A stretch of 57,637 nucleotides of DNA from Pseudomonadales bacterium. GTDB taxonomy: Bacteria > Pseudomonadota > Gammaproteobacteria > Pseudomonadales > Azotimanducaceae. The position numbers were made by a program, and so were the translations under genes. Numbering within the stretch: position 1 is the first letter of the stretch; the number at the start of each line of letters is the position of its first letter. Positions 1 through 57,637 of this stretch are shown in pieces. The stretch spans positions 1-57,637 of the forward strand of contig JAJECH010000039.1 in the NCBI GenBank assembly GCA_022822135.1, read 5' to 3'. A model generated the notes under the pieces. It ran no database searches. It was not told where the DNA came from and was given only the letters and a program-made list of their open reading frames with translations.

Positions 1-62
1 GTGAGATCGGGCTCATCAAGGGGCATGCAACTTCATCACCAACGTGGGCGAAAGCGGCATGA
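1..62 (+). CDS. IS256-family transposase, C-terminal fragment
   Basis: The frame opens before base 1 (bases 1-2 are the end of a Gly codon) and stops at TGA 60-62. The visible residues end in TWAKAA and match the C-terminus of the better preserved copy at 57328-57637. Only about 20 residues are visible, so this is a partial gene cut by the window edge, not evidence of a truncated element. No catalytic residue is in view. Confidence 0.8.
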   Translation, partial: EIGLIKGHATSSPTWAKAA

Positions 63-81
63 AATCAACATCAATCGCAGC

Positions 82-113
82 CTCGGCGACCGACCCGCGG
101 GGCGGTCGCCGAG
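82..113 (+). terminator. 32-nt hairpin after the transposase gene
   Basis: CTCGGCGAC pairs with GTCGCCGAG. The inner part CG-A-CCCGCGGG-G-CG is also self-complementary apart from one A/G mismatch. The stem starts 19 bases after the transposase stop and is followed by an A-rich rather than T-rich tract, so it is a hairpin of uncertain terminator strength. The right copy keeps the same fold with different bases. Confidence 0.55.
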
Positions 114-143
114 ACCACACGAAAAACATTTTTCAGAAAAAAC

Positions 144-172
144 TTGACACAACTCGAGAAATCGCATGTCAT
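144..172 (+). promoter_or_regulatory. possible outward promoter at the IS end
   Basis: A perfect TTGACA hexamer (144-149) lies inside the IS end. A 17-base spacer leads to TGTCAT (167-172), which matches 4 of 6 bases of the -10 consensus. The -10 would lie in flanking DNA, making a hybrid promoter reading into the hydrolase gene at 247. Outward -35 boxes in IS termini are a known phenomenon. That this one works is inference. Confidence 0.3.
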
Positions 173-246
173 CAAAACGGTACGTGCACTTGTTAGATCG
201 CGACGGTCTTGTCCTTAGATTGGACTGCTAAACCTAAAATTCAGAT

Positions 247-1122
247 ATGCTGACCGAGACACCAAGTTCGCATATCTATTTTTCACAGCGATTGCGCTTG
301 CACTACGTCGACTGGGGAAACGAAGATGCGCCGCCATTGCTACTTATTCACGGCGGTCGCGACCACTGCCGTAACTGGGACTGGGTGGCATCCGAATTAC
401 GGGACGACTACCACGTAATAGCGCCTGATCTACGAGGACACGGTGACTCTCAATGGATGGTCGGTGGTGGATATCTTCATATCGACTATGTGTACGACAT
501 CGCGCAGCTCGTACAACAGAAACACATGTCGCCCGTCACAGTGATGGGTCATTCACTCGGCGGCTCGATTTCACTCATCTACGCGGGTCTCTACCCAGAG
601 ACCGTGGCGAGACTGATTTCGATCGAAGGCATGGGGGCACCACCAAGATGGTCGCACTCAGGAAGCCCGTCGAAAGTCGAATCACGTCTCCAGAATTGGG
701 TGAATAACCTCCGTCATCTTTCCAGCCGAATACTAAGAAAGTACACCTCTTTGGAAGAAGCGTTTCATCGAATGCAGACTGAGAATCCGCATCTGACCGA
801 AGAGCAAGCACGACACTTAACCGTACACGGCAGCAATCAGAACGAAGACGGGACTTACAGCTGGAAATTCGACAATTACGTTAGAACGTTTGCGCCAATC
901 GGGTTGTCGGACGACGAGATTCAGTCTTTGTATGCCCGGATTAACTGCCCGACACTTCTTGTTTACGGTAAAGAATCGTGGGCGAGCGATCCGATGAAGG
1001 ACGGGCGCGCTGCGGTGTTCAAAGACGTCCATGTTGCCGGAATTGACGCTGCCGGGCATTGGAGCCACCATGACCAGTTCGATGTGTTCATGGGTATCGT
1101 TCGCGATTTTCTAGAGGCGTGA
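247..1122 (+). CDS. alpha/beta-fold hydrolase
   Basis: A 291-residue cytoplasmic alpha/beta hydrolase with no signal peptide. The oxyanion-hole HGG is at residues 35-37, the nucleophile elbow G-H-S-L-G has Ser103, and the probable catalytic His is in AAGHWSHH near residue 270. Length and motif spacing fit the single-domain family that includes esterases, epoxide hydrolases and haloalkane dehalogenases. Ser as nucleophile favours an esterase or lipase-type activity over a dehalogenase. The stop overlaps the GTG start of the next gene (GTGA), so the two are probably translationally coupled. The substrate cannot be read from sequence. The gene may be driven from the IS end upstream. Confidence 0.88.
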   Translation: MLTETPSSHIYFSQRLRLHYVDWGNEDAPPLLLIHGGRDHCRNWDWVASELRDDYHVIAPDLRGHGDSQWMVGGGYLHIDYVYDIAQLVQQKHMSPVTVMGHSLGGSISLIYAGLYPETVARLISIEGMGAPPRWSHSGSPSKVESRLQNWVNNLRHLSSRILRKYTSLEEAFHRMQTENPHLTEEQARHLTVHGSNQNEDGTYSWKFDNYVRTFAPIGLSDDEIQSLYARINCPTLLVYGKESWASDPMKDGRAAVFKDVHVAGIDAAGHWSHHDQFDVFMGIVRDFLEA

Positions 1123-2204
1123 CAGCAGCAGACCGTCTTCTTGATTCCCCTTGGCGCGGCGTGATTTACGCTGCTGGGGGTTCGCTGCTCCTTTCAGACT
1201 TAGCGACTCAGCCAAGGGCTTCCAGTACTTTATTGGCAGCGAACGTGCCGTACCACAATCAAGCGATGATAGACCTTCTCGGGTACGAACCGGATAGCTA
1301 TTGCTCATCGCTTACCACTCGCCGACTCGCTATGCAGGCGTTACTTCATGCCCGCGAGTTAGTTCCTGATTCTGAGCACTATGTCTTTGGCGTTGGAATC
1401 ACCGCTGCGTTACGTTCTGTCCAACCCAAACGAGGTGCTCATCGAGCGTATGTAGCACTTCAGACCTTGAATAAAACGGTTGTATGGCATGTTCCTTTCG
1501 AAAAGGGTGTGTTGACGCGATCGCAGGAAGAACGCAAGCTAGCTGATTTCGCGGTTCATTTTCTGACATACGGACTCGAGATTGAAAGCTCAAGTCCAGC
1601 GATAGAACCCAGTGGATCGGCTGTTTATGAAACATCCGTCTCGCGACTGCTAGACGATACACCGACGTTTCATGGCGATCCCGGAACTGCGGTTCTACCT
1701 GGCGCGTTTAACCCGCTCCACGATGGTCATCGTCGCATGCAGAAATTTGCGGAGGAACGCTTAAACCAGCGGGTCGCATTCGAGTTGAGTGTTCGCAATG
1801 TCGATAAACCAAACCTCGATTTCATTGACATTGACGAACGGATCAAACAATTCAATACCGATGCGTTTGTCTTGACCAATCAGCCTAAATTCATCGACAA
1901 GGCTCGTTTACTCTTTAAGGACGCTGGTGGTACTTTTGTCGTTGGGACCGACACCATTTCCCGAATTGATCACGAGCGCTACTACGAATCGAAAGAGGAT
2001 CGAGACAACGCGATCAACGAATTGAAGGTCCTTGGAGTCCGTTTCCTGGTATTCGGGAGACGTGATGGATCTAAGTTTCTAACGCTGGACGATCTCAAGT
2101 TGGGAACCGATCTTAGGAATTTATGCGACGGTGTTGCGGCCTCGGATTTCCGTTGCGACGTGTCATCAACCGAATTGAGAAGGCAGCGTAAAGAACACGT
2201 CTAG
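1119..2204 (+). CDS. CinA-like domain fused to a HIGH-type nucleotidyltransferase
   Basis: A 361-residue two-domain protein. Residues 10-155 resemble the CinA C-terminal (PncC nicotinamide-nucleotide amidase) domain, with conserved stretches around PRASSTLLAANVPY, LLGY and VGITAAL..KRG.HRAYVA. The usual E-S-C-T-G-G active-site stretch reads IYAAGGS (residues 16-22), so the catalytic Ser is absent. Residues 190-361 are a cytidylyltransferase-like domain with GAFNPLHDGH (195-204, equivalent to the GxFxPxHxGH motif) and SSTELRR (349-355, equivalent to ISSTxxR), as in NadD-type adenylyltransferases. A role in pyridine-nucleotide metabolism is inferred from the two families, with the first domain likely regulatory or altered in chemistry. 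The GTG start overlaps the preceding stop by 4 bases. Confidence 0.75.
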   Translation: MTAADRLLDSPWRGVIYAAGGSLLLSDLATQPRASSTLLAANVPYHNQAMIDLLGYEPDSYCSSLTTRRLAMQALLHARELVPDSEHYVFGVGITAALRSVQPKRGAHRAYVALQTLNKTVVWHVPFEKGVLTRSQEERKLADFAVHFLTYGLEIESSSPAIEPSGSAVYETSVSRLLDDTPTFHGDPGTAVLPGAFNPLHDGHRRMQKFAEERLNQRVAFELSVRNVDKPNLDFIDIDERIKQFNTDAFVLTNQPKFIDKARLLFKDAGGTFVVGTDTISRIDHERYYESKEDRDNAINELKVLGVRFLVFGRRDGSKFLTLDDLKLGTDLRNLCDGVAASDFRCDVSSTELRRQRKEHV

Positions 2205-2358
2205 ACTCTCGTACGTATCCACGCGTGGAAAGGGCGACAGTCGAGACCGTTTTGATCTATTTTTCGAGCTGGGTCTTGCAGGATACATTCCATATTTTTA
2301 CCGTTCCCAACAGCCACAAGAATAAAAACCAAATTTAACCCTGCAAATCTGGTATGAA

Positions 2359-2377
2359 ATCCTAGAATTACTAGGAT
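2359..2377. repeat. 7-bp inverted repeat overlapping a start codon
   Basis: ATCCTAG-aatta-CTAGGAT is a perfect 7-bp inverted repeat with a 5-base centre. Its right arm includes the first two bases of the ATG at 2376. It could be an operator for autoregulation or an RNA hairpin hiding the start codon. It also supplies the only purine-rich bases (AGG) next to the ATG. The function is inferred from position alone. Confidence 0.45.
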
Positions 2378-3536
2378 GATAACTCGAAAAAAGCAAGATT
2401 TGGTCCGTGCTCGCCTCGCGCAATTCCCGGCCGTTGCGTTGCTCGGACCTCGCCAAGTGGGGAAGACAACCCTTGCGCACGAGCTCGCTACAACACAAAC
2501 AAGCGTATATCTTGATCTAGAGCTGAGCTCCGACCAAGATAAACTCGACGATCCTACGATGTTCCTGACCCGTCACGAAGACAAACTCGTAATCATTGAT
2601 GAGATTCACCGGCTTCCCGAACTATTCCAGTCTCTTCGCAGTCTCATCGATGATGGTCGCCGACGAGGTCTAAATACAAACCGTTTTCTGCTGTTAGGTT
2701 CGGCGTCGATCGAGTTGCTCAAACAATCTGGCGAATCACTTGCAGGACGTGTCGCTTACATTGAACTCGAACCTTTCAACATACTGGAAGTTAGCGAAAG
2801 CGAAAGACTTTGGACTCGTGGGGGATTCCCCGACAGTTTTCTCGGTTCAAACGACAACGAGAGTGCAATCTGGCGCGATAACTTCCTACGCACGTACTTG
2901 GAACGAGATATTCCGCAGCTCGGCCCACGAATTCCAGGAGAAACGCTTCGACGCTTTTGGACGATGCTGGCACATCTTCAGGGAAGCACGCTCAACGCCG
3001 CGAGTCTCGCACGAGGTCTTGGAGTTGACGCGACAACAGTTGTGCGATATCTCGACTTACTCGTGGACTTACTGCTCGTGAGACGGTTAATTCCGCTACA
3101 TGCTAATGTAGGAAAACGCCTCGTCAAATCGCCTAAGCTATATATTCGAGATAGTGGCGTTACGCACTCGATGCTAGGACTACGAAACCTCGAGGCAATT
3201 CTTGGTCATCCTGTGGTTGGTGGAAGCTGGGAAGGATTCGTTATCGAAAACCTCATTGGCGTGGCGCCAGACAATTCAACTCCCTACTTCTATCGAACCG
3301 CCACCGGTGCCGAAGTCGATCTCGTTCTGGATATGCCGAATGGCGAAAGGTGGGCAATCGAAATTAAGCGCAGCACTTCTCCCAATCTAGAACGCGGGTT
3401 CTACGAAGCAAGAGTGGATTTAGAACCCACACGTTCGTTCATCGTCTACCCAGGTCGCGAGACATACCTTAAACGCGACGAAACTCAAGTGATCAGTCTC
3501 GAAGGACTCGCAACGCAGCTAGCTAATCTTCATTAG
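2376..3536 (+). CDS. AAA_14 / DUF4143 family ATPase
   Basis: A 386-residue protein with an N-terminal P-loop ATPase of the AAA_14 type: Walker A GPRQVGKT (24-31) and Walker B LVIIDE (71-76). After a helical middle region with a winged-helix look (about 200-235), the C-terminal DUF4143 part carries E-V-D...E-I-K spacing in GAEVDLVLD...WAIEIKRS, the signature of a PD-(D/E)xK-like fold. The family is widespread in bacteria and archaea, is often found as an isolated, mobile-looking gene, and has no firmly assigned role. A 7-bp inverted repeat overlaps its start. There is no partner gene: a 273-base gap follows, and the next gene is on the other strand. Confidence 0.88.
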   Translation: MITRKKQDLVRARLAQFPAVALLGPRQVGKTTLAHELATTQTSVYLDLELSSDQDKLDDPTMFLTRHEDKLVIIDEIHRLPELFQSLRSLIDDGRRRGLNTNRFLLLGSASIELLKQSGESLAGRVAYIELEPFNILEVSESERLWTRGGFPDSFLGSNDNESAIWRDNFLRTYLERDIPQLGPRIPGETLRRFWTMLAHLQGSTLNAASLARGLGVDATTVVRYLDLLVDLLLVRRLIPLHANVGKRLVKSPKLYIRDSGVTHSMLGLRNLEAILGHPVVGGSWEGFVIENLIGVAPDNSTPYFYRTATGAEVDLVLDMPNGERWAIEIKRSTSPNLERGFYEARVDLEPTRSFIVYPGRETYLKRDETQVISLEGLATQLANLH

Positions 3537-3809
3537 CTGAATTCAGTTAATCGCCCAATATCCTCGTTATTCAATCACGAGTGACGAGACTATCGAAGTA
3601 ATTCTGCTTATCACGCGCAACGGCGGCGAAGTAGAAATCCTCTCACATGCGATTGATGTTCGTCATTAGTTTGATTATGAACGAAACTTCGGCGCCTTGC
3701 TCCGGTTCCGGTCCTCTCTTGACGATCTCTCAGAAGTTCCCTACACCACCGCCGTCATCGCTCTCCTATCGTCTCAATAGGTGAAACTACAACCACGAGC
3801 TAGTAGCGG

Positions 3810-5969
3810 TCAAAAACGCATACGCACTCCGGTTTCGATCGTACGCCCTGGCTGGGGCACCATATCCTTAACGACGGACGTATGCAGACGCTGTTCGTCG
3901 TCGGTTAAGTTGCGACCGGCGAGAAAGACGTCAACGGTCGAGTCGCCCGCTCGGAAACGCCAAGCAATGCGCGCGCGAAGGTCATCGTACGACTCCGTTG
4001 GCAGCTCGAATTCGGCAACATCGTTTTGTTCAGAAGCACGCACGTAGTCCACGTTCAATCTTAGGCGGTCATTCGTAAACTCAAGAGACAACCCAATCCG
4101 GTCAGGTGGGATAAGCGGTAAGTTATCGTTGCCACTGACGTCAATTGATGGCGCAACCATGTCGAAGAAAGCGCCGATATCAAGCGTTCCCTCCGCCCAT
4201 TTCGCTACGGTAACCCGACCTTCCACCTCAAATCCTGGGAATGTCGCGTCGGATTGAGAGTATCTACGGAGGTCGAAACCCTCTCGCTCCTCACCCGTCG
4301 CGGCCTGATAAATAAAACCCGAAAATTGCGTGTAGTAAAAGGTCCCCAAGAGTGACCAATCATCGCCACCACCGCTTAGGGTGGATGCGAAGTTGCGAGC
4401 CTTTTCGTTGCCGAGTCCAGGATCCCCTTCTTCAAATACGCCTGTGCCAGGGTGTGGACTGTCCGAATAGAGTTCCTCTCCCACTGGTGCGCGAGAGGAG
4501 AAATCGGTCAGCAGCGTGCCTTGCCATCGTTCGCTAAGCGGTACGATGAGGCCAAGCGAAGCGCTCACGCCGTTGAAGCTACGACTCTGACCTATCGCGG
4601 GATCATGCGCGACGCGGTCGTATCGCAATCCGGCTTCAAGTCCGAATTCGCCGAGTGACCGCTCGCCAACCCAGAACAATCCACTCGTCGATGTATCGAC
4701 AGGAGGTGTAAAGGCTTCTTCACCAGCAACCGAGAACTCGCGGTTCCCGAGTTGCATACCGAGTGCGCCGCTCCAACCGTTGATCGACGCATGTGTCAAT
4801 TCTGTGCGCGCTTCCCACGCTTCGTTCGTGAACAGTGTTCCGACCTCACCGGCTTCATTCTCCGCGTGTTCGTAATCATTGATGCCTAGGCGAAAGTTCA
4901 GGTTTTCAATACCAGCAAACGGGTCTACTAATCCAGCCTCCAGATCAATGCGCGTCTGTTCGAGATCGACGACTGGCGGAGTCTCTTCATCGTCGTGATG
5001 TTCCTCCTCCTCTTCGTCATGATGCTCCTCTTCGTCACCATGTTCCTCGTGTTCTTCATCGTGGTGCCCATGAGCATGACTGTGACCAGGGATGCCATAC
5101 GTCGAATCTAGACTACTGGTTGCGATTCCAGCGAAGCCAAAGTCGCCAACCAAGGAGAAGCCAACAGAACCACCGCGAACTTCAACTCCGCTCCCGGTCA
5201 AATGCCCGTAAGCTTCCTCTTCGTGGCCTTCTTCTTCATGTCCGTGGTCGTCATCCTCGTGTTCATCCTCGTGTTCATCCTCGTCGTGGTGTTCTTCTTC
5301 TTCCGCGGCTCGAAACGCTGCGGATTCGGCAAAACCAGGGATGTCGTAATCGTCAGATTCGCGAGCAAAAGCGTCTATGTGCCACGCAATATTGCTGCCA
5401 CCACCGTCGAGCCGTAAAGACCCATTTCGACCGTTGCCGTTGTCAGAACCTTGCACGCCGAAGCTGCCTTCTATACCGTCCGGCACCTTGTTCGGGATAC
5501 GGTTAGTTTGGACATCCACTACCCCACCGATAGCACCGGACCCGTAGAGCAATGTCGATGACCCTTTCAAGATTTCAACGCGTTCGACGAGATAGGGGTC
5601 GACTGTGACCGCGTGATCACCGCTGCTTACCGAAACGTCGAGAGTGTCGATACGTTCCTCCATGATGCGCACACGTGCGCCTCCTAGGCCGTGGATGACA
5701 GGTCGACCTGCACCCACCCCATATGCACTGTTGTGGATGCCCGGTTCGTTACCCACAGTCGCGCCAATGTTGTCGACGATCTTACGATCCAGTTCATCGG
5801 TCTCCATGACATCGCTGGGTTGAGCTAGTCCATCACCAGCAAGCGGGTGTGCTGTGACGACGATCTCCTCTAACTCCGGCGATGGTTCCTCATCAGACGC
5901 CTCTGCGGCAAACGCGACCACGCCGAGGCAAATTGCTACGGTCGCGAAAATTCGTTGCATGCGATTCAT
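3810..5969 (-). CDS. TonB-dependent outer-membrane receptor, ZnuD-like (probable zinc uptake)
   Basis: The ATG at 5969 is preferred over an in-frame start 54 bases upstream because AGGAG sits 8 bases before it and a signal peptide begins there (RIFATVAICLGVVAFAAEA). The product is 719 residues. A TonB-box-like EEIVVTA (about 34-40) precedes a plug domain ending near LLYGSGAIGGVVDV, then a beta-barrel ending in the typical C-terminal Phe (GVRMRF). Two long His/Asp/Glu-rich segments, about residues 223-256 and 295-329, are expected in loops. Such metal-binding loops are a hallmark of the ZnuD zinc-receptor group. A Zur-box candidate lies about 125 bases upstream. Copper or nickel remain possible substrates. 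Confidence 0.88.
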   Translation of the reverse strand: MNRMQRIFATVAICLGVVAFAAEASDEEPSPELEEIVVTAHPLAGDGLAQPSDVMETDELDRKIVDNIGATVGNEPGIHNSAYGVGAGRPVIHGLGGARVRIMEERIDTLDVSVSSGDHAVTVDPYLVERVEILKGSSTLLYGSGAIGGVVDVQTNRIPNKVPDGIEGSFGVQGSDNGNGRNGSLRLDGGGSNIAWHIDAFARESDDYDIPGFAESAAFRAAEEEEHHDEDEHEDEHEDDDHGHEEEGHEEEAYGHLTGSGVEVRGGSVGFSLVGDFGFAGIATSSLDSTYGIPGHSHAHGHHDEEHEEHGDEEEHHDEEEEEHHDDEETPPVVDLEQTRIDLEAGLVDPFAGIENLNFRLGINDYEHAENEAGEVGTLFTNEAWEARTELTHASINGWSGALGMQLGNREFSVAGEEAFTPPVDTSTSGLFWVGERSLGEFGLEAGLRYDRVAHDPAIGQSRSFNGVSASLGLIVPLSERWQGTLLTDFSSRAPVGEELYSDSPHPGTGVFEEGDPGLGNEKARNFASTLSGGGDDWSLLGTFYYTQFSGFIYQAATGEEREGFDLRRYSQSDATFPGFEVEGRVTVAKWAEGTLDIGAFFDMVAPSIDVSGNDNLPLIPPDRIGLSLEFTNDRLRLNVDYVRASEQNDVAEFELPTESYDDLRARIAWRFRAGDSTVDVFLAGRNLTDDEQRLHTSVVKDMVPQPGRTIETGVRMRF

Positions 5970-6072
5970 AATGCATCTCCTAAAAGTACCGAATAGGCGC
6001 ACGACGCTAGAAAACGTTCGCATACTTGACTACATGGCAGTCAGACGGTGGGTAGCACGCGAAACGAGCCGT

Positions 6073-6089
6073 CTCGCTAAACTAGCGAG
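6073..6089. repeat. 7-bp inverted repeat near the Zur-box candidate
   Basis: CTCGCTA-aac-TAGCGAG is a perfect 7-bp inverted repeat with a 3-base centre, ending 6 bases from the Zur-box candidate. It could be a second operator or a hairpin in the receptor mRNA leader. It has no T-tract and is not terminator-like. Confidence 0.4.
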
Positions 6090-6095
6090 CGAATT

Positions 6096-6118
6096 GGTAC
6101 GTTATAACATAACATTTT
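6096..6118 (-). promoter_or_regulatory. Zur-box candidate
   Basis: On the minus strand the core reads AAATGTTATGTTATAACGT. The gammaproteobacterial Zur consensus, as I recall it, is a 23-base palindrome with core ATGTTATAwTATAACAT. The first arm and the TATAAC of the second arm match, with a mismatch at the centre and a weaker distal right arm. It lies about 127 bases upstream of the ATG of the ZnuD-like receptor and points toward it. Zinc repression of that receptor is the natural inference, from motif plus neighbour. Fur boxes have a different core. Confidence 0.6.
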
Positions 6119-6394
6119 AGCGATAACAGAGCGCGCTGAGATATTCGCGACGACTGAAACGATCCGTTGTTCACTGGCCAGCGTATGCGTTGGGCGCGAT
6201 CCGAACCGTACTAAGTATTAAGCCAAAATCCTGAAATTGACGATCAGTAGACCCACTAATCTTTCGCTGAACTCGGAAATCTACCTGTTAGAATCACACG
6301 TGACCCGGTTCTCCTTCGATATTTAGGTTGCTCCTTGGCTTATTCAGTATTGCTACTTTGACCTAATGTAGCCGCGCAACCTTAAAGCGACGCA

Positions 6395-7129
6395 TTGACA
6401 GCATTCTTCAACGCGATTTTTAGCCGCATTCTTGGTGCGGTCCGTGATCTCGCGCCCATCATCATCGTCATCGCTTTCTTCCAGATTGTGGTTCTCCAAC
6501 AACCGTTCCCGAACCTCGGTGAAACCTTGGTTGGGCTTGTCTGTGTCGTGTTAGGTCTCGCCTTATTTATCCACGGTCTAGAGAACGGACTGTTCCCACT
6601 AGGGGAAGCTATCGCCCAAGCGTTTACAAAGAAGAGCAGTCTTGTCGCCCTACTCAGTTTCGCGTTTTGCCTTGGCTTTGGAACCACCGTAGCCGAACCG
6701 GCACTCATTGCAATCGCGGCAGAAGCGGCAGAGGTCGTCGCGCTCGCTGGACATATAGAGAACGAGGCGAGCGTGCGAGATGCGTACGCTCTAAACCTAC
6801 GAATTGTTGTGGCGTTCTCTGTAGGGTCGGCCGTCGTAATCGGGGTCTTTCGCATCTTGAAGGCTTGGCCACTACATGTGATGATCATTTCTGGCTACGT
6901 CATCGTAACCGTGCTCACATTCTTCGCCTCGCCGGAGATCATTGGTATCGCATATGACTCTGGCGGCGTAACAACAAGCACGATTACTGTGCCTCTGCTT
7001 ACCGCGTTGGGTGTGGGATTGGCTACGAGCATCAAGGGACGCAATCCAATGCTCGACGGTTTCGGTCTGATCGCTTTCGCGTGTCTAGCGCCGATCATCT
7101 TTATCCTCGCCTACAACATGGTCGCTTGA
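6395..7129 (+). CDS. DUF1538 family membrane protein, first of two
   Basis: A 244-residue hydrophobic protein with about six or seven membrane segments. The family-typical stretches are TTVAEPAL in the middle and [20 protein letters not shown] near residue 195, both repeated in its neighbour. An in-frame stop at 6383 forces a start at TTG 6395, and no clear ribosome binding site is visible. The gene is spaced one base from a second DUF1538 gene and is followed by a P-II-like and a CBS gene, so the pair is probably a heteromeric inner-membrane transporter or channel under nucleotide-sensing control. The transported substrate is unknown for the family. Confidence 0.85.
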
Positions 7130-7130
7130 G

Positions 7131-7907
7131 ATGCAATTCCTCGTTGACCTAGCATCGTCCTTCGGGACAACATTAAGAGATGTAGCGCCCATCGTCTTAG
7201 TACTCGTCGTATTTCAAGTACTCGTACTTAGACAGAAACTCCCGAGACTGAAGCAGATCATCACGGGATTTGTATTGGTGGTGATAGGTTTGTCGTTGTT
7301 CTTAGTTGGTCTGAATGACGCATTGTTTCCAATCGGTGAAACTATGGCATCGCAACTTACAGCTTCGAACGTCGCGACGACGGAAGCTGAGGTCCGATGG
7401 ACGGACTACATGGTTATCTACGCGTTTGCTGCAGCAATCGGATTTGCTACGACCATCGCTGAACCACCACTGATTGCGGTTGCTTTGAAGGCCGAAAGTG
7501 CGTCAGGAGGGGCGATAAATGCTTGGGGACTGAGACTAGCCGTCGCAGTCGGTGTAGCCGTCGGCGTATCTTTGGGGTGCTTTCGAATCGTAACTGGAAC
7601 CCCTTTACAGTGGTATATCATCGTATGCTACGTCATCGTAATGATCCAGACGTTGTTTGCGAGTCGAACGATAATGCCGCTCGCTTACGACAGTGGTGGC
7701 GTTACCACCTCGACCGTAACCGTACCTGTCGTTGCTGCTCTCGGATTGGGATTGGCTAGCAACATTCCAGGCAGAAGCACATTGATCGACGGATTCGGAT
7801 TGATCGCTTTTGCAAGCGTCTTTCCGATTATGTCCGTCCTCAGCTATTCCCTCATAAACTCGAAACTAACGAAACGAAAACGTTCTCAAACTTCAACAGA
7901 ACTATAA
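7131..7907 (+). CDS. DUF1538 family membrane protein, second of two
   Basis: A 258-residue paralogue of the preceding protein. It shares the same topology and the TTIAEPPL and [15 protein letters not shown] motifs, plus a short basic C-terminal tail (KLTKRKRSQ). The ATG follows the previous stop by one base. The internal similarity of the two proteins suggests duplication and then co-assembly. The conserved Asp-Ser-Gly-Gly and Thr/Ser-rich strip within a membrane segment could line a permeation path (inference). Function unknown. Confidence 0.85.
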   Translation: MQFLVDLASSFGTTLRDVAPIVLVLVVFQVLVLRQKLPRLKQIITGFVLVVIGLSLFLVGLNDALFPIGETMASQLTASNVATTEAEVRWTDYMVIYAFAAAIGFATTIAEPPLIAVALKAESASGGAINAWGLRLAVAVGVAVGVSLGCFRIVTGTPLQWYIIVCYVIVMIQTLFASRTIMPLAYDSGGVTTSTVTVPVVAALGLGLASNIPGRSTLIDGFGLIAFASVFPIMSVLSYSLINSKLTKRKRSQTSTEL

Positions 7908-7911
7908 CGAC

Positions 7912-8259
7912 ATGCTAAAACTTATTGTTGTCATTGTGTCCGTAGACAAAACGGATGAGATCATTGAGACTGCACGAAAAGCGGGTGCGACCGGCGCGAC
8001 CGTTATTCATGAAGCCCGCGGCGAGGGCTTAAAGGCGTCAAAGACCTTTCTAGGTCTTGACTTCACTTCGACTCGCGATGCCATTCTCTTTGTAGCGGCT
8101 GATTCGAGTGCACAGAACATCATGAACGCAATTCAGCAAGTTGGCGGTTTCGACGACGAACCCGGTTCCGGAATTGCCTTTCAGTTGGCTATCGAAGACG
8201 CCGTTGGTCTGCGATCGCAGATGCCATACATTCTTGAATCTATGGAAGAAGAAGCATGA
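7912..8259 (+). CDS. P-II-like regulatory protein
   Basis: A 115-residue protein with the beta-alpha-beta ferredoxin-like layout of P-II: MLKLIVVIVSVDKTDEIIETARKAG at the N-terminus, then GATGATVIHEARGEG leading into the region equivalent to the T-loop. It lacks the standard GlnB T-loop uridylylation motif, so it is a divergent P-II-like protein rather than GlnB/GlnK. By analogy with GlnK-AmtB and other P-II-like proteins it should form a trimer that docks on the adjacent membrane pair in response to a small molecule, probably an adenine nucleotide (inference). It sits 4 bases after the DUF1538 gene and overlaps the CBS gene (ATGA). Confidence 0.8.
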   Translation: MLKLIVVIVSVDKTDEIIETARKAGATGATVIHEARGEGLKASKTFLGLDFTSTRDAILFVAADSSAQNIMNAIQQVGGFDDEPGSGIAFQLAIEDAVGLRSQMPYILESMEEEA

Positions 8260-8657
8260 CAGACGAGAAAGTCGCAAGAGTAGAGGACTACATGTCCCGG
8301 GATTTTCACCTTATTGATCGAGACGCGACGGTACACGATGCGATAACTCTGTTGAAACAACATAACCTCAATGCTCTGATCGTCGATCGACGCGACGAGG
8401 ACGATGAAATCGGCCTCGTTACCGTAACGGACGTAGCAAGGGAGGTAATGGGAAAGCATCGACCTCCAGAACGAACTTATGTGTTTGAAATCATGACAAA
8501 ACCCATCGTATCCGTGCCTGCCCGGATGAAGGTGGTCTATGCGACAAGGTTATTAGCAAATCTTGATCTTTCGCAAGCTGTCGTGACGGACGAGACTCGC
8601 CACCCGATCGGGATAGTCAATCGACGCGATCTCGTGTTTGCCTGTCTAGAGGACTAA
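8256..8657 (+). CDS. CBS-domain protein
   Basis: A 133-residue protein made of a tandem CBS pair: the first repeat around MSRDFHLIDRDATVHDAITLLKQHNLNALIV, the second around MTKPIVSVPARMKVVYATRLL..LDLSQAVV. Such Bateman modules bind adenosyl ligands (AMP, ATP, SAM) and gate attached or partner proteins. There is no extra domain, so it probably acts on the DUF1538 pair or the P-II-like protein. The ATG overlaps the stop of the P-II-like gene by four bases. Confidence 0.86.
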   Translation: MTDEKVARVEDYMSRDFHLIDRDATVHDAITLLKQHNLNALIVDRRDEDDEIGLVTVTDVAREVMGKHRPPERTYVFEIMTKPIVSVPARMKVVYATRLLANLDLSQAVVTDETRHPIGIVNRRDLVFACLED

Positions 8658-8835
8658 CTTGCAAAGACAGTCTCGCGGATCGAATGCCTCGACCTTGACC
8701 CACTGAACGTTTCCCCTTCCTCAAGGGAGTCGGAAGCCACGGTAGAAGACGTAACGCTGCGAACTCACCCAAGACATCGGTGATCGACCGCCATGTCGCA
8801 CAACCACTCCACTATGCAGCATCATTGAGTGGATA

Positions 8836-10275
8836 CTAGCTCCTACCAAGTCTAGAAACTCTGGCATCATCTCGATCGTCTTCTGGCGATGTCGGTCCTT
8901 CGGTGCTTGCAGTTGCTTGTGCTGGTTCAAGTTGAACCAGGTTCTTCCAGCGATCCGTTCGATACCTGCCGATCAAGAGCACGCCTTTCACAATATTCTC
9001 AGCGACCATCGCCGCAAACATATAGATGACATCCAAGCTGAGCAAGACGCACGCAACAGCGATCACGCATCGAATCCCAATCAACCCAATTAGCGTCGAA
9101 ACCATCGGAAAACGCGTGTCGCCAGCCCCACGCAACGCACCACCAATCGCGAATTCAATGGCCATCAACGGCGTGGACAACGCAAGCATCCACGCGATCT
9201 GTACTGAATACGCTACCGTCTGCGGATCTGGATCAGCAAGAAAGACAGCAACAATCGCTTCTACATTCAATACGATCACAAGAGCAAGTGCACCCATTGA
9301 GAGCGCGGCGTATAACAACGCACGCCACCCGCTACGAACCGCACCTTCTGGATCATTCGCACCTAGGTACTGACCGGAAAGCGTTGATCCAGCAACTGAG
9401 AAACCGTAGCCGACCACCATGCATACCATGAACATGGTTCCTGATAGAGAGTACGCCGCAAACGCTGAAGTACCGTAGTAGTTACCAAGTAAGACCAAGA
9501 AGAAGAAATAACCAACTTGGAAAACCATCATCTCGATACCTGCAGGATACCCCACGTCGATTAGTTGCCTAAAGCGGTGCTTCTCCCACCAACCATCGCG
9601 AACATAAGTAACCCGAACCCACTGACCCATCCAAAGGATCAGACTAATGACCGCACCAAGTAATCCGGCAACACCACCGGCTATCGCGGCGCCTTTCACG
9701 CCTAACGCGGGAAACCCCCAGTGACCCAACACAAGCGCATAAAGTAGGGGAATGTTTACGATGTTGACAGCGACACTAATCCAGAAAGGAGTCCATGCGT
9801 CGCCCGCAGCTCGCAACGCCGCGCCAATCGTAAAGTTCACTGCAAACGCCAAGTTGAATACAGACAGCCATCGGATGTTCTCAGCCGCGAGGCGTGTCGT
9901 TTGCTCGTCAACACCAAAGACCAATGCGATTTCATACGCAAAAACAATCCCAGGGATCGCGCTCGCGACACTTGCAATAGCCGATAGCGCGAGACTAGCC
10001 ATCGTCATACGTCCCGCTTCTACATAGTTTTCTGCTCCCCAATTTCTGGCGACTAAAGCCGTGGTACCCGCAGTGATAGCCATTAGCAGTGCCTGCGTTG
10101 CAAAGAACACTCGCTGCCCCATACCGACAGCAGCGATCGCTTGCTCACCCAATTCACCGACGAATTTCGTTTGTACGATCACGACGAGCGAGAACATCAA
10201 GTTCGTGACGATCGACGGAAACGCCAAACTACCAAGACGTGGTCGTTTAAAAGATGGTTTTTCGCTGGGTAACAT
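8836..10275 (-). CDS. MATE family efflux transporter
   Basis: A 479-residue inner-membrane protein with about twelve segments in two similar halves. Each half carries the family's early-segment pattern: PSIVTNLMFSLVVIVQTKFVGELG in the first, PAGIEMMVFQVGYFFF in the second. Repeated A-x-G-A-LRAAGD and GALRGAGDT elements in helix connections are typical of MATE/NorM proteins, which expel cationic drugs or metabolites using Na+ or H+. The hydrophilic, acidic C-terminal tail of about 30 residues is not conserved in the family. Divergent from the crotonase gene, with only 30 bases between the starts. Confidence 0.9.
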   Translation of the reverse strand: MLPSEKPSFKRPRLGSLAFPSIVTNLMFSLVVIVQTKFVGELGEQAIAAVGMGQRVFFATQALLMAITAGTTALVARNWGAENYVEAGRMTMASLALSAIASVASAIPGIVFAYEIALVFGVDEQTTRLAAENIRWLSVFNLAFAVNFTIGAALRAAGDAWTPFWISVAVNIVNIPLLYALVLGHWGFPALGVKGAAIAGGVAGLLGAVISLILWMGQWVRVTYVRDGWWEKHRFRQLIDVGYPAGIEMMVFQVGYFFFLVLLGNYYGTSAFAAYSLSGTMFMVCMVVGYGFSVAGSTLSGQYLGANDPEGAVRSGWRALLYAALSMGALALVIVLNVEAIVAVFLADPDPQTVAYSVQIAWMLALSTPLMAIEFAIGGALRGAGDTRFPMVSTLIGLIGIRCVIAVACVLLSLDVIYMFAAMVAENIVKGVLLIGRYRTDRWKNLVQLEPAQATASTEGPTSPEDDRDDARVSRLGRS

Positions 10276-10305
10276 CTACTCTTTCAAATTTCTGAGGCGA
10301 ACTAC

Positions 10306-11109
10306 GTGGGCACCAATTACCCAGATATCGAAGTAACGCGAGACGGCGCGGTCGGTATTGTCGAAATTCAACGTCCTCCGCACAATTTCTTCGACGTGCT
10401 GTTAATTCATCAGATCGCTGACGCTTTCAATACGCTGGACGAAGATCCAAGTTGCCGAGCGGTTGTTTTAGCTTCGCAAGGCAAGTCGTTCTGCGCGGGT
10501 GCGAACTTCGGAAGTGGCAACGAAGAGAGTTCTGGCGACGAAGAGTTTACCGAGGAAGGATTCCGAAACCGAACCGGATCGCTCTATGAAGAAGGCGTTC
10601 GATTATTCCGCGCGAAGAAACCGTTAATTGCAGCGATACAAGGTGCCGCAATCGGTGGTGGGTTTGGTCTGTCGCTCGTTGCCGATTTTCGAGTCGCTGC
10701 ACCCGAAGCGCGTTTCGCCGCGAACTTCGTAAAACTTGGTATTCACCCAGGCTTTGGATTAACCGTAACGCTGCCACGATTAGTCGGACCGCAATTCGCA
10801 AACCTTATGTTCTTTACCGGGCGTCGCATTAAGGGTGACGAAGCGCTGGAACGGGGTCTCGTCGATGAGCTGGTCCCGTTGGACGAGGTTCGCGGTCGCG
10901 CCATCGCGTTGGCAAAGGAAATTGCCGAAAACGCCCCTCTCGCAGTCGCGTCGACACGTGCGACCACAAGGCAAGGACTTGCCGACCAAATTAAAACCGC
11001 AACCGATCACGAGTTAAAGGAGCAGCAGTGGTTGCGCGAAACTGAAGACGCGACAGAGGGTATCCAAGCAGTCGCAGAACGTAGACCAGGCAACTTCATT
11101 GGTCGATAG
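10306..11109 (+). CDS. enoyl-CoA hydratase/isomerase family protein lacking both hydratase glutamates
   Basis: A 267-residue crotonase-fold protein starting at GTG. Oxyanion-hole elements are present: SFCAGAN (61-67) and QGAAIGGGFG (112-121). The two Glu residues used for hydration in rat mitochondrial hydratase (Glu144 and Glu164) align with Gly121 and Phe141 here. Activity is therefore more likely an isomerase, thioesterase, decarboxylase or dehalogenase variant, or it may need another residue (inference). It heads a plus-strand run with an F420-type oxidoreductase and an SDR, consistent with degradation or modification of a CoA-linked or terpenoid compound. Confidence 0.85.
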   Translation: MGTNYPDIEVTRDGAVGIVEIQRPPHNFFDVLLIHQIADAFNTLDEDPSCRAVVLASQGKSFCAGANFGSGNEESSGDEEFTEEGFRNRTGSLYEEGVRLFRAKKPLIAAIQGAAIGGGFGLSLVADFRVAAPEARFAANFVKLGIHPGFGLTVTLPRLVGPQFANLMFFTGRRIKGDEALERGLVDELVPLDEVRGRAIALAKEIAENAPLAVASTRATTRQGLADQIKTATDHELKEQQWLRETEDATEGIQAVAERRPGNFIGR

Positions 11110-11130
11110 ATTGACGTCGGGAGTTAACGG

Positions 11131-12003
11131 ATGGAATTAGGCAAACTAGGTGTTTGGTATTTCACCGACGCGATGTCGGCATCAGATGCAGCAACCGCAG
11201 CCAAACGTATCGAAGATCTTGGGTACAGCGCTTTGTGGCTGCCGGAAACGGTCGGGCGCAACCCGTTCGCGCACGCCTCTTGGCTCTTAGCAAATACGAC
11301 GTCGCTCGTCATCGCGACGGGTATCGCCAACATCTACCATCGTGAACCTGGTGTGACTCTCGCTGCCCAACTCACGCTTGCCGAGCAAAGCGACGATCGG
11401 TTTCTACTAGGTCTAGGGGTTTCGCATAAGCCGCTCGTAGAAGGACTGCGTGGCTTGACGTACGGTAAACCAGTATCGACCATGCGGGATTACCTAACAA
11501 AAATGAAGGCTTCACCCTACTCTGCGCCTCGAATGAGCGAACCGCCAAAGACCGTGATAGCCGCACTCGGTCCGAAAATGCTCGAGCTCGCGGCATCCGA
11601 CGCCGACGGCGCACACCCGTACTTCACATCTCCGGTCCATACAAAAATGGCAAGAGACACCATGGGACCTGAAGCTTGGTTATGTGTAGAGCAAAAAGTG
11701 ATCATGGAAACCGATCCGAACAAAGCGCGTGCTGCGGCTCGTCGCGCTGCTTCGACTTACCAGGGATTACCTAACTACAGAAACAATTGGCTTCGCATGG
11801 GTCTAAGCGAAACCGATATCAACGATGCTGGAAGTGATAAGTTCATCGATACCACCTTTGCGTGGGGCGATATCGATGCGATTCGAGAGCGCATCGACGA
11901 ACATATGCAGGCTGGTGCGAATCACGTTTGTGTGCAACCCATACGCGCCGATGGCAACATTCAACAACCCGATTGGGATGCGCTTGAAGCACTTGCAAAC
12001 TAG
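11131..12003 (+). CDS. LLM-class oxidoreductase, F420-dependent type (TIGR03620-like)
   Basis: A 290-residue luciferase-like TIM-barrel protein. The start KLGVWYFTDAMSASDAATAAKRIEDLGYSALWLPE and the ATGIANIYHREP stretch are typical of F420-dependent LLM enzymes rather than FMN-dependent ones; I recognise it as the TIGR03620 subgroup. The reaction would be hydride transfer between reduced F420 and an alcohol, aldehyde or enone. Cofactor choice is inferred from family, and no F420 biosynthesis gene lies in the window. It sits between a crotonase and an SDR with gaps of 21 and 8 bases, so it is probably in the same operon. Confidence 0.8.
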   Translation: MELGKLGVWYFTDAMSASDAATAAKRIEDLGYSALWLPETVGRNPFAHASWLLANTTSLVIATGIANIYHREPGVTLAAQLTLAEQSDDRFLLGLGVSHKPLVEGLRGLTYGKPVSTMRDYLTKMKASPYSAPRMSEPPKTVIAALGPKMLELAASDADGAHPYFTSPVHTKMARDTMGPEAWLCVEQKVIMETDPNKARAAARRAASTYQGLPNYRNNWLRMGLSETDINDAGSDKFIDTTFAWGDIDAIRERIDEHMQAGANHVCVQPIRADGNIQQPDWDALEALAN

Positions 12004-12011
12004 AGGATCAA

Positions 12012-12680
12012 ATGAGCAGATTTAATGGCGTAAACGTCACTGTGACCGGTGCGGCTGGCGTACTCGGCATGGCTGTCGCGCAGGCGTTTCAAGATGAGGG
12101 TGCTACGGTGTCAGGCGTTGATGTCATCACTGCGGATACACCTTTCCAACTACATCAAGCTGATCTCATCAGCCCTGATGATGCGCGACGTGTTGTCGCC
12201 GAGATCGGTCGTATTGATGTGTTGGCGAACATCGCAGGCGGTTTCACAATGGGCGATACGGTAGAAACGACCACGGACGAGACGTGGGATTTCATGTACA
12301 ACCTCAACGCTCGAACGGTTCTAAACACAGTTCGAGCTGTAATTCCCCAAATGACAGAACGACGTCAGGGCAAGATAGTGAACGTCGGCGCGATCAACGC
12401 TTTGACCGGGGTCGGCAGAATGGCTGCCTATTCTGCGTCGAAAAGCGTCGTCATCCGATTGACGGAGAGCCTCGCAGAGGAGCTCAAGTCGAAACACATC
12501 AACGTGAACTGCGTTCTACCGAGCATCATCGATACGCCTCGAAATCGCGAAGATATGCCGAAAGCGAATTTCTCTGCTTGGGTAACACCAGAAGCAATGT
12601 CACGCGTTATCTTATTTCTTGCATCCAAGGATGCGGACCCGATTCACGGCGCGGCGCTCCCAGTCAAAGGTCTTTCTTAG
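12012..12680 (+). CDS. short-chain dehydrogenase/reductase, short variant
   Basis: A 222-residue classical-type SDR. The cofactor loop TGAAGVLG is at 12-19, NIAGG at 73-77 matches the NAG motif, and the active site is Y140-S-A-S-K144. The usual catalytic Ser position, in KIVNVGAINAL, is Gly/Ala, as in some dihydropteridine-reductase-like SDRs. It is shorter than the usual 250 residues. Its last four bases overlap the end of the convergent flavin reductase gene. Together with the F420-type enzyme and crotonase it suggests a small redox pathway of unknown substrate. Confidence 0.86.
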   Translation: MSRFNGVNVTVTGAAGVLGMAVAQAFQDEGATVSGVDVITADTPFQLHQADLISPDDARRVVAEIGRIDVLANIAGGFTMGDTVETTTDETWDFMYNLNARTVLNTVRAVIPQMTERRQGKIVNVGAINALTGVGRMAAYSASKSVVIRLTESLAEELKSKHINVNCVLPSIIDTPRNREDMPKANFSAWVTPEAMSRVILFLASKDADPIHGAALPVKGLS

Positions 12681-13174
12681 CTAGGTTCTTCTACGGGAGC
12701 GAAGTGTCCATACGCTCCCTGGAAAAAGAGCAACGGACCCAGTTCCGGACGATCGACTTTTAGACCGCGAACGTCCGCGACCACGATCGTGTGATCACCA
12801 GCATCGTGTTCCGCATTTAGCGTACAGTCGATTGTTGCGATCACACCGTCCAGCGCGGGAGTGCCTGTCGTCGGATTCGTATGCCACGCAATATCAGCCA
12901 CCTCCCCGATCATTGCGAACGCATCACTCACCTCACCTTGATCCTCGGCAAGTACGTTGATGCAGAACTTCCCCAAGCTTCGAATACGCGGCCAGCTAGT
13001 GCTAGTTTTCTGTGGACAAAACAGAATGAGTGGTGGTTCGAGTGACAATGACACAAAAGACTGTGCGGCAAAGCCGACAAGTTCACCATCCTCGTTGCCG
13101 CAAACCACCACGACACCTGTTGCGAAATGACTGACAACATGACGGAATTCGGAAACGTCGAATCCTGACGACAC
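12677..13174 (-). CDS. flavin reductase family protein
   Basis: A 165-residue split-barrel flavin reductase (HpaC/HsaB-like). Diagnostic stretches are FRHVVSHFATGVVVV at residues 8-22, FAAQSFVSLSLEPPLILFC in the FMN-binding region, and GAYGHFAP at the C-terminus. Such enzymes use NAD(P)H to reduce FMN or FAD for a partner monooxygenase. It converges on the SDR with a 4-base overlap. Its own promoter region abuts the IS200/IS605 remnant beginning about 22 bases upstream of its start, so its expression may have been altered by that insertion (inference). Confidence 0.88.
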   Translation of the reverse strand: MSSGFDVSEFRHVVSHFATGVVVVCGNEDGELVGFAAQSFVSLSLEPPLILFCPQKTSTSWPRIRSLGKFCINVLAEDQGEVSDAFAMIGEVADIAWHTNPTTGTPALDGVIATIDCTLNAEHDAGDHTIVVADVRGLKVDRPELGPLLFFQGAYGHFAPVEEPS

Positions 13175-13195
13175 CTGGTGACCTTTACCTAACGC

Positions 13196-13537
13196 GCCGT
13201 AAAGCCCCGTCGTTCAGGGCGGGGATATAAGGCGCAGTTTATGAAATTTTTGTAAGATTGTAACGCACCTAAGAGATGCTTCTTCAGAGAATTTCGCACG
13301 ACGCGTCTGACGAAAACCAAGCAGACGTTTAACGCGTGAGAAGCACTCTGCGTGCGCTTTGAAGGTAATTCCGACGTGGTCGGTGTAACCAAAAGGGCAG
13401 GGCATGCCCGGTTCGCCTGTGAAGTGAACGGCAGTAGTCGTCAGCAGCAGGAACCCATCGAAGCGACTCAAGCAATGGCTCAATGCCATGCTTGAGCGCG
13501 GTAGGAATCCTCTTCCTTTAGGGAGAGGAGGATGTCA
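13196..13537 (+). mobile_element. internally deleted IS200/IS605-type (TnpB) element
   Basis: The left end carries an imperfect hairpin around CCCCGTC...GGGCGGGG (13206-13224). The right end carries CCTCTTCC-ttta-GGGAGAGG (13509-13528) followed by AGGATGTCAA, the pattern I recognise at right ends of many IS200/IS605 tnpB elements. Between them only about 285 bases remain, against about 1.2 kb for an intact tnpB. The left 170 bases are clearly related to the remnant at 35468. It is non-autonomous and probably dead, although ends alone can be mobilised by a TnpA elsewhere. Confidence 0.7.
13349..13495 (+). pseudogene. TnpB C-terminal remnant
   Basis: In this frame the DNA encodes FEGNSDVVGV followed by RAGHARFACEVNG and QQQEPIEATQ, ending at TGA 13493-13495. 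This resembles the C-terminal zinc-ribbon tail of TnpB proteins (F-x-x-N-A-D-x-x-A-x-x-V-x-R-A-G-H-A-R). The RuvC-like nuclease core and the CxxC pairs are gone, so no nuclease can be made. Confidence 0.65.
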
Positions 13538-13593
13538 AACAAAACAAATAAACCGCGCGTATTTTGCGCTTTAGCTCAGTCCCGCACGCATCT

Positions 13594-15069
13594 CTAAGCC
13601 GCTTCTTCGTATGGGTATAGCTCAACTAGGGGTGCGGATCTGCCATCTGATTGAACAATGCGACAGTGTTCGCGTTGCAATTCACGAGGTTCATTAACGC
13701 CGCAAGAGTGCGCGATGATCGCCAGTTCCTTACGAATTCCCATTGCGTACTGATATACCCGTTCGGCTTTGTCAACGGGATCCAGACCTCGTTGTAGTCG
13801 CTTATTGTGTGTGGTGATGCCCGTCGGGCAGGTGTTCTTATTGCACTGTAAAGCTTGTATACACCCGAGGGCAAACATGAATCCGCGTGCCGTAGCAACA
13901 AAGTCAGCACCTGCACACACAGCCCAAGCCACCTCCGTTGGTGTAATCATCTTCCCGCTTGCAATCACCCTGATCCGGTCTCGCAACCCATGTCGGGTTA
14001 GCGTGTCAACCACGAGTGGCAAACTCTCGCGGATCGGGATTCCGACATTGTCGATCAAACTCATAGGCGCAGCACCGGTACCACCGTCAGCGCTATCCAC
14101 TGTAATGAAGTCAGGCGCTGATTCCTCGCCGCGTTCGCGAATGAGCATACAGAGCTCGTCCAGCCACGCAAACGAACCCATAACAGTTTTAAACCCTGTC
14201 GGTTTACATGTGATCGATCGAATGCGATTTACGAAGTCGAGAAGGTCCGGGACGGAATTGACTTCGATGTGACGGTTTGGCGAGATCGATGCTTGGTGAA
14301 CCGGGATCTTTCGAACTGCGGCAATCTCTTCGGTCACTTTCACCGCCGGCAAGATGCCACCCTTTCCAGGTTTTGCGCCCTGAGAAATCTTGATTTCGAA
14401 CATGCGAACTTGCTCATGCGCCGCGACGTCCTCGAGCAGCTTTTCACTTAAGTTTCCGTTTTCGTCGCGTACACCATATTTCGCAGTACCGATTTGAAAC
14501 ACCACGTTGCCACCAGCATTCAAATGGTGTTCGGATAGACCCCCTTCGCCAGTATTGAGCCAAATTTCCGCACGCTTTGTTCCTTCCGCGAGCGCAGTCA
14601 AAGCCGGCGTCGATATCGCACCGAAACTCATAGCCGAAGCATTGAAGATATAGCGTTGTAGAAACGGAAAGTCAGTGTACGGACCAATAATCAGAGGCGT
14701 AATCTCGCGGTTCTCCTCCTCTAGGGTAGGGAACATTGTGTTTGCGAAGATAACAGTACCTACCGGTCTCAAATCGCGAGTTGAGCCAAACGCAGTCGTG
14801 TTATCTGTGTTTTTCGCCGCGCGATAAACCCATGTGCGTTCCGCGCGATTGAAAGGCAATTCCTCCCTATCCATCGCAAAGAAATACTGGCGAAAGAACT
14901 CCCCTAGTGTCTCAAATAGATATCGAAATCTCCCTATGACCGGGTAATTTCGTCGAATTGCATGTGACGTCTGATTCCGATCGATGACGTACAGAACCAC
15001 CACAATCAACGCAACTATCCCCAGTACGAATATGAAGATCTGCACCAAGACGTCGATAAGACTGATCAT
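13594..15069 (-). CDS. FMN-binding glutamate synthase family protein
   Basis: A 491-residue protein with one N-terminal membrane segment (about 8-28) followed by the glutamate-synthase FMN domain. Visible elements are NASAMSFGAIS, NTGEGG, KISQGAKPGKGG, the substrate region DSADGGTGAAP, and a three-Cys cluster C-x5-C-x4-C in GCIQALQCNKNTCPTG expected to hold a 3Fe-4S cluster. The glutaminase domain of GltB is absent, so it is a stand-alone domain, possibly using ammonia or another amine donor or acting as a membrane-linked oxidoreductase. AGGAGAAATCGAATG gives a clear start. Confidence 0.9.
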   Translation of the reverse strand: MISLIDVLVQIFIFVLGIVALIVVVLYVIDRNQTSHAIRRNYPVIGRFRYLFETLGEFFRQYFFAMDREELPFNRAERTWVYRAAKNTDNTTAFGSTRDLRPVGTVIFANTMFPTLEEENREITPLIIGPYTDFPFLQRYIFNASAMSFGAISTPALTALAEGTKRAEIWLNTGEGGLSEHHLNAGGNVVFQIGTAKYGVRDENGNLSEKLLEDVAAHEQVRMFEIKISQGAKPGKGGILPAVKVTEEIAAVRKIPVHQASISPNRHIEVNSVPDLLDFVNRIRSITCKPTGFKTVMGSFAWLDELCMLIRERGEESAPDFITVDSADGGTGAAPMSLIDNVGIPIRESLPLVVDTLTRHGLRDRIRVIASGKMITPTEVAWAVCAGADFVATARGFMFALGCIQALQCNKNTCPTGITTHNKRLQRGLDPVDKAERVYQYAMGIRKELAIIAHSCGVNEPRELQREHCRIVQSDGRSAPLVELYPYEEAA

Positions 15070-15407
15070 TCGATTTCTCCTTGTAAGCGGTCATCATGTG
15101 CAAAAAGATGCTGGACTCGCTCAACAATTACACCGTGTAGGGATTAGATTTCCCAGTGGTGGAGCATTCTCGCTTCCTTCTAAGTTAGACCACTCACAGC
15201 TGTCCATTGCACGAAGCGATAAACACGGTATTAACGGCCAAAAATCGAAATCGCGTCAGCTTCTGTAAACAGCTCGTAAGATTGCGGACCTTCGTTCTTT
15301 CAGCTAAACGGCGATCGTCGAACCGATCGATCCAATAAGGGAATCCGTCGCGTCCGGTCAAGCTAGTACTCCCTCAGTTTTGGGTCAATCGCTTCGGTCA
15401 TAACGAA
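15070..15407. other. divergent intergenic region
   Basis: This 338-base gap lies between the minus-strand glutamate-synthase-like gene and the plus-strand DUF5916 gene, and must hold both promoters. The ribosome binding site of the former is visible at its edge. No coding sequence, RNA gene or strong inverted repeat was seen. Confidence 0.5.
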
Positions 15408-17549
15408 ATGGCTATGAGACTTACCTCTCACTTCTGCAAGTTTCTCCTATGCAGCGCATGCGTGACTTTCGCGTTTGGAGAGGGTACCGATGATCCGCGA
15501 CCACGTGCACAAGCGAAGTACCTCTCCATTGCGCCAGTTGTAGACGGGATCGTCGAAGGTGATCCGGCTTGGCAGGACCTTACGGCGTTGTCTGACTTCA
15601 CGCAGACCATTCCCAACAATGGCACGCCCGCAACATTGGAGACGAAGGTCTACGTCGGTTACACCGATGACTCGTTGCATATTGCGTTCATTGCATATGA
15701 GGACGACCTCAATGACATGAAGCCATCAAGTGCCGGTTGGGAATCTGATGGAGTGGTCGTTGTCATCGATCCATATCAGAGCGAGTTAACAGGAGTCGCG
15801 TTCTCGACCAATCAAACCGGCGTTGAGTGGGACGCATCTCTTTTCAATGGGAATACGGATTGGAACTGGTCGACTGTTTGGGATGCCGAAGCGAAGGTCA
15901 ATGACGATAACTGGAGCGTCGAGATGGTCATACCGTTTACGTCGCTTCAATACCCAAGGCAGGAGGTCCAATCTTGGGGCATCAACTTCAGTCGTTACGT
16001 TAGAAGTCGCAACGAAAACTCCACTTGGGCAGCGATACCTCGTCAGTTTTCAGTATGGCGGCTCGGACTAGCTGGCACGATCGAGAACATTAGACCGCCT
16101 CCATCGAAGCGCAATGTCAGATTCAATCCTTATCTCATTGCCTCACAAGGAGAGGGGCGTGACGCAGATTTGGTTGAACGCTCGGATTTCGGCTTTGATG
16201 TGCTCTATTCGTTGACCCCAACACTCAACTTCACCGCAACCTTTAACACAGATTTCGCTCAGGTCGAGTCAGACCAGCTGCAGATCAATACTGGTCGCTT
16301 CAGTCTGTTCTTTCCAGAAACTCGCCCATTTTTTCTTGAGAATAGCGCGCTTTTCACAATCGGTGTACCACGAGAGACGCTTGTGTTTCATAGTCGAAGA
16401 ATCGGAATTGCACGCGATGGTACCCGGTTGCCGATGGATGGCGGAATCAAACTAGCCGGACATGTAGGACGACAAAATGAAGTCGGCTTTATGTATTTAC
16501 GGGCCGATGATGCAAGCTTCGAAGGATACGAGGATTTTGCAGTCGCTCGATACAGTCGGACATTGACAAATCGATCAAAATTCGGAATTCTCGCTACGAA
16601 TCGCGATTCAGACTCATACCAATCTCAGACCTTCGCCGGTGATCTACAGTGGGGTTTTGGCGAGTACGGCGAAATTCGATCGTTCATCGCAACCTCGCAC
16701 GCTAACGATGGCATTGAACGCGACGATGAATACACATACGCCGTGTACGGCAGCTACAACTCACCCAGGTGGCGGTCGAGTGCGAGCTATCACGAAGTCG
16801 GCGCAGGATTCAATCCTGCGATAGGTTTTGTTCAACGTCGTAATTCGCGAAAAATGCATGTTGCGTCTCGAAGAACCGTCACCCTGGATGGTAAATGGGG
16901 ATTGCGAGAGTGGCAACCACAAAGCAATTACACCGCTTACTGGGATTTCGATGGATATAAGGAAAGCGGGTATCTTCAACTTGACAGCAATTTCGTATGG
17001 AAAAACGGAGCCAACGTTCGGACTTCGATTAACGTAGCTGAAGAGGGTGTTCGTTACCCGTTCTTTATTGCAGGAGAGGAAGTACTGGTCGGTGAGTACG
17101 AGTCACCCGAGCTGAATATTGGTGTAAATAGTCCGTTCGACCGACGCTGGGGAATTGGTGGAGCGTTCGGTGTTGGCGGTTTCTATCAAGGTGATCGCAG
17201 AAGTCTCGTACTCTGGTCGAATTACACCTTCAGTGAACATCTGAATATGTCTGTAGGCTATGACTTTAGCGAAGTTGATTTCCCGAATCTCAACGAACCA
17301 TTCAACTACTCTTTGATGAGGTTCGGATTTCGTTCGGCGTTCACACCAAAAGTCGTTCTTTCCGGTCGATTGCAATACAACGACGCTGACGACATTCTGT
17401 CGGCCAATGTGCGTTTCGCGTGGCTCAGATCCGCCAGTACTGGGTTCTATCTAGTGTATAGCGAAGTTGACGATGGCAGATATGCGGAGAGTTCTCATCG
17501 ACGATCAATCGTGCTGAAATACAGCCACATGTTTGACATGAATTTTTAG
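15408..17549 (+). CDS. DUF5916 outer-membrane protein with CBM9-like domain
   Basis: A 713-residue exported protein. The signal peptide is about residues 1-24 (FCKFLLCSACVTFAFG); a second Met two codons later is an equally good start. Residues 38-230 form a family-9 carbohydrate-binding-like sandwich with VVDGIVEGDPAWQD at its front and the W-D-A-E-A-K-V-N-D-D-N-W-S-V-E-M-x-I-P-F core. The remainder is DUF5916, rich in alternating aromatic strands and ending in MFDMNF, typical of an outer-membrane beta-barrel. It may bind or pass a polysaccharide or amphiphile. It stands alone, with a hydrolase gene following after a 115-base gap. Confidence 0.86.
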   Translation: MAMRLTSHFCKFLLCSACVTFAFGEGTDDPRPRAQAKYLSIAPVVDGIVEGDPAWQDLTALSDFTQTIPNNGTPATLETKVYVGYTDDSLHIAFIAYEDDLNDMKPSSAGWESDGVVVVIDPYQSELTGVAFSTNQTGVEWDASLFNGNTDWNWSTVWDAEAKVNDDNWSVEMVIPFTSLQYPRQEVQSWGINFSRYVRSRNENSTWAAIPRQFSVWRLGLAGTIENIRPPPSKRNVRFNPYLIASQGEGRDADLVERSDFGFDVLYSLTPTLNFTATFNTDFAQVESDQLQINTGRFSLFFPETRPFFLENSALFTIGVPRETLVFHSRRIGIARDGTRLPMDGGIKLAGHVGRQNEVGFMYLRADDASFEGYEDFAVARYSRTLTNRSKFGILATNRDSDSYQSQTFAGDLQWGFGEYGEIRSFIATSHANDGIERDDEYTYAVYGSYNSPRWRSSASYHEVGAGFNPAIGFVQRRNSRKMHVASRRTVTLDGKWGLREWQPQSNYTAYWDFDGYKESGYLQLDSNFVWKNGANVRTSINVAEEGVRYPFFIAGEEVLVGEYESPELNIGVNSPFDRRWGIGGAFGVGGFYQGDRRSLVLWSNYTFSEHLNMSVGYDFSEVDFPNLNEPFNYSLMRFGFRSAFTPKVVLSGRLQYNDADDILSANVRFAWLRSASTGFYLVYSEVDDGRYAESSHRRSIVLKYSHMFDMNF

Positions 17550-17664
17550 GTGTGACGCTTGGGGTGATTTAGTCTATTTCAGGACTCTAGCGACATTTTG
17601 AATCGAGCTTCACGTTAGCGGGACGCGTAGATAATCGCCTGCTTTAAGTTATTCCGGCGTAATC

Positions 17665-18603
17665 GTGCCATTACTTAATGAATACCGCACCCTCCTTGAC
17701 CAGTTGGCGGAGGCTGATGCGCCTTCACTAACCGAAATGCCACTTGAAGCGGCACGCGCAATGTTTCGTGTCGCGCAGCCAACAAGACCAGATATCGTCG
17801 TTGGAAGTGTTTCAGAGCGTGAAATTGAAGGACGCAACGGGTCGATTCCTATTCGAATCTACACACCCGATAGCACTGGACCACACCCAATCACAATGAT
17901 GTTTCACGGTGGCGGATGGGTCATTGGTGATTTAGAGACCGTCGATGCACAGTCGCGTCAGGTATGCAACCAGGTCGGTTGTGTCGTTGTTGCGGTTGAC
18001 TACCGACTTGCTCCTGAACATCGATTTCCCGCTGCTGCGGAGGATTGCTACGATGCAACGGTGTGGACCTACGAGAACGCTTCTCATCTCGGTGCTGACT
18101 CAACTTTGCTCGCGGTCGCGGGAGATAGTGCCGGTGGCAACTTAGCCGCTGTAGTCGCACAGATGGCGCGCGACAACGAGGGACCACCTTTGGTTTTTCA
18201 GCTACTCGTTTATCCAGTTACAAACGGTCATGTTTTTGATACGGACTCATATCGTGAGAATTCCGACGGCTACATGCTCACCGCGGATTCAATGCACTGG
18301 TTCTGGGATCACTACGCGGACGCTCGTGACCGCTCTAATCCCTACGCGTCACCGCTTTGTGCAACTGACCTTTCGAATTTGCCTCCTGCGTTGATTCAGG
18401 TCGCCGAGTTCGACCCACTGCGCGATGAAGGACTTCAATATGCTGAAGCACTGCAAGCCGCTGGTGTCGAAACGCAGTCACGATGTTATGAGGGATTCAT
18501 TCATGGGTTCTTCTCGCACTTCGACACGGTACCGCCAACGCGTGTTGCAATGGATGATGCTTGCATGGCTTTACAAAACATTTTTCATAACGAACGGAAG
18601 TAG
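17665..18603 (+). CDS. alpha/beta hydrolase, hormone-sensitive-lipase type
   Basis: A 312-residue esterase of the HSL (family IV) group. The oxyanion motif HGGG is at 81-84, the nucleophile elbow GDSAGGN has Ser155, the catalytic Asp lies in AEFDPLRDEG, and the His in GFIHGFF near residue 285. No signal peptide, so cytoplasmic. Family members hydrolyse short-chain esters and lactones. It starts at GTG and ends 6 bases before an SDR gene, so the two are likely co-transcribed and may act on the same ester/alcohol. Confidence 0.9.
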   Translation: MPLLNEYRTLLDQLAEADAPSLTEMPLEAARAMFRVAQPTRPDIVVGSVSEREIEGRNGSIPIRIYTPDSTGPHPITMMFHGGGWVIGDLETVDAQSRQVCNQVGCVVVAVDYRLAPEHRFPAAAEDCYDATVWTYENASHLGADSTLLAVAGDSAGGNLAAVVAQMARDNEGPPLVFQLLVYPVTNGHVFDTDSYRENSDGYMLTADSMHWFWDHYADARDRSNPYASPLCATDLSNLPPALIQVAEFDPLRDEGLQYAEALQAAGVETQSRCYEGFIHGFFSHFDTVPPTRVAMDDACMALQNIFHNERK

Positions 18604-18609
18604 AAAATC

Positions 18610-19332
18610 GTGAAAACAGCAGTCGTCATTGGCGTCGGCCCGTTAAACGGACTCGGCGCGCAACTTTCTGTCCGCTTTGCACGACGAGGACTACGCACAT
18701 TCGTTGCTGGTAGGACCCAAGCAAGCGTCGACGCAGTTGTCGCACACATCCAAGAACAAGGCGCTGACGCGATCGGCATAGCGACTGACGCCCGCGAACC
18801 GGAGTCGATTTCTTCACTATTCGATGCGGCAACGGCCGGTGAGAATGAACTTACCCTAGCGATCTACAACGCCGGTAACAACACTCCCGGTCGTATAGCT
18901 GACATGGACCCAGGGTACTTTGAGGCGAGCTGGCGAACTTGCTGTTTCGGCGGTTTTCTGTTTGCGCAACAAGCTGTGAATCGAATGTCATCAAACGGTG
19001 GTACATTGCTTTTCACTGGCGCAAGCGCGTCAATGCGTGGTCGCGCAAACTTCGGCGCATTCAATTCCGGTAAAGGTGCGTTACGGTTAATGGCACAAGC
19101 GCTGGCCAAAGAATGTGGACCAGACGGCATTCACGTAGGGCACGTTGTTATTGACGGGCCGATTGGTGGCGACAAGATCATCAAGGGAATCCCACAATAC
19201 GCCGAGCAAATCGGAGAGGCGGGACTGATCGATCTTCAAGGAATCGTAGATGCGTACGAGTACATGTACGATCAACCGCGACGAGCGTGGACTTTCGAAG
19301 TTGACGTGCGTACTTCCATCGAGAAGTGGTGA
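18610..19332 (+). CDS. SDR-family protein with Phe in place of the catalytic Tyr
   Basis: A 240-residue Rossmann-fold protein starting at GTG. The nucleotide-binding start is IGVGPLNGLG (7-16), NAG is at 88-90, and Ser139 sits in the catalytic Ser position. The Y-x-x-x-K motif reads F151-N-S-G-K155, so the acid/base Tyr is missing while the Lys stays. I recall a related SDR subgroup with an Ala-Phe-x-x-x-Lys motif, so this may be a lineage feature rather than damage. A strong terminator follows at 19409. Confidence 0.82.
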   Translation: MKTAVVIGVGPLNGLGAQLSVRFARRGLRTFVAGRTQASVDAVVAHIQEQGADAIGIATDAREPESISSLFDAATAGENELTLAIYNAGNNTPGRIADMDPGYFEASWRTCCFGGFLFAQQAVNRMSSNGGTLLFTGASASMRGRANFGAFNSGKGALRLMAQALAKECGPDGIHVGHVVIDGPIGGDKIIKGIPQYAEQIGEAGLIDLQGIVDAYEYMYDQPRRAWTFEVDVRTSIEKW

Positions 19333-19408
19333 TTCGAGCAGCTTTAGGGACGGTAAGTAAGCGCTCAATGTCTCGTTAAAGAGGCTAGCAATAACTATCA
19401 GTTAGATT

Positions 19409-19450
19409 AGAAGAAAGCCGCGGAAAACCGCGGCTTTCTTCTTTATTTTT
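19409..19450. terminator. strong bidirectional intrinsic terminator
   Basis: A perfect 15-bp stem, AGAAGAAAGCCGCGG / CCGCGGCTTTCTTCT, with an AAAA loop (19409-19442), followed on the plus strand by TTATTTTTT. On the minus strand the AGAAGAAA arm becomes a T-rich tail. It sits exactly between two converging genes, the SDR ending at 19332 and the MaoC-type gene ending at 19456, and so serves both. Confidence 0.9.
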
Positions 19451-19455
19451 TAGAG

Positions 19456-19863
19456 TTAGTCCACTCGAGCTTGCGCAGTTCCCTTGGCAACCTCGACCCC
19501 GTCCTGGTTTGTCGTTGAAACCGTAAGACTGACTAATCCATTTTCGACTGATTCAACGGTAGCTGTTGATTGCAGTGTGTCCCCAGGAAACACCTGACTA
19601 GTGAATCTAACACCAAATTCCGTGAGGCGACCGTCGCCTACGTAGTTTGTCAACATGCGTCCGGTTAATCCCATCGTTAACATACCGTGAGCAAAAACTG
19701 TTGGATAGCCGGCAACCTTCGTCGCGAAGGGTTCGTCAGTATGTACTGGGTTGTAATCGCCTGACGCACCTGCGTACATCACGATTTGAGTACGTTTTAA
19801 ATCTTCAACGACCGTTTCCGTGTAAGTGTCGCCTACGTTTAGCTCGCTTGCTTTCAGTGTCAT
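19456..19863 (-). CDS. MaoC-type (R)-specific enoyl-CoA hydratase
   Basis: A 135-residue hot-dog-fold protein. The hydratase motif Y-A-G-A-S-G-D-Y-N-P-x-H (near residues 30-42) supplies the catalytic Asp and His, and VFAHGMLTMGL forms the substrate helix. It is followed upstream by a FAS1-like MaoC N-terminal half-protein only 9 bases away. In actinobacterial and related systems such pairs form a heterodimeric hydratase acting on bulky acyl-CoAs, including sterol or branched side chains (family knowledge; pairing here inferred from neighbourhood). Confidence 0.88.
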   Translation of the reverse strand: MTLKASELNVGDTYTETVVEDLKRTQIVMYAGASGDYNPVHTDEPFATKVAGYPTVFAHGMLTMGLTGRMLTNYVGDGRLTEFGVRFTSQVFPGDTLQSTATVESVENGLVSLTVSTTNQDGVEVAKGTAQARVD

Positions 19864-19872
19864 CTTGTTCTC

Positions 19873-20415
19873 CTACTTCTGATCGACTGGTCGTTCGGTA
19901 GATACGCCGACACTTATTGCGGTGACGACCAATTCACCATTCTGATCTCTGTATTCAGTGACAGACTCACGAAATACCAACTTCCCTGAACGTCGTCCAA
20001 CGCGTTCCCACGTTTCACCTGGTCTGGATGAAGCAGTTAAGACATCCCCTACTTTTGGATGTCGATGATAGACGTAGCGCTGTTCCGCGTGTAAGCCACC
20101 GCCTCCACCACCTTGCCGTTTCTTTCTTTCGTCTTCTCCGGATCCGCTTTCCTCGCTCTTGGGTGCTTCACGTCGGATCGCGCTAGTGGGATTCGAACCT
20201 GAACCCATCCAACCAATGCCATCGATACCTGGACGTAGCCCGTAGGTTGGATCAAACTGCGCGCTTGCCTGAACAAACGTAGGCGGAGCGATGATCGCCC
20301 CAGGTTCCGCATTCGCGGCGTAGTCCTTGTCGTAGTAGATTTGATTGCCGTCACCGATTGACCGAGCGAACATCATGATGTGACTCGCCTCAATCGAGAA
20401 TTTATCAACCGCCAT
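19873..20415 (-). CDS. FAS1-like dehydratase, MaoC N-terminal half
   Basis: A 180-residue hot-dog protein of the FAS1-like dehydratase group: FSIEASHIMMFARSIGDGNQIYYD at the start, APPTFVQASAQFDP, then after a Gly/Glu/Lys-rich linker (about 80-105) LHAEQRYVYHRHPKVGDVL. The catalytic D-x-N-P-x-H is degenerate (IGDGNQIYYD), as usual for the non-catalytic subunit. It lies directly before the catalytic MaoC-type gene. The charged, glycine-rich linker is longer than usual. Confidence 0.83.
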   Translation of the reverse strand: MAVDKFSIEASHIMMFARSIGDGNQIYYDKDYAANAEPGAIIAPPTFVQASAQFDPTYGLRPGIDGIGWMGSGSNPTSAIRREAPKSEESGSGEDERKKRQGGGGGGLHAEQRYVYHRHPKVGDVLTASSRPGETWERVGRRSGKLVFRESVTEYRDQNGELVVTAISVGVSTERPVDQK

Positions 20416-20475
20416 TTTTCCTCCTTGCTGGTTAGATGGTTTTTCGCATTGAAATTTCGTCGTTTCGAAATTTCG

Positions 20476-21261
20476 TTAGCTACCTTTGAACTTCGGTGCT
20501 CGTTTTTCGAGAAATGCTCGAATTCCTTCTTTTGCATCGTCGGTCTGAACCAATGCACTTTGCGCGTACTTTTCAAGCATCTGTGCGGCAGCAGTACTCG
20601 CCTCCATCCCAAAATTCACCATCATCTTCATGGTGTGCGGGACAAATGGCGCAAACTCGGCAATATGCACACTCATACTTCGTGCTTCGTCGATGAGTTT
20701 CTCTGGTTCAACGATCCGCGTAATAAGACCGATTGATAATGCACGTTCGGCGGTAATCGGATCGCCCATTAGCAGCATTTCTAGCCCCCAACCTCGACCT
20801 ACGATTCGAGGTAAGCGGGCGGTCGCGCCTCCCCCGGGAATGATTCCTAGTTTGCCCTCGGGCGTTGCGAATCGGGACCGTGGTGTTGCGATACGTAAAT
20901 CGCATCCTAGAGCAACCTCTAATCCGCCACCCATACAAATGCCGTCGATCGCGGCAATTGCTGGCTTCGATAACCGCTCTAACTGATCAGCTAATCCTTG
21001 TACGATAGGTTCGAGCGCCTTCTTAAAGTCACGATCTTTGACTTCGCTTAAGTCTGACCCACTCGCAAACGCACGACCACCAGCACCTGTGATGGTGACC
21101 GTTCGTACCAGATCATTCCGCTCTGCTTCCGCGACCGCATGCTGCAATTCTTCGAGTGTCTCTAGTGAAATTGCGTTGTGTTTCTCAGGTCGATTGATCG
21201 TAATTAACGCCATAGGCGCATCGATTTCGAGACTGATCTGGTTGTAGCTCATATTCGCCAC
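20476..21261 (-). CDS. enoyl-CoA hydratase
   Basis: A 261-residue crotonase with both hydration glutamates: Glu115 in GGGLE and Glu135 in FATPEGKLGIIPGGG. The oxyanion-hole stretch AFASGSDL is at 64-71. It should hydrate trans-2-enoyl-CoA in fatty-acid or branched-acid breakdown. It sits 60 bases before the MaoC-type pair and downstream of a two-component system, in a minus-strand run that begins with a thiolase. It contrasts with the crotonase at 10306, which lacks both glutamates. Confidence 0.9.
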   Translation of the reverse strand: MANMSYNQISLEIDAPMALITINRPEKHNAISLETLEELQHAVAEAERNDLVRTVTITGAGGRAFASGSDLSEVKDRDFKKALEPIVQGLADQLERLSKPAIAAIDGICMGGGLEVALGCDLRIATPRSRFATPEGKLGIIPGGGATARLPRIVGRGWGLEMLLMGDPITAERALSIGLITRIVEPEKLIDEARSMSVHIAEFAPFVPHTMKMMVNFGMEASTAAAQMLEKYAQSALVQTDDAKEGIRAFLEKRAPKFKGS

Positions 21262-21302
21262 CGAAGTGAACGGCGGATTTTAGTTCGTGTGATCTGCCGG
21301 AC

Positions 21303-22619
21303 CTACGGGCTTGTCAACGCAACGTTAGATCTCGCGATCGTTACGCAAACATCGGTACCACCACCTTCGTTTTCTCCGATTGTGATCGACCATCCAAAGT
21401 TGTCACACAGCTGTTTGACAATTGCCAAACCAAGACCACTGTGTCGGTATTCACCGCCACGAGCGCTATCCATTCTGTAAAAAGGTCGGAACACTCGTGC
21501 GCGTTCCTCTTCAGGAATTCCACTACCATGGTCCCGTACGTGGATAGCGACTCGATCGTAGTTGACCACTACGAACAGAGAAACATCACCAGCATGTTCA
21601 ACCGCATTCAAAACTAGATTCGTTACGACTCGACTGAATGCACTCGGCGCCAGTTCGAGCTCGAGTTGGTGTTCTCCTTCCCATTCGATGCGCGTATCTG
21701 CAACAATGCCATCAACTAAAGACGTAAAAAACGAATGAAACGGCACACTCTCTGGAGTTTCTTGTGTACCACGTGCGTATTCGAGTGCGTTTTCGACCAG
21801 TTCATCCATTTGAGAAAGATCATTTGCTAACTGATCGGCAACACTGTCACCGAGTTCATCTCGATTGATCTCCAACGCAAGGCGCATTCGAGTTAAGGGT
21901 GTTCGGATATCGTGGGAAATCCCTGCTAGCAGCGCGGTTCGATTCTCAAGCAATGCAGTGATCTCTTCATACATTTGATTGAGGTTTGTCGTGAGCGTTC
22001 GAATCTCTCTTGGTCCTTCCACTGGGATTAATTCAAATGTTGTTCTTTCACGAAAGCGTTCAGTCGAATTGGAGGCACGTTGCAGAGGTCGAGCGATACG
22101 CCGAACCGCTATATATGAAGCTAGCATGACGATGATTGCTGCAATGATGACGACCGCGAAACCGACGATTTGCTGTGTCAAGTAGGGTAACTCGGACGAA
22201 AAACCGATCTGCAGTTCAAGCGCACCACTTGTCGGATTCGGTAGGTTAACCCAATAGTGCTCCTCGTCTTCGTAAAACGTCACGTCAGTACCGAACCGAT
22301 CGACGAGTGCACCTCGCAATAGCGAGAAATAACTCGCATCCCATGTGGCGGGTGGCATGTCTTGTTTGATCGTACTAACGAGCAAGCCGTGGTCGACAAG
22401 AACTTGAAGCTCAAACTCTGCACGTCGGTCAGCAGGCAGTTCAAAGTACGTATTTGCTGCAAGCTCGATAGTCGCAGCTTGATTGTTTGCCGCTCGTTGC
22501 ATGAGCGGTTGGACGATTAAGGCATTGATGGATAGAAGGGCGGATGCGACAATTGCAGTTGCCGCCAGTGCGAATACCGCCGTGGTACGGGTCAGTAGCG
22601 ACCCGCGGAACTCGATCAC
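21303..22619 (-). CDS. sensor histidine kinase, EnvZ-like
   Basis: The preferred start is GTG 22619, four bases after the regulator stop; a longer frame reaching 22736 would overlap the regulator by over 100 bases. The product is about 438 residues. It has an N-terminal membrane segment (TTAVFALAATAIVASALLSI), a periplasmic sensor of about 130 residues, a second membrane segment (FAVVIIAAIIVMLASYIAV), HAMP, the phospho-acceptor box GISHDIRTPLTRMRLALE, then an ATPase domain with N-box NLVLNAVEHAG, HVRDHGSGIP and SGLGLAIVKQL. It phosphorylates the adjacent OmpR-type regulator. The stimulus is unknown. Confidence 0.92.
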   Translation of the reverse strand: MIEFRGSLLTRTTAVFALAATAIVASALLSINALIVQPLMQRAANNQAATIELAANTYFELPADRRAEFELQVLVDHGLLVSTIKQDMPPATWDASYFSLLRGALVDRFGTDVTFYEDEEHYWVNLPNPTSGALELQIGFSSELPYLTQQIVGFAVVIIAAIIVMLASYIAVRRIARPLQRASNSTERFRERTTFELIPVEGPREIRTLTTNLNQMYEEITALLENRTALLAGISHDIRTPLTRMRLALEINRDELGDSVADQLANDLSQMDELVENALEYARGTQETPESVPFHSFFTSLVDGIVADTRIEWEGEHQLELELAPSAFSRVVTNLVLNAVEHAGDVSLFVVVNYDRVAIHVRDHGSGIPEEERARVFRPFYRMDSARGGEYRHSGLGLAIVKQLCDNFGWSITIGENEGGGTDVCVTIARSNVALTSP

Positions 22620-22623
22620 GCCC

Positions 22624-23436
22624 CTAGGCGTCTGGGCGGAACATGTACCCCTTGCCCCAAACGGTCTTGACGTATTTTGGATCGTTGGGGTTATCTTCGA
22701 TTTTGCTGCGTAATCGTGTAACCCGCACATCGACATTACGTCCAGCGGGCATTTGGTGGCAACCTGTCAATCGAGTGTAGATGAACTCGCGATCAAGCAC
22801 TCGAAAAGGTTCGGTAACAAACAAAGCCAGTAACTCTATGTCAGCCGATGTCAGTCCGACCAGATCACCATCCTTTCGTAATTCTTTGGTGCGCATGTTC
22901 AACTCAAACGAACCGAACGTGTGTACGCGGTCCTGCTCAAGTGATGAACCCTGACGTGAACGTCGAAGTACTGCAGACATGCGCGCCAAGAGTTCTCGCG
23001 GATTGAAAGGTTTGGCTAGGTAATCGTCCGCGCCGATTTCCAATCCTGCGATACGATCATCATCACTACCTTTTGCTGATAGCATGACGATGGGCATACC
23101 GTCGATTTGCTTTAATCGACGCGCAATGGACATGCCGTCTTCACCAGGCAGCATCAAATCGAGGATTAACAGATCAAACGAACGTTTGTAAAGTTCGCGG
23201 TCAAGCCCACGTGCGTTACCAACCGTAACGACTTCCATACCCTCACGGGTAAATAAAGTGGCGAGGGAATCGCGAATGTACGCGTCGTCATCGACGACTA
23301 AAACGCGAGCTCCCGTATATTCCTTCGGGCCGGGAGCAACAACCTGATGGCTATTGCTGTGAGGAATAGCTTCGGCCAGAGGATACTCTACGGACAGGTG
23401 GTCGCGGTTTTCGCGTCTCAATTTCGCGGACCGCAT
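22624..23436 (-). CDS. OmpR-family response regulator
   Basis: A receiver domain with the DDD acidic pocket (VLVVDDDAYIRDSL), the phospho-acceptor Asp in LLILDLMLPGEDG, and Lys in NPRELLAR...LAKPFNP, then a winged-helix DNA-binding domain with RELRKDG, LTSADIELL and RNVDVRVTRLRSKIE..KTVWGKGYMF. ATG 23436 is chosen because GAGGAAG stands about 7 bases before it; a TTG lies one codon upstream. The resulting N-terminal extension of about 40 residues before the receiver is unusual. It overlaps the upstream gene by 86 bases. Confidence 0.9.
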   Translation of the reverse strand: MRSAKLRRENRDHLSVEYPLAEAIPHSNSHQVVAPGPKEYTGARVLVVDDDAYIRDSLATLFTREGMEVVTVGNARGLDRELYKRSFDLLILDLMLPGEDGMSIARRLKQIDGMPIVMLSAKGSDDDRIAGLEIGADDYLAKPFNPRELLARMSAVLRRSRQGSSLEQDRVHTFGSFELNMRTKELRKDGDLVGLTSADIELLALFVTEPFRVLDREFIYTRLTGCHQMPAGRNVDVRVTRLRSKIEDNPNDPKYVKTVWGKGYMFRPDA

Positions 23437-23869
23437 CAATATCTTCCTCGTTCGAATCCACGCGGTGTATCACGATTTCTTCGAGAACGAGTTCTTCTAC
23501 AACGTCGCTCGTCGCCGTAGGCTCTGGACTTATCACTCGACCAAAACGGCGTTCGTGTTTCTCGACCTTGAACTCACCATCGCGCTCAATCCGGCGATGG
23601 ACCTCAAGGAGTAACTCGCGACGTTCAAACGCAGTCAACAGACCAATCTGATTTAGTTTGTCGGTTATCTCCGCGTTGGTATACGAACGATAAACGGGCG
23701 TGTCTACGTCGATCTCACCAAGACGCGCTGAATGCACAACCGTCTGTACAAAATCTTTTGACGCAGCATCTCTAGAGCTGACGTCTTTCTTCGACGGCGG
23801 ATCATCAGCACCGAAAGCAAATGTTCCAAGTGAGACGAACAGAACGCCCAGTAAAGTTTGTGATCGCAT
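23351..23869 (-). CDS. small exported protein of unknown function
   Basis: About 172 residues from ATG 23869, with a convincing signal peptide (RSQTLLGVLFVSLGTFAFGA). A GTG 30 bases upstream is the alternative start. The mature part is highly charged: a helical middle with YTNAEITDKLNQIGLLTAFERRELLLEVHRRIE, then a Glu/Val-rich stretch (VVEELVLEEIVIHRVDSNEEDIDAV) and a basic Ser-rich tail. I do not recognise a family. Overlap of 86 bases with the regulator gene and shared strand suggest co-expression with the two-component system, possibly as a periplasmic accessory to the kinase (inference). Confidence 0.65.
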   Translation of the reverse strand: MRSQTLLGVLFVSLGTFAFGADDPPSKKDVSSRDAASKDFVQTVVHSARLGEIDVDTPVYRSYTNAEITDKLNQIGLLTAFERRELLLEVHRRIERDGEFKVEKHERRFGRVISPEPTATSDVVEELVLEEIVIHRVDSNEEDIDAVREIETRKPRPPVRRVSSGRSYSSQQ

Positions 23870-23993
23870 GTTAGAAGAGAAGTTTAACCCCCTTCTCACG
23901 GATTAAGCCGAGTAAAACATCGGCAAAAAGCTAGTGGCAGTCGGTGCAATACCAATGTACCGCACCGACCCACTAAGTTTACAGCTGCGCTAG

Positions 23994-25178
23994 CTATACA
24001 GCTTCGAAAAGTCCAGCTGCGCCTTGGCCACCGCCGATACACATCGTGACGACGCCGTATTTCTTGTTACGACGCTTCAATTCACGAAGGACCGAACCGG
24101 TCAATCTCGAACCAGTCATTCCAAACGGATGACCGATTGCGATACTGCCGCCATTGACGTTGTACTTCTCGTTGTCAATACCTAGCTCATCTCGGCAATA
24201 GACACATTGGCTGGCGAATGCTTCGTTGAGTTCCCACAAGTCAACATCGTCTTGATGAACGCCGGCATTTTCAAGCATACGTGGAATCGCGAACACGGGA
24301 CCGATTCCCATTTCGTCCGGCTCACATGCTGCTACGGAGAATCCACGGTAAATCCCCATTGGCTCAACGCCTAGCTGTTCAGCGCGCTCAGCACTCATCA
24401 ACATCGTCATTGATGCCCCATCAGAAAGTTGGGACGCATTACCAGCAGTTACCGTGCCGTCTTCTTCAAATGCGGGAGGAAGTCCACTCAGACCTTCCAT
24501 CGTCGTGTTCGGTCGATTGCATTCGTCGGCAGCGACCGTGACCGTCTCACGACTCTCTTCCTTCGTCTCTTTGTCGACTTTCAGCATTTCGACTGTCATC
24601 GGAACGATTTCTTCGCTCATATGTCCGGCGGTTTCAGCGGCAGCATATCGAAGCTGACTCTGGAGTGCATATTGATCCTGCATTTCTCGAGTCACCTGAT
24701 AACGACGCGCTACGACCTCAGCCGTGTTACCCATCGCCATGAAAATCTCAGGTTTCTCTTCAATCAGTCGCTTGTTTTGCTCAGCTTTCCCGGTCGTCTG
24801 ACGATTCCGCATCGAAATCGAATCAACGCCACCTGCGATCGCGATTTGAGCCTGCCCAGAAGCAATCTGATTCGCAGCAATTGCAATCGACTGCAGTCCG
24901 GATGAGCAGAATCGATTGATTGTCATTCCTGCCGTTGTGATCGGCAATTTTGACAGAACAACCGCAAGCCTTGCTAAGTTCCCATCTTGCTCTCCCGCAT
25001 GACTTGCTGCACCAACCACGACGTCTTCGACTTCCTGGGGTGAGATCTTCGGGTTTCGGTCCAGTAAAGCGTCAATCAAATGCGCGAGCATGTCATCCGA
25101 CCTTGTCAGGTTAAAGCTCCCGCGAAATGACTTCGCAAGACCAGTCCTTACGCTATCTACCACTACTACGTCACGCAT
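23994..25178 (-). CDS. acetyl-CoA C-acyltransferase (thiolase)
   Basis: A 394-residue thiolase. The acyl-accepting Cys91 is in [10 protein letters not shown], the His in [10 protein letters not shown], and the second Cys in CIGGGQG near residue 380, with the NEAFA loop present. It catalyses thiolytic cleavage of 3-ketoacyl-CoA, or the reverse condensation. It stands at the upstream end of a minus-strand run leading to an enoyl-CoA hydratase and a MaoC-type pair, which together cover several beta-oxidation steps; no acyl-CoA dehydrogenase or 3-hydroxyacyl-CoA dehydrogenase of the classical type is in the window. Confidence 0.93.
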
Positions 25179-25753
25179 TTAGAAATCCTCCCTCGACGCT
25201 GACGTCAACATTAACTGTGTGGAAGCGGTGATTCTACTATTGAAGATCAACCTGCTTTCGATATGAAGCAATCATGGTACGCGTTGATCGATGCGTAAAT
25301 CGCCTCACTTTTGTCATTTAACCCGATAAAAAACTTCACACTTAGCTCGAGCTCCACCCTCACAACGCGCTCCCTCACCTTCGGGGCAAATGGTGTCGGC
25401 TCGGACATGCACGATGACGGTACTGCAGTCTCCATAAAAAACAGACAAGAGCCGGTCCGCTAACGCAAGGCTTAAATGGACTCGTCCCAAAGCTCTAATT
25501 CGACATTGGCTAACCTCAGTCCTTCTTCTGATCCACGTTCTCGCAACGTTCGTGATCCGACCCGCTCATCCGAATCTGTACAGCTATGGACTATTGCCTC
25601 AGTTACCCCTTATCAACGTTAACTTTTCGGAAATCTCCGTCGCGCCTTCAGCCAGCAAAAGCGGTAACGTCAAAGCAAACATGACAATTGACACAGAACC
25701 AAATCGTAGAAATTTTGTAACTGTCTATTCCTCAGGTTCCGACACGCTTGACT
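25179..25753. other. 575-base intergenic region
   Basis: It lies between the thiolase start and the sulfatase end, both on the minus strand. Small frames occur on both strands but none has a recognisable motif or a good ribosome binding site. A 62-codon minus-strand frame at 25247-25435 has alternating charged residues (VRERVVRVELELSVKFF) and could be decayed coding DNA. The region presumably holds the thiolase promoter. No clear terminator was found. Confidence 0.5.
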
Positions 25754-27298
25754 CTACGATTGTGGCGGACCCGCATACGGCTCAAATTCGTACCGGCAAG
25801 GTTGTTCCATCAAACGAGGATCGTTTTGGCTCTCCAAGATACCCAACAATCTTCCTTCAAGTTCACCTCGTATATTGCTGTATTCAGACAGCTCCGCGAC
25901 ATTCTCCAGATAGTCCGGGTCGCGTTTAAGGTCGTAAAGTTCCTCGCGGGGTCGTTTGCCGAACGCTAATTGGAAAAGCGGTTCAACGTCCAAGTCTTCT
26001 CGGTGCTGAATCATGTATGCCTTCGTCGGACTTGCGTCTATGTCAGGATAGGCAACGAATGTGTCATACGCAAGGTCTTCATAAGAAGGTAGAACCGTAT
26101 TAGGTTGATCCACCCCTTTGGGGTCACCCATAGGCCAACGATCGGGTTCAAAGTTAACGATGTAGATATAGTCTGCCGTTCGTATGGCACGCTGGGGATA
26201 CGGAAGGTACTTCTCTCTTGCAAATGCGACGTGCCTCTCGCGTCCGGTCACGACGAAATCTCGCGTCGCGTCAAGCTGACCGTTCTTCTCGCTCGTAAGA
26301 AGCGGCATCAACGACCTAGCGGTCATATTCGCGGGTGCTTGAATCTGACCCGCCTCGCAAAACGTCGGTGCAAGGTCCATTAGATTCACGAAATCGTGTA
26401 CGACGCGTCCAGGTTTTATCTGATCAGGCCATCGCGCGGCCAACGTTACCTCACAACCGATGTCATAAAGATTGCATTTGGCACGTGGCATACCCGGGAT
26501 ACCGTGGTCGCCACTCACAACCAATAGGGTATTGTCAAGTTCATCTATCCGTTCTAATTCGTCCAAAAGGATGCCAAGTCCTTTGTCTACTGCCAAACAT
26601 TCGCCAAGATAGTCAGCAGCGTCCTCTCGTATTTCGTGAACGTCCGGCAAAAATCTGGGAAGTCTGCCTCTAAGATCATCCGGATCGATTCCCCAGAGCG
26701 CTCTCCCTGAACCTCTCTCCCAAGTCCTGTGCGTATTCGTAGGTCCCCACCAATAGCAAAACGGTCGATCTTCCGGTCGAACCTCAAGAAACTCCCGGAA
26801 GTTTGCTCTTGTTTCGTCATACAACACTTTCTTTGCGGATTCCACTCCGAGCTCCGCTGCATGACGTGTTACCCAATGAGAAAACTGATTGAAATTGATA
26901 CCTGCAGACTGATATCGCGTCCGAATTCCACCATAGGGGGCATTCAGAGCTCGACCAGGAGACCATACTTTGTACTGATACCCAATGAAATAACCGCCAC
27001 TCGCTTCGAGCTCAAGAGGATATGTTGGGATCGACTCATCCCATTGAGCACCTTGCAAAATTGCGCCTAACCCTGTTTGCCAAAAATACTGTCCTGACAG
27101 AATAGAACTCCGACACGGCGTACATGAGGGTGCTGGTACGATCGCATTAGTAAATAGAGCACCTTCGCGAGCAATCCGGTCGAAATTAGGAGTATCGATG
27201 AGATGATTGAGTGAATTCGGGCGTTCAAATCGCGCGTATGCGTTCGCGTATCGGCCCCAGTCATCCGCAAACGCGAATACGATATTCGGTCGGGTCAT
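25754..27298 (-). CDS. sulfatase, Cys-type
   Basis: A 514-residue protein of the alkaline-phosphatase/sulfatase superfamily. The N-terminal metal site is RPNIVFAFADDWG, the formylglycine motif C59-T-P-C-R63 lies in PAPSCTPCRSS, and LLVVSGDHGIPGMPRAKCNLYDIG supplies further metal and active-site residues. No signal peptide is visible, so unlike most scavenging sulfatases it appears cytoplasmic. It needs maturation of Cys59 by a formylglycine-generating enzyme or anSME, not encoded here. The substrate is unknown. It is transcribed alone, divergent from the RDD-SpoIIM operon. Confidence 0.9.
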   Translation of the reverse strand: MTRPNIVFAFADDWGRYANAYARFERPNSLNHLIDTPNFDRIAREGALFTNAIVPAPSCTPCRSSILSGQYFWQTGLGAILQGAQWDESIPTYPLELEASGGYFIGYQYKVWSPGRALNAPYGGIRTRYQSAGINFNQFSHWVTRHAAELGVESAKKVLYDETRANFREFLEVRPEDRPFCYWWGPTNTHRTWERGSGRALWGIDPDDLRGRLPRFLPDVHEIREDAADYLGECLAVDKGLGILLDELERIDELDNTLLVVSGDHGIPGMPRAKCNLYDIGCEVTLAARWPDQIKPGRVVHDFVNLMDLAPTFCEAGQIQAPANMTARSLMPLLTSEKNGQLDATRDFVVTGRERHVAFAREKYLPYPQRAIRTADYIYIVNFEPDRWPMGDPKGVDQPNTVLPSYEDLAYDTFVAYPDIDASPTKAYMIQHREDLDVEPLFQLAFGKRPREELYDLKRDPDYLENVAELSEYSNIRGELEGRLLGILESQNDPRLMEQPCRYEFEPYAGPPQS

Positions 27299-27612
27299 GA
27301 ATTGATGTGCAACTTGAAATTACGGTCTACTATACGCAACTTGCGAAATATCGGATTCATCCTCGAGAAGTAGGGTGTCAACGATCAAACAACGTTGTCT
27401 CAAGTGCTCACCTCGACGTGTCACCGAAGTGCTATCAAACTCCGTTCTCGAAGAATCGTGAACAGAAAATCACCTGCCATCGAGCCACAATTTGACGTTA
27501 TCAGGTTCTTATAGCTTGCTATTGGTCCCAAGACCATGGTCAGTTTCAGAAGGCTCGATTTCGATCATTGACCGAGTAGCAGAGTCAAGTTGCCGTATCA
27601 GGAATTACTGAG
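27299..27612. other. divergent intergenic region
   Basis: A 314-base gap between the sulfatase start (minus) and the RDD gene start (plus). A 10-base palindrome GACCATGGTC lies at 27532-27541, but it is too short to call an operator. No gene or strong promoter motif was recognised. Confidence 0.5.
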
Positions 27613-28323
27613 GTGCAGCCCGACCAACTAACAGAGCACACTTTAGTGGACAGCCTGCTAACTCTCGAAACATTTACGGGTGTTGACATCAAGCTCCGAA
27701 TTGCAGGCGTTTACATCAGAGGAATTGCGCGCTTAATCGATGACGTGCTCAGAATTCTGATTGTTTCTGCATTGACCGCACTCCTAGTACCTACTGGAGT
27801 TGTCGGTATCGGTCTCGCAGCGGTCCTAGGATTTTTCGTGTGGTGGTCCTATAACGTACTTTTTGAGATACTCAACAACGGCGTCACCCCAGGTAAACAC
27901 TACATGGGACTTCGCGCCGTTAACGCCGATGGCACACCGATTCGATGGGCGAACTCGGTGATTCGCTCATTGCTGCTGGTGGTTGATTTTCTCCCGGTCG
28001 GATACCTTCTCGGGATCATTACGATGTCTCTGTCTGGAACTCAGCAACGCATTGGAGACATAGTCGCGGGAACCATAGTCGTCTACAACCGCCCCCTCAA
28101 ATCACGACGCATCCCCGATATTCAGCGATCTGCACCTTTGCCTGAACACCTGACCGCAGAAGATCAACTACTCTTCCTGTCGTTCCAAGAACGCATGTCG
28201 GAACTATCTCCAGAAAGAGCAATAGAACTCGCTGAAACGTTGGAACCTCTCTTACACAAGCAAGGTCAAGATGCCCTCATCGAAGTGAACGCTATCGCCC
28301 AGGGTATTCGAATCGGATCATGA
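27613..28323 (+). CDS. RDD family membrane protein
   Basis: A 236-residue protein starting at GTG. The RDD domain spans about residues 25-165, with the family Arg-Asp-Asp region represented by IARLIDDVLR and conserved N-x-x-T-P-G-K-x-x-x-G-L-R and GDIVAGTIVV. It has about four membrane segments and a cytoplasmic helical tail of about 60 residues. It opens an operon with SpoIIM, DUF4129, DUF4350, MoxR and DUF58 genes, an order I know from several proteobacterial and actinobacterial genomes, where it is thought to serve the cell envelope. The stop overlaps the next start (ATGA). Confidence 0.85.
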   Translation: MQPDQLTEHTLVDSLLTLETFTGVDIKLRIAGVYIRGIARLIDDVLRILIVSALTALLVPTGVVGIGLAAVLGFFVWWSYNVLFEILNNGVTPGKHYMGLRAVNADGTPIRWANSVIRSLLLVVDFLPVGYLLGIITMSLSGTQQRIGDIVAGTIVVYNRPLKSRRIPDIQRSAPLPEHLTAEDQLLFLSFQERMSELSPERAIELAETLEPLLHKQGQDALIEVNAIAQGIRIGS

Positions 28324-29318
28324 AGCAATCTGCATTTGAGAGCGCTCACGGAGATCTTTGGCTTTCGTTCGAGAACCAACTTGCCAAGTTTGAGAAAGTG
28401 GCGGGAGGACGCTCTCGCGGCGGTGGTGAACGGGATCAATTCGTCACCGAGTTTGAACAAATCTCAAAGCAACTCGCGATTGCCAAAACACGAGGATACA
28501 GTCTCGAGTTAGTTGATCATTTAAACGAACTCGTTACGCGTGGACACTTTGTTCTTCATCACAGTCAAACCAGTCCACTGAACAACATCGTTACGTTCTT
28601 TGTTGCGAGTTTCGCGCATGAAGTTCGTAAGGCGCGCTATTTTGTAGCGGTCGCGGCGAGCGCGTTGTTACTCCCTGCGTTGGTCATCGGTGCGATGATC
28701 CAATACAGTCCGCACTACGTTACGAGCGTTCTAAGTTCCGCTGAAATTCAACAAATCGAACGCATGTATTCCACCACTCAATCGCGGATCGGTCGCGAAC
28801 GATCTGGCGCTTCCGATATTGCCGCGTTTGGTTTTTACGTATACAACAACACCCAGATCGGACTGACAGTATTCGCGACCGGTGTCTTATTCTGCCTGCC
28901 TTCGATCCTAGCTCTAGGCTTTAACGGTCTATTCATTTCCGCAATCATCAACCACTTGTCTGTCATCGGATTAGGTACTTCTGTTTGGAGCTTTGTCGCC
29001 GGACACTCTGCGCTTGAATTAAGCGCGATCGTCCTTTCGGGGGCCGCCGGAATCATGCTCGGTTATGCGCTTATTCACCCGGGATCGCTGCCGCGTCGCG
29101 AAGCACTGCGTCGAGCCGGTTCGAGTGCTGTAAAAATCGTGCTTGGTGCGGCATTTATGTTCATTGTTGCTGCTTTTATCGAGGCATTCTGGTCTTCTCT
29201 TCAGTTTGTATCACCTGAAATAAAGTACCTAGTTGGCGCTTGTCTTTGGGTTTTAACGTTGAGCTACTTTCTATTCGCCGGTCGTAATGCAAATCGAGAA
29301 ACTTCAAGTCGTACTTAA
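28320..29318 (+). CDS. stage II sporulation protein M-like membrane protein
   Basis: A 332-residue SpoIIM-family protein. After a soluble N-terminal helical part (1-90), five or so membrane segments follow, with the typical YVYNNTQIGLTVFATGVLFCLPSILALGFNGLFISAIINHLSVIG run and the G-H-S-A-L-E-L motif (W-S-F-V-A-G-H-S-A-L-E-L). In Bacillus, SpoIIM joins SpoIID and SpoIIP in peptidoglycan remodelling; in non-sporulators the homologue accompanies MoxR-DUF58 clusters and its job is unproven. Overlaps the RDD gene by four bases and the next gene by 32. Confidence 0.85.
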   Translation: MKQSAFESAHGDLWLSFENQLAKFEKVAGGRSRGGGERDQFVTEFEQISKQLAIAKTRGYSLELVDHLNELVTRGHFVLHHSQTSPLNNIVTFFVASFAHEVRKARYFVAVAASALLLPALVIGAMIQYSPHYVTSVLSSAEIQQIERMYSTTQSRIGRERSGASDIAAFGFYVYNNTQIGLTVFATGVLFCLPSILALGFNGLFISAIINHLSVIGLGTSVWSFVAGHSALELSAIVLSGAAGIMLGYALIHPGSLPRREALRRAGSSAVKIVLGAAFMFIVAAFIEAFWSSLQFVSPEIKYLVGACLWVLTLSYFLFAGRNANRETSSRT

Positions 29319-30702
29319 ACCACGATCGATGTGGGAATCTGCAGATCTAGGCACTCAGCTCGCCGTGCGTTGGTTTTTTCCGCTTTCCGTGTCCTGGATT
29401 CTTCTCGCGCTTCCGTTCTTACTCATCTCCTTTCAGTTTGATCACCTTCTCGCCCAGCTTGTATTTCTATGGTGGTTCAAACCTCTGTACGAACGAGCCG
29501 TGCTCATGTCACTCTCGATATTGACGTTTGACGGACGATTAACGATTAGAGCGATTCTCGGGGGATTTACAGATATACGGCTATGGTTTTATCTCACGAT
29601 TTTTCGCTTTTCGTGGGCGCGGTCGGAACACACACCGATCGATGCCCTTGAAGACTTAGATTTCAACGCACAATCCCAGCGTCGACATTGGCTATACGCG
29701 AGCGACAGTCGTATCGCCTTTCTCGTCAGTCTTTTCGGATTGCTGATCGAAGCGATCATTGTGGTCGCACTCGTCTCGCTCTTCTATTTCCTCACACAAA
29801 GTGACTTCAATTCGGCATACGCGGGTGTCTTGAAGATCCTAAATATCAATGAAATAAGCAAAGAAGAGTCAGTTTTTCTCACGATCGCGATTTTTATCGC
29901 GATGGGTATTTCCGCTGTTTTTTACGTTTCGGTTGGATTCGCCACCTATCTAGATCGTCGGACCATCAAAGAAGGTTGGGATCTTGAACTAGGATTTAAG
30001 AAGATCATCAATCGGCTGGGTATCGTAGTTTTCGGGTTCATTCTTGTTGTACCTAGTGTTGATCTCTTGGCTAACGAATATGGAGACGATATCGACGAGA
30101 CGCTGACTAGGGTTTTGAGTACGCCGGAACTGAATCAATCCACGACGATCAGGGTGCCAGAACATCTAAGTGAGTACGTGCAAGCCATGCTCAAGGTCGA
30201 AGATGTCGAACCCACGCGATATCGAGTTGGTATCGGTAGTGCGGTTATGGCTTGGATACTCAGGTTCATTCTGATCAGTGCACTAGTAGTCATGATTGGC
30301 TTCTTTTTCTATAAGTTGTACGAAAAGTATGGAACAGGGTCAGCATCAATAAATAAGGGGGGAAAGGCTCCTCCTCAGATAATCCGTGTTCGTAAGCTTC
30401 CGCGAAACGTTCACCGGACCATCCAGACATACTGGTCCGACGGTCAATTCAGAGATGCGCTGGCATTGCTCTATAGCGCCACAGTAGTGTATGTCGATGC
30501 AACGTTCTCTTGTGACATTCTCGATAGCGATACCGAAGGCGACTGCATAAGAAAAACGAAAAACATCGATGCGGATTCAAGAGATGCATTCCGGGTAATA
30601 ACTCAGACTTGGTTGCGATTAGCGTACGGGAACGGAACTCCTAGCGAAGAGAGTTTCCAGACTGCGATGCGCCTGTTTGAACAACACATTGCGCCATCCT
30701 AA
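29287..30702 (+). CDS. DUF4129 domain membrane protein
   Basis: A 471-residue protein with several membrane segments in the first 260 residues, one more at about 320-345, then a soluble C-terminal DUF4129 domain (from about 375: TIQTYWSDGQFRDALALLYSATVVY..., with TQTWLRLAYG). It overlaps the SpoIIM-like gene by 32 bases; Met15 (29329) would remove the overlap and is an alternative start. DUF4129 proteins occur with transglutaminase-like, DUF58 and MoxR genes. No enzymatic residue can be assigned. Confidence 0.8.
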   Translation: MQIEKLQVVLKPRSMWESADLGTQLAVRWFFPLSVSWILLALPFLLISFQFDHLLAQLVFLWWFKPLYERAVLMSLSILTFDGRLTIRAILGGFTDIRLWFYLTIFRFSWARSEHTPIDALEDLDFNAQSQRRHWLYASDSRIAFLVSLFGLLIEAIIVVALVSLFYFLTQSDFNSAYAGVLKILNINEISKEESVFLTIAIFIAMGISAVFYVSVGFATYLDRRTIKEGWDLELGFKKIINRLGIVVFGFILVVPSVDLLANEYGDDIDETLTRVLSTPELNQSTTIRVPEHLSEYVQAMLKVEDVEPTRYRVGIGSAVMAWILRFILISALVVMIGFFFYKLYEKYGTGSASINKGGKAPPQIIRVRKLPRNVHRTIQTYWSDGQFRDALALLYSATVVYVDATFSCDILDSDTEGDCIRKTKNIDADSRDAFRVITQTWLRLAYGNGTPSEESFQTAMRLFEQHIAPS

Positions 30703-30705
30703 GCA

Positions 30706-31854
30706 ATGAGATTCATCCGCCACAACATACCGTTAACGATTTTCGTAGTGATTGCGACATCGCTCGGTTTGTACCTTTGGCTGACTCCGTGGGTTTCGAC
30801 ATCAATTGGTCCGTTTTACGGACCAAAGGCAGCAACCAATCCCTATCTAGCTGCGGAAATGTTCCTTAACGAATATGGGGTACAGATTGAAAAACACGGT
30901 GATGCGTCGAGACTCGATTTCGCATTGGCCGCCAGTGACGTACTTTTGATGACTAACCAAAACGGTCACTTCTCGCAGGATCAAATAGAAGATCTATTCG
31001 ATTGGATCGACGGAGGTGGGACGTTAATCTACCAACCGACGACGCTCTATGGTGAAGAAGGCGATTACTCCGATCAGGTTCTTGCGCACAAATCACTTCG
31101 ACTTGTAGTAAATCCGACCCGAAACCAAATGCATACACCATTACCGGATGTTCACCATGCCGATGTCACATGTCAAGAGTCGAAACGCGCGACATCCGTT
31201 ACCATGAGAGATCGACAGTATCAAATAGGTATGTCGCGAGACGTGATGTTGGCGTCGAAGGGTGATGACGATTCGACTCTGAGACCGATCTACGGCGAGT
31301 CTAATTCAGGCGCAGGTACATTGATCATCATTACGGGACTGAGACAATGGCGTAACAATCTCATTCAATGTCACGACAACGCTCAGTTTCTCCATGACCT
31401 TGTGGTACGTCAACCCGGAACCAAGCTTTGGTTAGCATGGCTGGATGGAGCCGAATCCGAACCACTACTCCGACAGCTCTGGCATTGGTTTCCACAATCC
31501 GCGTTGACATTGGCCGTACTACTGCTTTGTTGGCTTTGGAATCGAATTCCACGAGAGCAACCCATCACGACGACGATAGACCGACGCGAAAATGCACTTG
31601 AAGACTACTTACTTAGGAAGGCCATCTTTCGTTGGCGTTCGGCGAATTCGCTCCACCAACTTTCTAATCTACGTGCCGAGATTCAAGGCCAAACAAGACC
31701 AAGCTACACACAATCTGACTATGAACGATTCTCCCAGACAACGGGTGATTCAGTTGACGAGATCAAGTCTGCATTACATAGCAATGAATGGACAGGACAA
31801 CGTGAAATGATCAAACTTGTCGCAACCCTCTCTCGAATTCGGGGCGTCATTTGA
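30706..31854 (+). CDS. DUF4350 domain membrane-anchored protein
   Basis: A 382-residue protein with an N-terminal membrane segment (8-27), an extracytoplasmic GATase1-like DUF4350 domain (residues 45-245, with DVLLMTNQNGHFSQDQIEDLFDWIDGGGTLIYQP), a second membrane segment (SALTLAVLLLCWLWNRI, about 265-281) and a cytoplasmic helical tail. It belongs to the MoxR/DUF58 operon and is followed by MoxR with a TTGA overlap. The domain's role is unknown, perhaps ligand sensing. Confidence 0.82.
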   Translation: MRFIRHNIPLTIFVVIATSLGLYLWLTPWVSTSIGPFYGPKAATNPYLAAEMFLNEYGVQIEKHGDASRLDFALAASDVLLMTNQNGHFSQDQIEDLFDWIDGGGTLIYQPTTLYGEEGDYSDQVLAHKSLRLVVNPTRNQMHTPLPDVHHADVTCQESKRATSVTMRDRQYQIGMSRDVMLASKGDDDSTLRPIYGESNSGAGTLIIITGLRQWRNNLIQCHDNAQFLHDLVVRQPGTKLWLAWLDGAESEPLLRQLWHWFPQSALTLAVLLLCWLWNRIPREQPITTTIDRRENALEDYLLRKAIFRWRSANSLHQLSNLRAEIQGQTRPSYTQSDYERFSQTTGDSVDEIKSALHSNEWTGQREMIKLVATLSRIRGVI

Positions 31855-32837
31855 ACTCAGAAACAGATCATGCATCCGAAGAGCTTGAATTCGCCGCGGA
31901 TGCGCTTAACAAGATCTCAACTTCGATCCGCCAGGTCTTCGTTGGTCAAGAAACCGTCGTCAATGACCTGCTTCGATGTTTCGTCGCGAGTGGACACGTC
32001 CTCCTTGAAGGTGTGCCTGGGTTAGGGAAAACACTCTTAGTTCGTGCGCTCGCTGCCTGTTTTAGAGGCGAGACAGGACGCATCCAGTTCACTCCCGATT
32101 TGATGCCTAGTGACATAACGGGTCACTCGATATTCAACATGAAGGACAGCAAGTTTGAAGTTCGCAAGGGACCGATCTTCACGAACATATTGCTCGCCGA
32201 CGAAATCAATCGAGCACCTGCGAAAACACAAGCGGCACTACTAGAAGTCATGCAGGAACAGAGCGTGTCGATCGATGACGTCACATTTCAAGTTGAATCC
32301 CCGTTCATGGTGCTCGCGACTCAAAATCCAATCGAGCAAGATGGCACGTACCCCCTCCCAGAAGCAGAACTCGATCGATTTATGATCAAATCGATGATTG
32401 ACTATCCAGATGAGAAAACTGAAGCGAGCATCGTTGAGCTTGTACTACAAGGAAAACACTCAACATCACTAAATGTTGATGCCATTGAACCATGCGTGTC
32501 AGTGAGTGAAATCGAACGCCTACGTCGCGTTACCGCGTTGGTTGAAGTCGACGAAAGCGTTCTTTCCTATGCGATAAGGATTGTTCGTGAAACCCGTTTT
32601 GCGCCAGGCATAAATCGGGGCGCGAGTCCGCGAGCATCCATCGCCACCATCGCGATGGCACGTGTGGCTGCTATGCAAGAGGCGCGATCGTACGTAATTC
32701 CGGACGACGTCAAATCTGTTGCATTGCCCGTCCTTCGACACCGTATCGCGTTAACGACCGACCTTGAAATTGAAGGGAAGAACACCGATAGCGTACTTGA
32801 AGATCTACTCAATCGAGTCGACGCACCACGTTCTTGA
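31851..32837 (+). CDS. MoxR-type AAA+ ATPase
   Basis: A 328-residue AAA_3 protein. Walker A is GVPGLGKT (54-61), Walker B ILLADEIN (about 112-119), sensor 1 LATQNPIEQDGTYPLPEAELDRF, and sensor 2 in the lid SPRASI. MoxR proteins act as chaperone-like partners of von-Willebrand-type proteins, often the adjacent DUF58 product, in maturation of enzymes or envelope complexes. It starts at TTG inside the previous stop (TTGA) and ends in the same way at the next gene, so three genes are translationally coupled by non-ATG starts. Confidence 0.92.
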   Translation: MNSETDHASEELEFAADALNKISTSIRQVFVGQETVVNDLLRCFVASGHVLLEGVPGLGKTLLVRALAACFRGETGRIQFTPDLMPSDITGHSIFNMKDSKFEVRKGPIFTNILLADEINRAPAKTQAALLEVMQEQSVSIDDVTFQVESPFMVLATQNPIEQDGTYPLPEAELDRFMIKSMIDYPDEKTEASIVELVLQGKHSTSLNVDAIEPCVSVSEIERLRRVTALVEVDESVLSYAIRIVRETRFAPGINRGASPRASIATIAMARVAAMQEARSYVIPDDVKSVALPVLRHRIALTTDLEIEGKNTDSVLEDLLNRVDAPRS

Positions 32838-34126
32838 AACCTTCAAAATACTCACTCTATCTAATTGGCGGCGTCGCCATATTCGGGCTCTTCCCGTTCT
32901 CACCGGAGCTCTGGGTCTGGCTTTCAGCTATCTGTGCCGCAATCGTCGTAGCAGATCTCGCGCTATTCCTGCTAAGACGTACTGATTTCGCGATTGAACG
33001 AATCATCCAATCCAACTTGGCCATTCACCGAAGCGCTGTCATTCGACTCAACATCGTCAACCAAACCAAGCGTCAATTAGTCGTCAAGGTGTTAGATATC
33101 TGTCCTGCCGAACTCAATCCTGAGGTATCTGACCGATTTTTTAAACTGAAGGGTGGTCACGAGCTCCAATACAAATACGGTGTCCTACCGATTAAGCGTG
33201 GTAGTTTCAATTTCGAATCCACAACGTTAATCGTTCGTTCGCTATTACATTTCTGGGAGTTCAAGCGAATTCGCCCGGTGCGGTCCGAGGTGAACGTTTA
33301 TCCGGACTTTGTCGCCATTTCTGGCTATCTCGAACTGGTTGCCAAGCAACACAGGGCTCAACTTGGCATGAAGTTAGTAGCTAGACGAGGTTCGGGGCTT
33401 GAATTCGAGCAACTTCGAGAATATCGCCTAGGAGACCCGCTCAACCATCTCGACTGGAAAGCCACGGCGCGTCATCAAAAGCTTATCTCCCGAGAGTTTC
33501 AAGATGAGAGAGATCAGCTCATTTGTGTATTAATCGATAGTGGCATGACCATGCGCATGAACGACGGCGAGCTAACTTCATTCGATCATGCTTTGAATGC
33601 GTTGATTCTGCTCGGCTATGTAGCGCTGCACCAGGGTGATTCGATTGCCGTTCAGTTCTTTGGTCATACAAATAAATGGTTGGCACCAGTAAAGGGAGCG
33701 AATAGCATCAATACGCTACTAAATTCCGTATTCGATGTTCAAAGCGGACCTACTGCGTCCGACTATGTCGCAGCTGCCGAGTCGTTTCTAAACCACCAAC
33801 GCAAACGATCGCTCGTTATCCTCGTGACTAACTCGCGCGAAAAAGAATCTGAAATCCCATCTGCGTTGAATGTGCTAAGCAAACGCCACTTAACGCTCTT
33901 AGTTAATCTAAGAGACAGCGTCATTGATGAGATTCCGAAGCGTGAAATTGATCAATTCGAGGATGCGCTTCTACTCTCCGAACGCGCTTACTTTCTAGAG
34001 GATAGACGGCGTTTATTGCGTCAATGTGCAGGTTCATACCATCTGGGAATAGATTGCAGACCACAGGACTTAATCGTTCGACTCTTGAATGCGTACTGGC
34101 AGATCAAGCGAAGTGGCGTGCTCTAA
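32834..34126 (+). CDS. DUF58 domain protein
   Basis: A 430-residue protein with two N-terminal membrane segments (about 8-50) and the DUF58 motif GLEFEQLREYRLGDPLNHLDWKATAR (near 190-215), which leads into a von-Willebrand-A-like fold with ICVLIDSGMTM (the D-x-S-x part of a MIDAS site). It is the usual partner of MoxR. It starts at TTG overlapping the MoxR stop. A 67-base gap follows before the RDD pair. Confidence 0.9.
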   Translation: MKPSKYSLYLIGGVAIFGLFPFSPELWVWLSAICAAIVVADLALFLLRRTDFAIERIIQSNLAIHRSAVIRLNIVNQTKRQLVVKVLDICPAELNPEVSDRFFKLKGGHELQYKYGVLPIKRGSFNFESTTLIVRSLLHFWEFKRIRPVRSEVNVYPDFVAISGYLELVAKQHRAQLGMKLVARRGSGLEFEQLREYRLGDPLNHLDWKATARHQKLISREFQDERDQLICVLIDSGMTMRMNDGELTSFDHALNALILLGYVALHQGDSIAVQFFGHTNKWLAPVKGANSINTLLNSVFDVQSGPTASDYVAAAESFLNHQRKRSLVILVTNSREKESEIPSALNVLSKRHLTLLVNLRDSVIDEIPKREIDQFEDALLLSERAYFLEDRRRLLRQCAGSYHLGIDCRPQDLIVRLLNAYWQIKRSGVL

Positions 34127-34193
34127 GTGTCAATCACGTGGTGAAGGTCTCGTTAGCATCGCAACGAAATTTACCTAGCTCATAGTTCGAAAC

Positions 34194-34766
34194 GTGTCGG
34201 AAAACCCTTACGCGTCGAGCGCTACACCGTTGACGCAAGGCTCGAAGCACCCTCCTGAGATTGTCCTTGCGTCCAGATTCAAACGCCTAGTTGCGCGTAT
34301 CGTCGATGCTCTCATAGAAGGACTCGTCTTCTGGATATGCGGATTTCTGATTCCCGGGATGCGAGATACTCGAACCGAGACTATGGAAAATGCAATACCA
34401 ATTCTGGAGAATTCCGAGCTCGAACCTTGGTTAGCGTTCATCCTTCCCATCTTCTCCATCGAGAGTCTCGCATTCTGGGTTCTCACTATCATGATCACGT
34501 TTGTATGCCAAGCCTATCTGTTGGCTCGTTATGGTCAAACGATTGGAAAACGGATGCTAAAAATCATGATCGTGAACGAACATGGTTACCGTAAACCGAC
34601 TCTAAACAGATCCTTTTTCGTGAGAGAGTGTGGAATCTACCTACTGGAATGGGTTCCATTTTTGCCATTTCTCGATTTACTATGGATTTTTGGCGAGTCC
34701 CGTAAATGCCTACACGACCACTGGTCTCGAACGATCGTGATTGACACAATTAACTCGACGGATTAA
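34194..34766 (+). CDS. RDD family membrane protein, tandem paralogue A
   Basis: A 190-residue protein starting at GTG, with a short cytoplasmic lead (SENPYASSATPL), then FKRLVARIVDALIEGL, membrane segments, and Y-G-Q-T-I-G-K-R-M-L-K-I-M-I-V plus KCLHDHWSRTIVID, the RDD core. It is closely similar to the next gene, which begins 2 bases after its stop, so the two arose by tandem duplication. The family is proposed to carry ions or compatible solutes in some bacteria, but no function is settled. Confidence 0.86.
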   Translation: MSENPYASSATPLTQGSKHPPEIVLASRFKRLVARIVDALIEGLVFWICGFLIPGMRDTRTETMENAIPILENSELEPWLAFILPIFSIESLAFWVLTIMITFVCQAYLLARYGQTIGKRMLKIMIVNEHGYRKPTLNRSFFVRECGIYLLEWVPFLPFLDLLWIFGESRKCLHDHWSRTIVIDTINSTD

Positions 34767-34768
34767 AT

Positions 34769-35332
34769 ATGTCTGACAATCCTTACGAAGCATCCGCTAC
34801 ACGCCTAACCGGTGGTCCCACCGAACAAGGTGACGTCGTGCTCGCATCCAGGTTCAAACGATTAGTCGCACGGATTATTGATGGGATATTGTCCACTCTC
34901 TTATTCGTGTTGTGTTTATATCTCATCCCCGGGATGTGGGATGGCTATATGACACAACTAAGTCCCACGCCCGTAGCTGAAAGTGTGTCGTCGTTCGACG
35001 TTTGGCGGCAACTATTGTTCGTGTATGACTTATCAATCGATTCCGTTCTCCAATTCATACTCAGTCTCGCCGTCTTATTTGCACTTCAAGGGTATTTCCT
35101 AGCACATTACGGCCAAACGATTGGAAAAATGGCACTGAATATAAAGATCGTAGACGAAGAAAACCACGAGAAACCCTCTCTCACACGATTATTCGTAATA
35201 AGAGAGTGTGGTATGACTGTATTTGGGATAGTCACGATTCTTGCTTTCGTTGATGTCTTGTTGATATTCGGATCTCGACGTAAGTGCATTCACGACTACT
35301 GGTCTCGTACGCTGGTCGTTCAAGCCAGCTAG
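34769..35332 (+). CDS. RDD family membrane protein, tandem paralogue B
   Basis: A 187-residue copy related to the preceding gene: identical LASRFKRLVARI and YGQTIGK stretches, diverged middle loop. Like paralogue A it carries the C-terminal KC-x-HDYWSRTLVV. It ends the plus-strand envelope operon; the next 840 bases hold only IS debris and the rne leader. The pair probably forms a heteromer or was kept for dosage (inference). Confidence 0.86.
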   Translation: MSDNPYEASATRLTGGPTEQGDVVLASRFKRLVARIIDGILSTLLFVLCLYLIPGMWDGYMTQLSPTPVAESVSSFDVWRQLLFVYDLSIDSVLQFILSLAVLFALQGYFLAHYGQTIGKMALNIKIVDEENHEKPSLTRLFVIRECGMTVFGIVTILAFVDVLLIFGSRRKCIHDYWSRTLVVQAS

Positions 35333-35467
35333 TACGCTGAAAAAGAAGCCCTTCGCTGCATTTAGTTCAGATTCACCCGACTTCTGCCGGATCGAGGTGA
35401 TTCATTTGCTTATTCAGGGCTAGGTGCGGAGATCCATCCGAGTCATCTAGCGGCAACGTATCCAAAG

Positions 35468-35759
35468 AGCCGTAAAACCCCGTCATCCATGTCGGGGGTA
35501 TAAGGCGTAAAACACGATATCTTTGTGAAGTTTCGCCACGCCCTAAGACGTGTTTTAAACACATTTCGCAAGGTGCATCTGACGAGAACCAAGCAGATTT
35601 TGAGCGAGTGAAGGACATTTTGAAGGCGCTTTGAAGTTAAAGACAGCAGGTTTGTCCGTCTCTGTCTGTGGAGGCTTGCGTAAGACCGACGATCGGTTGG
35701 CAGCAGCCTACGAAGCAGGAAGCCCCCAATTGTCAGCCGGGGTTGGAGCCGAAAATTAG
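35468..35759 (+). mobile_element. IS200/IS605-type (TnpB) element remnant
   Basis: It begins with CCGTAAAACCCCGTCAT, a hairpin CCCCGTCAT/ATGTCGGGG (one mismatch), and TATAAGGCG, the same layout as the remnant at 13196. The following 160 bases align with that copy, sharing CTGACGAGAACCAAGCAGA and GCGCTTTGAAG. The rest encodes a TnpB-like C-terminal tail of a different type. No right-end hairpin of the 13509 kind was found. The right boundary is therefore only the stop of the vestigial frame. Confidence 0.6.
35646..35759 (+). pseudogene. TnpB C-terminal remnant
   Basis: One frame reads AGLSVSVCGG then RLAAAYEAGSPQLSAGVGAEN and stops at TAG 35757-35759. Tails of the form G-L-x-V-S-A-C-G-G...EAGS are common in IS605-group TnpB proteins. 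The catalytic core is missing. The assignment rests on a short stretch plus the related left end. Confidence 0.5.
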
Positions 35760-36175
35760 TAAAATAGCCATAACGATAGGAACGTCGCCAAGTTTGCTGC
35801 GTCCATCAATAAGGGGTTGTAAAGAAACCAACCCACCATTTTTACCGATGAATGGGATTTAGACTTTCATCGCGTTGGTACTGTGTTAGTCGACTTTTAA
35901 GTGACAGTCGACATACCTCCGTAAAACAAGCCTTGTCGCTCATCGAAAGACGTTCAAGGGTATCGCGTTAGAAAAGTCTGATACCACGAAGAACAAAATG
36001 TCTGCTGTCCCACACATCATGCACAAGTCCGACATGGGCGGTGCGATAGCGCATTTGGTATCGATCACCTGACCTACGTTTCAGCTAATCATCTGCAAAC
36101 CATTGCAAATCAAATACCTTAACCACGTTCTCGGGACGTATCCATTCATCCCACCTACTCAGGAAGAAGTTGGGC
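35760..36175. other. leader region upstream of rne
   Basis: 416 bases without a recognisable gene. It ends with AGGAAG before the rne ATG. In Escherichia coli the rne mRNA has a long 5' leader with hairpins through which RNase E controls its own message; the length here allows the same, but I could not identify homologous hairpins by eye. Confidence 0.4.
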
Positions 36176-39046
36176 ATGAAACGAATACTCATCAATGCGG
36201 AACTACCTAATGAGGTCCGCGTTGCTTATCTAGAAGACGGCAAGCTAGTCGACTTCGAAATTGAATCTAGTACACAAGCCTCCGTCAAAGGCAACATCTA
36301 CGTCGGCGTTGTAACCGCCGTCAAAATAGACCTAGAAGGTGCATTTGTAGATATTGGCGAAGAACGTCACGGCTTACTCGCATTTAGCAAAGCTGGTGGT
36401 CGCGGATCCCGCGAGACGAGAGGCCAACCCTCAGAAGAACCAACCGAGATAGAGCACCCGGACCTGCAAGTAGGACAAAAGATCCTCGTCCAGGTATTTC
36501 GCGAAGCTCGCGGTGAGAAAGGTTCCGCCCTGTCGATGGAATTGTCGCTTCCGGGTCGATTCATCGTCTTAAAACCAAATTCAAACGTTCGCGCTGTGAC
36601 TCGCAATGTGTCGGAAGTTCAACGCATGCGTCTACGAGAGCTTGGCAATCAGCTTCCGAATGTGGAAGGCGTCGGCTGGATCATGCGAACGACCGCCGTA
36701 AACCACACGTTAGAGGAGATCACGAGCGACTTCCATCGGTTGATGAATCTCTGGCGCAATATCCAACGAGCATACGAGGAGAATCAGCAACGCGCACCGG
36801 TACTCGTGTTCTCAGACAACACGCTAATGCAGCGGGTCTTACGCGATCGACTGCGTCGTGACGGAACGAAGGTCATCGTCGACGACCCCAGTCTGTATAG
36901 GGAATCTCGGAACTACGCGTCCGATTTCATGCCGGAACTACGAGATCAAATTGAGCATTACCGGGGCGATCGGCCAATATTTGATACGTTTCGGGTTGAA
37001 AACGCTGTTGCCAGCATATTCTCGCGAAAAGTCACGCTACCGTCAGGTGGTGAGTTGGTTTTCGATCCGACCGAAGCTTTGCTTTCGATTGACGTTAACT
37101 CCGCTAAGAACACGAGCGGCGAGACGCTAGAAGAAACGGCTCTTCATACCAATCTCGAAGCTGCCGAGGAGATTTGTCGTCAATTGATGATACGAAATAT
37201 CGGTGGCTTAGTCGTTGTTGACTTCATTGACATGCTAACTGAAGGTTACAACGAGCAGGTGGAGCAGGTTGTAAGACAGTGTTTAGCGAGAGACACGGCG
37301 AATTCCGAGTCCTCAGTAATCTCCGAATTCGGCTTGATGCAACTAAACAGACAACGTCGTAGACCCTCCATATATGACACACATTTCGAGGAGTGCGAAT
37401 CGAGCCAAGGAGTCTTCGTAAAGCGTACCGAGACAAATGCAAACCAAGTCTTAAGAAAACTCTCGTACCTCATCCACGATCCTTCGCGTCAAGATAACCA
37501 ATATCTTTGCAGGGTTCCAGATGACGTCGCTTTTTTCATTCTCAATAAGGAGCGTCAATATCTCCGTGATATTGAACTCAATACCCGAAAGCAAGTGATC
37601 ATCATTGCTGACGCTACCTTGACCAACGGTACATTCGACATTAAGTCAAGACGTGTAAAAGGGATTGACTACGAAGGAGGATCGAACCTCGAAGAATTGA
37701 TCCACGAGTCCCGTCAGGACACACTAAGCAAAGACCGCCCCGAACTGCCCGAGGAACCCCGCGCTAATCCGCAACCGCTGGTCTCACCGGTTGGAAATAT
37801 GAAGACCAAAAAGAAGAAGCAGAAGAGCAGTACGAAAGCGGCCGTTCACGATAAGAAAAAGCCGCAAAAAAGCCGTAAACAGAAACACAAGAGTAGCCCT
37901 CTATCTAGGTTTTTTACTTCGATTTTCGGTACTGATGAGAAAAAGCCAAAGAAAGGTAAGAAGACGCAAAGTACAGGTCAAAAGCAACGTCAGGCGAAAT
38001 CCAATCGTCGCCCCAAATCTACTTCTAAAACCCAGGGACAGGGACGAAACCTTTCGTCGAGCGAGAGATCGCGAAGCGATAGGAGCAAGAGTGAACAACG
38101 AGGTAAAGAAAAATCTGCGAAGCGCGAAAAGAGACCTCCACGCGCAAGTTCGCAATCGAACTCACCGGCAAGAGCACCGAGACGGGAAAAAACGCCAACT
38201 CGCGAGAAAAGTACGCGACCTGATGTACGTACCACGAACGACGACTCACGTCGAAACAAAGCACCGAGCGACAACGTACGACGAGCTGCCGATCTGAAGC
38301 AAAGTGCCGATGCAGTAAAAAGCGAAGAGCGTAAGACGCAAGATCAAGATAGCTCGAACCAGAATCGTCGTGCGCCTCGAAGTTCACGAACCGTAGGTCC
38401 GAGCTCCAAGAATTCGACGCAAAAACAACGTGGTCGACAACAATCTGCGCCGAAACCTGCTCAAGACAAAAATGTGCGCGAACAGGATAACGAACAGTCG
38501 GAGGGAATACACGCTGAATCATCAAGCCAGCCTCAAGATCGTTCCAAACATCGGAGTGCTAAACCGTCTAACGATCCGCAGCCTAGTTCCACAGCTCAAA
38601 CCAGTTCCGAAACGGATTCATCTACCCCAGATGGACGTGACGAACAAAAACCACCCGTTGCGCCGAACAAACTACAACCGATGTCAATGGACGAAGGAAA
38701 TCCCGCAGTCGAACATGAGACAGATGCGTCGAAGCCTCAATTTGCAGCGAATGATCCTAGATCCAATACAAAGACACAGACCGACGAGAATCCTCCGACG
38801 TCGCCGAACCTGAACTCAAACCCGTCGACATCGAAGGAAAGATCTTCGGCAGATGAAACCTCGTCTCAGCCGCCGGCTGAATCTACAGATTCGCAGACAT
38901 CCTTTGCGCCGCCAGATAAGAGCCCGCAAGAATCACAACAAGCGGCACAGAGTGCACCGGATCAAACTCCCGATCTTGAAGAAGAGCATTCTGAGTCGCC
39001 TCGTGCTGCGAATGACCCAAGAAGCCGAATAGGTTCTGACGCTTAA
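36176..39046 (+). CDS. rne: ribonuclease E
   Basis: 956 residues from ATG 36176 (AGGAAG upstream; a TTG two codons earlier is less likely since the family starts MKR). The N-terminal half has the S1 domain (about 37-120) and the DNase-I-like catalytic centre with Asp306 (SIDVNSA) and Asp349 (VVDFIDM), aligned to E. coli Asp303 and Asp346. The Zn-link motif C-P-x-C reads C407-E-S-S410, so the second Cys is lost. From about residue 540 the protein is a long disordered Lys/Arg/Ser/Pro/Gln tail for RNA and degradosome partners; NDPR occurs twice (859 and 946), a short motif described in Pseudomonas RNase E. It converges on murB with a 4-base overlap. Confidence 0.95.
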   Translation: MKRILINAELPNEVRVAYLEDGKLVDFEIESSTQASVKGNIYVGVVTAVKIDLEGAFVDIGEERHGLLAFSKAGGRGSRETRGQPSEEPTEIEHPDLQVGQKILVQVFREARGEKGSALSMELSLPGRFIVLKPNSNVRAVTRNVSEVQRMRLRELGNQLPNVEGVGWIMRTTAVNHTLEEITSDFHRLMNLWRNIQRAYEENQQRAPVLVFSDNTLMQRVLRDRLRRDGTKVIVDDPSLYRESRNYASDFMPELRDQIEHYRGDRPIFDTFRVENAVASIFSRKVTLPSGGELVFDPTEALLSIDVNSAKNTSGETLEETALHTNLEAAEEICRQLMIRNIGGLVVVDFIDMLTEGYNEQVEQVVRQCLARDTANSESSVISEFGLMQLNRQRRRPSIYDTHFEECESSQGVFVKRTETNANQVLRKLSYLIHDPSRQDNQYLCRVPDDVAFFILNKERQYLRDIELNTRKQVIIIADATLTNGTFDIKSRRVKGIDYEGGSNLEELIHESRQDTLSKDRPELPEEPRANPQPLVSPVGNMKTKKKKQKSSTKAAVHDKKKPQKSRKQKHKSSPLSRFFTSIFGTDEKKPKKGKKTQSTGQKQRQAKSNRRPKSTSKTQGQGRNLSSSERSRSDRSKSEQRGKEKSAKREKRPPRASSQSNSPARAPRREKTPTREKSTRPDVRTTNDDSRRNKAPSDNVRRAADLKQSADAVKSEERKTQDQDSSNQNRRAPRSSRTVGPSSKNSTQKQRGRQQSAPKPAQDKNVREQDNEQSEGIHAESSSQPQDRSKHRSAKPSNDPQPSSTAQTSSETDSSTPDGRDEQKPPVAPNKLQPMSMDEGNPAVEHETDASKPQFAANDPRSNTKTQTDENPPTSPNLNSNPSTSKERSSADETSSQPPAESTDSQTSFAPPDKSPQESQQAAQSAPDQTPDLEEEHSESPRAANDPRSRIGSDA

Positions 39047-40047
39047 AACGAACCGATTACGTCGGGTTCAAGTTCTAACTCAACCGCGAATCGCCGATGA
39101 ATGTCATCGGCGATTCGTGACGCAAGCTCAAGCACACTTCGCGCTGTCGCCTCGCCGCGGTTGACTAAAACTAACGGCTGTCTTGGCCAAACTTCCGCGC
39201 CTTCGTATTGGATTCCTTTCCATCCCGCTTCATCGATCAACCGCGCAGCAGGAACTTTCACTCCGGAAGAATCTGGATGACCATCGATATCAATCCTCTC
39301 GCGCAGAGCGTCGAACGCTGAATCACAAAGAATCGGATTCTTAAAAAAACTCCCCACGTTGCCTACCAATCTTGGATCTGGAAGTTTCCTGCGGCGAATC
39401 CGTATTACCGACTCCGCGATATAGGTGGGTGTGAGCGAAGAGCGCGACCTCGTCGAAACAGCGGCTGCAACGTCTCTGTAGTGAGTGGACAAATCGCGAT
39501 TCCCAAGTCGCAACGTTACGCCACAAATCACAAATCGATCCCGCGACACTGACTTAAAGATGCTATTGCGATACGTGAAGCCACATGCAGAAGCGGGTAA
39601 CGTTCGGAGACAGTGTTGTTCTCGGTCAAACACCTCAATGTCTTCGCAAACCTGATCCAACTCAACACCATATGCTCCGATGTTTTGGAATGGAGCGGCG
39701 CCCACAGAACCAGGAATCAGTGCAAGGTTTTCCAGCCCACCAATGCCGCGGCCAAGTGCATACCGAACGAGCTCATGCCAGTTCACACCAGCGGTGACAG
39801 AAACCAGAACACCATCAGAGGGAGTTTCCGTTACAGATATTCCGTACATGGCGTTTTTAATCACGCGGCCGCGTATTCGAGGCTTGAGTACGACGTTTGT
39901 CCCTTCCCCCAAGATCGTTATCGGTTCGGTCGTGTCGAGCGCTTCTTCGAGCTCTTTGACGTCCCTGACAATAACAAACTCGTCCGCCGTGCACTCAAAT
40001 CCGAAACTGTTAAACGTCTGAAGTGAAGCGTTTCGTTGTAGCTTCAT
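39043..40047 (-). CDS. murB: UDP-N-acetylenolpyruvoylglucosamine reductase
   Basis: A 334-residue MurB, FAD-dependent, making UDP-N-acetylmuramate for peptidoglycan. Visible are the FAD-binding LGEGTNVVLKP and ALIPGSVGAAPFQNIGAYGVE, the Tyr-Arg of GFTYRNSIFK, the catalytic Ser in GNVGSFFKNP, and the C-terminal Glu in VELELEPDVIGS. The YRNSIFK insert marks it as type I, as in E. coli. It is the last gene of the minus-strand block and ends within the rne end. Its start overlaps the AlkB-like stop by one base. Confidence 0.96.
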   Translation of the reverse strand: MKLQRNASLQTFNSFGFECTADEFVIVRDVKELEEALDTTEPITILGEGTNVVLKPRIRGRVIKNAMYGISVTETPSDGVLVSVTAGVNWHELVRYALGRGIGGLENLALIPGSVGAAPFQNIGAYGVELDQVCEDIEVFDREQHCLRTLPASACGFTYRNSIFKSVSRDRFVICGVTLRLGNRDLSTHYRDVAAAVSTRSRSSLTPTYIAESVIRIRRRKLPDPRLVGNVGSFFKNPILCDSAFDALRERIDIDGHPDSSGVKVPAARLIDEAGWKGIQYEGAEVWPRQPLVLVNRGEATARSVLELASRIADDIHRRFAVELELEPDVIGSF

Positions 40048-40619
40048 TACCGAACTTCACGAAAAGACAACACTACCCGCGGTCCAATCAACCGTCGAGT
40101 ACGAACTAGTGTGTGTTTTGTTGAACGAAGGATATCGCCTCGCATGAGTAATAAAGAACCGTGATCCGTCGACACTTTCTCGTCGAAAGAACCGTCGCGA
40201 TTCTTGATTCGAAAGTCACGGACTTCACCTAGACTAATGTTTGCTATAGCCTGGCCCGGTACGAGATCTCGCTCGTCATCGGCATGCCAACCTACATAGT
40301 CGCTACCATCCCGGTATTTGGTTGCGAGTACGTAGTTAAACGGAACACTAAGTTGATCTCGCAGTTCGTTTCGTAACGAATCTAACGGTCGCGTAAAACG
40401 AATAGGTTCAGTTTGACTACCACGATATCGATAACTGCAGCCTTCGTCAGATAGAGCACAAGACAACCGAGGCGCGACAAACGTCTGGCCGAACATTTGT
40501 ACCAACTCTTCTCGCCACGGTAATTCGTGAAGGCAATGGATGAACAAATCATCCGCAACTGATCTGTTTAAGAATCTTGACTCATACTCGAGCTCGTTTG
40601 CGTTCGATGTAATCCTCAC
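40047..40619 (-). CDS. AlkB-like Fe(II)/2-oxoglutarate dioxygenase
   Basis: A 190-residue AlkB-family protein. The iron ligands are H112-x-D114 in GWHADDE and H169 in KHT; the 2-oxoglutarate-binding R-x5-R is R175...R181. Size and the Y-V-L-A-T-K-Y-R-D-G-S-D-Y-V-G-W-H-A-D-D-E run resemble the ALKBH2/3 group found in many proteobacteria, which removes alkyl groups from DNA or RNA bases. It stands where Pseudomonas has ptpA or nothing, between kdsB and murB. It overlaps murB by one base and is probably co-transcribed. Confidence 0.9.
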   Translation of the reverse strand: MRITSNANELEYESRFLNRSVADDLFIHCLHELPWREELVQMFGQTFVAPRLSCALSDEGCSYRYRGSQTEPIRFTRPLDSLRNELRDQLSVPFNYVLATKYRDGSDYVGWHADDERDLVPGQAIANISLGEVRDFRIKNRDGSFDEKVSTDHGSLLLMRGDILRSTKHTLVRTRRLIGPRVVLSFREVR

Positions 40620-40656
40620 TCCTTTGATCTACGACTCAAGAAAAAGAGATGCGTTG

Positions 40657-41088
40657 TTAATCTGAATGGTCGTGTTGTTCTGGTTGAAATCTACCTTTGA
40701 CCATGAAGTGGCCGGTCGACTCGGCAACCAATGTATCGTCGGTGGCTAGGCGGATTTGTCCTTCGATGATCGCTAATGGTCCCCGTCGGTTGATAAGCCG
40801 ACCATATAGCTGAACTCTTTCACCAATTCCTAAAGGGTTCCGAAACCGCACGTCCGCCTTCGCCGTGACGCATGTAAAGCCACGTAGATAGAGCAGATTG
40901 GCCATCACATCATCAAGTAAGCAAAATTGGATGCCTCCATGAGTTACGCCTTCGTAACCCATATATGCTTCGGAAGATTGCCACTCCGCTCGGCAAACAT
41001 CGTTCTCGAGACGGAATCTGATGTTCAATCCACTTGCATTGCCGGGACCACAAACGAAGCATCGATTAGCGGGAACATCCAACCGCAT
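40657..41088 (-). CDS. PaaI-type hot-dog thioesterase
   Basis: A 143-residue hot-dog protein: CFVCGPGNASGLNIRFR at the N-terminus (a motif typical of this subgroup), then YEGVTHGGIQFCLLDDVMANLLYLRG with the HGG and Asp of PaaI-like thioesterases, and V-T-A-K-A-D-V-R-F-R-N-P. It would cleave acyl-CoA thioesters in the cytoplasm. Position among LPS genes suggests housekeeping co-expression rather than pathway membership. Confidence 0.88.
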   Translation of the reverse strand: MRLDVPANRCFVCGPGNASGLNIRFRLENDVCRAEWQSSEAYMGYEGVTHGGIQFCLLDDVMANLLYLRGFTCVTAKADVRFRNPLGIGERVQLYGRLINRRGPLAIIEGQIRLATDDTLVAESTGHFMVKGRFQPEQHDHSD

Positions 41089-41160
41089 GCCGCACGCAAC
41101 TCATTCTTCAATTGAGGTCTTATTATCGGAAAACGCCGTAAGGCAATCGACCGAAATGAC

Positions 41161-41940
41161 CTAATCAAGCCGGCGCGCTGCTAAAACCTTACGTACTCTT
41201 TCTACGTCGTCTTGAGTATCGACTCCGGCAGGAATCGCGATTACACTCTCGGCGACCGCGATTGATATGCCGTTTTCTAGGAGTCGGAGTTGCTCTAGAG
41301 ATTCAGTCCTCTCTAGCCAGCTCGGTTGCAACGTCACAAACCGTCGAAGCGCCCATTGCTTGAATGCATAAATCCCTAAATGGCGATTCCAGGCCTGCCA
41401 GTTCGCAGGTACGTCTTTAGATTCGAATTTCCCTCGTTCCCACGGAATCGGCGCTCTTGAGAAATACAGCGCACGACCTTGAAGATCCACAACTACTTTA
41501 ACCACGTTTGGATTGAAAATGTCACGTCCGTCTCGCATCTTTTCACATAGGGTGGCGACCCCACAGTCCGTTGCCTGTGCAACGAGATCTGCGGCTTGGT
41601 CGATTACGTCAGGCGGAACGAGCGGCTCATCGCCTTGAACGTTTACGATGACGGCTTCTTCTGTGAGATTCACCTCTTCGATGGCCTCCCATACACGATC
41701 CGTACCTGATTGGTGCTTCGCGGAGGTCAGGACTGCCCTCGCTCCTTCGGATGTCACAGCATCTACTATTCTCCGATCATCGGTCGCGACAATCACATTT
41801 GATGCGCGGGAAGCGAGTGCGCGTTCAACGACGTGCTGAATCATCGGCTTGCCGTCTAAGTCGATTAGAGGTTTTCCAGGTAGCCTCGTTGAACCGTAGC
41901 GAGCAGGTATTACAACCGTGAATCCATTGGAACCGCTCAT
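41161..41940 (-). CDS. kdsB: 3-deoxy-manno-octulosonate cytidylyltransferase
   Basis: A 259-residue CMP-KDO synthetase, activating KDO for the lipopolysaccharide inner core. Diagnostic stretches are PARYGSTRLPGKPL (nucleotide binding), IVATDDRRIVDAV, QSGTDRVWEA, VNVQGDEPLVPP, and YFSRAPIPWER. The position fits the lpxK-kdsB-murB order of Pseudomonas-like genomes. The sulfatase gene lies between it and lpxK, with a 190-base gap before the kdsB start. Confidence 0.96.
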   Translation of the reverse strand: MSGSNGFTVVIPARYGSTRLPGKPLIDLDGKPMIQHVVERALASRASNVIVATDDRRIVDAVTSEGARAVLTSAKHQSGTDRVWEAIEEVNLTEEAVIVNVQGDEPLVPPDVIDQAADLVAQATDCGVATLCEKMRDGRDIFNPNVVKVVVDLQGRALYFSRAPIPWERGKFESKDVPANWQAWNRHLGIYAFKQWALRRFVTLQPSWLERTESLEQLRLLENGISIAVAESVIAIPAGVDTQDDVERVRKVLAARRLD

Positions 41941-42130
41941 AGGTTCAAGTCGATCTTTTCGTGTCGAACGAGCGACGTCAAAGGTACATCTACTCTGTCT
42001 TGGTGATTCTGTTGTGCGCGAGCGCAGCGCTGCTCATAGACCAACCAAGGCTGTACCAAGGTCCCGTCGTTTGGAGGTGGAAAAGAACATTGTGGATCGA
42101 GTACTGCGCTCATTGGTCGCGTGTGAAATA

Positions 42131-43549
42131 TCACGCGCTTACCTCTAACCCGGACTCCAAGTTCGGATAGGGGCTCTTAGACTTCGGGAAAGACCAGCGT
42201 ACCCACGACCATTGAAACATGTCGTTGGTCGCATCGTTCCACCCAATTAAGCGCGAACGCATTTCCTCGAGAACATCACGGTGCTTGTGATTCGAGATAA
42301 GGTTTTTCATTTCCGCCGGATCCTTTTCGAGGTCGTAGAGCTCGTCCAGATCGTGTGGAATGTACACATACTTCCAACGCTCAGTCCTAACCATCCGCTG
42401 AGTGCTATAGCCCCATACTTCGCCGTGGCTTTCGCAATAGACACTGTCAGGCCAATCAGTGGGTTTTTCCCCACGAATTAATGGTGTCAGAGTCTTCGCG
42501 TCAAGATCATTCGGGACTTCACCTCCGCCCCATTCAATAAAGGTAGGCATTAAGTCCATTAGCCGGACGAACTCCTCTACACGTCGCGCCTCGACTCCAG
42601 GAACCTTTGCTAAGAGAGGGATCCGGAAGACCTCATCGTACATCGTCCCTGACTTCTCGAAATGCTTGTGACTACCAGTCGCATCGCCGTGATCCGTGGA
42701 AAAGATAAAGATTGTGTCGTCTTCGATCCTCAATTCACGAAGAGCATCCAGTACGCGCCCTACGCACTCGTCGATCAAAGTTACGTCACCGTAGTACTTC
42801 GCTACTACCTGTCGCCACCAAGACCAGTCCTTGTGCTCAAGATTCCATTCTCGATGTTTGCGCAGGTGCGCAGCAGGTTTTCCTTCGAACGTCTCATCAA
42901 AGTTCGGCCATGGTGGAATGGATTCAGGGTCATACATCGAGGCATATGGCTCTGGCACGAAGTTTGGAAAATGAGGCGCGATGTCATCAATACGTAGAAA
43001 GAACGGTTCGTCTCCCTGCGCTCGCTCGCGCAGCATTTCCAAGCCAAGATCGGTCACCTGCCAAGTTCTGCCCTCTTCGTAGGAATGAGGGTTCGTACCA
43101 GCGACTGGGAACTCACTCCGCGGAAACTCGATTTTCGATTCTGTGCCCGGGACGAATCCCCATGCCCCTCGTCGCTGTTTGTGGCGGTCGAAGCCGAACT
43201 CCTCCGGACCAATATCCTGGTGAACATGCCACTTGCCCGCGTAATCCAGTACGTATCCCGCTCTCTTCAGCCGCTCACTGAAAGTGGGTACGTCGATGGA
43301 TAGCCCTCGACACCAAGCGGGAGCGATATGCGTATTGATCATCACCCCGTGATTGTGAGGGTAGAGCCCCGTCATAAGGGACGTTCGCGAAGGTGAACAA
43401 ACAGGACTAACCGTGTAGGCTTGCTCGAACTGAATGCCTTCACGCGCAAGTCTGTCCAGATTAGGTGTCCTGCATATCTCGTTTCCATAGCAGCCAAGCG
43501 CGTCGCGTCTCAGCTGGTCGGTCATAAATAGGACTATGTTTGGCGCCAT
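42131..43549 (-). CDS. sulfatase, Cys-type, inserted in the LPS gene block
   Basis: A 472-residue arylsulfatase-like protein without signal peptide. It has APNIVLFMTDQLRRDALGCYGN (metal site), C51-S-P-S-R55 (formylglycine site), YAGKWHVHQD and IFIFSTDHGDATGSHKHFEKSG. These features resemble the choline-sulfatase and phosphonate-monoester-hydrolase group, which is cytoplasmic. It sits 39 bases downstream of the msbA-lpxK fusion, in the place where Pseudomonas has ycaR. It is not very similar in detail to the sulfatase at 25754. The substrate is unknown. Confidence 0.9.
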   Translation of the reverse strand: MAPNIVLFMTDQLRRDALGCYGNEICRTPNLDRLAREGIQFEQAYTVSPVCSPSRTSLMTGLYPHNHGVMINTHIAPAWCRGLSIDVPTFSERLKRAGYVLDYAGKWHVHQDIGPEEFGFDRHKQRRGAWGFVPGTESKIEFPRSEFPVAGTNPHSYEEGRTWQVTDLGLEMLRERAQGDEPFFLRIDDIAPHFPNFVPEPYASMYDPESIPPWPNFDETFEGKPAAHLRKHREWNLEHKDWSWWRQVVAKYYGDVTLIDECVGRVLDALRELRIEDDTIFIFSTDHGDATGSHKHFEKSGTMYDEVFRIPLLAKVPGVEARRVEEFVRLMDLMPTFIEWGGGEVPNDLDAKTLTPLIRGEKPTDWPDSVYCESHGEVWGYSTQRMVRTERWKYVYIPHDLDELYDLEKDPAEMKNLISNHKHRDVLEEMRSRLIGWNDATNDMFQWSWVRWSFPKSKSPYPNLESGLEVSA

Positions 43550-43588
43550 ATCGTCCTTCTTAAGATAAGAAGGAAACAGGTTCGATCT

Positions 43589-46486
43589 TCATTGAACTGA
43601 TCGTTTCCTCAGATCGACTTCCTTTGATTGAAAAAGCGAAGTCAATCGCGCATCCACGTCGCGTTCAAACGCAACTGAAACTTCGAGATACCAGATATTC
43701 TCTGACTGAAATCGCAATGGTCTGATCTTTCGCCAGTCTTTTTCTGTGACCACAATTACGTCATCAACGTGATGTTGGATATCCGATTCTCGGAATAACG
43801 AATGGTCAGGTAATTCATGGGCGATCGGGGCAAAGCCGAGCTGGCGCAAGGTATTCTCGAAACGACGCGGATTGCCAATCGCCGAGTAAGTGTGAATGAC
43901 GCTGTCGAAACGCTCGCTAAAACCCTCGACACTCAAACTCTCTTGTGAATAGATATTCACGAAGCGAGTAGGAACAACGTGCATAACGTCGTCCACCATA
44001 CCGATTGCTTGCGAATTCACTCCATTCGAGACGACCCAATCAACTTCACCGAGACGTCTGCGAGGTTCACGCAACGGTCCAGCAGGTAAAAGCATGCCAT
44101 TACCTAATCCACGAGCACCATCGACCACGGCGATCTCAAAATGCCGTCCCATCGCATAGTGCTGCAATCCGTCGTCACTCAGTACGAAATCAACATCGTG
44201 ATTTTCAAGCAGATACTTCACGCCACGCACCCGATCCGGATCAACGACCATTGCGCACTTAGCGCGCTCAGCAATCAGCGGTGCTTCATCGCCCACTTGA
44301 AGGATGTCGGAATCTGGTTGTACAAGTGCAGGAAATCTTCCTTTCCCCTTGTAGCCTCGACTTACGACGCCGACGCGTTTTCCCGCACTCTGTAACCAAT
44401 TCGCTAACCAGATCACCAAAGGCGTTTTACCCGTACCGCCCACCGAGATATTGCCTACGATTAACAGCGGAACGGGCGGGACCCATGCGTGTGCGCTGAG
44501 GCGCCGCCGCCGGTTTCGTGCCAATCTGCCATACGTCCAGGATAACGGCGCAAACGAGCGGACCCAACGTTTCTCGCCGTACCAAGCGTCAAGAAGCGTA
44601 CCTGTCGCTCCTACGGGCTCCGCTGCGACATCTCTGAACCGCGGAGCCGGGGTAGCTTCCACACGCGTTGATTCGGTTTCTCCGTCTACGGTTTCGAATA
44701 GCTTGGCATAACGACCGTGCTGTTCGAGTAAAGCTCTATGCGTACCCTCTTCAACGATTCGGCCATCATCAACGACCAAGATATGGTCCGCGTGAACGAT
44801 CGTCGACAGTCGATGCGCTACGATGATTGTGGTTCGACCTTTCATCGCCTCATTTAGCGCAGATTGAACTAGCGCTTCCGACTCGGTATCGAGCGCGGAC
44901 GTCGCCTCGTCTAGGATCAGAATCGGCGCGTCTTTCAGCAGCGCACGAGCGATTGCAATTCTCTGGCGCTGACCGCGTGAAAGCGTCGTGCCTCGATCTC
45001 CTACCGCCGTGTTCAGCCCATGAGGTAAGGAGTCAACGAACCTCTTAACACGAGCTCGCTCCAATGCGGAATCGATCTGCGCTTCCGAAATCGAATCCAG
45101 TTCGCCGTAAGCGATATTTGCGTGGAGCGTGTCATTGAATAGAAAAATATCTTGACTTACCAAAGCCAAGTGCTTGCGAAGATTTCGCTTGGTTAACTCG
45201 TGCGTCGGCACACCATCGATAAGAATTTCACCGTGTTGAGGCTGGTAGAACCCCATTAATAGTTCTACGAGCGTTGACTTTCCACTACCGGACGCGCCGA
45301 CAATCGCCAAAGTTTGACCCGCTTCCACGCGAAACGAAATCTCTGATAGAACGTCTGATTCCCCGCGTTCGTAACCAAACGAAACGTTACGAAACTCGAC
45401 CTCTCCTGCTACCTCCTCACGTTCCGCTTTCCCCGAGTCCGCCTCCTCCGGTTGATCAATCTGAGCAAAGATCTCATCTGCAGCTGCAAGACCGGACTGT
45501 ATACGGGCATTTAGGTCCGATAAACGCTTCACGGGTTGAACGAGCACTCCTGCGATGGCGATGTACGTCACCAAATTACCCGTCGACATACCAGCGCTCA
45601 CTTCTGGTAGGAACAAGAGTCCCATTAACACGCCAAGTACGATTCCAACGAACATTTGAATGGTCTGACTACTGATTGCTTTGGTCGCAACCATGCGAAT
45701 GTTTTGCCGTCGATTCGCCAAACTCGCTCGGAAGAAGCGTTGACGTTCATGTTCCTGTGCGCCAAACGTGCGAATGAGTTTGTGCCCACCCACGGCTTCA
45801 TGACCGACTTGAGTGACTTCTCCCATCGAAGCCTGGATGCTCTCGCTGGTACTTCGAAATCGCTTCGACGCTACGCGCACGATGACCCAAACTACGGGCA
45901 ACGTGACTGCAAAGAGCAACGTGAGCCGACCGCTGAGACTGATCAACGTGACCACGAGCACAATCAACTTGAAACCGTCCTGCAAGAGAATCCTTAACAC
46001 TTCAGTTACCGTGTCACGAAGTTTTTGCGCAGTGTCAGTAAGCCGATTCGAGATTGATCCTTGAGAATTACGATCAAAGTAGCTAACCGGCAACACGAGC
46101 AAGCGATTAAAAAGGTCGCAACGAACTTGATGTATTAGGTTAAGCGAAACGTTCGCGAGCAAATACTCGCCCACAACTGCACCAAATGCTCGAACAAGCG
46201 CTGCGACCCCGATCAGAAGAGGGAAAATCAGCCAATACTCAAGTTCTAGTTTCAGTGCTAATACGGGAAGTGGTGTGAGCCAATCCCCACCACCAACGAT
46301 GCTCCCTTTCGAAGTACCTGGCTCAAAAACGTCAACGATCACACCAAGTGTTTGTGCGAATACGACCTCGGAATATGCGGCAAGAATGTAACCGACGATG
46401 GCCGCAACGAAATACCACTCCCTTCCACGGAGATATCGCAGTAGACGTCGATAGGTCGCGAAATCTCGTTTTGATGGTTCAGTCAT
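43589..46486 (-). CDS. msbA-lpxK: MsbA lipid A flippase fused to LpxK tetraacyldisaccharide 4'-kinase
   Basis: One uninterrupted 965-residue frame. Residues 1-340 hold six membrane segments of an ABC exporter; 360-595 the ATPase with Walker A GASGSGKS (397-404), signature LSRGQ (503-507) and Walker B ILILDE (522-527). After a Pro/Ala/Glu-rich linker (about 600-628) a full LpxK follows: LLDAWYG, Walker A GNISVGGTGKTP (678-689), SRGYKGKG, and SDDGLQH (770-776). In E. coli the two are neighbouring separate genes; LpxK adds the 4'-phosphate to lipid A on the cytoplasmic face and MsbA flips the product. Fusion would place synthesis next to export. Overlaps exbD by 8 bases. Confidence 0.93.
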   Translation of the reverse strand: MTEPSKRDFATYRRLLRYLRGREWYFVAAIVGYILAAYSEVVFAQTLGVIVDVFEPGTSKGSIVGGGDWLTPLPVLALKLELEYWLIFPLLIGVAALVRAFGAVVGEYLLANVSLNLIHQVRCDLFNRLLVLPVSYFDRNSQGSISNRLTDTAQKLRDTVTEVLRILLQDGFKLIVLVVTLISLSGRLTLLFAVTLPVVWVIVRVASKRFRSTSESIQASMGEVTQVGHEAVGGHKLIRTFGAQEHERQRFFRASLANRRQNIRMVATKAISSQTIQMFVGIVLGVLMGLLFLPEVSAGMSTGNLVTYIAIAGVLVQPVKRLSDLNARIQSGLAAADEIFAQIDQPEEADSGKAEREEVAGEVEFRNVSFGYERGESDVLSEISFRVEAGQTLAIVGASGSGKSTLVELLMGFYQPQHGEILIDGVPTHELTKRNLRKHLALVSQDIFLFNDTLHANIAYGELDSISEAQIDSALERARVKRFVDSLPHGLNTAVGDRGTTLSRGQRQRIAIARALLKDAPILILDEATSALDTESEALVQSALNEAMKGRTTIIVAHRLSTIVHADHILVVDDGRIVEEGTHRALLEQHGRYAKLFETVDGETESTRVEATPAPRFRDVAAEPVGATGTLLDAWYGEKRWVRSFAPLSWTYGRLARNRRRRLSAHAWVPPVPLLIVGNISVGGTGKTPLVIWLANWLQSAGKRVGVVSRGYKGKGRFPALVQPDSDILQVGDEAPLIAERAKCAMVVDPDRVRGVKYLLENHDVDFVLSDDGLQHYAMGRHFEIAVVDGARGLGNGMLLPAGPLREPRRRLGEVDWVVSNGVNSQAIGMVDDVMHVVPTRFVNIYSQESLSVEGFSERFDSVIHTYSAIGNPRRFENTLRQLGFAPIAHELPDHSLFRESDIQHHVDDVIVVTEKDWRKIRPLRFQSENIWYLEVSVAFERDVDARLTSLFQSKEVDLRKRSVQ

Positions 46487-46895
46487 TCGCTTGCACTGTC
46501 ACGATGCTGACTTCCGTTAATCCGAGTAAATTTACGGCGTCGAGTACGAGCACGACCGTTTCGTGCCGAGCGCTCGCGTCCGCTCTAATGATGACGCGTC
46601 CCGGTCCAACGTCAGACACGAGTCTTACTAACTCAGCTGTTACCAAATCCGTTGTAGCCGTCGGTATTAGTCGATCACCGACACTAATCTCATTGTCAGC
46701 TGAAACGATGATCTCGATCGCACCAATCGTCTCTACGTCTAATTGGCTATGCGAAGTCGGCAAGTCGATCTCAAGCGCATTTTCACGAATGAATGTCGAA
46801 GTCACCACGAAGAAAATCAGCAGGATAAAAACGATGTCGATCAGCGGTGCAATCTCGATACCAATCGCATCGCTACGACGCACACGGGGCTTCAT
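46479..46895 (-). CDS. exbD: ExbD/TolR-type proton-channel subunit
   Basis: A 138-residue protein with one N-terminal membrane segment whose Asp (PLIDIVFILLIFFVV) is the proton-carrying residue of ExbD/TolR, then a periplasmic domain. It pairs with the ExbB-like protein encoded 4 bases overlapping upstream. In this gene block the pair is conserved next to msbA/lpxK in many Gammaproteobacteria. It may energise TonB receptors such as the one at 3810, though no tonB gene is seen here. Confidence 0.92.
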   Translation of the reverse strand: MKPRVRRSDAIGIEIAPLIDIVFILLIFFVVTSTFIRENALEIDLPTSHSQLDVETIGAIEIIVSADNEISVGDRLIPTATTDLVTAELVRLVSDVGPGRVIIRADASARHETVVLVLDAVNLLGLTEVSIVTVQAND

Positions 46896-47488
46896 TTTGT
46901 TTCAGACTTAAAAAGTCTTCCGATCAATATCCGACCTTCACTTTCAAGCTGTTGGGCGAACTCGTTCACACGACGTTGAAAATGACGATGACAGATGAGT
47001 GCAGGAATTGCAATGCAGAGACCGAAAGCAGTAGTGACTAAGGCTTCACCGATTCCACCAGAAAATACACTTGGGTCACGCGCACCTGTCGTATTTAAGG
47101 CTTGAAATACCTCGATCATTCCTAACACGGTCCCTAAAAGCCCTAGTAGTGGCGAGATCGACGCTATGGTGCCGAGTGTCGTCAAGTAGCGTTCTAAGCT
47201 CTGCACCTCTACCAACAATGCATCTTCCATCGCGGAAACAGCGATTTCCACGCTGTCTTCTCGGTGATTCAATACACCAGTGACAACGTTCTGAAGCGGA
47301 CTCGGGTGACTTTCGTTCCGCGTTATTTCGATAGGTTCTGTGTCTGTCAACGCAGCTTGTATGAAGGATGGGAACACCCGTTCGTAACCAAGTGCCCAAA
47401 AACGATTGAAGCAAATAGCTAGTGCTAAGACGCTGAACAAGGCTAAGGGGATCATCACCCAGCCACCGCTCATCAGTGGTTCAATCAT
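46892..47488 (-). CDS. exbB: ExbB/TolQ/MotA-type proton-channel subunit
   Basis: A 198-residue inner-membrane protein with three segments: GGWVMIPLALFSVLALAICFNRFWAL, then ISPLLGLLGTVLGMIEVFQAL, then GIGEALVTTAFGLCIAIPALICHRHF, the classical MotA/TolQ/ExbB signature. It overlaps exbD by four bases. GalU ends 27 bases upstream of its start. Confidence 0.92.
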   Translation of the reverse strand: MIEPLMSGGWVMIPLALFSVLALAICFNRFWALGYERVFPSFIQAALTDTEPIEITRNESHPSPLQNVVTGVLNHREDSVEIAVSAMEDALLVEVQSLERYLTTLGTIASISPLLGLLGTVLGMIEVFQALNTTGARDPSVFSGGIGEALVTTAFGLCIAIPALICHRHFQRRVNEFAQQLESEGRILIGRLFKSETK

Positions 47489-47515
47489 GGTCTGTTAGAC
47501 CTTCATTTCGAGCGA

Positions 47516-48358
47516 TTAACACTCAGGAATTGGCAATCTGCCGAAGCGCTGTCGATAACAGTAGTTGGTAGCCGCGACAAAACCATCCAATGATCCGCAA
47601 TCAAAGCGTTTGCCACTAAACTGGCAAGCCACAACTCGTTGTTCCCGCGCCAACACGTCAATTGCGTCCGTGAGTTGGTACTCCCCACTAACACCCGGCT
47701 CGATTCGATCCAACGCATCGTAGATATCTGGCGTCAGAATATAACGCCCGACGATCCCTAGATTCGATGGAGCTTTCGCAGGTTCAGGCTTCTCCACCAA
47801 TGAAGCTACATCGACCACATTCTCTTCAATAAACTCTCCGGCAACGATCCCGTATCGATCGGATACTTCGCGAGGTACCTCCTGTACTGCAACGACCGAA
47901 CATCGGTACTTTTCGTAAACGTCAAGTAACTGACGCAGTACATTGCGCTCATCTCCGAAACACAAATCATCTGACAATACGACGCCAAATGGCTGGTCGC
48001 CCGTGAGAATCTCCCCTAACTTGACCGCGTGTCCCGGTCCGAGCATTTGGGCTTGTCTAGTGTACGAAAACGTGCATTTACTCATCAGCTCACGAATTTC
48101 GTTTAGAGCTTCGTCGCGTGCCGTGTCTTTGACATGAAAATCCAATTCAACATTGTCGTCGAAATGATCCTCAATTGCACGTTTGTTACGTCCGGTCACG
48201 AAACAAATCTCTGACATTCCGGCGATCAATGCCTCCTCTACTCCATATTGAACAAGGGGTTTATCCAATATAGGCATCATTTCTTTCGGCATCGCCTTCG
48301 TCGCGGGAAGAAACCGCGTACCTAATCCCGCCACCAAGAATAAGCACTTCTTAATCAC
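47516..48358 (-). CDS. galU: UTP-glucose-1-phosphate uridylyltransferase
   Basis: A 280-residue GalU from a GTG start. The nucleotide-binding FLVAGLGTRFLPATKAMPKEMMPILDKP is diagnostic, and the sugar-binding LVEKPEP and GRYILTPDIYDAL follow. It makes UDP-glucose for LPS, capsule and glycogen. It begins four bases after the DctM stop, so the TRAP genes and the LPS genes may share a transcript. In Pseudomonas this place is taken by comEC. Confidence 0.95.
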   Translation of the reverse strand: MIKKCLFLVAGLGTRFLPATKAMPKEMMPILDKPLVQYGVEEALIAGMSEICFVTGRNKRAIEDHFDDNVELDFHVKDTARDEALNEIRELMSKCTFSYTRQAQMLGPGHAVKLGEILTGDQPFGVVLSDDLCFGDERNVLRQLLDVYEKYRCSVVAVQEVPREVSDRYGIVAGEFIEENVVDVASLVEKPEPAKAPSNLGIVGRYILTPDIYDALDRIEPGVSGEYQLTDAIDVLAREQRVVACQFSGKRFDCGSLDGFVAATNYCYRQRFGRLPIPEC

Positions 48359-48362
48359 GGCT

Positions 48363-49640
48363 TTAAAGATTCAAGAACCACAGCGAGAACGACGGTACAT
48401 AGGTTACCAGTAAAAGCACGAGTATGAGTACGACCATGAACGGGAAGCATGCGCGATATAGGTCAAGCACCGGACGCTCGAATCGATAGCTTGCAATAAA
48501 CAGATTCATGCCGATTGGTGGCGTGAAATACCCGATCTGCAAGTTGGCGATAAATATGACCCCCAAGTGGAGAGGATGAATGCCGTACTGTACAGCGATG
48601 GGCAGAATAAGCGGCACCATGATGACCGTCGCCGAAAACACGTCGAGAAACGCGCCTAAGACCAAGAGTAGAAGATTGAGCAAGATTAGAAATACAATCG
48701 GATTGCTAACTCGTTCGTGGATAAATTCGAATAGTTGTTGCGGAATCTGAGCGTCTACAAAGTAACCCGTGAGAGCGAGCGCTGCGCCCAGAATCAAGAT
48801 GATGCTACCGACCATCACCATCGATTCGCGAATGACACTCGGTAGTTGCCGAAGCGTTACCTCCCGATAGAGAAACACCTCAACAATCAGCACATACATT
48901 GCGGTGATTGCCGCTGCTTCTGAGATCGCGAAATAACCAGAATAAATCGCTCCTAGTATGACGAACGGGAGTGGAATCTCGAATCTCGCGTCCCATAGAG
49001 CTGTTTTTACAGCACGTATTGAGAATGGGCTACGCTCAATCCCGCGCTGACTCCAGATCGTGTAAGCGGCAAGCGCAAGCAACATCAACATCACGGGAAT
49101 CATGCCGGCGAGGAACAGTTGTGGAATCGTGAATGAGACGCCGACATCGATCTGCTGCGCGATGACACCGTACAGAATGAGCGGAACTGATGGAACGATT
49201 AAAACTCCCAGACTACCGGAGGTCGTCACCATACCGAGACTGAATCGCTCGCTATAGCCAGCCTTTAATAGCATGGGGAACAACAATGCACCGATAGCGA
49301 CGATCGTGACACCGGACGCACCCGTAAGTGCGGTGAATACTGCGCATGCAACAAATCCTACGATGGCGAGACCCGCGGGCATCCACCCAAATAACGCTTG
49401 AGTTAGCGCCATCAATCGCTGCGCAGAGTTGCTTTCGGTCATTAAATAACCGGCAAAAGTAAATAACGGAAGCGAGACCAGCAAAGGCGTATCAGCAATT
49501 CGATAGACCTCGAGAGCAACGACTGACAGATCAACACCCGAAGCTATAAATCCAAGCATCGCACCAGCCAAGACCACCGCGAATAACGGCATGCCGATGA
49601 GTGCTAGCGCCAGTAGCAGCGCAATTGCGAGCCAGGTCAT
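48363..49640 (-). CDS. dctM: TRAP transporter large permease, DctM type
   Basis: A 425-residue protein of about twelve membrane segments with DctM landmarks: GMPLFAVVLAGAMLGFI, LPLFTFAGYLMTESN, TGASGVTIVAIGALLFPMLLKAGYSERFSLGMVTTSGSLGVLIVPSVPLILYG and the final PPIGMNLFIAS. It moves substrate with a Na+ gradient. Its start overlaps the DctQ stop by four bases. Confidence 0.94.
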   Translation of the reverse strand: MTWLAIALLLALALIGMPLFAVVLAGAMLGFIASGVDLSVVALEVYRIADTPLLVSLPLFTFAGYLMTESNSAQRLMALTQALFGWMPAGLAIVGFVACAVFTALTGASGVTIVAIGALLFPMLLKAGYSERFSLGMVTTSGSLGVLIVPSVPLILYGVIAQQIDVGVSFTIPQLFLAGMIPVMLMLLALAAYTIWSQRGIERSPFSIRAVKTALWDARFEIPLPFVILGAIYSGYFAISEAAAITAMYVLIVEVFLYREVTLRQLPSVIRESMVMVGSIILILGAALALTGYFVDAQIPQQLFEFIHERVSNPIVFLILLNLLLLVLGAFLDVFSATVIMVPLILPIAVQYGIHPLHLGVIFIANLQIGYFTPPIGMNLFIASYRFERPVLDLYRACFPFMVVLILVLLLVTYVPSFSLWFLNL

Positions 49641-50110
49641 GTGGCGGGTTTAGTAAACGCCTGTAACGTGAATCGAAGCGTCATCAGGAAGGCTGAACCC
49701 GGGATGACTGTTTCGAATATCCAAGCGGGTGCTTGACCAACCCCCGGGGTGCCGTCAACATAGTCCCATCCGACCATATCTAGCGAGAAATAGCCAAACA
49801 CCGCACAGATGACAGCTGTCGTCAAGCACGAGATCACCCATGCGAGTCGCCGGACCGTGTTCGAAAACAATCGGTCAATCAAGTCAATTCGGATGTGTTT
49901 GCTATCACCAATTGCGACGACAGCACCTACCATCGTGACCCAAAGTACCGCCATTCGAACTAGGTCGTCCCCCCAGTAGAAGCCCAGTCCGAACTCACGT
50001 GCAATCACTTGCATTGCCGCAACAAGCAACATGGTCAAGAACAGTGCGACCAGAAGGAAATTACCAGCCCACCGAAGTATGACTGCTAATCTATCGAGCA
50101 GTTGACTCAC
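49637..50110 (-). CDS. dctQ: TRAP transporter small permease, DctQ type
   Basis: A 157-residue four-segment protein with the DctQ core LVAAMQVIAREFGLGFYWGDDLVRMAVLWVTMVGAVVAIGDSKHIRIDLIDRLF. It joins DctM to form the membrane part of the transporter. It overlaps the binding-protein gene by 20 bases. Confidence 0.92.
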   Translation of the reverse strand: MSQLLDRLAVILRWAGNFLLVALFLTMLLVAAMQVIAREFGLGFYWGDDLVRMAVLWVTMVGAVVAIGDSKHIRIDLIDRLFSNTVRRLAWVISCLTTAVICAVFGYFSLDMVGWDYVDGTPGVGQAPAWIFETVIPGSAFLMTLRFTLQAFTKPAT

Positions 50111-51110
50111 GATAACTAGACACGGTTTTTTCTAGCAGTTCTACGTGTTCTCGTACGAGAATGTCGCTCTCGACCCACGCATTAGCCGCACGAGTAGCGG
50201 CAGCGCGCCATGCAGCCACCTCTTCGACAGATGGTTTTAACACGGTTAGTCCTTGCCTTTCCAACGCAGCTAGGGCTTGATCATGATCCGCGTAGTTTTG
50301 CTGTTCGACTCTCGCGAGGAAAGTTTGGAAGGTTTTACGCGTGAGTTCTTGATCGTCGGAGGCAAGACGCGAAAACTGGCGTGCATCCAGCATAAAAACG
50401 CTATAGATGTACATAAACGGTAGATCTAGTATGTAATCGAGTTGCGTATGCCACTGGAGGACGATGGCAGCAGTTGCTGGCACTGCAACCGTATCGATCA
50501 GTCCAGTCTGTAGTCCTGCGAGCACGTCAACGATTGACAGGGGAACGGGTACGATGCCAAACGCTTCGAGGAGTCGCACTGCCCCTGTGTCCCCTTTTGG
50601 CGCCCAGACTTTAAGTCGTCTTGCATCCTCGATCGAAGTTCCTGATTTGGAGCTCATCGCATTCGCAAAACCAACGCCAACGAAACCGAATGCCTCAAAA
50701 CCATGATCTGCGAGATCTTGAATCAGCAGTTGGTCCATCTCGCTTCGAACGTTTGTGACCTCCTGGAAATCGCGAAAGAACATCGGCAGGTTGTAAAGCT
50801 GAACCGCTGAGCTCACGGGTTCAAGGGCGCCCGTTTGAACGATGCCTCCCTGTAGCTGACGCGCTCGCATTTTGCGTAGAACAGCGCGATCGTCTCCCAT
50901 GACGCCACCTGGATAAACTCGAAACTTCACTCGACCTTCGGTTTGCGCCTCAATCAAACTAGTGGTGCGTCGTAGGTCTCGCATCCAAGCTGAGCCGTCC
51001 GGTGAAACCGTCGCTATCTTAAAAGTTGTTTCAGCAGTTGCAGCCTGACCAACTACCAGGTTTGACGCTGCGATCAAGAGAATCGCAACTAAACTCCTAG
51101 AAAAAATCAT
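50091..51110 (-). CDS. dctP: TRAP transporter substrate-binding protein, DctP type
   Basis: A 339-residue periplasmic protein with signal peptide (VAILLIAASNLVVGQAATA). Typical features are FKIATVSPDGSAWM at the start of the mature part, FRVYPGGVMGDDRAVLRKMRARQLQGGIVQTG, and LKVWAPKGDTGAVRLLEAFGIVPVPL with the conserved Arg-equivalent stretch. DctP proteins of TatT-containing systems bind ligands different from those of classical DctP; the ligand is unknown. It overlaps TatT by 14 bases. Confidence 0.93.
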   Translation of the reverse strand: MIFSRSLVAILLIAASNLVVGQAATAETTFKIATVSPDGSAWMRDLRRTTSLIEAQTEGRVKFRVYPGGVMGDDRAVLRKMRARQLQGGIVQTGALEPVSSAVQLYNLPMFFRDFQEVTNVRSEMDQLLIQDLADHGFEAFGFVGVGFANAMSSKSGTSIEDARRLKVWAPKGDTGAVRLLEAFGIVPVPLSIVDVLAGLQTGLIDTVAVPATAAIVLQWHTQLDYILDLPFMYIYSVFMLDARQFSRLASDDQELTRKTFQTFLARVEQQNYADHDQALAALERQGLTVLKPSVEEVAAWRAAATRAANAWVESDILVREHVELLEKTVSSYRESTAR

Positions 51111-51966
51111 CTGCAGAATCCTTCAGTTGCAGCGCAAGTTTTTGTGCAACGACATTTTGTAAGGTGAGATCGCCGGCGAGCGGATCCGTGGCGAGGACCT
51201 CTGAAACCAGACGATCGTGTAATTCGCGATCAAAGATTGCGCGCGCATACATTTCTGCCATCATTGCCTTAGCGTAGAGATTCGCACCCTCACTGATCTC
51301 GATCGCTCGTTCAAAGTTCTCTCGCCCTAATTCCGGTTCACCTCCTAGAGCGGCGGGTAGGAACGTAGCGAAAACGCCCATGTAAATGAACGGCGATCCA
51401 TTGGCATACGATGGATCCAACTGAATGACATGCTCCATCAAGTATTTAGCTTTCGGTAGTTCAGCAATCGCCAAGTAGTCGTCCGCGTGCGCTTGAATCC
51501 AGCCGGCCCAATTGCTCGCAAGAATGTACAGATAGTCGATATCTCCCATGGACGTAGCGTCCACAATCTCCTTGAAATCGATGAAGGATGCGTCTGTGAC
51601 GTTGCAAAACACCTCTCGATGCCGACAGCTGGCTCGCAACGCAAGTTGCTTGCCTTTTGTTGCAAAATACTTTCGTCTACTCTCTTCTTCAACAAATCCC
51701 GCTGCGTACGATCCATTAAGCATCGCAGCAGTGTTCAACATGGATGGGTCATTGGGATTTCCTTCAATCAAGGCATCCACGAGTATCAGGTATGCTGGCA
51801 GCCCTTCTTCTACGACGCCAAAATCGGAACTGCCAAGCACAGCAGACGACAGATCTTCCGCAATACTGTTCGTAAATCCCGAAATAATCGCGGAACAAGA
51901 GACTGTGAGCGACATGCCGATGGTTACGACTGCGATTCTGTAGAAAACTAGAAGCCGTGATTTCAT
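51097..51966 (-). CDS. TatT, TRAP-associated TPR lipoprotein
   Basis: About 289 residues from ATG 51966 (an upstream in-frame start at 51993 would precede the signal peptide). The lipobox LTVSC follows a hydrophobic stretch. The mature part is all helical with TPR-like repeats: GNPNDPSMLNTAAMLNGSYAAGFV, YLMEHVIQLDPSYANGSPFIYMGVFATFLPAALGG, RAIEISEGANLYAKAMMAEMYAR. In Treponema the homologue (Tp0956, TatT) forms a complex with the binding protein, possibly handing over hydrophobic ligands. It opens the TRAP operon. Confidence 0.9.
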   Translation of the reverse strand: MKSRLLVFYRIAVVTIGMSLTVSCSAIISGFTNSIAEDLSSAVLGSSDFGVVEEGLPAYLILVDALIEGNPNDPSMLNTAAMLNGSYAAGFVEEESRRKYFATKGKQLALRASCRHREVFCNVTDASFIDFKEIVDATSMGDIDYLYILASNWAGWIQAHADDYLAIAELPKAKYLMEHVIQLDPSYANGSPFIYMGVFATFLPAALGGEPELGRENFERAIEISEGANLYAKAMMAEMYARAIFDRELHDRLVSEVLATDPLAGDLTLQNVVAQKLALQLKDSADDFF

Positions 51967-52020
51967 GTACAAGATGGAAACAGACGTAATCAAGAGCTCA
52001 GTATGAGAAAACGTGGGTCG

Positions 52021-52647
52021 CTAAGTCGACTGAGACGCTTCTTGAACAGCAAGCACCAACGCATCTAAATCGGGTCGCTCCTTGTAGCCAGGCACCGCAC
52101 GCTTAAATTTGATCGTCGCATCCGGCAATACGAAAATGACGCCCGGATGTGGGATTCCATAGGCGGGATGACCCGCTTCGTATTCACTGTTGAGGATACC
52201 AAAACCCTTGACCGTGGTCGCATCTTGATCTGCAAGCATCGGGTATTTCAACCCTTGTTCTTCCGCGAAGGAGGAATTCTGTAGATATGCGTCATACGAA
52301 ATGGCTGCGAGGTTTACACCGAGAGATTGGAAGTCTTCAAAACGTTCGTTCAGCTGCACGAGCTGAGTCTTACAGTACGGTCACCAATTGGTGGAGCGCA
52401 CGAAGAATATGAGCAGCCCGTTCTCTCCCTTTAAGTCGTCGAAGTCCAGACTTTCGCCGTTAGTATCTTTAACCGATAGCGTCGGCAGCGAAGCACCGAT
52501 CGACGGCGCCCAGTCTTTTGTATATTCGGGATTCCAATCAAGCAATGACGTCAAATCCTCTACGTCCTGATTTCCGCAAGCAACCGTAAGCAAAGCTCCG
52601 CTTACGATCAACAGCATCCTAATAAAACTACTCAAATTTCTCCCCAC
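52021..52647 (-). CDS. redoxin (AhpC/TSA-like) lipoprotein, probable selenoprotein read through UGA
   Basis: Reading through the TGA at 52383-52381 gives one 208-residue redoxin. Part one (GTG 52647) has a lipoprotein signal (ALLTVAC24) and a thioredoxin-like start PSIGASLPTLSV..LLIFFVRSTNW. Part two continues in the same frame, P-Y-C-K-T-Q-L-V-Q-L, then LGVNLAAISYD and GIPHPGVIFVLPDA. The active site thus reads W-U89-P-Y-C92 where relatives, as I recall them, have W-C-P-Y-C. The SECIS-like hairpin at 52350-52366 supports selenocysteine insertion. Alternatives are a nonsense mutation or sequencing error. It lies 54 bases upstream of the TatT gene, on the same strand. Role: membrane-anchored periplasmic thiol/peroxide redox reactions (inference). 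Confidence 0.8.
52350..52366 (-). promoter_or_regulatory. SECIS-like hairpin after an in-frame UGA
   Basis: Counting from the base after UGA in the mRNA, UCAGCU (15-20) pairs perfectly with AGCUGA (26-31) around the loop CGUGC (21-25). Bacterial SECIS elements, as known from fdhF and surveys, lie within about 16-37 bases of the UGA and have a G in the first two loop positions; here the second loop base is G. A lower stem may continue imperfectly (G8-C37, U9-A36, G12-C33). It lies wholly inside the coding region, as expected in bacteria. Confidence 0.65.
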
Positions 52648-52840
52648 TTAGTTTTACGCGGTTCCGTGGCACTTAGGTGAAAAACCGAACAGAGCGTTGT
52701 AAAACAACAACGATTGTGACAAATTGCTTTCCAACAGACTATTATTGCCGTGGACCCAATCGGTCACGTATGAAGGTGAGCCTTTCAAGGCGGTCTAAAC
52801 CTTCAATTATTCCCTAACCCAAGCATAGATTATTCGTCAA

Positions 52841-53935
52841 ATGTCACGAAATTTCTGGGTCGCGCTCGTGATCCTGCTCATCGCGATCGCCTGGTTTTCA
52901 TATGACTTCCTTACACCGGAAGAAATCATTGCCTCAGACAAGACGCTCGCTGATATAAACGCCGAAAGCGAAGCGTTGGTCGCGGATCTACCTGCGACAA
53001 AGGTGCGAGCTAAAGTCAGTGTTGCACAGGAAAAACAACGAATCTCTAGCTTGAGCGGCCGAACGGAAAACAAACGTACGGTTATCGTGCGAGCGGAAGT
53101 CGGCGGCTTAGTGATTGACCGCGTAGTCGAGCTTGGTGAACGCGTGAAAGAAGGCGACCCGCTGTGCGTACTTGAACTCGATGAGCGTGAAGCGAGGGTT
53201 CGGGAAGCGGAAGACCTGCTTCGGGAGATGAAACTTGAATATGCAGGTCAAGCGTCGTTACGAGACAGCGGTTTACAGATTGAGCGACAAATCGCAGCAG
53301 CGAAGGCTCGTGTCACACAAGCCGAAGCAATGCTTTTACAACGTCAAAAGGAATTAGAACGATCAACCATCAAGGCGCCTTTCAACGGCTTTATCGAAGA
53401 ATCTCACGTTGAAGTAGGTGATCTGCTTCAACCTGGGACACCTTGTGTAACACTCATTGATCTCGATCCTATGAAGGTGATCGCGCAGGTTAGCGAGAAG
53501 GAAATACATCATTTCGCGATAGACACGATCGCGGAAGCTCGTCTACCGTCTGGTGAGACAGTTTCCGGTAACGTCACGTTCATAGGACAACAGTCGAACG
53601 CCAATACACGCACATTTATCGTCGAAATTCTCGTCGAGAATCCAGACTTCAATATACGCTCGGGTCTCACCGCCGAATTGTTGATTCCATTGGAACGGTA
53701 TCTCGCGCACAAGGTACCGATCGCACTCATTGGAATCAATGATGACGGGCAACTCGGTGTACAAACTGTGGGTGATGCCAGTCGCGTCGAATTTGTGCCG
53801 ATCGCCATCGTAGCAGAGGACGAAGACGGAGCGTGGGTCACGGGATTACCAGACATCACAACCCTAATCACCGTTGGGCAAGACTTTGTAGTGCCAAACG
53901 AAACAGTTGAGGTCGTCTTTGAGGACGAAATCTAA
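52841..53935 (+). CDS. RND efflux periplasmic adaptor (HlyD/MFP family)
   Basis: A 364-residue adaptor with an N-terminal membrane anchor (FWVALVILLIAIAWFSYDF). The lipoyl halves are RAEVGGLVIDRVVELGERVKEGDPLCVLE and STIKAPFNGFIEESHVEVGDLLQPGTPCVTLID, separated by a coiled-coil hairpin (about 115-165, REAEDLLREMKLEYA...QAEAMLLQRQKELE). It bridges the RND permease encoded 12 bases downstream to an outer-membrane channel, not encoded here. Confidence 0.93.
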   Translation: MSRNFWVALVILLIAIAWFSYDFLTPEEIIASDKTLADINAESEALVADLPATKVRAKVSVAQEKQRISSLSGRTENKRTVIVRAEVGGLVIDRVVELGERVKEGDPLCVLELDEREARVREAEDLLREMKLEYAGQASLRDSGLQIERQIAAAKARVTQAEAMLLQRQKELERSTIKAPFNGFIEESHVEVGDLLQPGTPCVTLIDLDPMKVIAQVSEKEIHHFAIDTIAEARLPSGETVSGNVTFIGQQSNANTRTFIVEILVENPDFNIRSGLTAELLIPLERYLAHKVPIALIGINDDGQLGVQTVGDASRVEFVPIAIVAEDEDGAWVTGLPDITTLITVGQDFVVPNETVEVVFEDEI

Positions 53936-53947
53936 GTCGGTTATCAG

Positions 53948-56900
53948 ATGAGAGACGCCTTAATCGATCGAACCTTAGGTCGAAAACGAACAACGATCCT
54001 TCTTATGCTCGTCGTGGTCCTATTCGGACTCATCGGACGAGTGTCCATTCCGATCGAATCAAGCCCGAGAATCGACGTACCGTTCTTTGTCATCACTGTG
54101 ATACATGAAGGGATATCGCCGGAAGACGCAATTCAGCTGCTTGTTTTACCACTTGAAACGGAACTGAGTTCGGTCGAAGGTGTAGAGGAAGTGCAGTCAT
54201 TCGGCAACGAAGGCGCCGCAACCGTATTTGTGGAGTTCGATGTCGAAGTTGATTTGGATAAAGCTCTGCTCGACGTACGCGAGGCTGTTGATCGCGCGAA
54301 GGTGAAGTTCCCTTCGACCGCGGAAGAGCCCATCGTAAGTGAGCAAACGACGGCAAGCTTTCCCGTCCTACAGGTCAACATCACGGGCAAAGATTCACCA
54401 GAAAGGATGCTCTACCTACTGGCGCAGGATCTGAAGAACCGTCTTGAGGCGATCCCGTCCGTTCTTGAAGCAGATATTCGAGGCAATCGAGAGGAGCTCC
54501 TTGAAGTCGTAATCGATCCCTCCGATCTTGCTGCCTACGCAATCACGATCGATCAATTGATGGTCACCCTGCAGCGCAATACGCGACTAATTCCGGCGGG
54601 TGCGCTCGATTCGGGAGACGGCCGAATCTCCATTAAAGTGCCAAGCGTTATTGAAGAGGCAAAAGATCTATGGGATTTACCCGTCAAGGTTGAAGGTGAC
54701 GTCGTAATAACGCTTAAGGACGTCGCGTCTGTGGCACGCACATTCAAAGATCGAGACAACTTCGCGCGTGTGAATGGCGCTCAAACGATGGCGGTTTACG
54801 TGTTCAATCGCGTCAACTCCAACGAGATTGACACAGCAAACGCTGTAAAAGCGGCTGTTGAGGAGTGGAAGGCTTCAACACCTAAGTACGTCGATGTCTT
54901 CTATAGTCAAGACCAATCACCCTATGCACTCCGACAAGTGCGAGAACTCGAAGGAAACGTCCTCACTGCGTTGGTCATCGTCATGGTGCTAGTGGTTGGA
55001 AGCATGGGTTTCCGAAGCGGAATCATTGTCGGTCTCGCGATTCCAGTTTCATTCCTATTCGCCATAGGGATCGTATGGGTCATGGGGTTGACGTTTAACT
55101 TCATGGTCTTGTTCGGCATGCTATTAGGTCTTGGCATGCTGATTGATGGTGCGATTGTGATCACCGAATACGCTGATCGGAAAATGATCGAAGGGCACAC
55201 ACGCAACGAGGCATACGCGTTGGCGGCAAAACGCATGTTCTGGCCAGTTACTGCTTCAGTCGCAACGACACTTGCTGCTTTTCTGCCATTGATGTTCTGG
55301 CCGGGTGTCTCCGGAAAGTTCATGAGTTACTTACCCATTACGGTATTCGCGGTGTTGAGCGGAAGTCTTCTGTACGCCCTCTGTTTTGGACCTGTGCTAG
55401 GTGCCATATTCGGCAAAGCTGGTTCTTTAACGGAAGCTGCGAAAGCACGTATAGCGGTCCTTGAATCTGGCGATCCCACGACACTGCGCTCGTTCACCGG
55501 TATATACGCACGTTTGGTAAAAGTATCAACACGCCACGCATGGTTGACTGTGTCACTCACAGTACTCGCGTTGATTGTTTCGTTCGTTGCATACAACACA
55601 AAACAGCTCGGGATGATCTTCTTCGAATCCGACCCTCAGTATGCGCAAGTACTGATCCATGCACGTGGGAACCTGACGATCAACCAGACCTCAGAGTTTG
55701 TCGGCGAAGTCGAAGACCGGTTGATGCACGTACCGGGAGTACAGGGAATCAACACCATCGCCTCCGTTGCTGCTGGCGGATTCTTTGGGTCGCAAGATGC
55801 GTCACAAGACGTTATATCGTCCATATTCGTCGAATTGACAGATCAAGCTGAACGCGAAATGTCGGGCGAGGACACGCTCGAGGAAATGCGCGACCGTGTG
55901 AAAGATCTTGTGGGCATCGTCGTGGAAGTTCGTCCACTTGAAGAAGGTCCCCCAGTCGGAAAACCCGTTCAGATCGAGTTTTCGTCGAACTACCGTGAAC
56001 TCATTCCACCTGTCGTTGCGGCGATTCGCGAGTATATCGAGACAGACGTGGACGGATTGCGTGACGTAGAAGACTCGCGACCCATCCCTGGGGTTCAATG
56101 GCGAATCGCCGTTGACCGAGCTCGCGCGGCAATATTCAATGCTGACGTAACGCTTGTTGGGATGGCAGTACAACTCGTCACTAATGGTATTTTTATGGGT
56201 GAATACCGACCAGATGACGTCGACGATGCCGTTGATATTCGGGTTCGTTTTCCCGAAGAAAGTCGAGGTCTCGACTCATTGGACGACATGCGAATTCCGA
56301 CGAGCCAAGGTTTGGTTCCGATGTCGAATTTCGTGAAACGCGAACCGATTAACAGTATCGAGAACATCACCCGACGTGATCGTAAGCACGTTTTCGAGAT
56401 TCTTGCCGATGTCGAACCTGGTGTACTAGCCGATGCGAAAGTACGAGAAATCGGCGCATGGCTCGATCAACAGCAATTTGATCCACGCGTCACGATTCGA
56501 TTCCGCGGAGCTAACGAAGAACAGCAGGAGTCCATCGCTTTCGTGATTCAGGCTTTCATTTTTGCGCTATGCCTGATGTTCGTGCTGCTGGTAACCCAAT
56601 TCAATAGCATTTATGAGAGCTTTCTGATTCTCTTCAGCGTTGTGATGTCAACTGCCGGTGTGTTGCTCGGTTTAGTCATCACGAATCGTCCATTCAGCGC
56701 AATCCTGACCGGGATTGGCATCGTTGCGCTTGCTGGAATCGTTGTGAATAACAACATCGTGCTCATAGATACGTACAACCAGTTGCGTCGAGACCACCCT
56801 GAACTGAACTACCTCGATCTGATCGTTCGTACTGGTGCCCAGAGATTCCGTCCTGTCTTGCTCACGACAGTAACCACGGTCATGGGTCTGATGCCTCTTG

Positions 56901-57139
56901 CAAGCAATATCTCAATGGACTTCGTCAACGGCGAGATCATCGTTGGTAGTTCTGTATCGAGTTTTTGGGTACCGCTTGCACAAGCGATCGTATTTGGATT
57001 GACCTTTGCCACGGTACTAACTCTTGTCTGCACTCCCGCGATGTTGGCATTCCCACATCAACTCAAGAACCTCGGGCACGCAATATCCGACCGTTGGCGT
57101 GCACAAAGAGCGCGAAACGCAGAGACTCTAACGTCATAA
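53948..57139 (+). CDS. RND efflux permease, HAE1 type
   Basis: A 1063-residue proton-driven efflux pump with two six-segment repeats. Landmarks are GLGMLIDGAIVITEYADRKMIEG in the proton-relay helix of the first half, TVTTVMGLMPL in the second, and a large periplasmic porter region beginning IPIESSPRIDVPFFVITVIHEGISPEDAIQLLVLPLE. The length fits HAE1 (AcrB-like, drugs or lipophiles) rather than heavy-metal CzcA. It forms a two-gene operon with the adaptor. The tail is short and basic. Confidence 0.95.
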   Translation: MRDALIDRTLGRKRTTILLMLVVVLFGLIGRVSIPIESSPRIDVPFFVITVIHEGISPEDAIQLLVLPLETELSSVEGVEEVQSFGNEGAATVFVEFDVEVDLDKALLDVREAVDRAKVKFPSTAEEPIVSEQTTASFPVLQVNITGKDSPERMLYLLAQDLKNRLEAIPSVLEADIRGNREELLEVVIDPSDLAAYAITIDQLMVTLQRNTRLIPAGALDSGDGRISIKVPSVIEEAKDLWDLPVKVEGDVVITLKDVASVARTFKDRDNFARVNGAQTMAVYVFNRVNSNEIDTANAVKAAVEEWKASTPKYVDVFYSQDQSPYALRQVRELEGNVLTALVIVMVLVVGSMGFRSGIIVGLAIPVSFLFAIGIVWVMGLTFNFMVLFGMLLGLGMLIDGAIVITEYADRKMIEGHTRNEAYALAAKRMFWPVTASVATTLAAFLPLMFWPGVSGKFMSYLPITVFAVLSGSLLYALCFGPVLGAIFGKAGSLTEAAKARIAVLESGDPTTLRSFTGIYARLVKVSTRHAWLTVSLTVLALIVSFVAYNTKQLGMIFFESDPQYAQVLIHARGNLTINQTSEFVGEVEDRLMHVPGVQGINTIASVAAGGFFGSQDASQDVISSIFVELTDQAEREMSGEDTLEEMRDRVKDLVGIVVEVRPLEEGPPVGKPVQIEFSSNYRELIPPVVAAIREYIETDVDGLRDVEDSRPIPGVQWRIAVDRARAAIFNADVTLVGMAVQLVTNGIFMGEYRPDDVDDAVDIRVRFPEESRGLDSLDDMRIPTSQGLVPMSNFVKREPINSIENITRRDRKHVFEILADVEPGVLADAKVREIGAWLDQQQFDPRVTIRFRGANEEQQESIAFVIQAFIFALCLMFVLLVTQFNSIYESFLILFSVVMSTAGVLLGLVITNRPFSAILTGIGIVALAGIVVNNNIVLIDTYNQLRRDHPELNYLDLIVRTGAQRFRPVLLTTVTTVMGLMPLASNISMDFVNGEIIVGSSVSSFWVPLAQAIVFGLTFATVLTLVCTPAMLAFPHQLKNLGHAISDRWRAQRARNAETLTS

Positions 57140-57147
57140 AGAAGCCG

Positions 57148-57167
57148 CACGTAGTAAGAGCTACGTG
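57148..57167. repeat. 7-bp inverted repeat after the RND operon
   Basis: CACGTAG-taagag-CTACGTG is a perfect 7-bp stem 8 bases after the permease stop. No T-tract follows, so it would be a weak intrinsic terminator at best, or a 3'-end stabilising hairpin. Confidence 0.4.
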
Positions 57168-57276
57168 TCAGCACCGATACCTTATTACCTCTAGTGATAG
57201 ATGGTCATTGGAGAACCCGATTGACACCGTCTCAAAGTTGTGTCAAGTTTTTTCTGCAAAAAGGTTTTAGTGAGGT

Positions 57277-57308
57277 CTCGGCGACCGACCCGCGGGTCTG
57301 TCGCCGAG
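57277..57308 (-). terminator. 32-nt hairpin after the transposase gene (right copy)
   Basis: On the plus strand CTCGGCGAC and GTCGCCGAG enclose a C-G-A/T-C-T region around CCCGCGGG. One mismatch is present at the outermost of the three inner pairs. Compared with the left copy, the mismatch has moved while the fold stays, suggesting the stem is maintained. Confidence 0.5.
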
Positions 57309-57327
57309 GCTGCGATTGATGTTGATT

Positions 57328-57637
57328 TCATGCCGCTTTCGCCCACGTTGGTGATGAAGTTGCATGCCCCTTGATGAGCCCGATCTCACCGGTCAGATAG
57401 CGTTTCCCGGAGATCCACTGGTCGTGGGTTTCGGCCGCGAGCGCTCGAATCAGACGCAGGCACGACGCTTCGTTCGGAAAAATCCGTACCACCCGGGTCC
57501 GCCGTCGAATCTCTTCATTGAACCGTTCCAGCATGTTCGTCGATTTCATCCGACGCCGATGGCGACGCGGCAACCGATACACCGAGAACGTCTCCTCGAT
57601 GTGTTCCTCAACCCAGGTGACCAGTTTCTCGCACCCG
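57328..57637 (-). CDS. IS256-family transposase, C-terminal part
   Basis: About 102 residues in a frame open to the window edge; a GTG at 57582 is an internal codon, not the start. The sequence has WVEEHIEETFS, RLPRRHRRRMKSTNMLERFNEEIRRRTRVVRIFPNEASCLRLIRAL, which is the strongly conserved C-terminal region of IS256/mutator transposases, including the Glu (NEEI) of the DDE triad. It ends TWAKAA, as does the left copy. An intact element probably continues beyond 57637. Confidence 0.93.
   Translation of the reverse strand, partial: GCEKLVTWVEEHIEETFSVYRLPRRHRRRMKSTNMLERFNEEIRRRTRVVRIFPNEASCLRLIRALAAETHDQWISGKRYLTGEIGLIKGHATSSPTWAKAA

Follow-up and report, generated by a model that had tools for sequence, protein, structure and literature searches.

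Gene content of the locus

The window that we analysed is a 57,637-nucleotide stretch of the genome of a Pseudomonadales bacterium (Azotimanducaceae). The original prediction joined two adjacent minus-strand reading frames of this stretch into one gene, and the profile matches bear this out: a single in-frame TGA lies between W88 and P90, the frame is open from there to the TAG at 52021, and both PF00578 (87.3 bits; cut-off, 26) and PF08534 (58.4 bits) span the TGA (Table 1). The read-through protein would be about 204–208 residues in length, with the active-site motif W88-U89-P90-Y91-C92. The UGA is followed by 119 codons; the earlier count of 112 corresponds to the open reading frame that begins at the first GTG past the TGA. 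Of the 13 matches to PF00578 in this genome, the redoxin is the only one with an internal stop. An Rfam scan of positions 51900–52800 returned a single chance match to a miRNA.

Table 1 Predicted features of the redoxin–TRAP locus
Feature	Position	Strand	Basis
Redoxin gene, putatively Sec-containing (AhpC-TSA/Redoxin fold)	52021..52635	-	PF00578, PF08534; stop TAG 52021
Predicted signal peptide ending in lipobox LTVA-C	52576..52635	-	Pattern match; Cys codon 52578-52576
UGA codon, putatively read as selenocysteine (U89)	52381..52383	-	TGA in 30/30 loci
C92, second Cys of W-U-P-Y-C, presumed resolving residue	52372..52374	-	Cys in 30/30 Sec loci
Candidate SECIS-type hairpin, 6-bp stem and 5-nt loop	52350..52366	-	15-31 nt after UGA
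TatT, TRAP T-component, second operon gene	51097..51993	-	PF16811, 199 bits (cut-off 26.5)
DctP, TRAP substrate-binding protein	50091..51110	-	PF03480, 116 bits
DctQ, TRAP small membrane subunit	49637..50110	-	PF04290, 84.5 bits
DctM, TRAP large membrane subunit	48363..49640	-	PF06808, 266 bits

The more likely start is the TTG at 52635 rather than the GTG at 52647, because GGGGAGA (52645-52639) sits immediately 5' of the TTG and shares sequence with the GTG. The window's redoxin is probably secreted and lipid-anchored, given its predicted signal peptide and lipobox. As a general trait the anchor did not survive comparison. Among 30 loci (the window and 29 relatives, from a search of 97 genomes comprising the window's own and 96 relatives), pattern matching placed a lipobox in seven, namely the window and its nearest relatives (L020-L024 and L043); an eighth locus flagged by the script, L045, was dropped because the match lies upstream of the likely start. 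Most of the 23 loci that lack a lipobox resemble, by eye, ordinary secreted proteins. The predicted lipid anchor is thus a trait of a subclade.

The TRAP transporter operon named as a neighbour in the original prediction lies directly downstream, with profile matches for all four genes. The redoxin stop and the TatT start are separated by 27 nt, and the TatT, DctP, DctQ and DctM reading frames overlap by 4–20 bases. On the other side, divergent genes for HlyD-type and AcrB-type RND efflux proteins (52841-57139, plus strand) share the upstream region of the redoxin gene; both also occur in 5 of 19 relative loci compared. Farther along the minus strand, a single open reading frame (43589-46486) fuses an MsbA-like ABC exporter to LpxK. 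Reading frames that cluster with it were present in 9 of the 19 loci, and in six of these they are at least 954 residues long.

Conservation of the UGA codon

In all 30 loci the same codon is TGA, preceded by a Trp codon and followed three codons later by Cys. More broadly, 56 of the 58 matches listed at E <= 1e-25 in the 97 genomes contain a TGA (rows counted by hand). The remaining two are in G032, where the match contains TAG and TAA, and in G012, where an additional copy has no stop and neither Cys nor Sec at the site. A strong TGA copy was found in 48 of the 61 searched genomes of the window's family (hand count) and in one genome, G063, of another family of the order.

Compared with the four nearest relatives, dN/dS was 0.072–0.106 over 48 codons upstream of the UGA and 0–0.073 over 112 codons downstream; these values are approximate because synonymous sites are near saturation, and a value of 0 denotes a dS too large to estimate. 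The similarly low ratios on both sides indicate that amino-acid constraint continues beyond the UGA. A UGA restricted to this genome and accompanied by decay, which would have spoken against the original prediction, is therefore not what the relatives display.

Several genomes carry further copies. Two neighbouring Sec redoxin genes, each with its own TGA, occur on G002:C82, G005:C57, G008:C27, G009:C36, G011:C27 and G013:C10, and another locus (L210, G010:C117:53500-57000) has three related copies in a row, of which one keeps W-U-P-Y-C and two have lost it. A second TGA-bearing redoxin-like gene was found in L207 (G032:C38) and L215 (G038:C63), with matches in G047, G048, G054 and G059. It lies in frames of 388–453 residues, has the motif W-U-P-P-C-W in L207 and L215, and probably encodes another, larger selenoprotein.

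A covarying hairpin downstream of the UGA

A SECIS-like hairpin at the right distance after the UGA was part of the original prediction, and comparison among relatives upholds it. In a gap-free alignment of the 30 loci, standard pairs fill 99.0% of 210 pair cells, and 54 cells carry a change in both bases. Covariation scored 0.616, compared with 0.200 +- 0.027 in shuffles (0 of 500 as good) and at most 0.133 for slid versions of the hairpin; two of the five shuffle measures failed to separate the hairpin from shuffles (465/500 for pairs changed in both bases and 410/500 for additional pair types). RNAalifold recovered the six stem pairs unaided. The loop has a conserved G (52359) followed by U in 28 of 30 loci and by G in the others. 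The bases that flank this G-U also covary (C-G in 12, A-U in 10, G-C in 5, G-U in 2 and other in 1), and because both are third codon positions, this cannot be put down to the protein sequence.

All seven pairs form in 28 of 30 Sec genes compared with 2 of 80 Cys homologues, with the caveat that the 30 sequences are related and that the stem is partly constrained by a conserved Q-L-V-[QE]-L that is absent from many Cys forms. The geometry fits the published bSECIS model (loop of 3–9 nt, stem of 4–16 bp, a G within the first two loop positions, 16–37 nt from the UGA): the window's hairpin has a loop of 5 nt with G as its second base, a stem of 6 bp and 20 nt from UGA to loop. Its 36-nt minimum free energy, -7.0 kcal/mol, narrowly misses the published threshold of -7.5; 14 of the 30 Sec and 14 of the 80 Cys sequences reach that threshold, and the two sets average -8.67 and -4.27, respectively. 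The hairpin is part of the minimum free energy structure in 27 of 30 Sec but 5 of 80 Cys sequences. A 76-nt single-sequence fold of the window was no better than shuffles (z, 0.86; 163/200 as good), and the case for the hairpin accordingly comes from the comparison of relatives.

Selenocysteine machinery

The window's genome (3.75 Mb in 63 contigs, 97.6% complete) encodes the four components that the original prediction had named for a search, all above curated cut-offs. These are tRNA-Sec (selC; 71.1 bits, with the same call by ARAGORN), SelB (411.6 bits), SelA (544.8 bits), which adjoins SelB, and SelD (256.7 bits). The SelD match lies within a 739-residue open frame (L049, G000:C26:161753-162655) and is therefore probably a fusion; Ndh–SelD fusions are on record (PMC2398784).

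Across the 97 genomes, SelB was found at E <= 1e-80 in 58. It was present in 47 of the 49 genomes with a strong TGA copy and in 11 of the 48 others (hand count; Fisher p 1.4e-14, a test that ignores kinship). The two strong-TGA genomes in which the search found no selB are G034 (550 contigs, 91% complete) and G044 (85% complete). The search at the same threshold also found no selB in G032, where one redoxin copy (L206, G032:C49) has decayed, with TGG at the Sec site and two internal stops. Such decay is as expected once the ability to insert Sec is lost. The selB gene may simply be absent from this assembly, however, because G032 keeps a different, intact TGA-bearing redoxin-like gene.

Cysteine homologues and origin

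The original prediction asked which residue homologues carry at position 89: the codon is TGA in all 30 loci, and distant homologues have Cys. A scan of named genomes yielded 159 encoding stretches, and the 80 best of them make up the Cys-form set; the search pattern demanded Cys, and so it is the existence and breadth of these homologues that count, not the figure of 80 out of 80. Gammaproteobacteria (Colwellia among them), alphaproteobacteria (among others Hyphomonadaceae) and acidobacteria are represented in the best 80 of the 159. A quick tree of 110 rows, for which the site was masked, places the 30 Sec rows together on one side of a branch (SH-aLRT, 96), adjoining two Cys rows. This supports a single origin of Sec within the sample only, because the Sec rows were drawn from relatives of the window.

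Wider samples, searched at E <= 1e-20, yielded no Sec form other than the window's. Of four matches in a class sample of 369 genomes, three have no internal stop; the ten in a phylum sample of 398 genomes comprise the window's own with TGA, two with an internal TAA (site codon, TGC) and seven without a stop. In a plasmid collection, only distant redoxin matches were found (108 records, all with less than 60% identity), and TatT had no match. Among the plasmid records listed for the 16S sequence, the best matches are gammaproteobacterial and reach 84.5% at most.

Fold and relationship to known families

The predicted model (pLDDT, 86.9) has its closest folds in Bcp/PrxQ and AhpE, with ResA lower, and the sequence profile matches agree, in that the Bcp/PrxQ type is best and ResA chains also match. 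In the profile alignment, C92 falls on a Cys of the Bcp-type chains that we take to be the peroxidatic residue, and Sec stands where those chains have other residues. Peroxiredoxins have Thr or Ser three residues before the Cys of the peroxidatic motif. P168, within I-P-H-P-G, is invariant and may be the counterpart of the thioredoxin cis-Pro, which it resembles.

Excerpts of earlier work describe a Prx-like family in which a thioredoxin-like UXXC replaces TXXU (PMC1088965), and the alignment pattern of our redoxin matches that description. Prx-like UxxC selenoproteins with pfam00578 have been listed at least since 2005 (PMC2398784, PMC1088965, PMC9312934, PMC13188914), including 225 Sec and 2,740 Cys sequences of 'Prx-like 1' in the GOS survey (PMC2398784). 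With PF00578 over its cut-off and U89-P-Y-C92 in place, the redoxin fits this published class by domain, motif and description, and the word 'new' in the original prediction has to be given up where it refers to a kind of selenoprotein.

The window's clade shares PF00578, U-x-x-C, a predicted redox role, Cys homologues and a bacterial SECIS with the published class. It differs in its motif (mostly W-U-P-[YF]-C), its putative signal peptides and, in some members, predicted lipid anchors, its TatT–TRAP operon and the separate position of its Sec rows in the tree. We found no mention of these distinguishing features in the consulted portions of the published Prx-like selenoprotein descriptions, and a literature text search for the strings WUPFC and WUPYC listed only matches that were off topic by title.

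Two better-known types are also close. ResA/TlpA-type proteins share a thioredoxin fold with a W-C-x-x-C site, and the redoxin matches ResA chains in sequence; ResA is exported. The redoxin differs from them in that Sec replaces Cys, and the NCBIfam ResA model, NF002854, scores 48.1 bits, far below its cut-off of 170. PrxQ/Bcp proteins provide the nearest fold and best profile matches, but the redoxin has a thioredoxin-like UxxC, and the model for thioredoxin-dependent thiol peroxidase, PRK09437 / NF006960, reaches 47.5 bits, below the cut-off of 140. No family in the NCBIfam profile search scored above its own cut-off; NF040769, for SelL-related redox proteins, gave 42 bits (cut-off, 120).

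The TatT–TRAP operon among relatives

In 22 of the 30 Sec loci, TatT follows the redoxin gene on the same strand. It is within 185 nt in 15 of these and approximately 0.7–0.85 kb away in the other seven, with an opposite-strand reading frame between in both of the two that were mapped; the available DNA of the remaining eight loci (130–1482 nt) shows no TatT. Around the 80 Cys-form loci, tblastn (E 1e-5) found no homologue of TatT, DctP, DctQ or DctM in flanks of up to 6 kb per side, often less. 

For the window's TatT, chain 8g52_A gave a match at E 1.6e-14 and Tp0956 a weak one at E 0.015. Its Cys pair, C123/C130, is strictly conserved in the 13 sequences compared (13/13). Of 30 TatT proteins that represent other families of the class and were drawn from 87 genomes with a match, however, 20 have the pair too, and it is thus no specific evidence for TatT as a substrate, which weakens its candidacy as a specific redox target. 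No close redoxin relative was found within about 1.5 kb of these other-family loci; L173 alone had a weak match, with 21% identity. A DctP alignment of 14 sequences has no column with two or more Cys.

Known systems of this kind (TPATs) include the Treponema TatT/TatPT/TatQM proteins and the methanotroph BstC (PMC5812351, PMC10942540), and share the TatT, DctP, DctQ and DctM genes with the window. According to excerpts of these studies, the TPAT pore protein has a hydrophobic channel, with uptake of hydrophobic molecules suggested (PMC5812351), and BstC, a T-component, has been crystallised, with models of it containing sterols (PMC10942540). The first gene of the window's operon encodes a putative selenoprotein redoxin, whereas the same excerpts mention none for known TPATs. 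The searched literature, in the parts consulted, did not contain a conserved operon of a Sec redoxin with TatT-DctP-DctQ-DctM, and titles and abstract openings gave no link between a selenoprotein or selenocysteine and a TRAP transporter.

Function and alternative explanations

The selenoprotein is very probably real because the TGA is common to all 30 loci, dN/dS is low on both of its sides, the hairpin covaries, the Sec machinery is present and the G032 copy has decayed. The central claim of the original prediction, that Sec replaces the N-terminal Cys of a thioredoxin-type site, is thus borne out. We regard it as almost certain that the TGA encodes Sec, and assign a probability of roughly 0.94 to the full reading, in which a secreted Sec-containing redoxin is translated by SECIS/SelB recoding. 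As judged from the genomes, SelB would bind the hairpin that closely follows the UGA and deliver Sec-tRNA to this codon, and translation would run on to the TAG at 52021. Fold and motif suggest selenol–disulfide exchange, in which U89 would attack an oxidized substrate and C92 would resolve the mixed selenosulfide; we lean towards such thiol–disulfide chemistry.

What the redoxin acts on is a matter for more cautious proposals. Among specific roles, we consider redox maintenance of this periplasmic uptake system the most likely, because the redoxin heads a TPAT operon and the studied relatives are tied to hydrophobic ligands. Speculatively, it would reduce a disulfide of some partner protein, for example TatT, or else oxidized cargo or peroxide beside the transporter. 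We offer a functional tie to the TPAT system only tentatively. The narrower proposal, a Sec redoxin dedicated to lipid-type uptake that acts on TatT (Cys123/Cys130) or on oxidized hydrophobic TPAT cargo, appears rather unlikely, and a role for selenium in transport of this kind was not found in the searched literature.

A redoxin with a general periplasmic job, merely co-transcribed with the TRAP genes, has close to an even chance of being correct. It would account for the eight loci without TatT in the available DNA, for the seven in which TatT is set apart and for Cys-form homologues with no TatT or TRAP homologue found nearby, but not readily for TatT within 185 nt in half of the loci, across several genera of the family. 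Less probable, and in our view doubtful, is that the same selenoprotein is a peroxidase, with C92 or U89 reducing H2O2 or lipid hydroperoxides, as in PrxQ/Bcp, rather than protein disulfides. The nearest solved folds are peroxiredoxins (Bcp/PrxQ/AhpE), C92 aligns with the presumed peroxidatic Cys of Bcp-type chains and TPAT relatives are linked to lipid-like ligands in the excerpts consulted. However, the motif is a thioredoxin-like U-x-x-C with Trp ahead, Sec occupies the position three before C92 at which peroxiredoxins have Thr or Ser (UXXC versus TXXU in the excerpt of PMC1088965) and the invariant P168 resembles a thioredoxin cis-Pro.

That the UGA is a true stop, in a gene that is broken or yields two peptides, has nothing in its favour beyond the standard-code reading and is extremely improbable in view of the shared codon, the constraint beyond it, the covarying hairpin and the Sec machinery. 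Equally improbable is a UGA read as Trp or another residue through suppression or an altered code: a W-W-P-Y-C protein could result, but no evidence favours this, TGA terminates three of ten window genes checked (DctQ, an ExbB-like gene and the MsbA–LpxK-type reading frame), distant Cys-site homologues are common (in a search that demanded Cys) and the single Trp-bearing copy observed contains two additional stops.

With recoding of the UGA as Sec, a gene that the standard code reads as two fragments becomes a well-supported selenoprotein. The analysis also yields a SECIS alignment that shows synonymous covariation, together with a set of Cys forms for comparison. The clade to which the redoxin belongs appears from its sequences to be lineage-specific and secreted, with a conserved TPAT operon context that we did not find in the consulted portions of the searched literature. 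It points to a testable connection of selenium with TRAP transport of the TatT type, the physiological cargo of which is poorly known.
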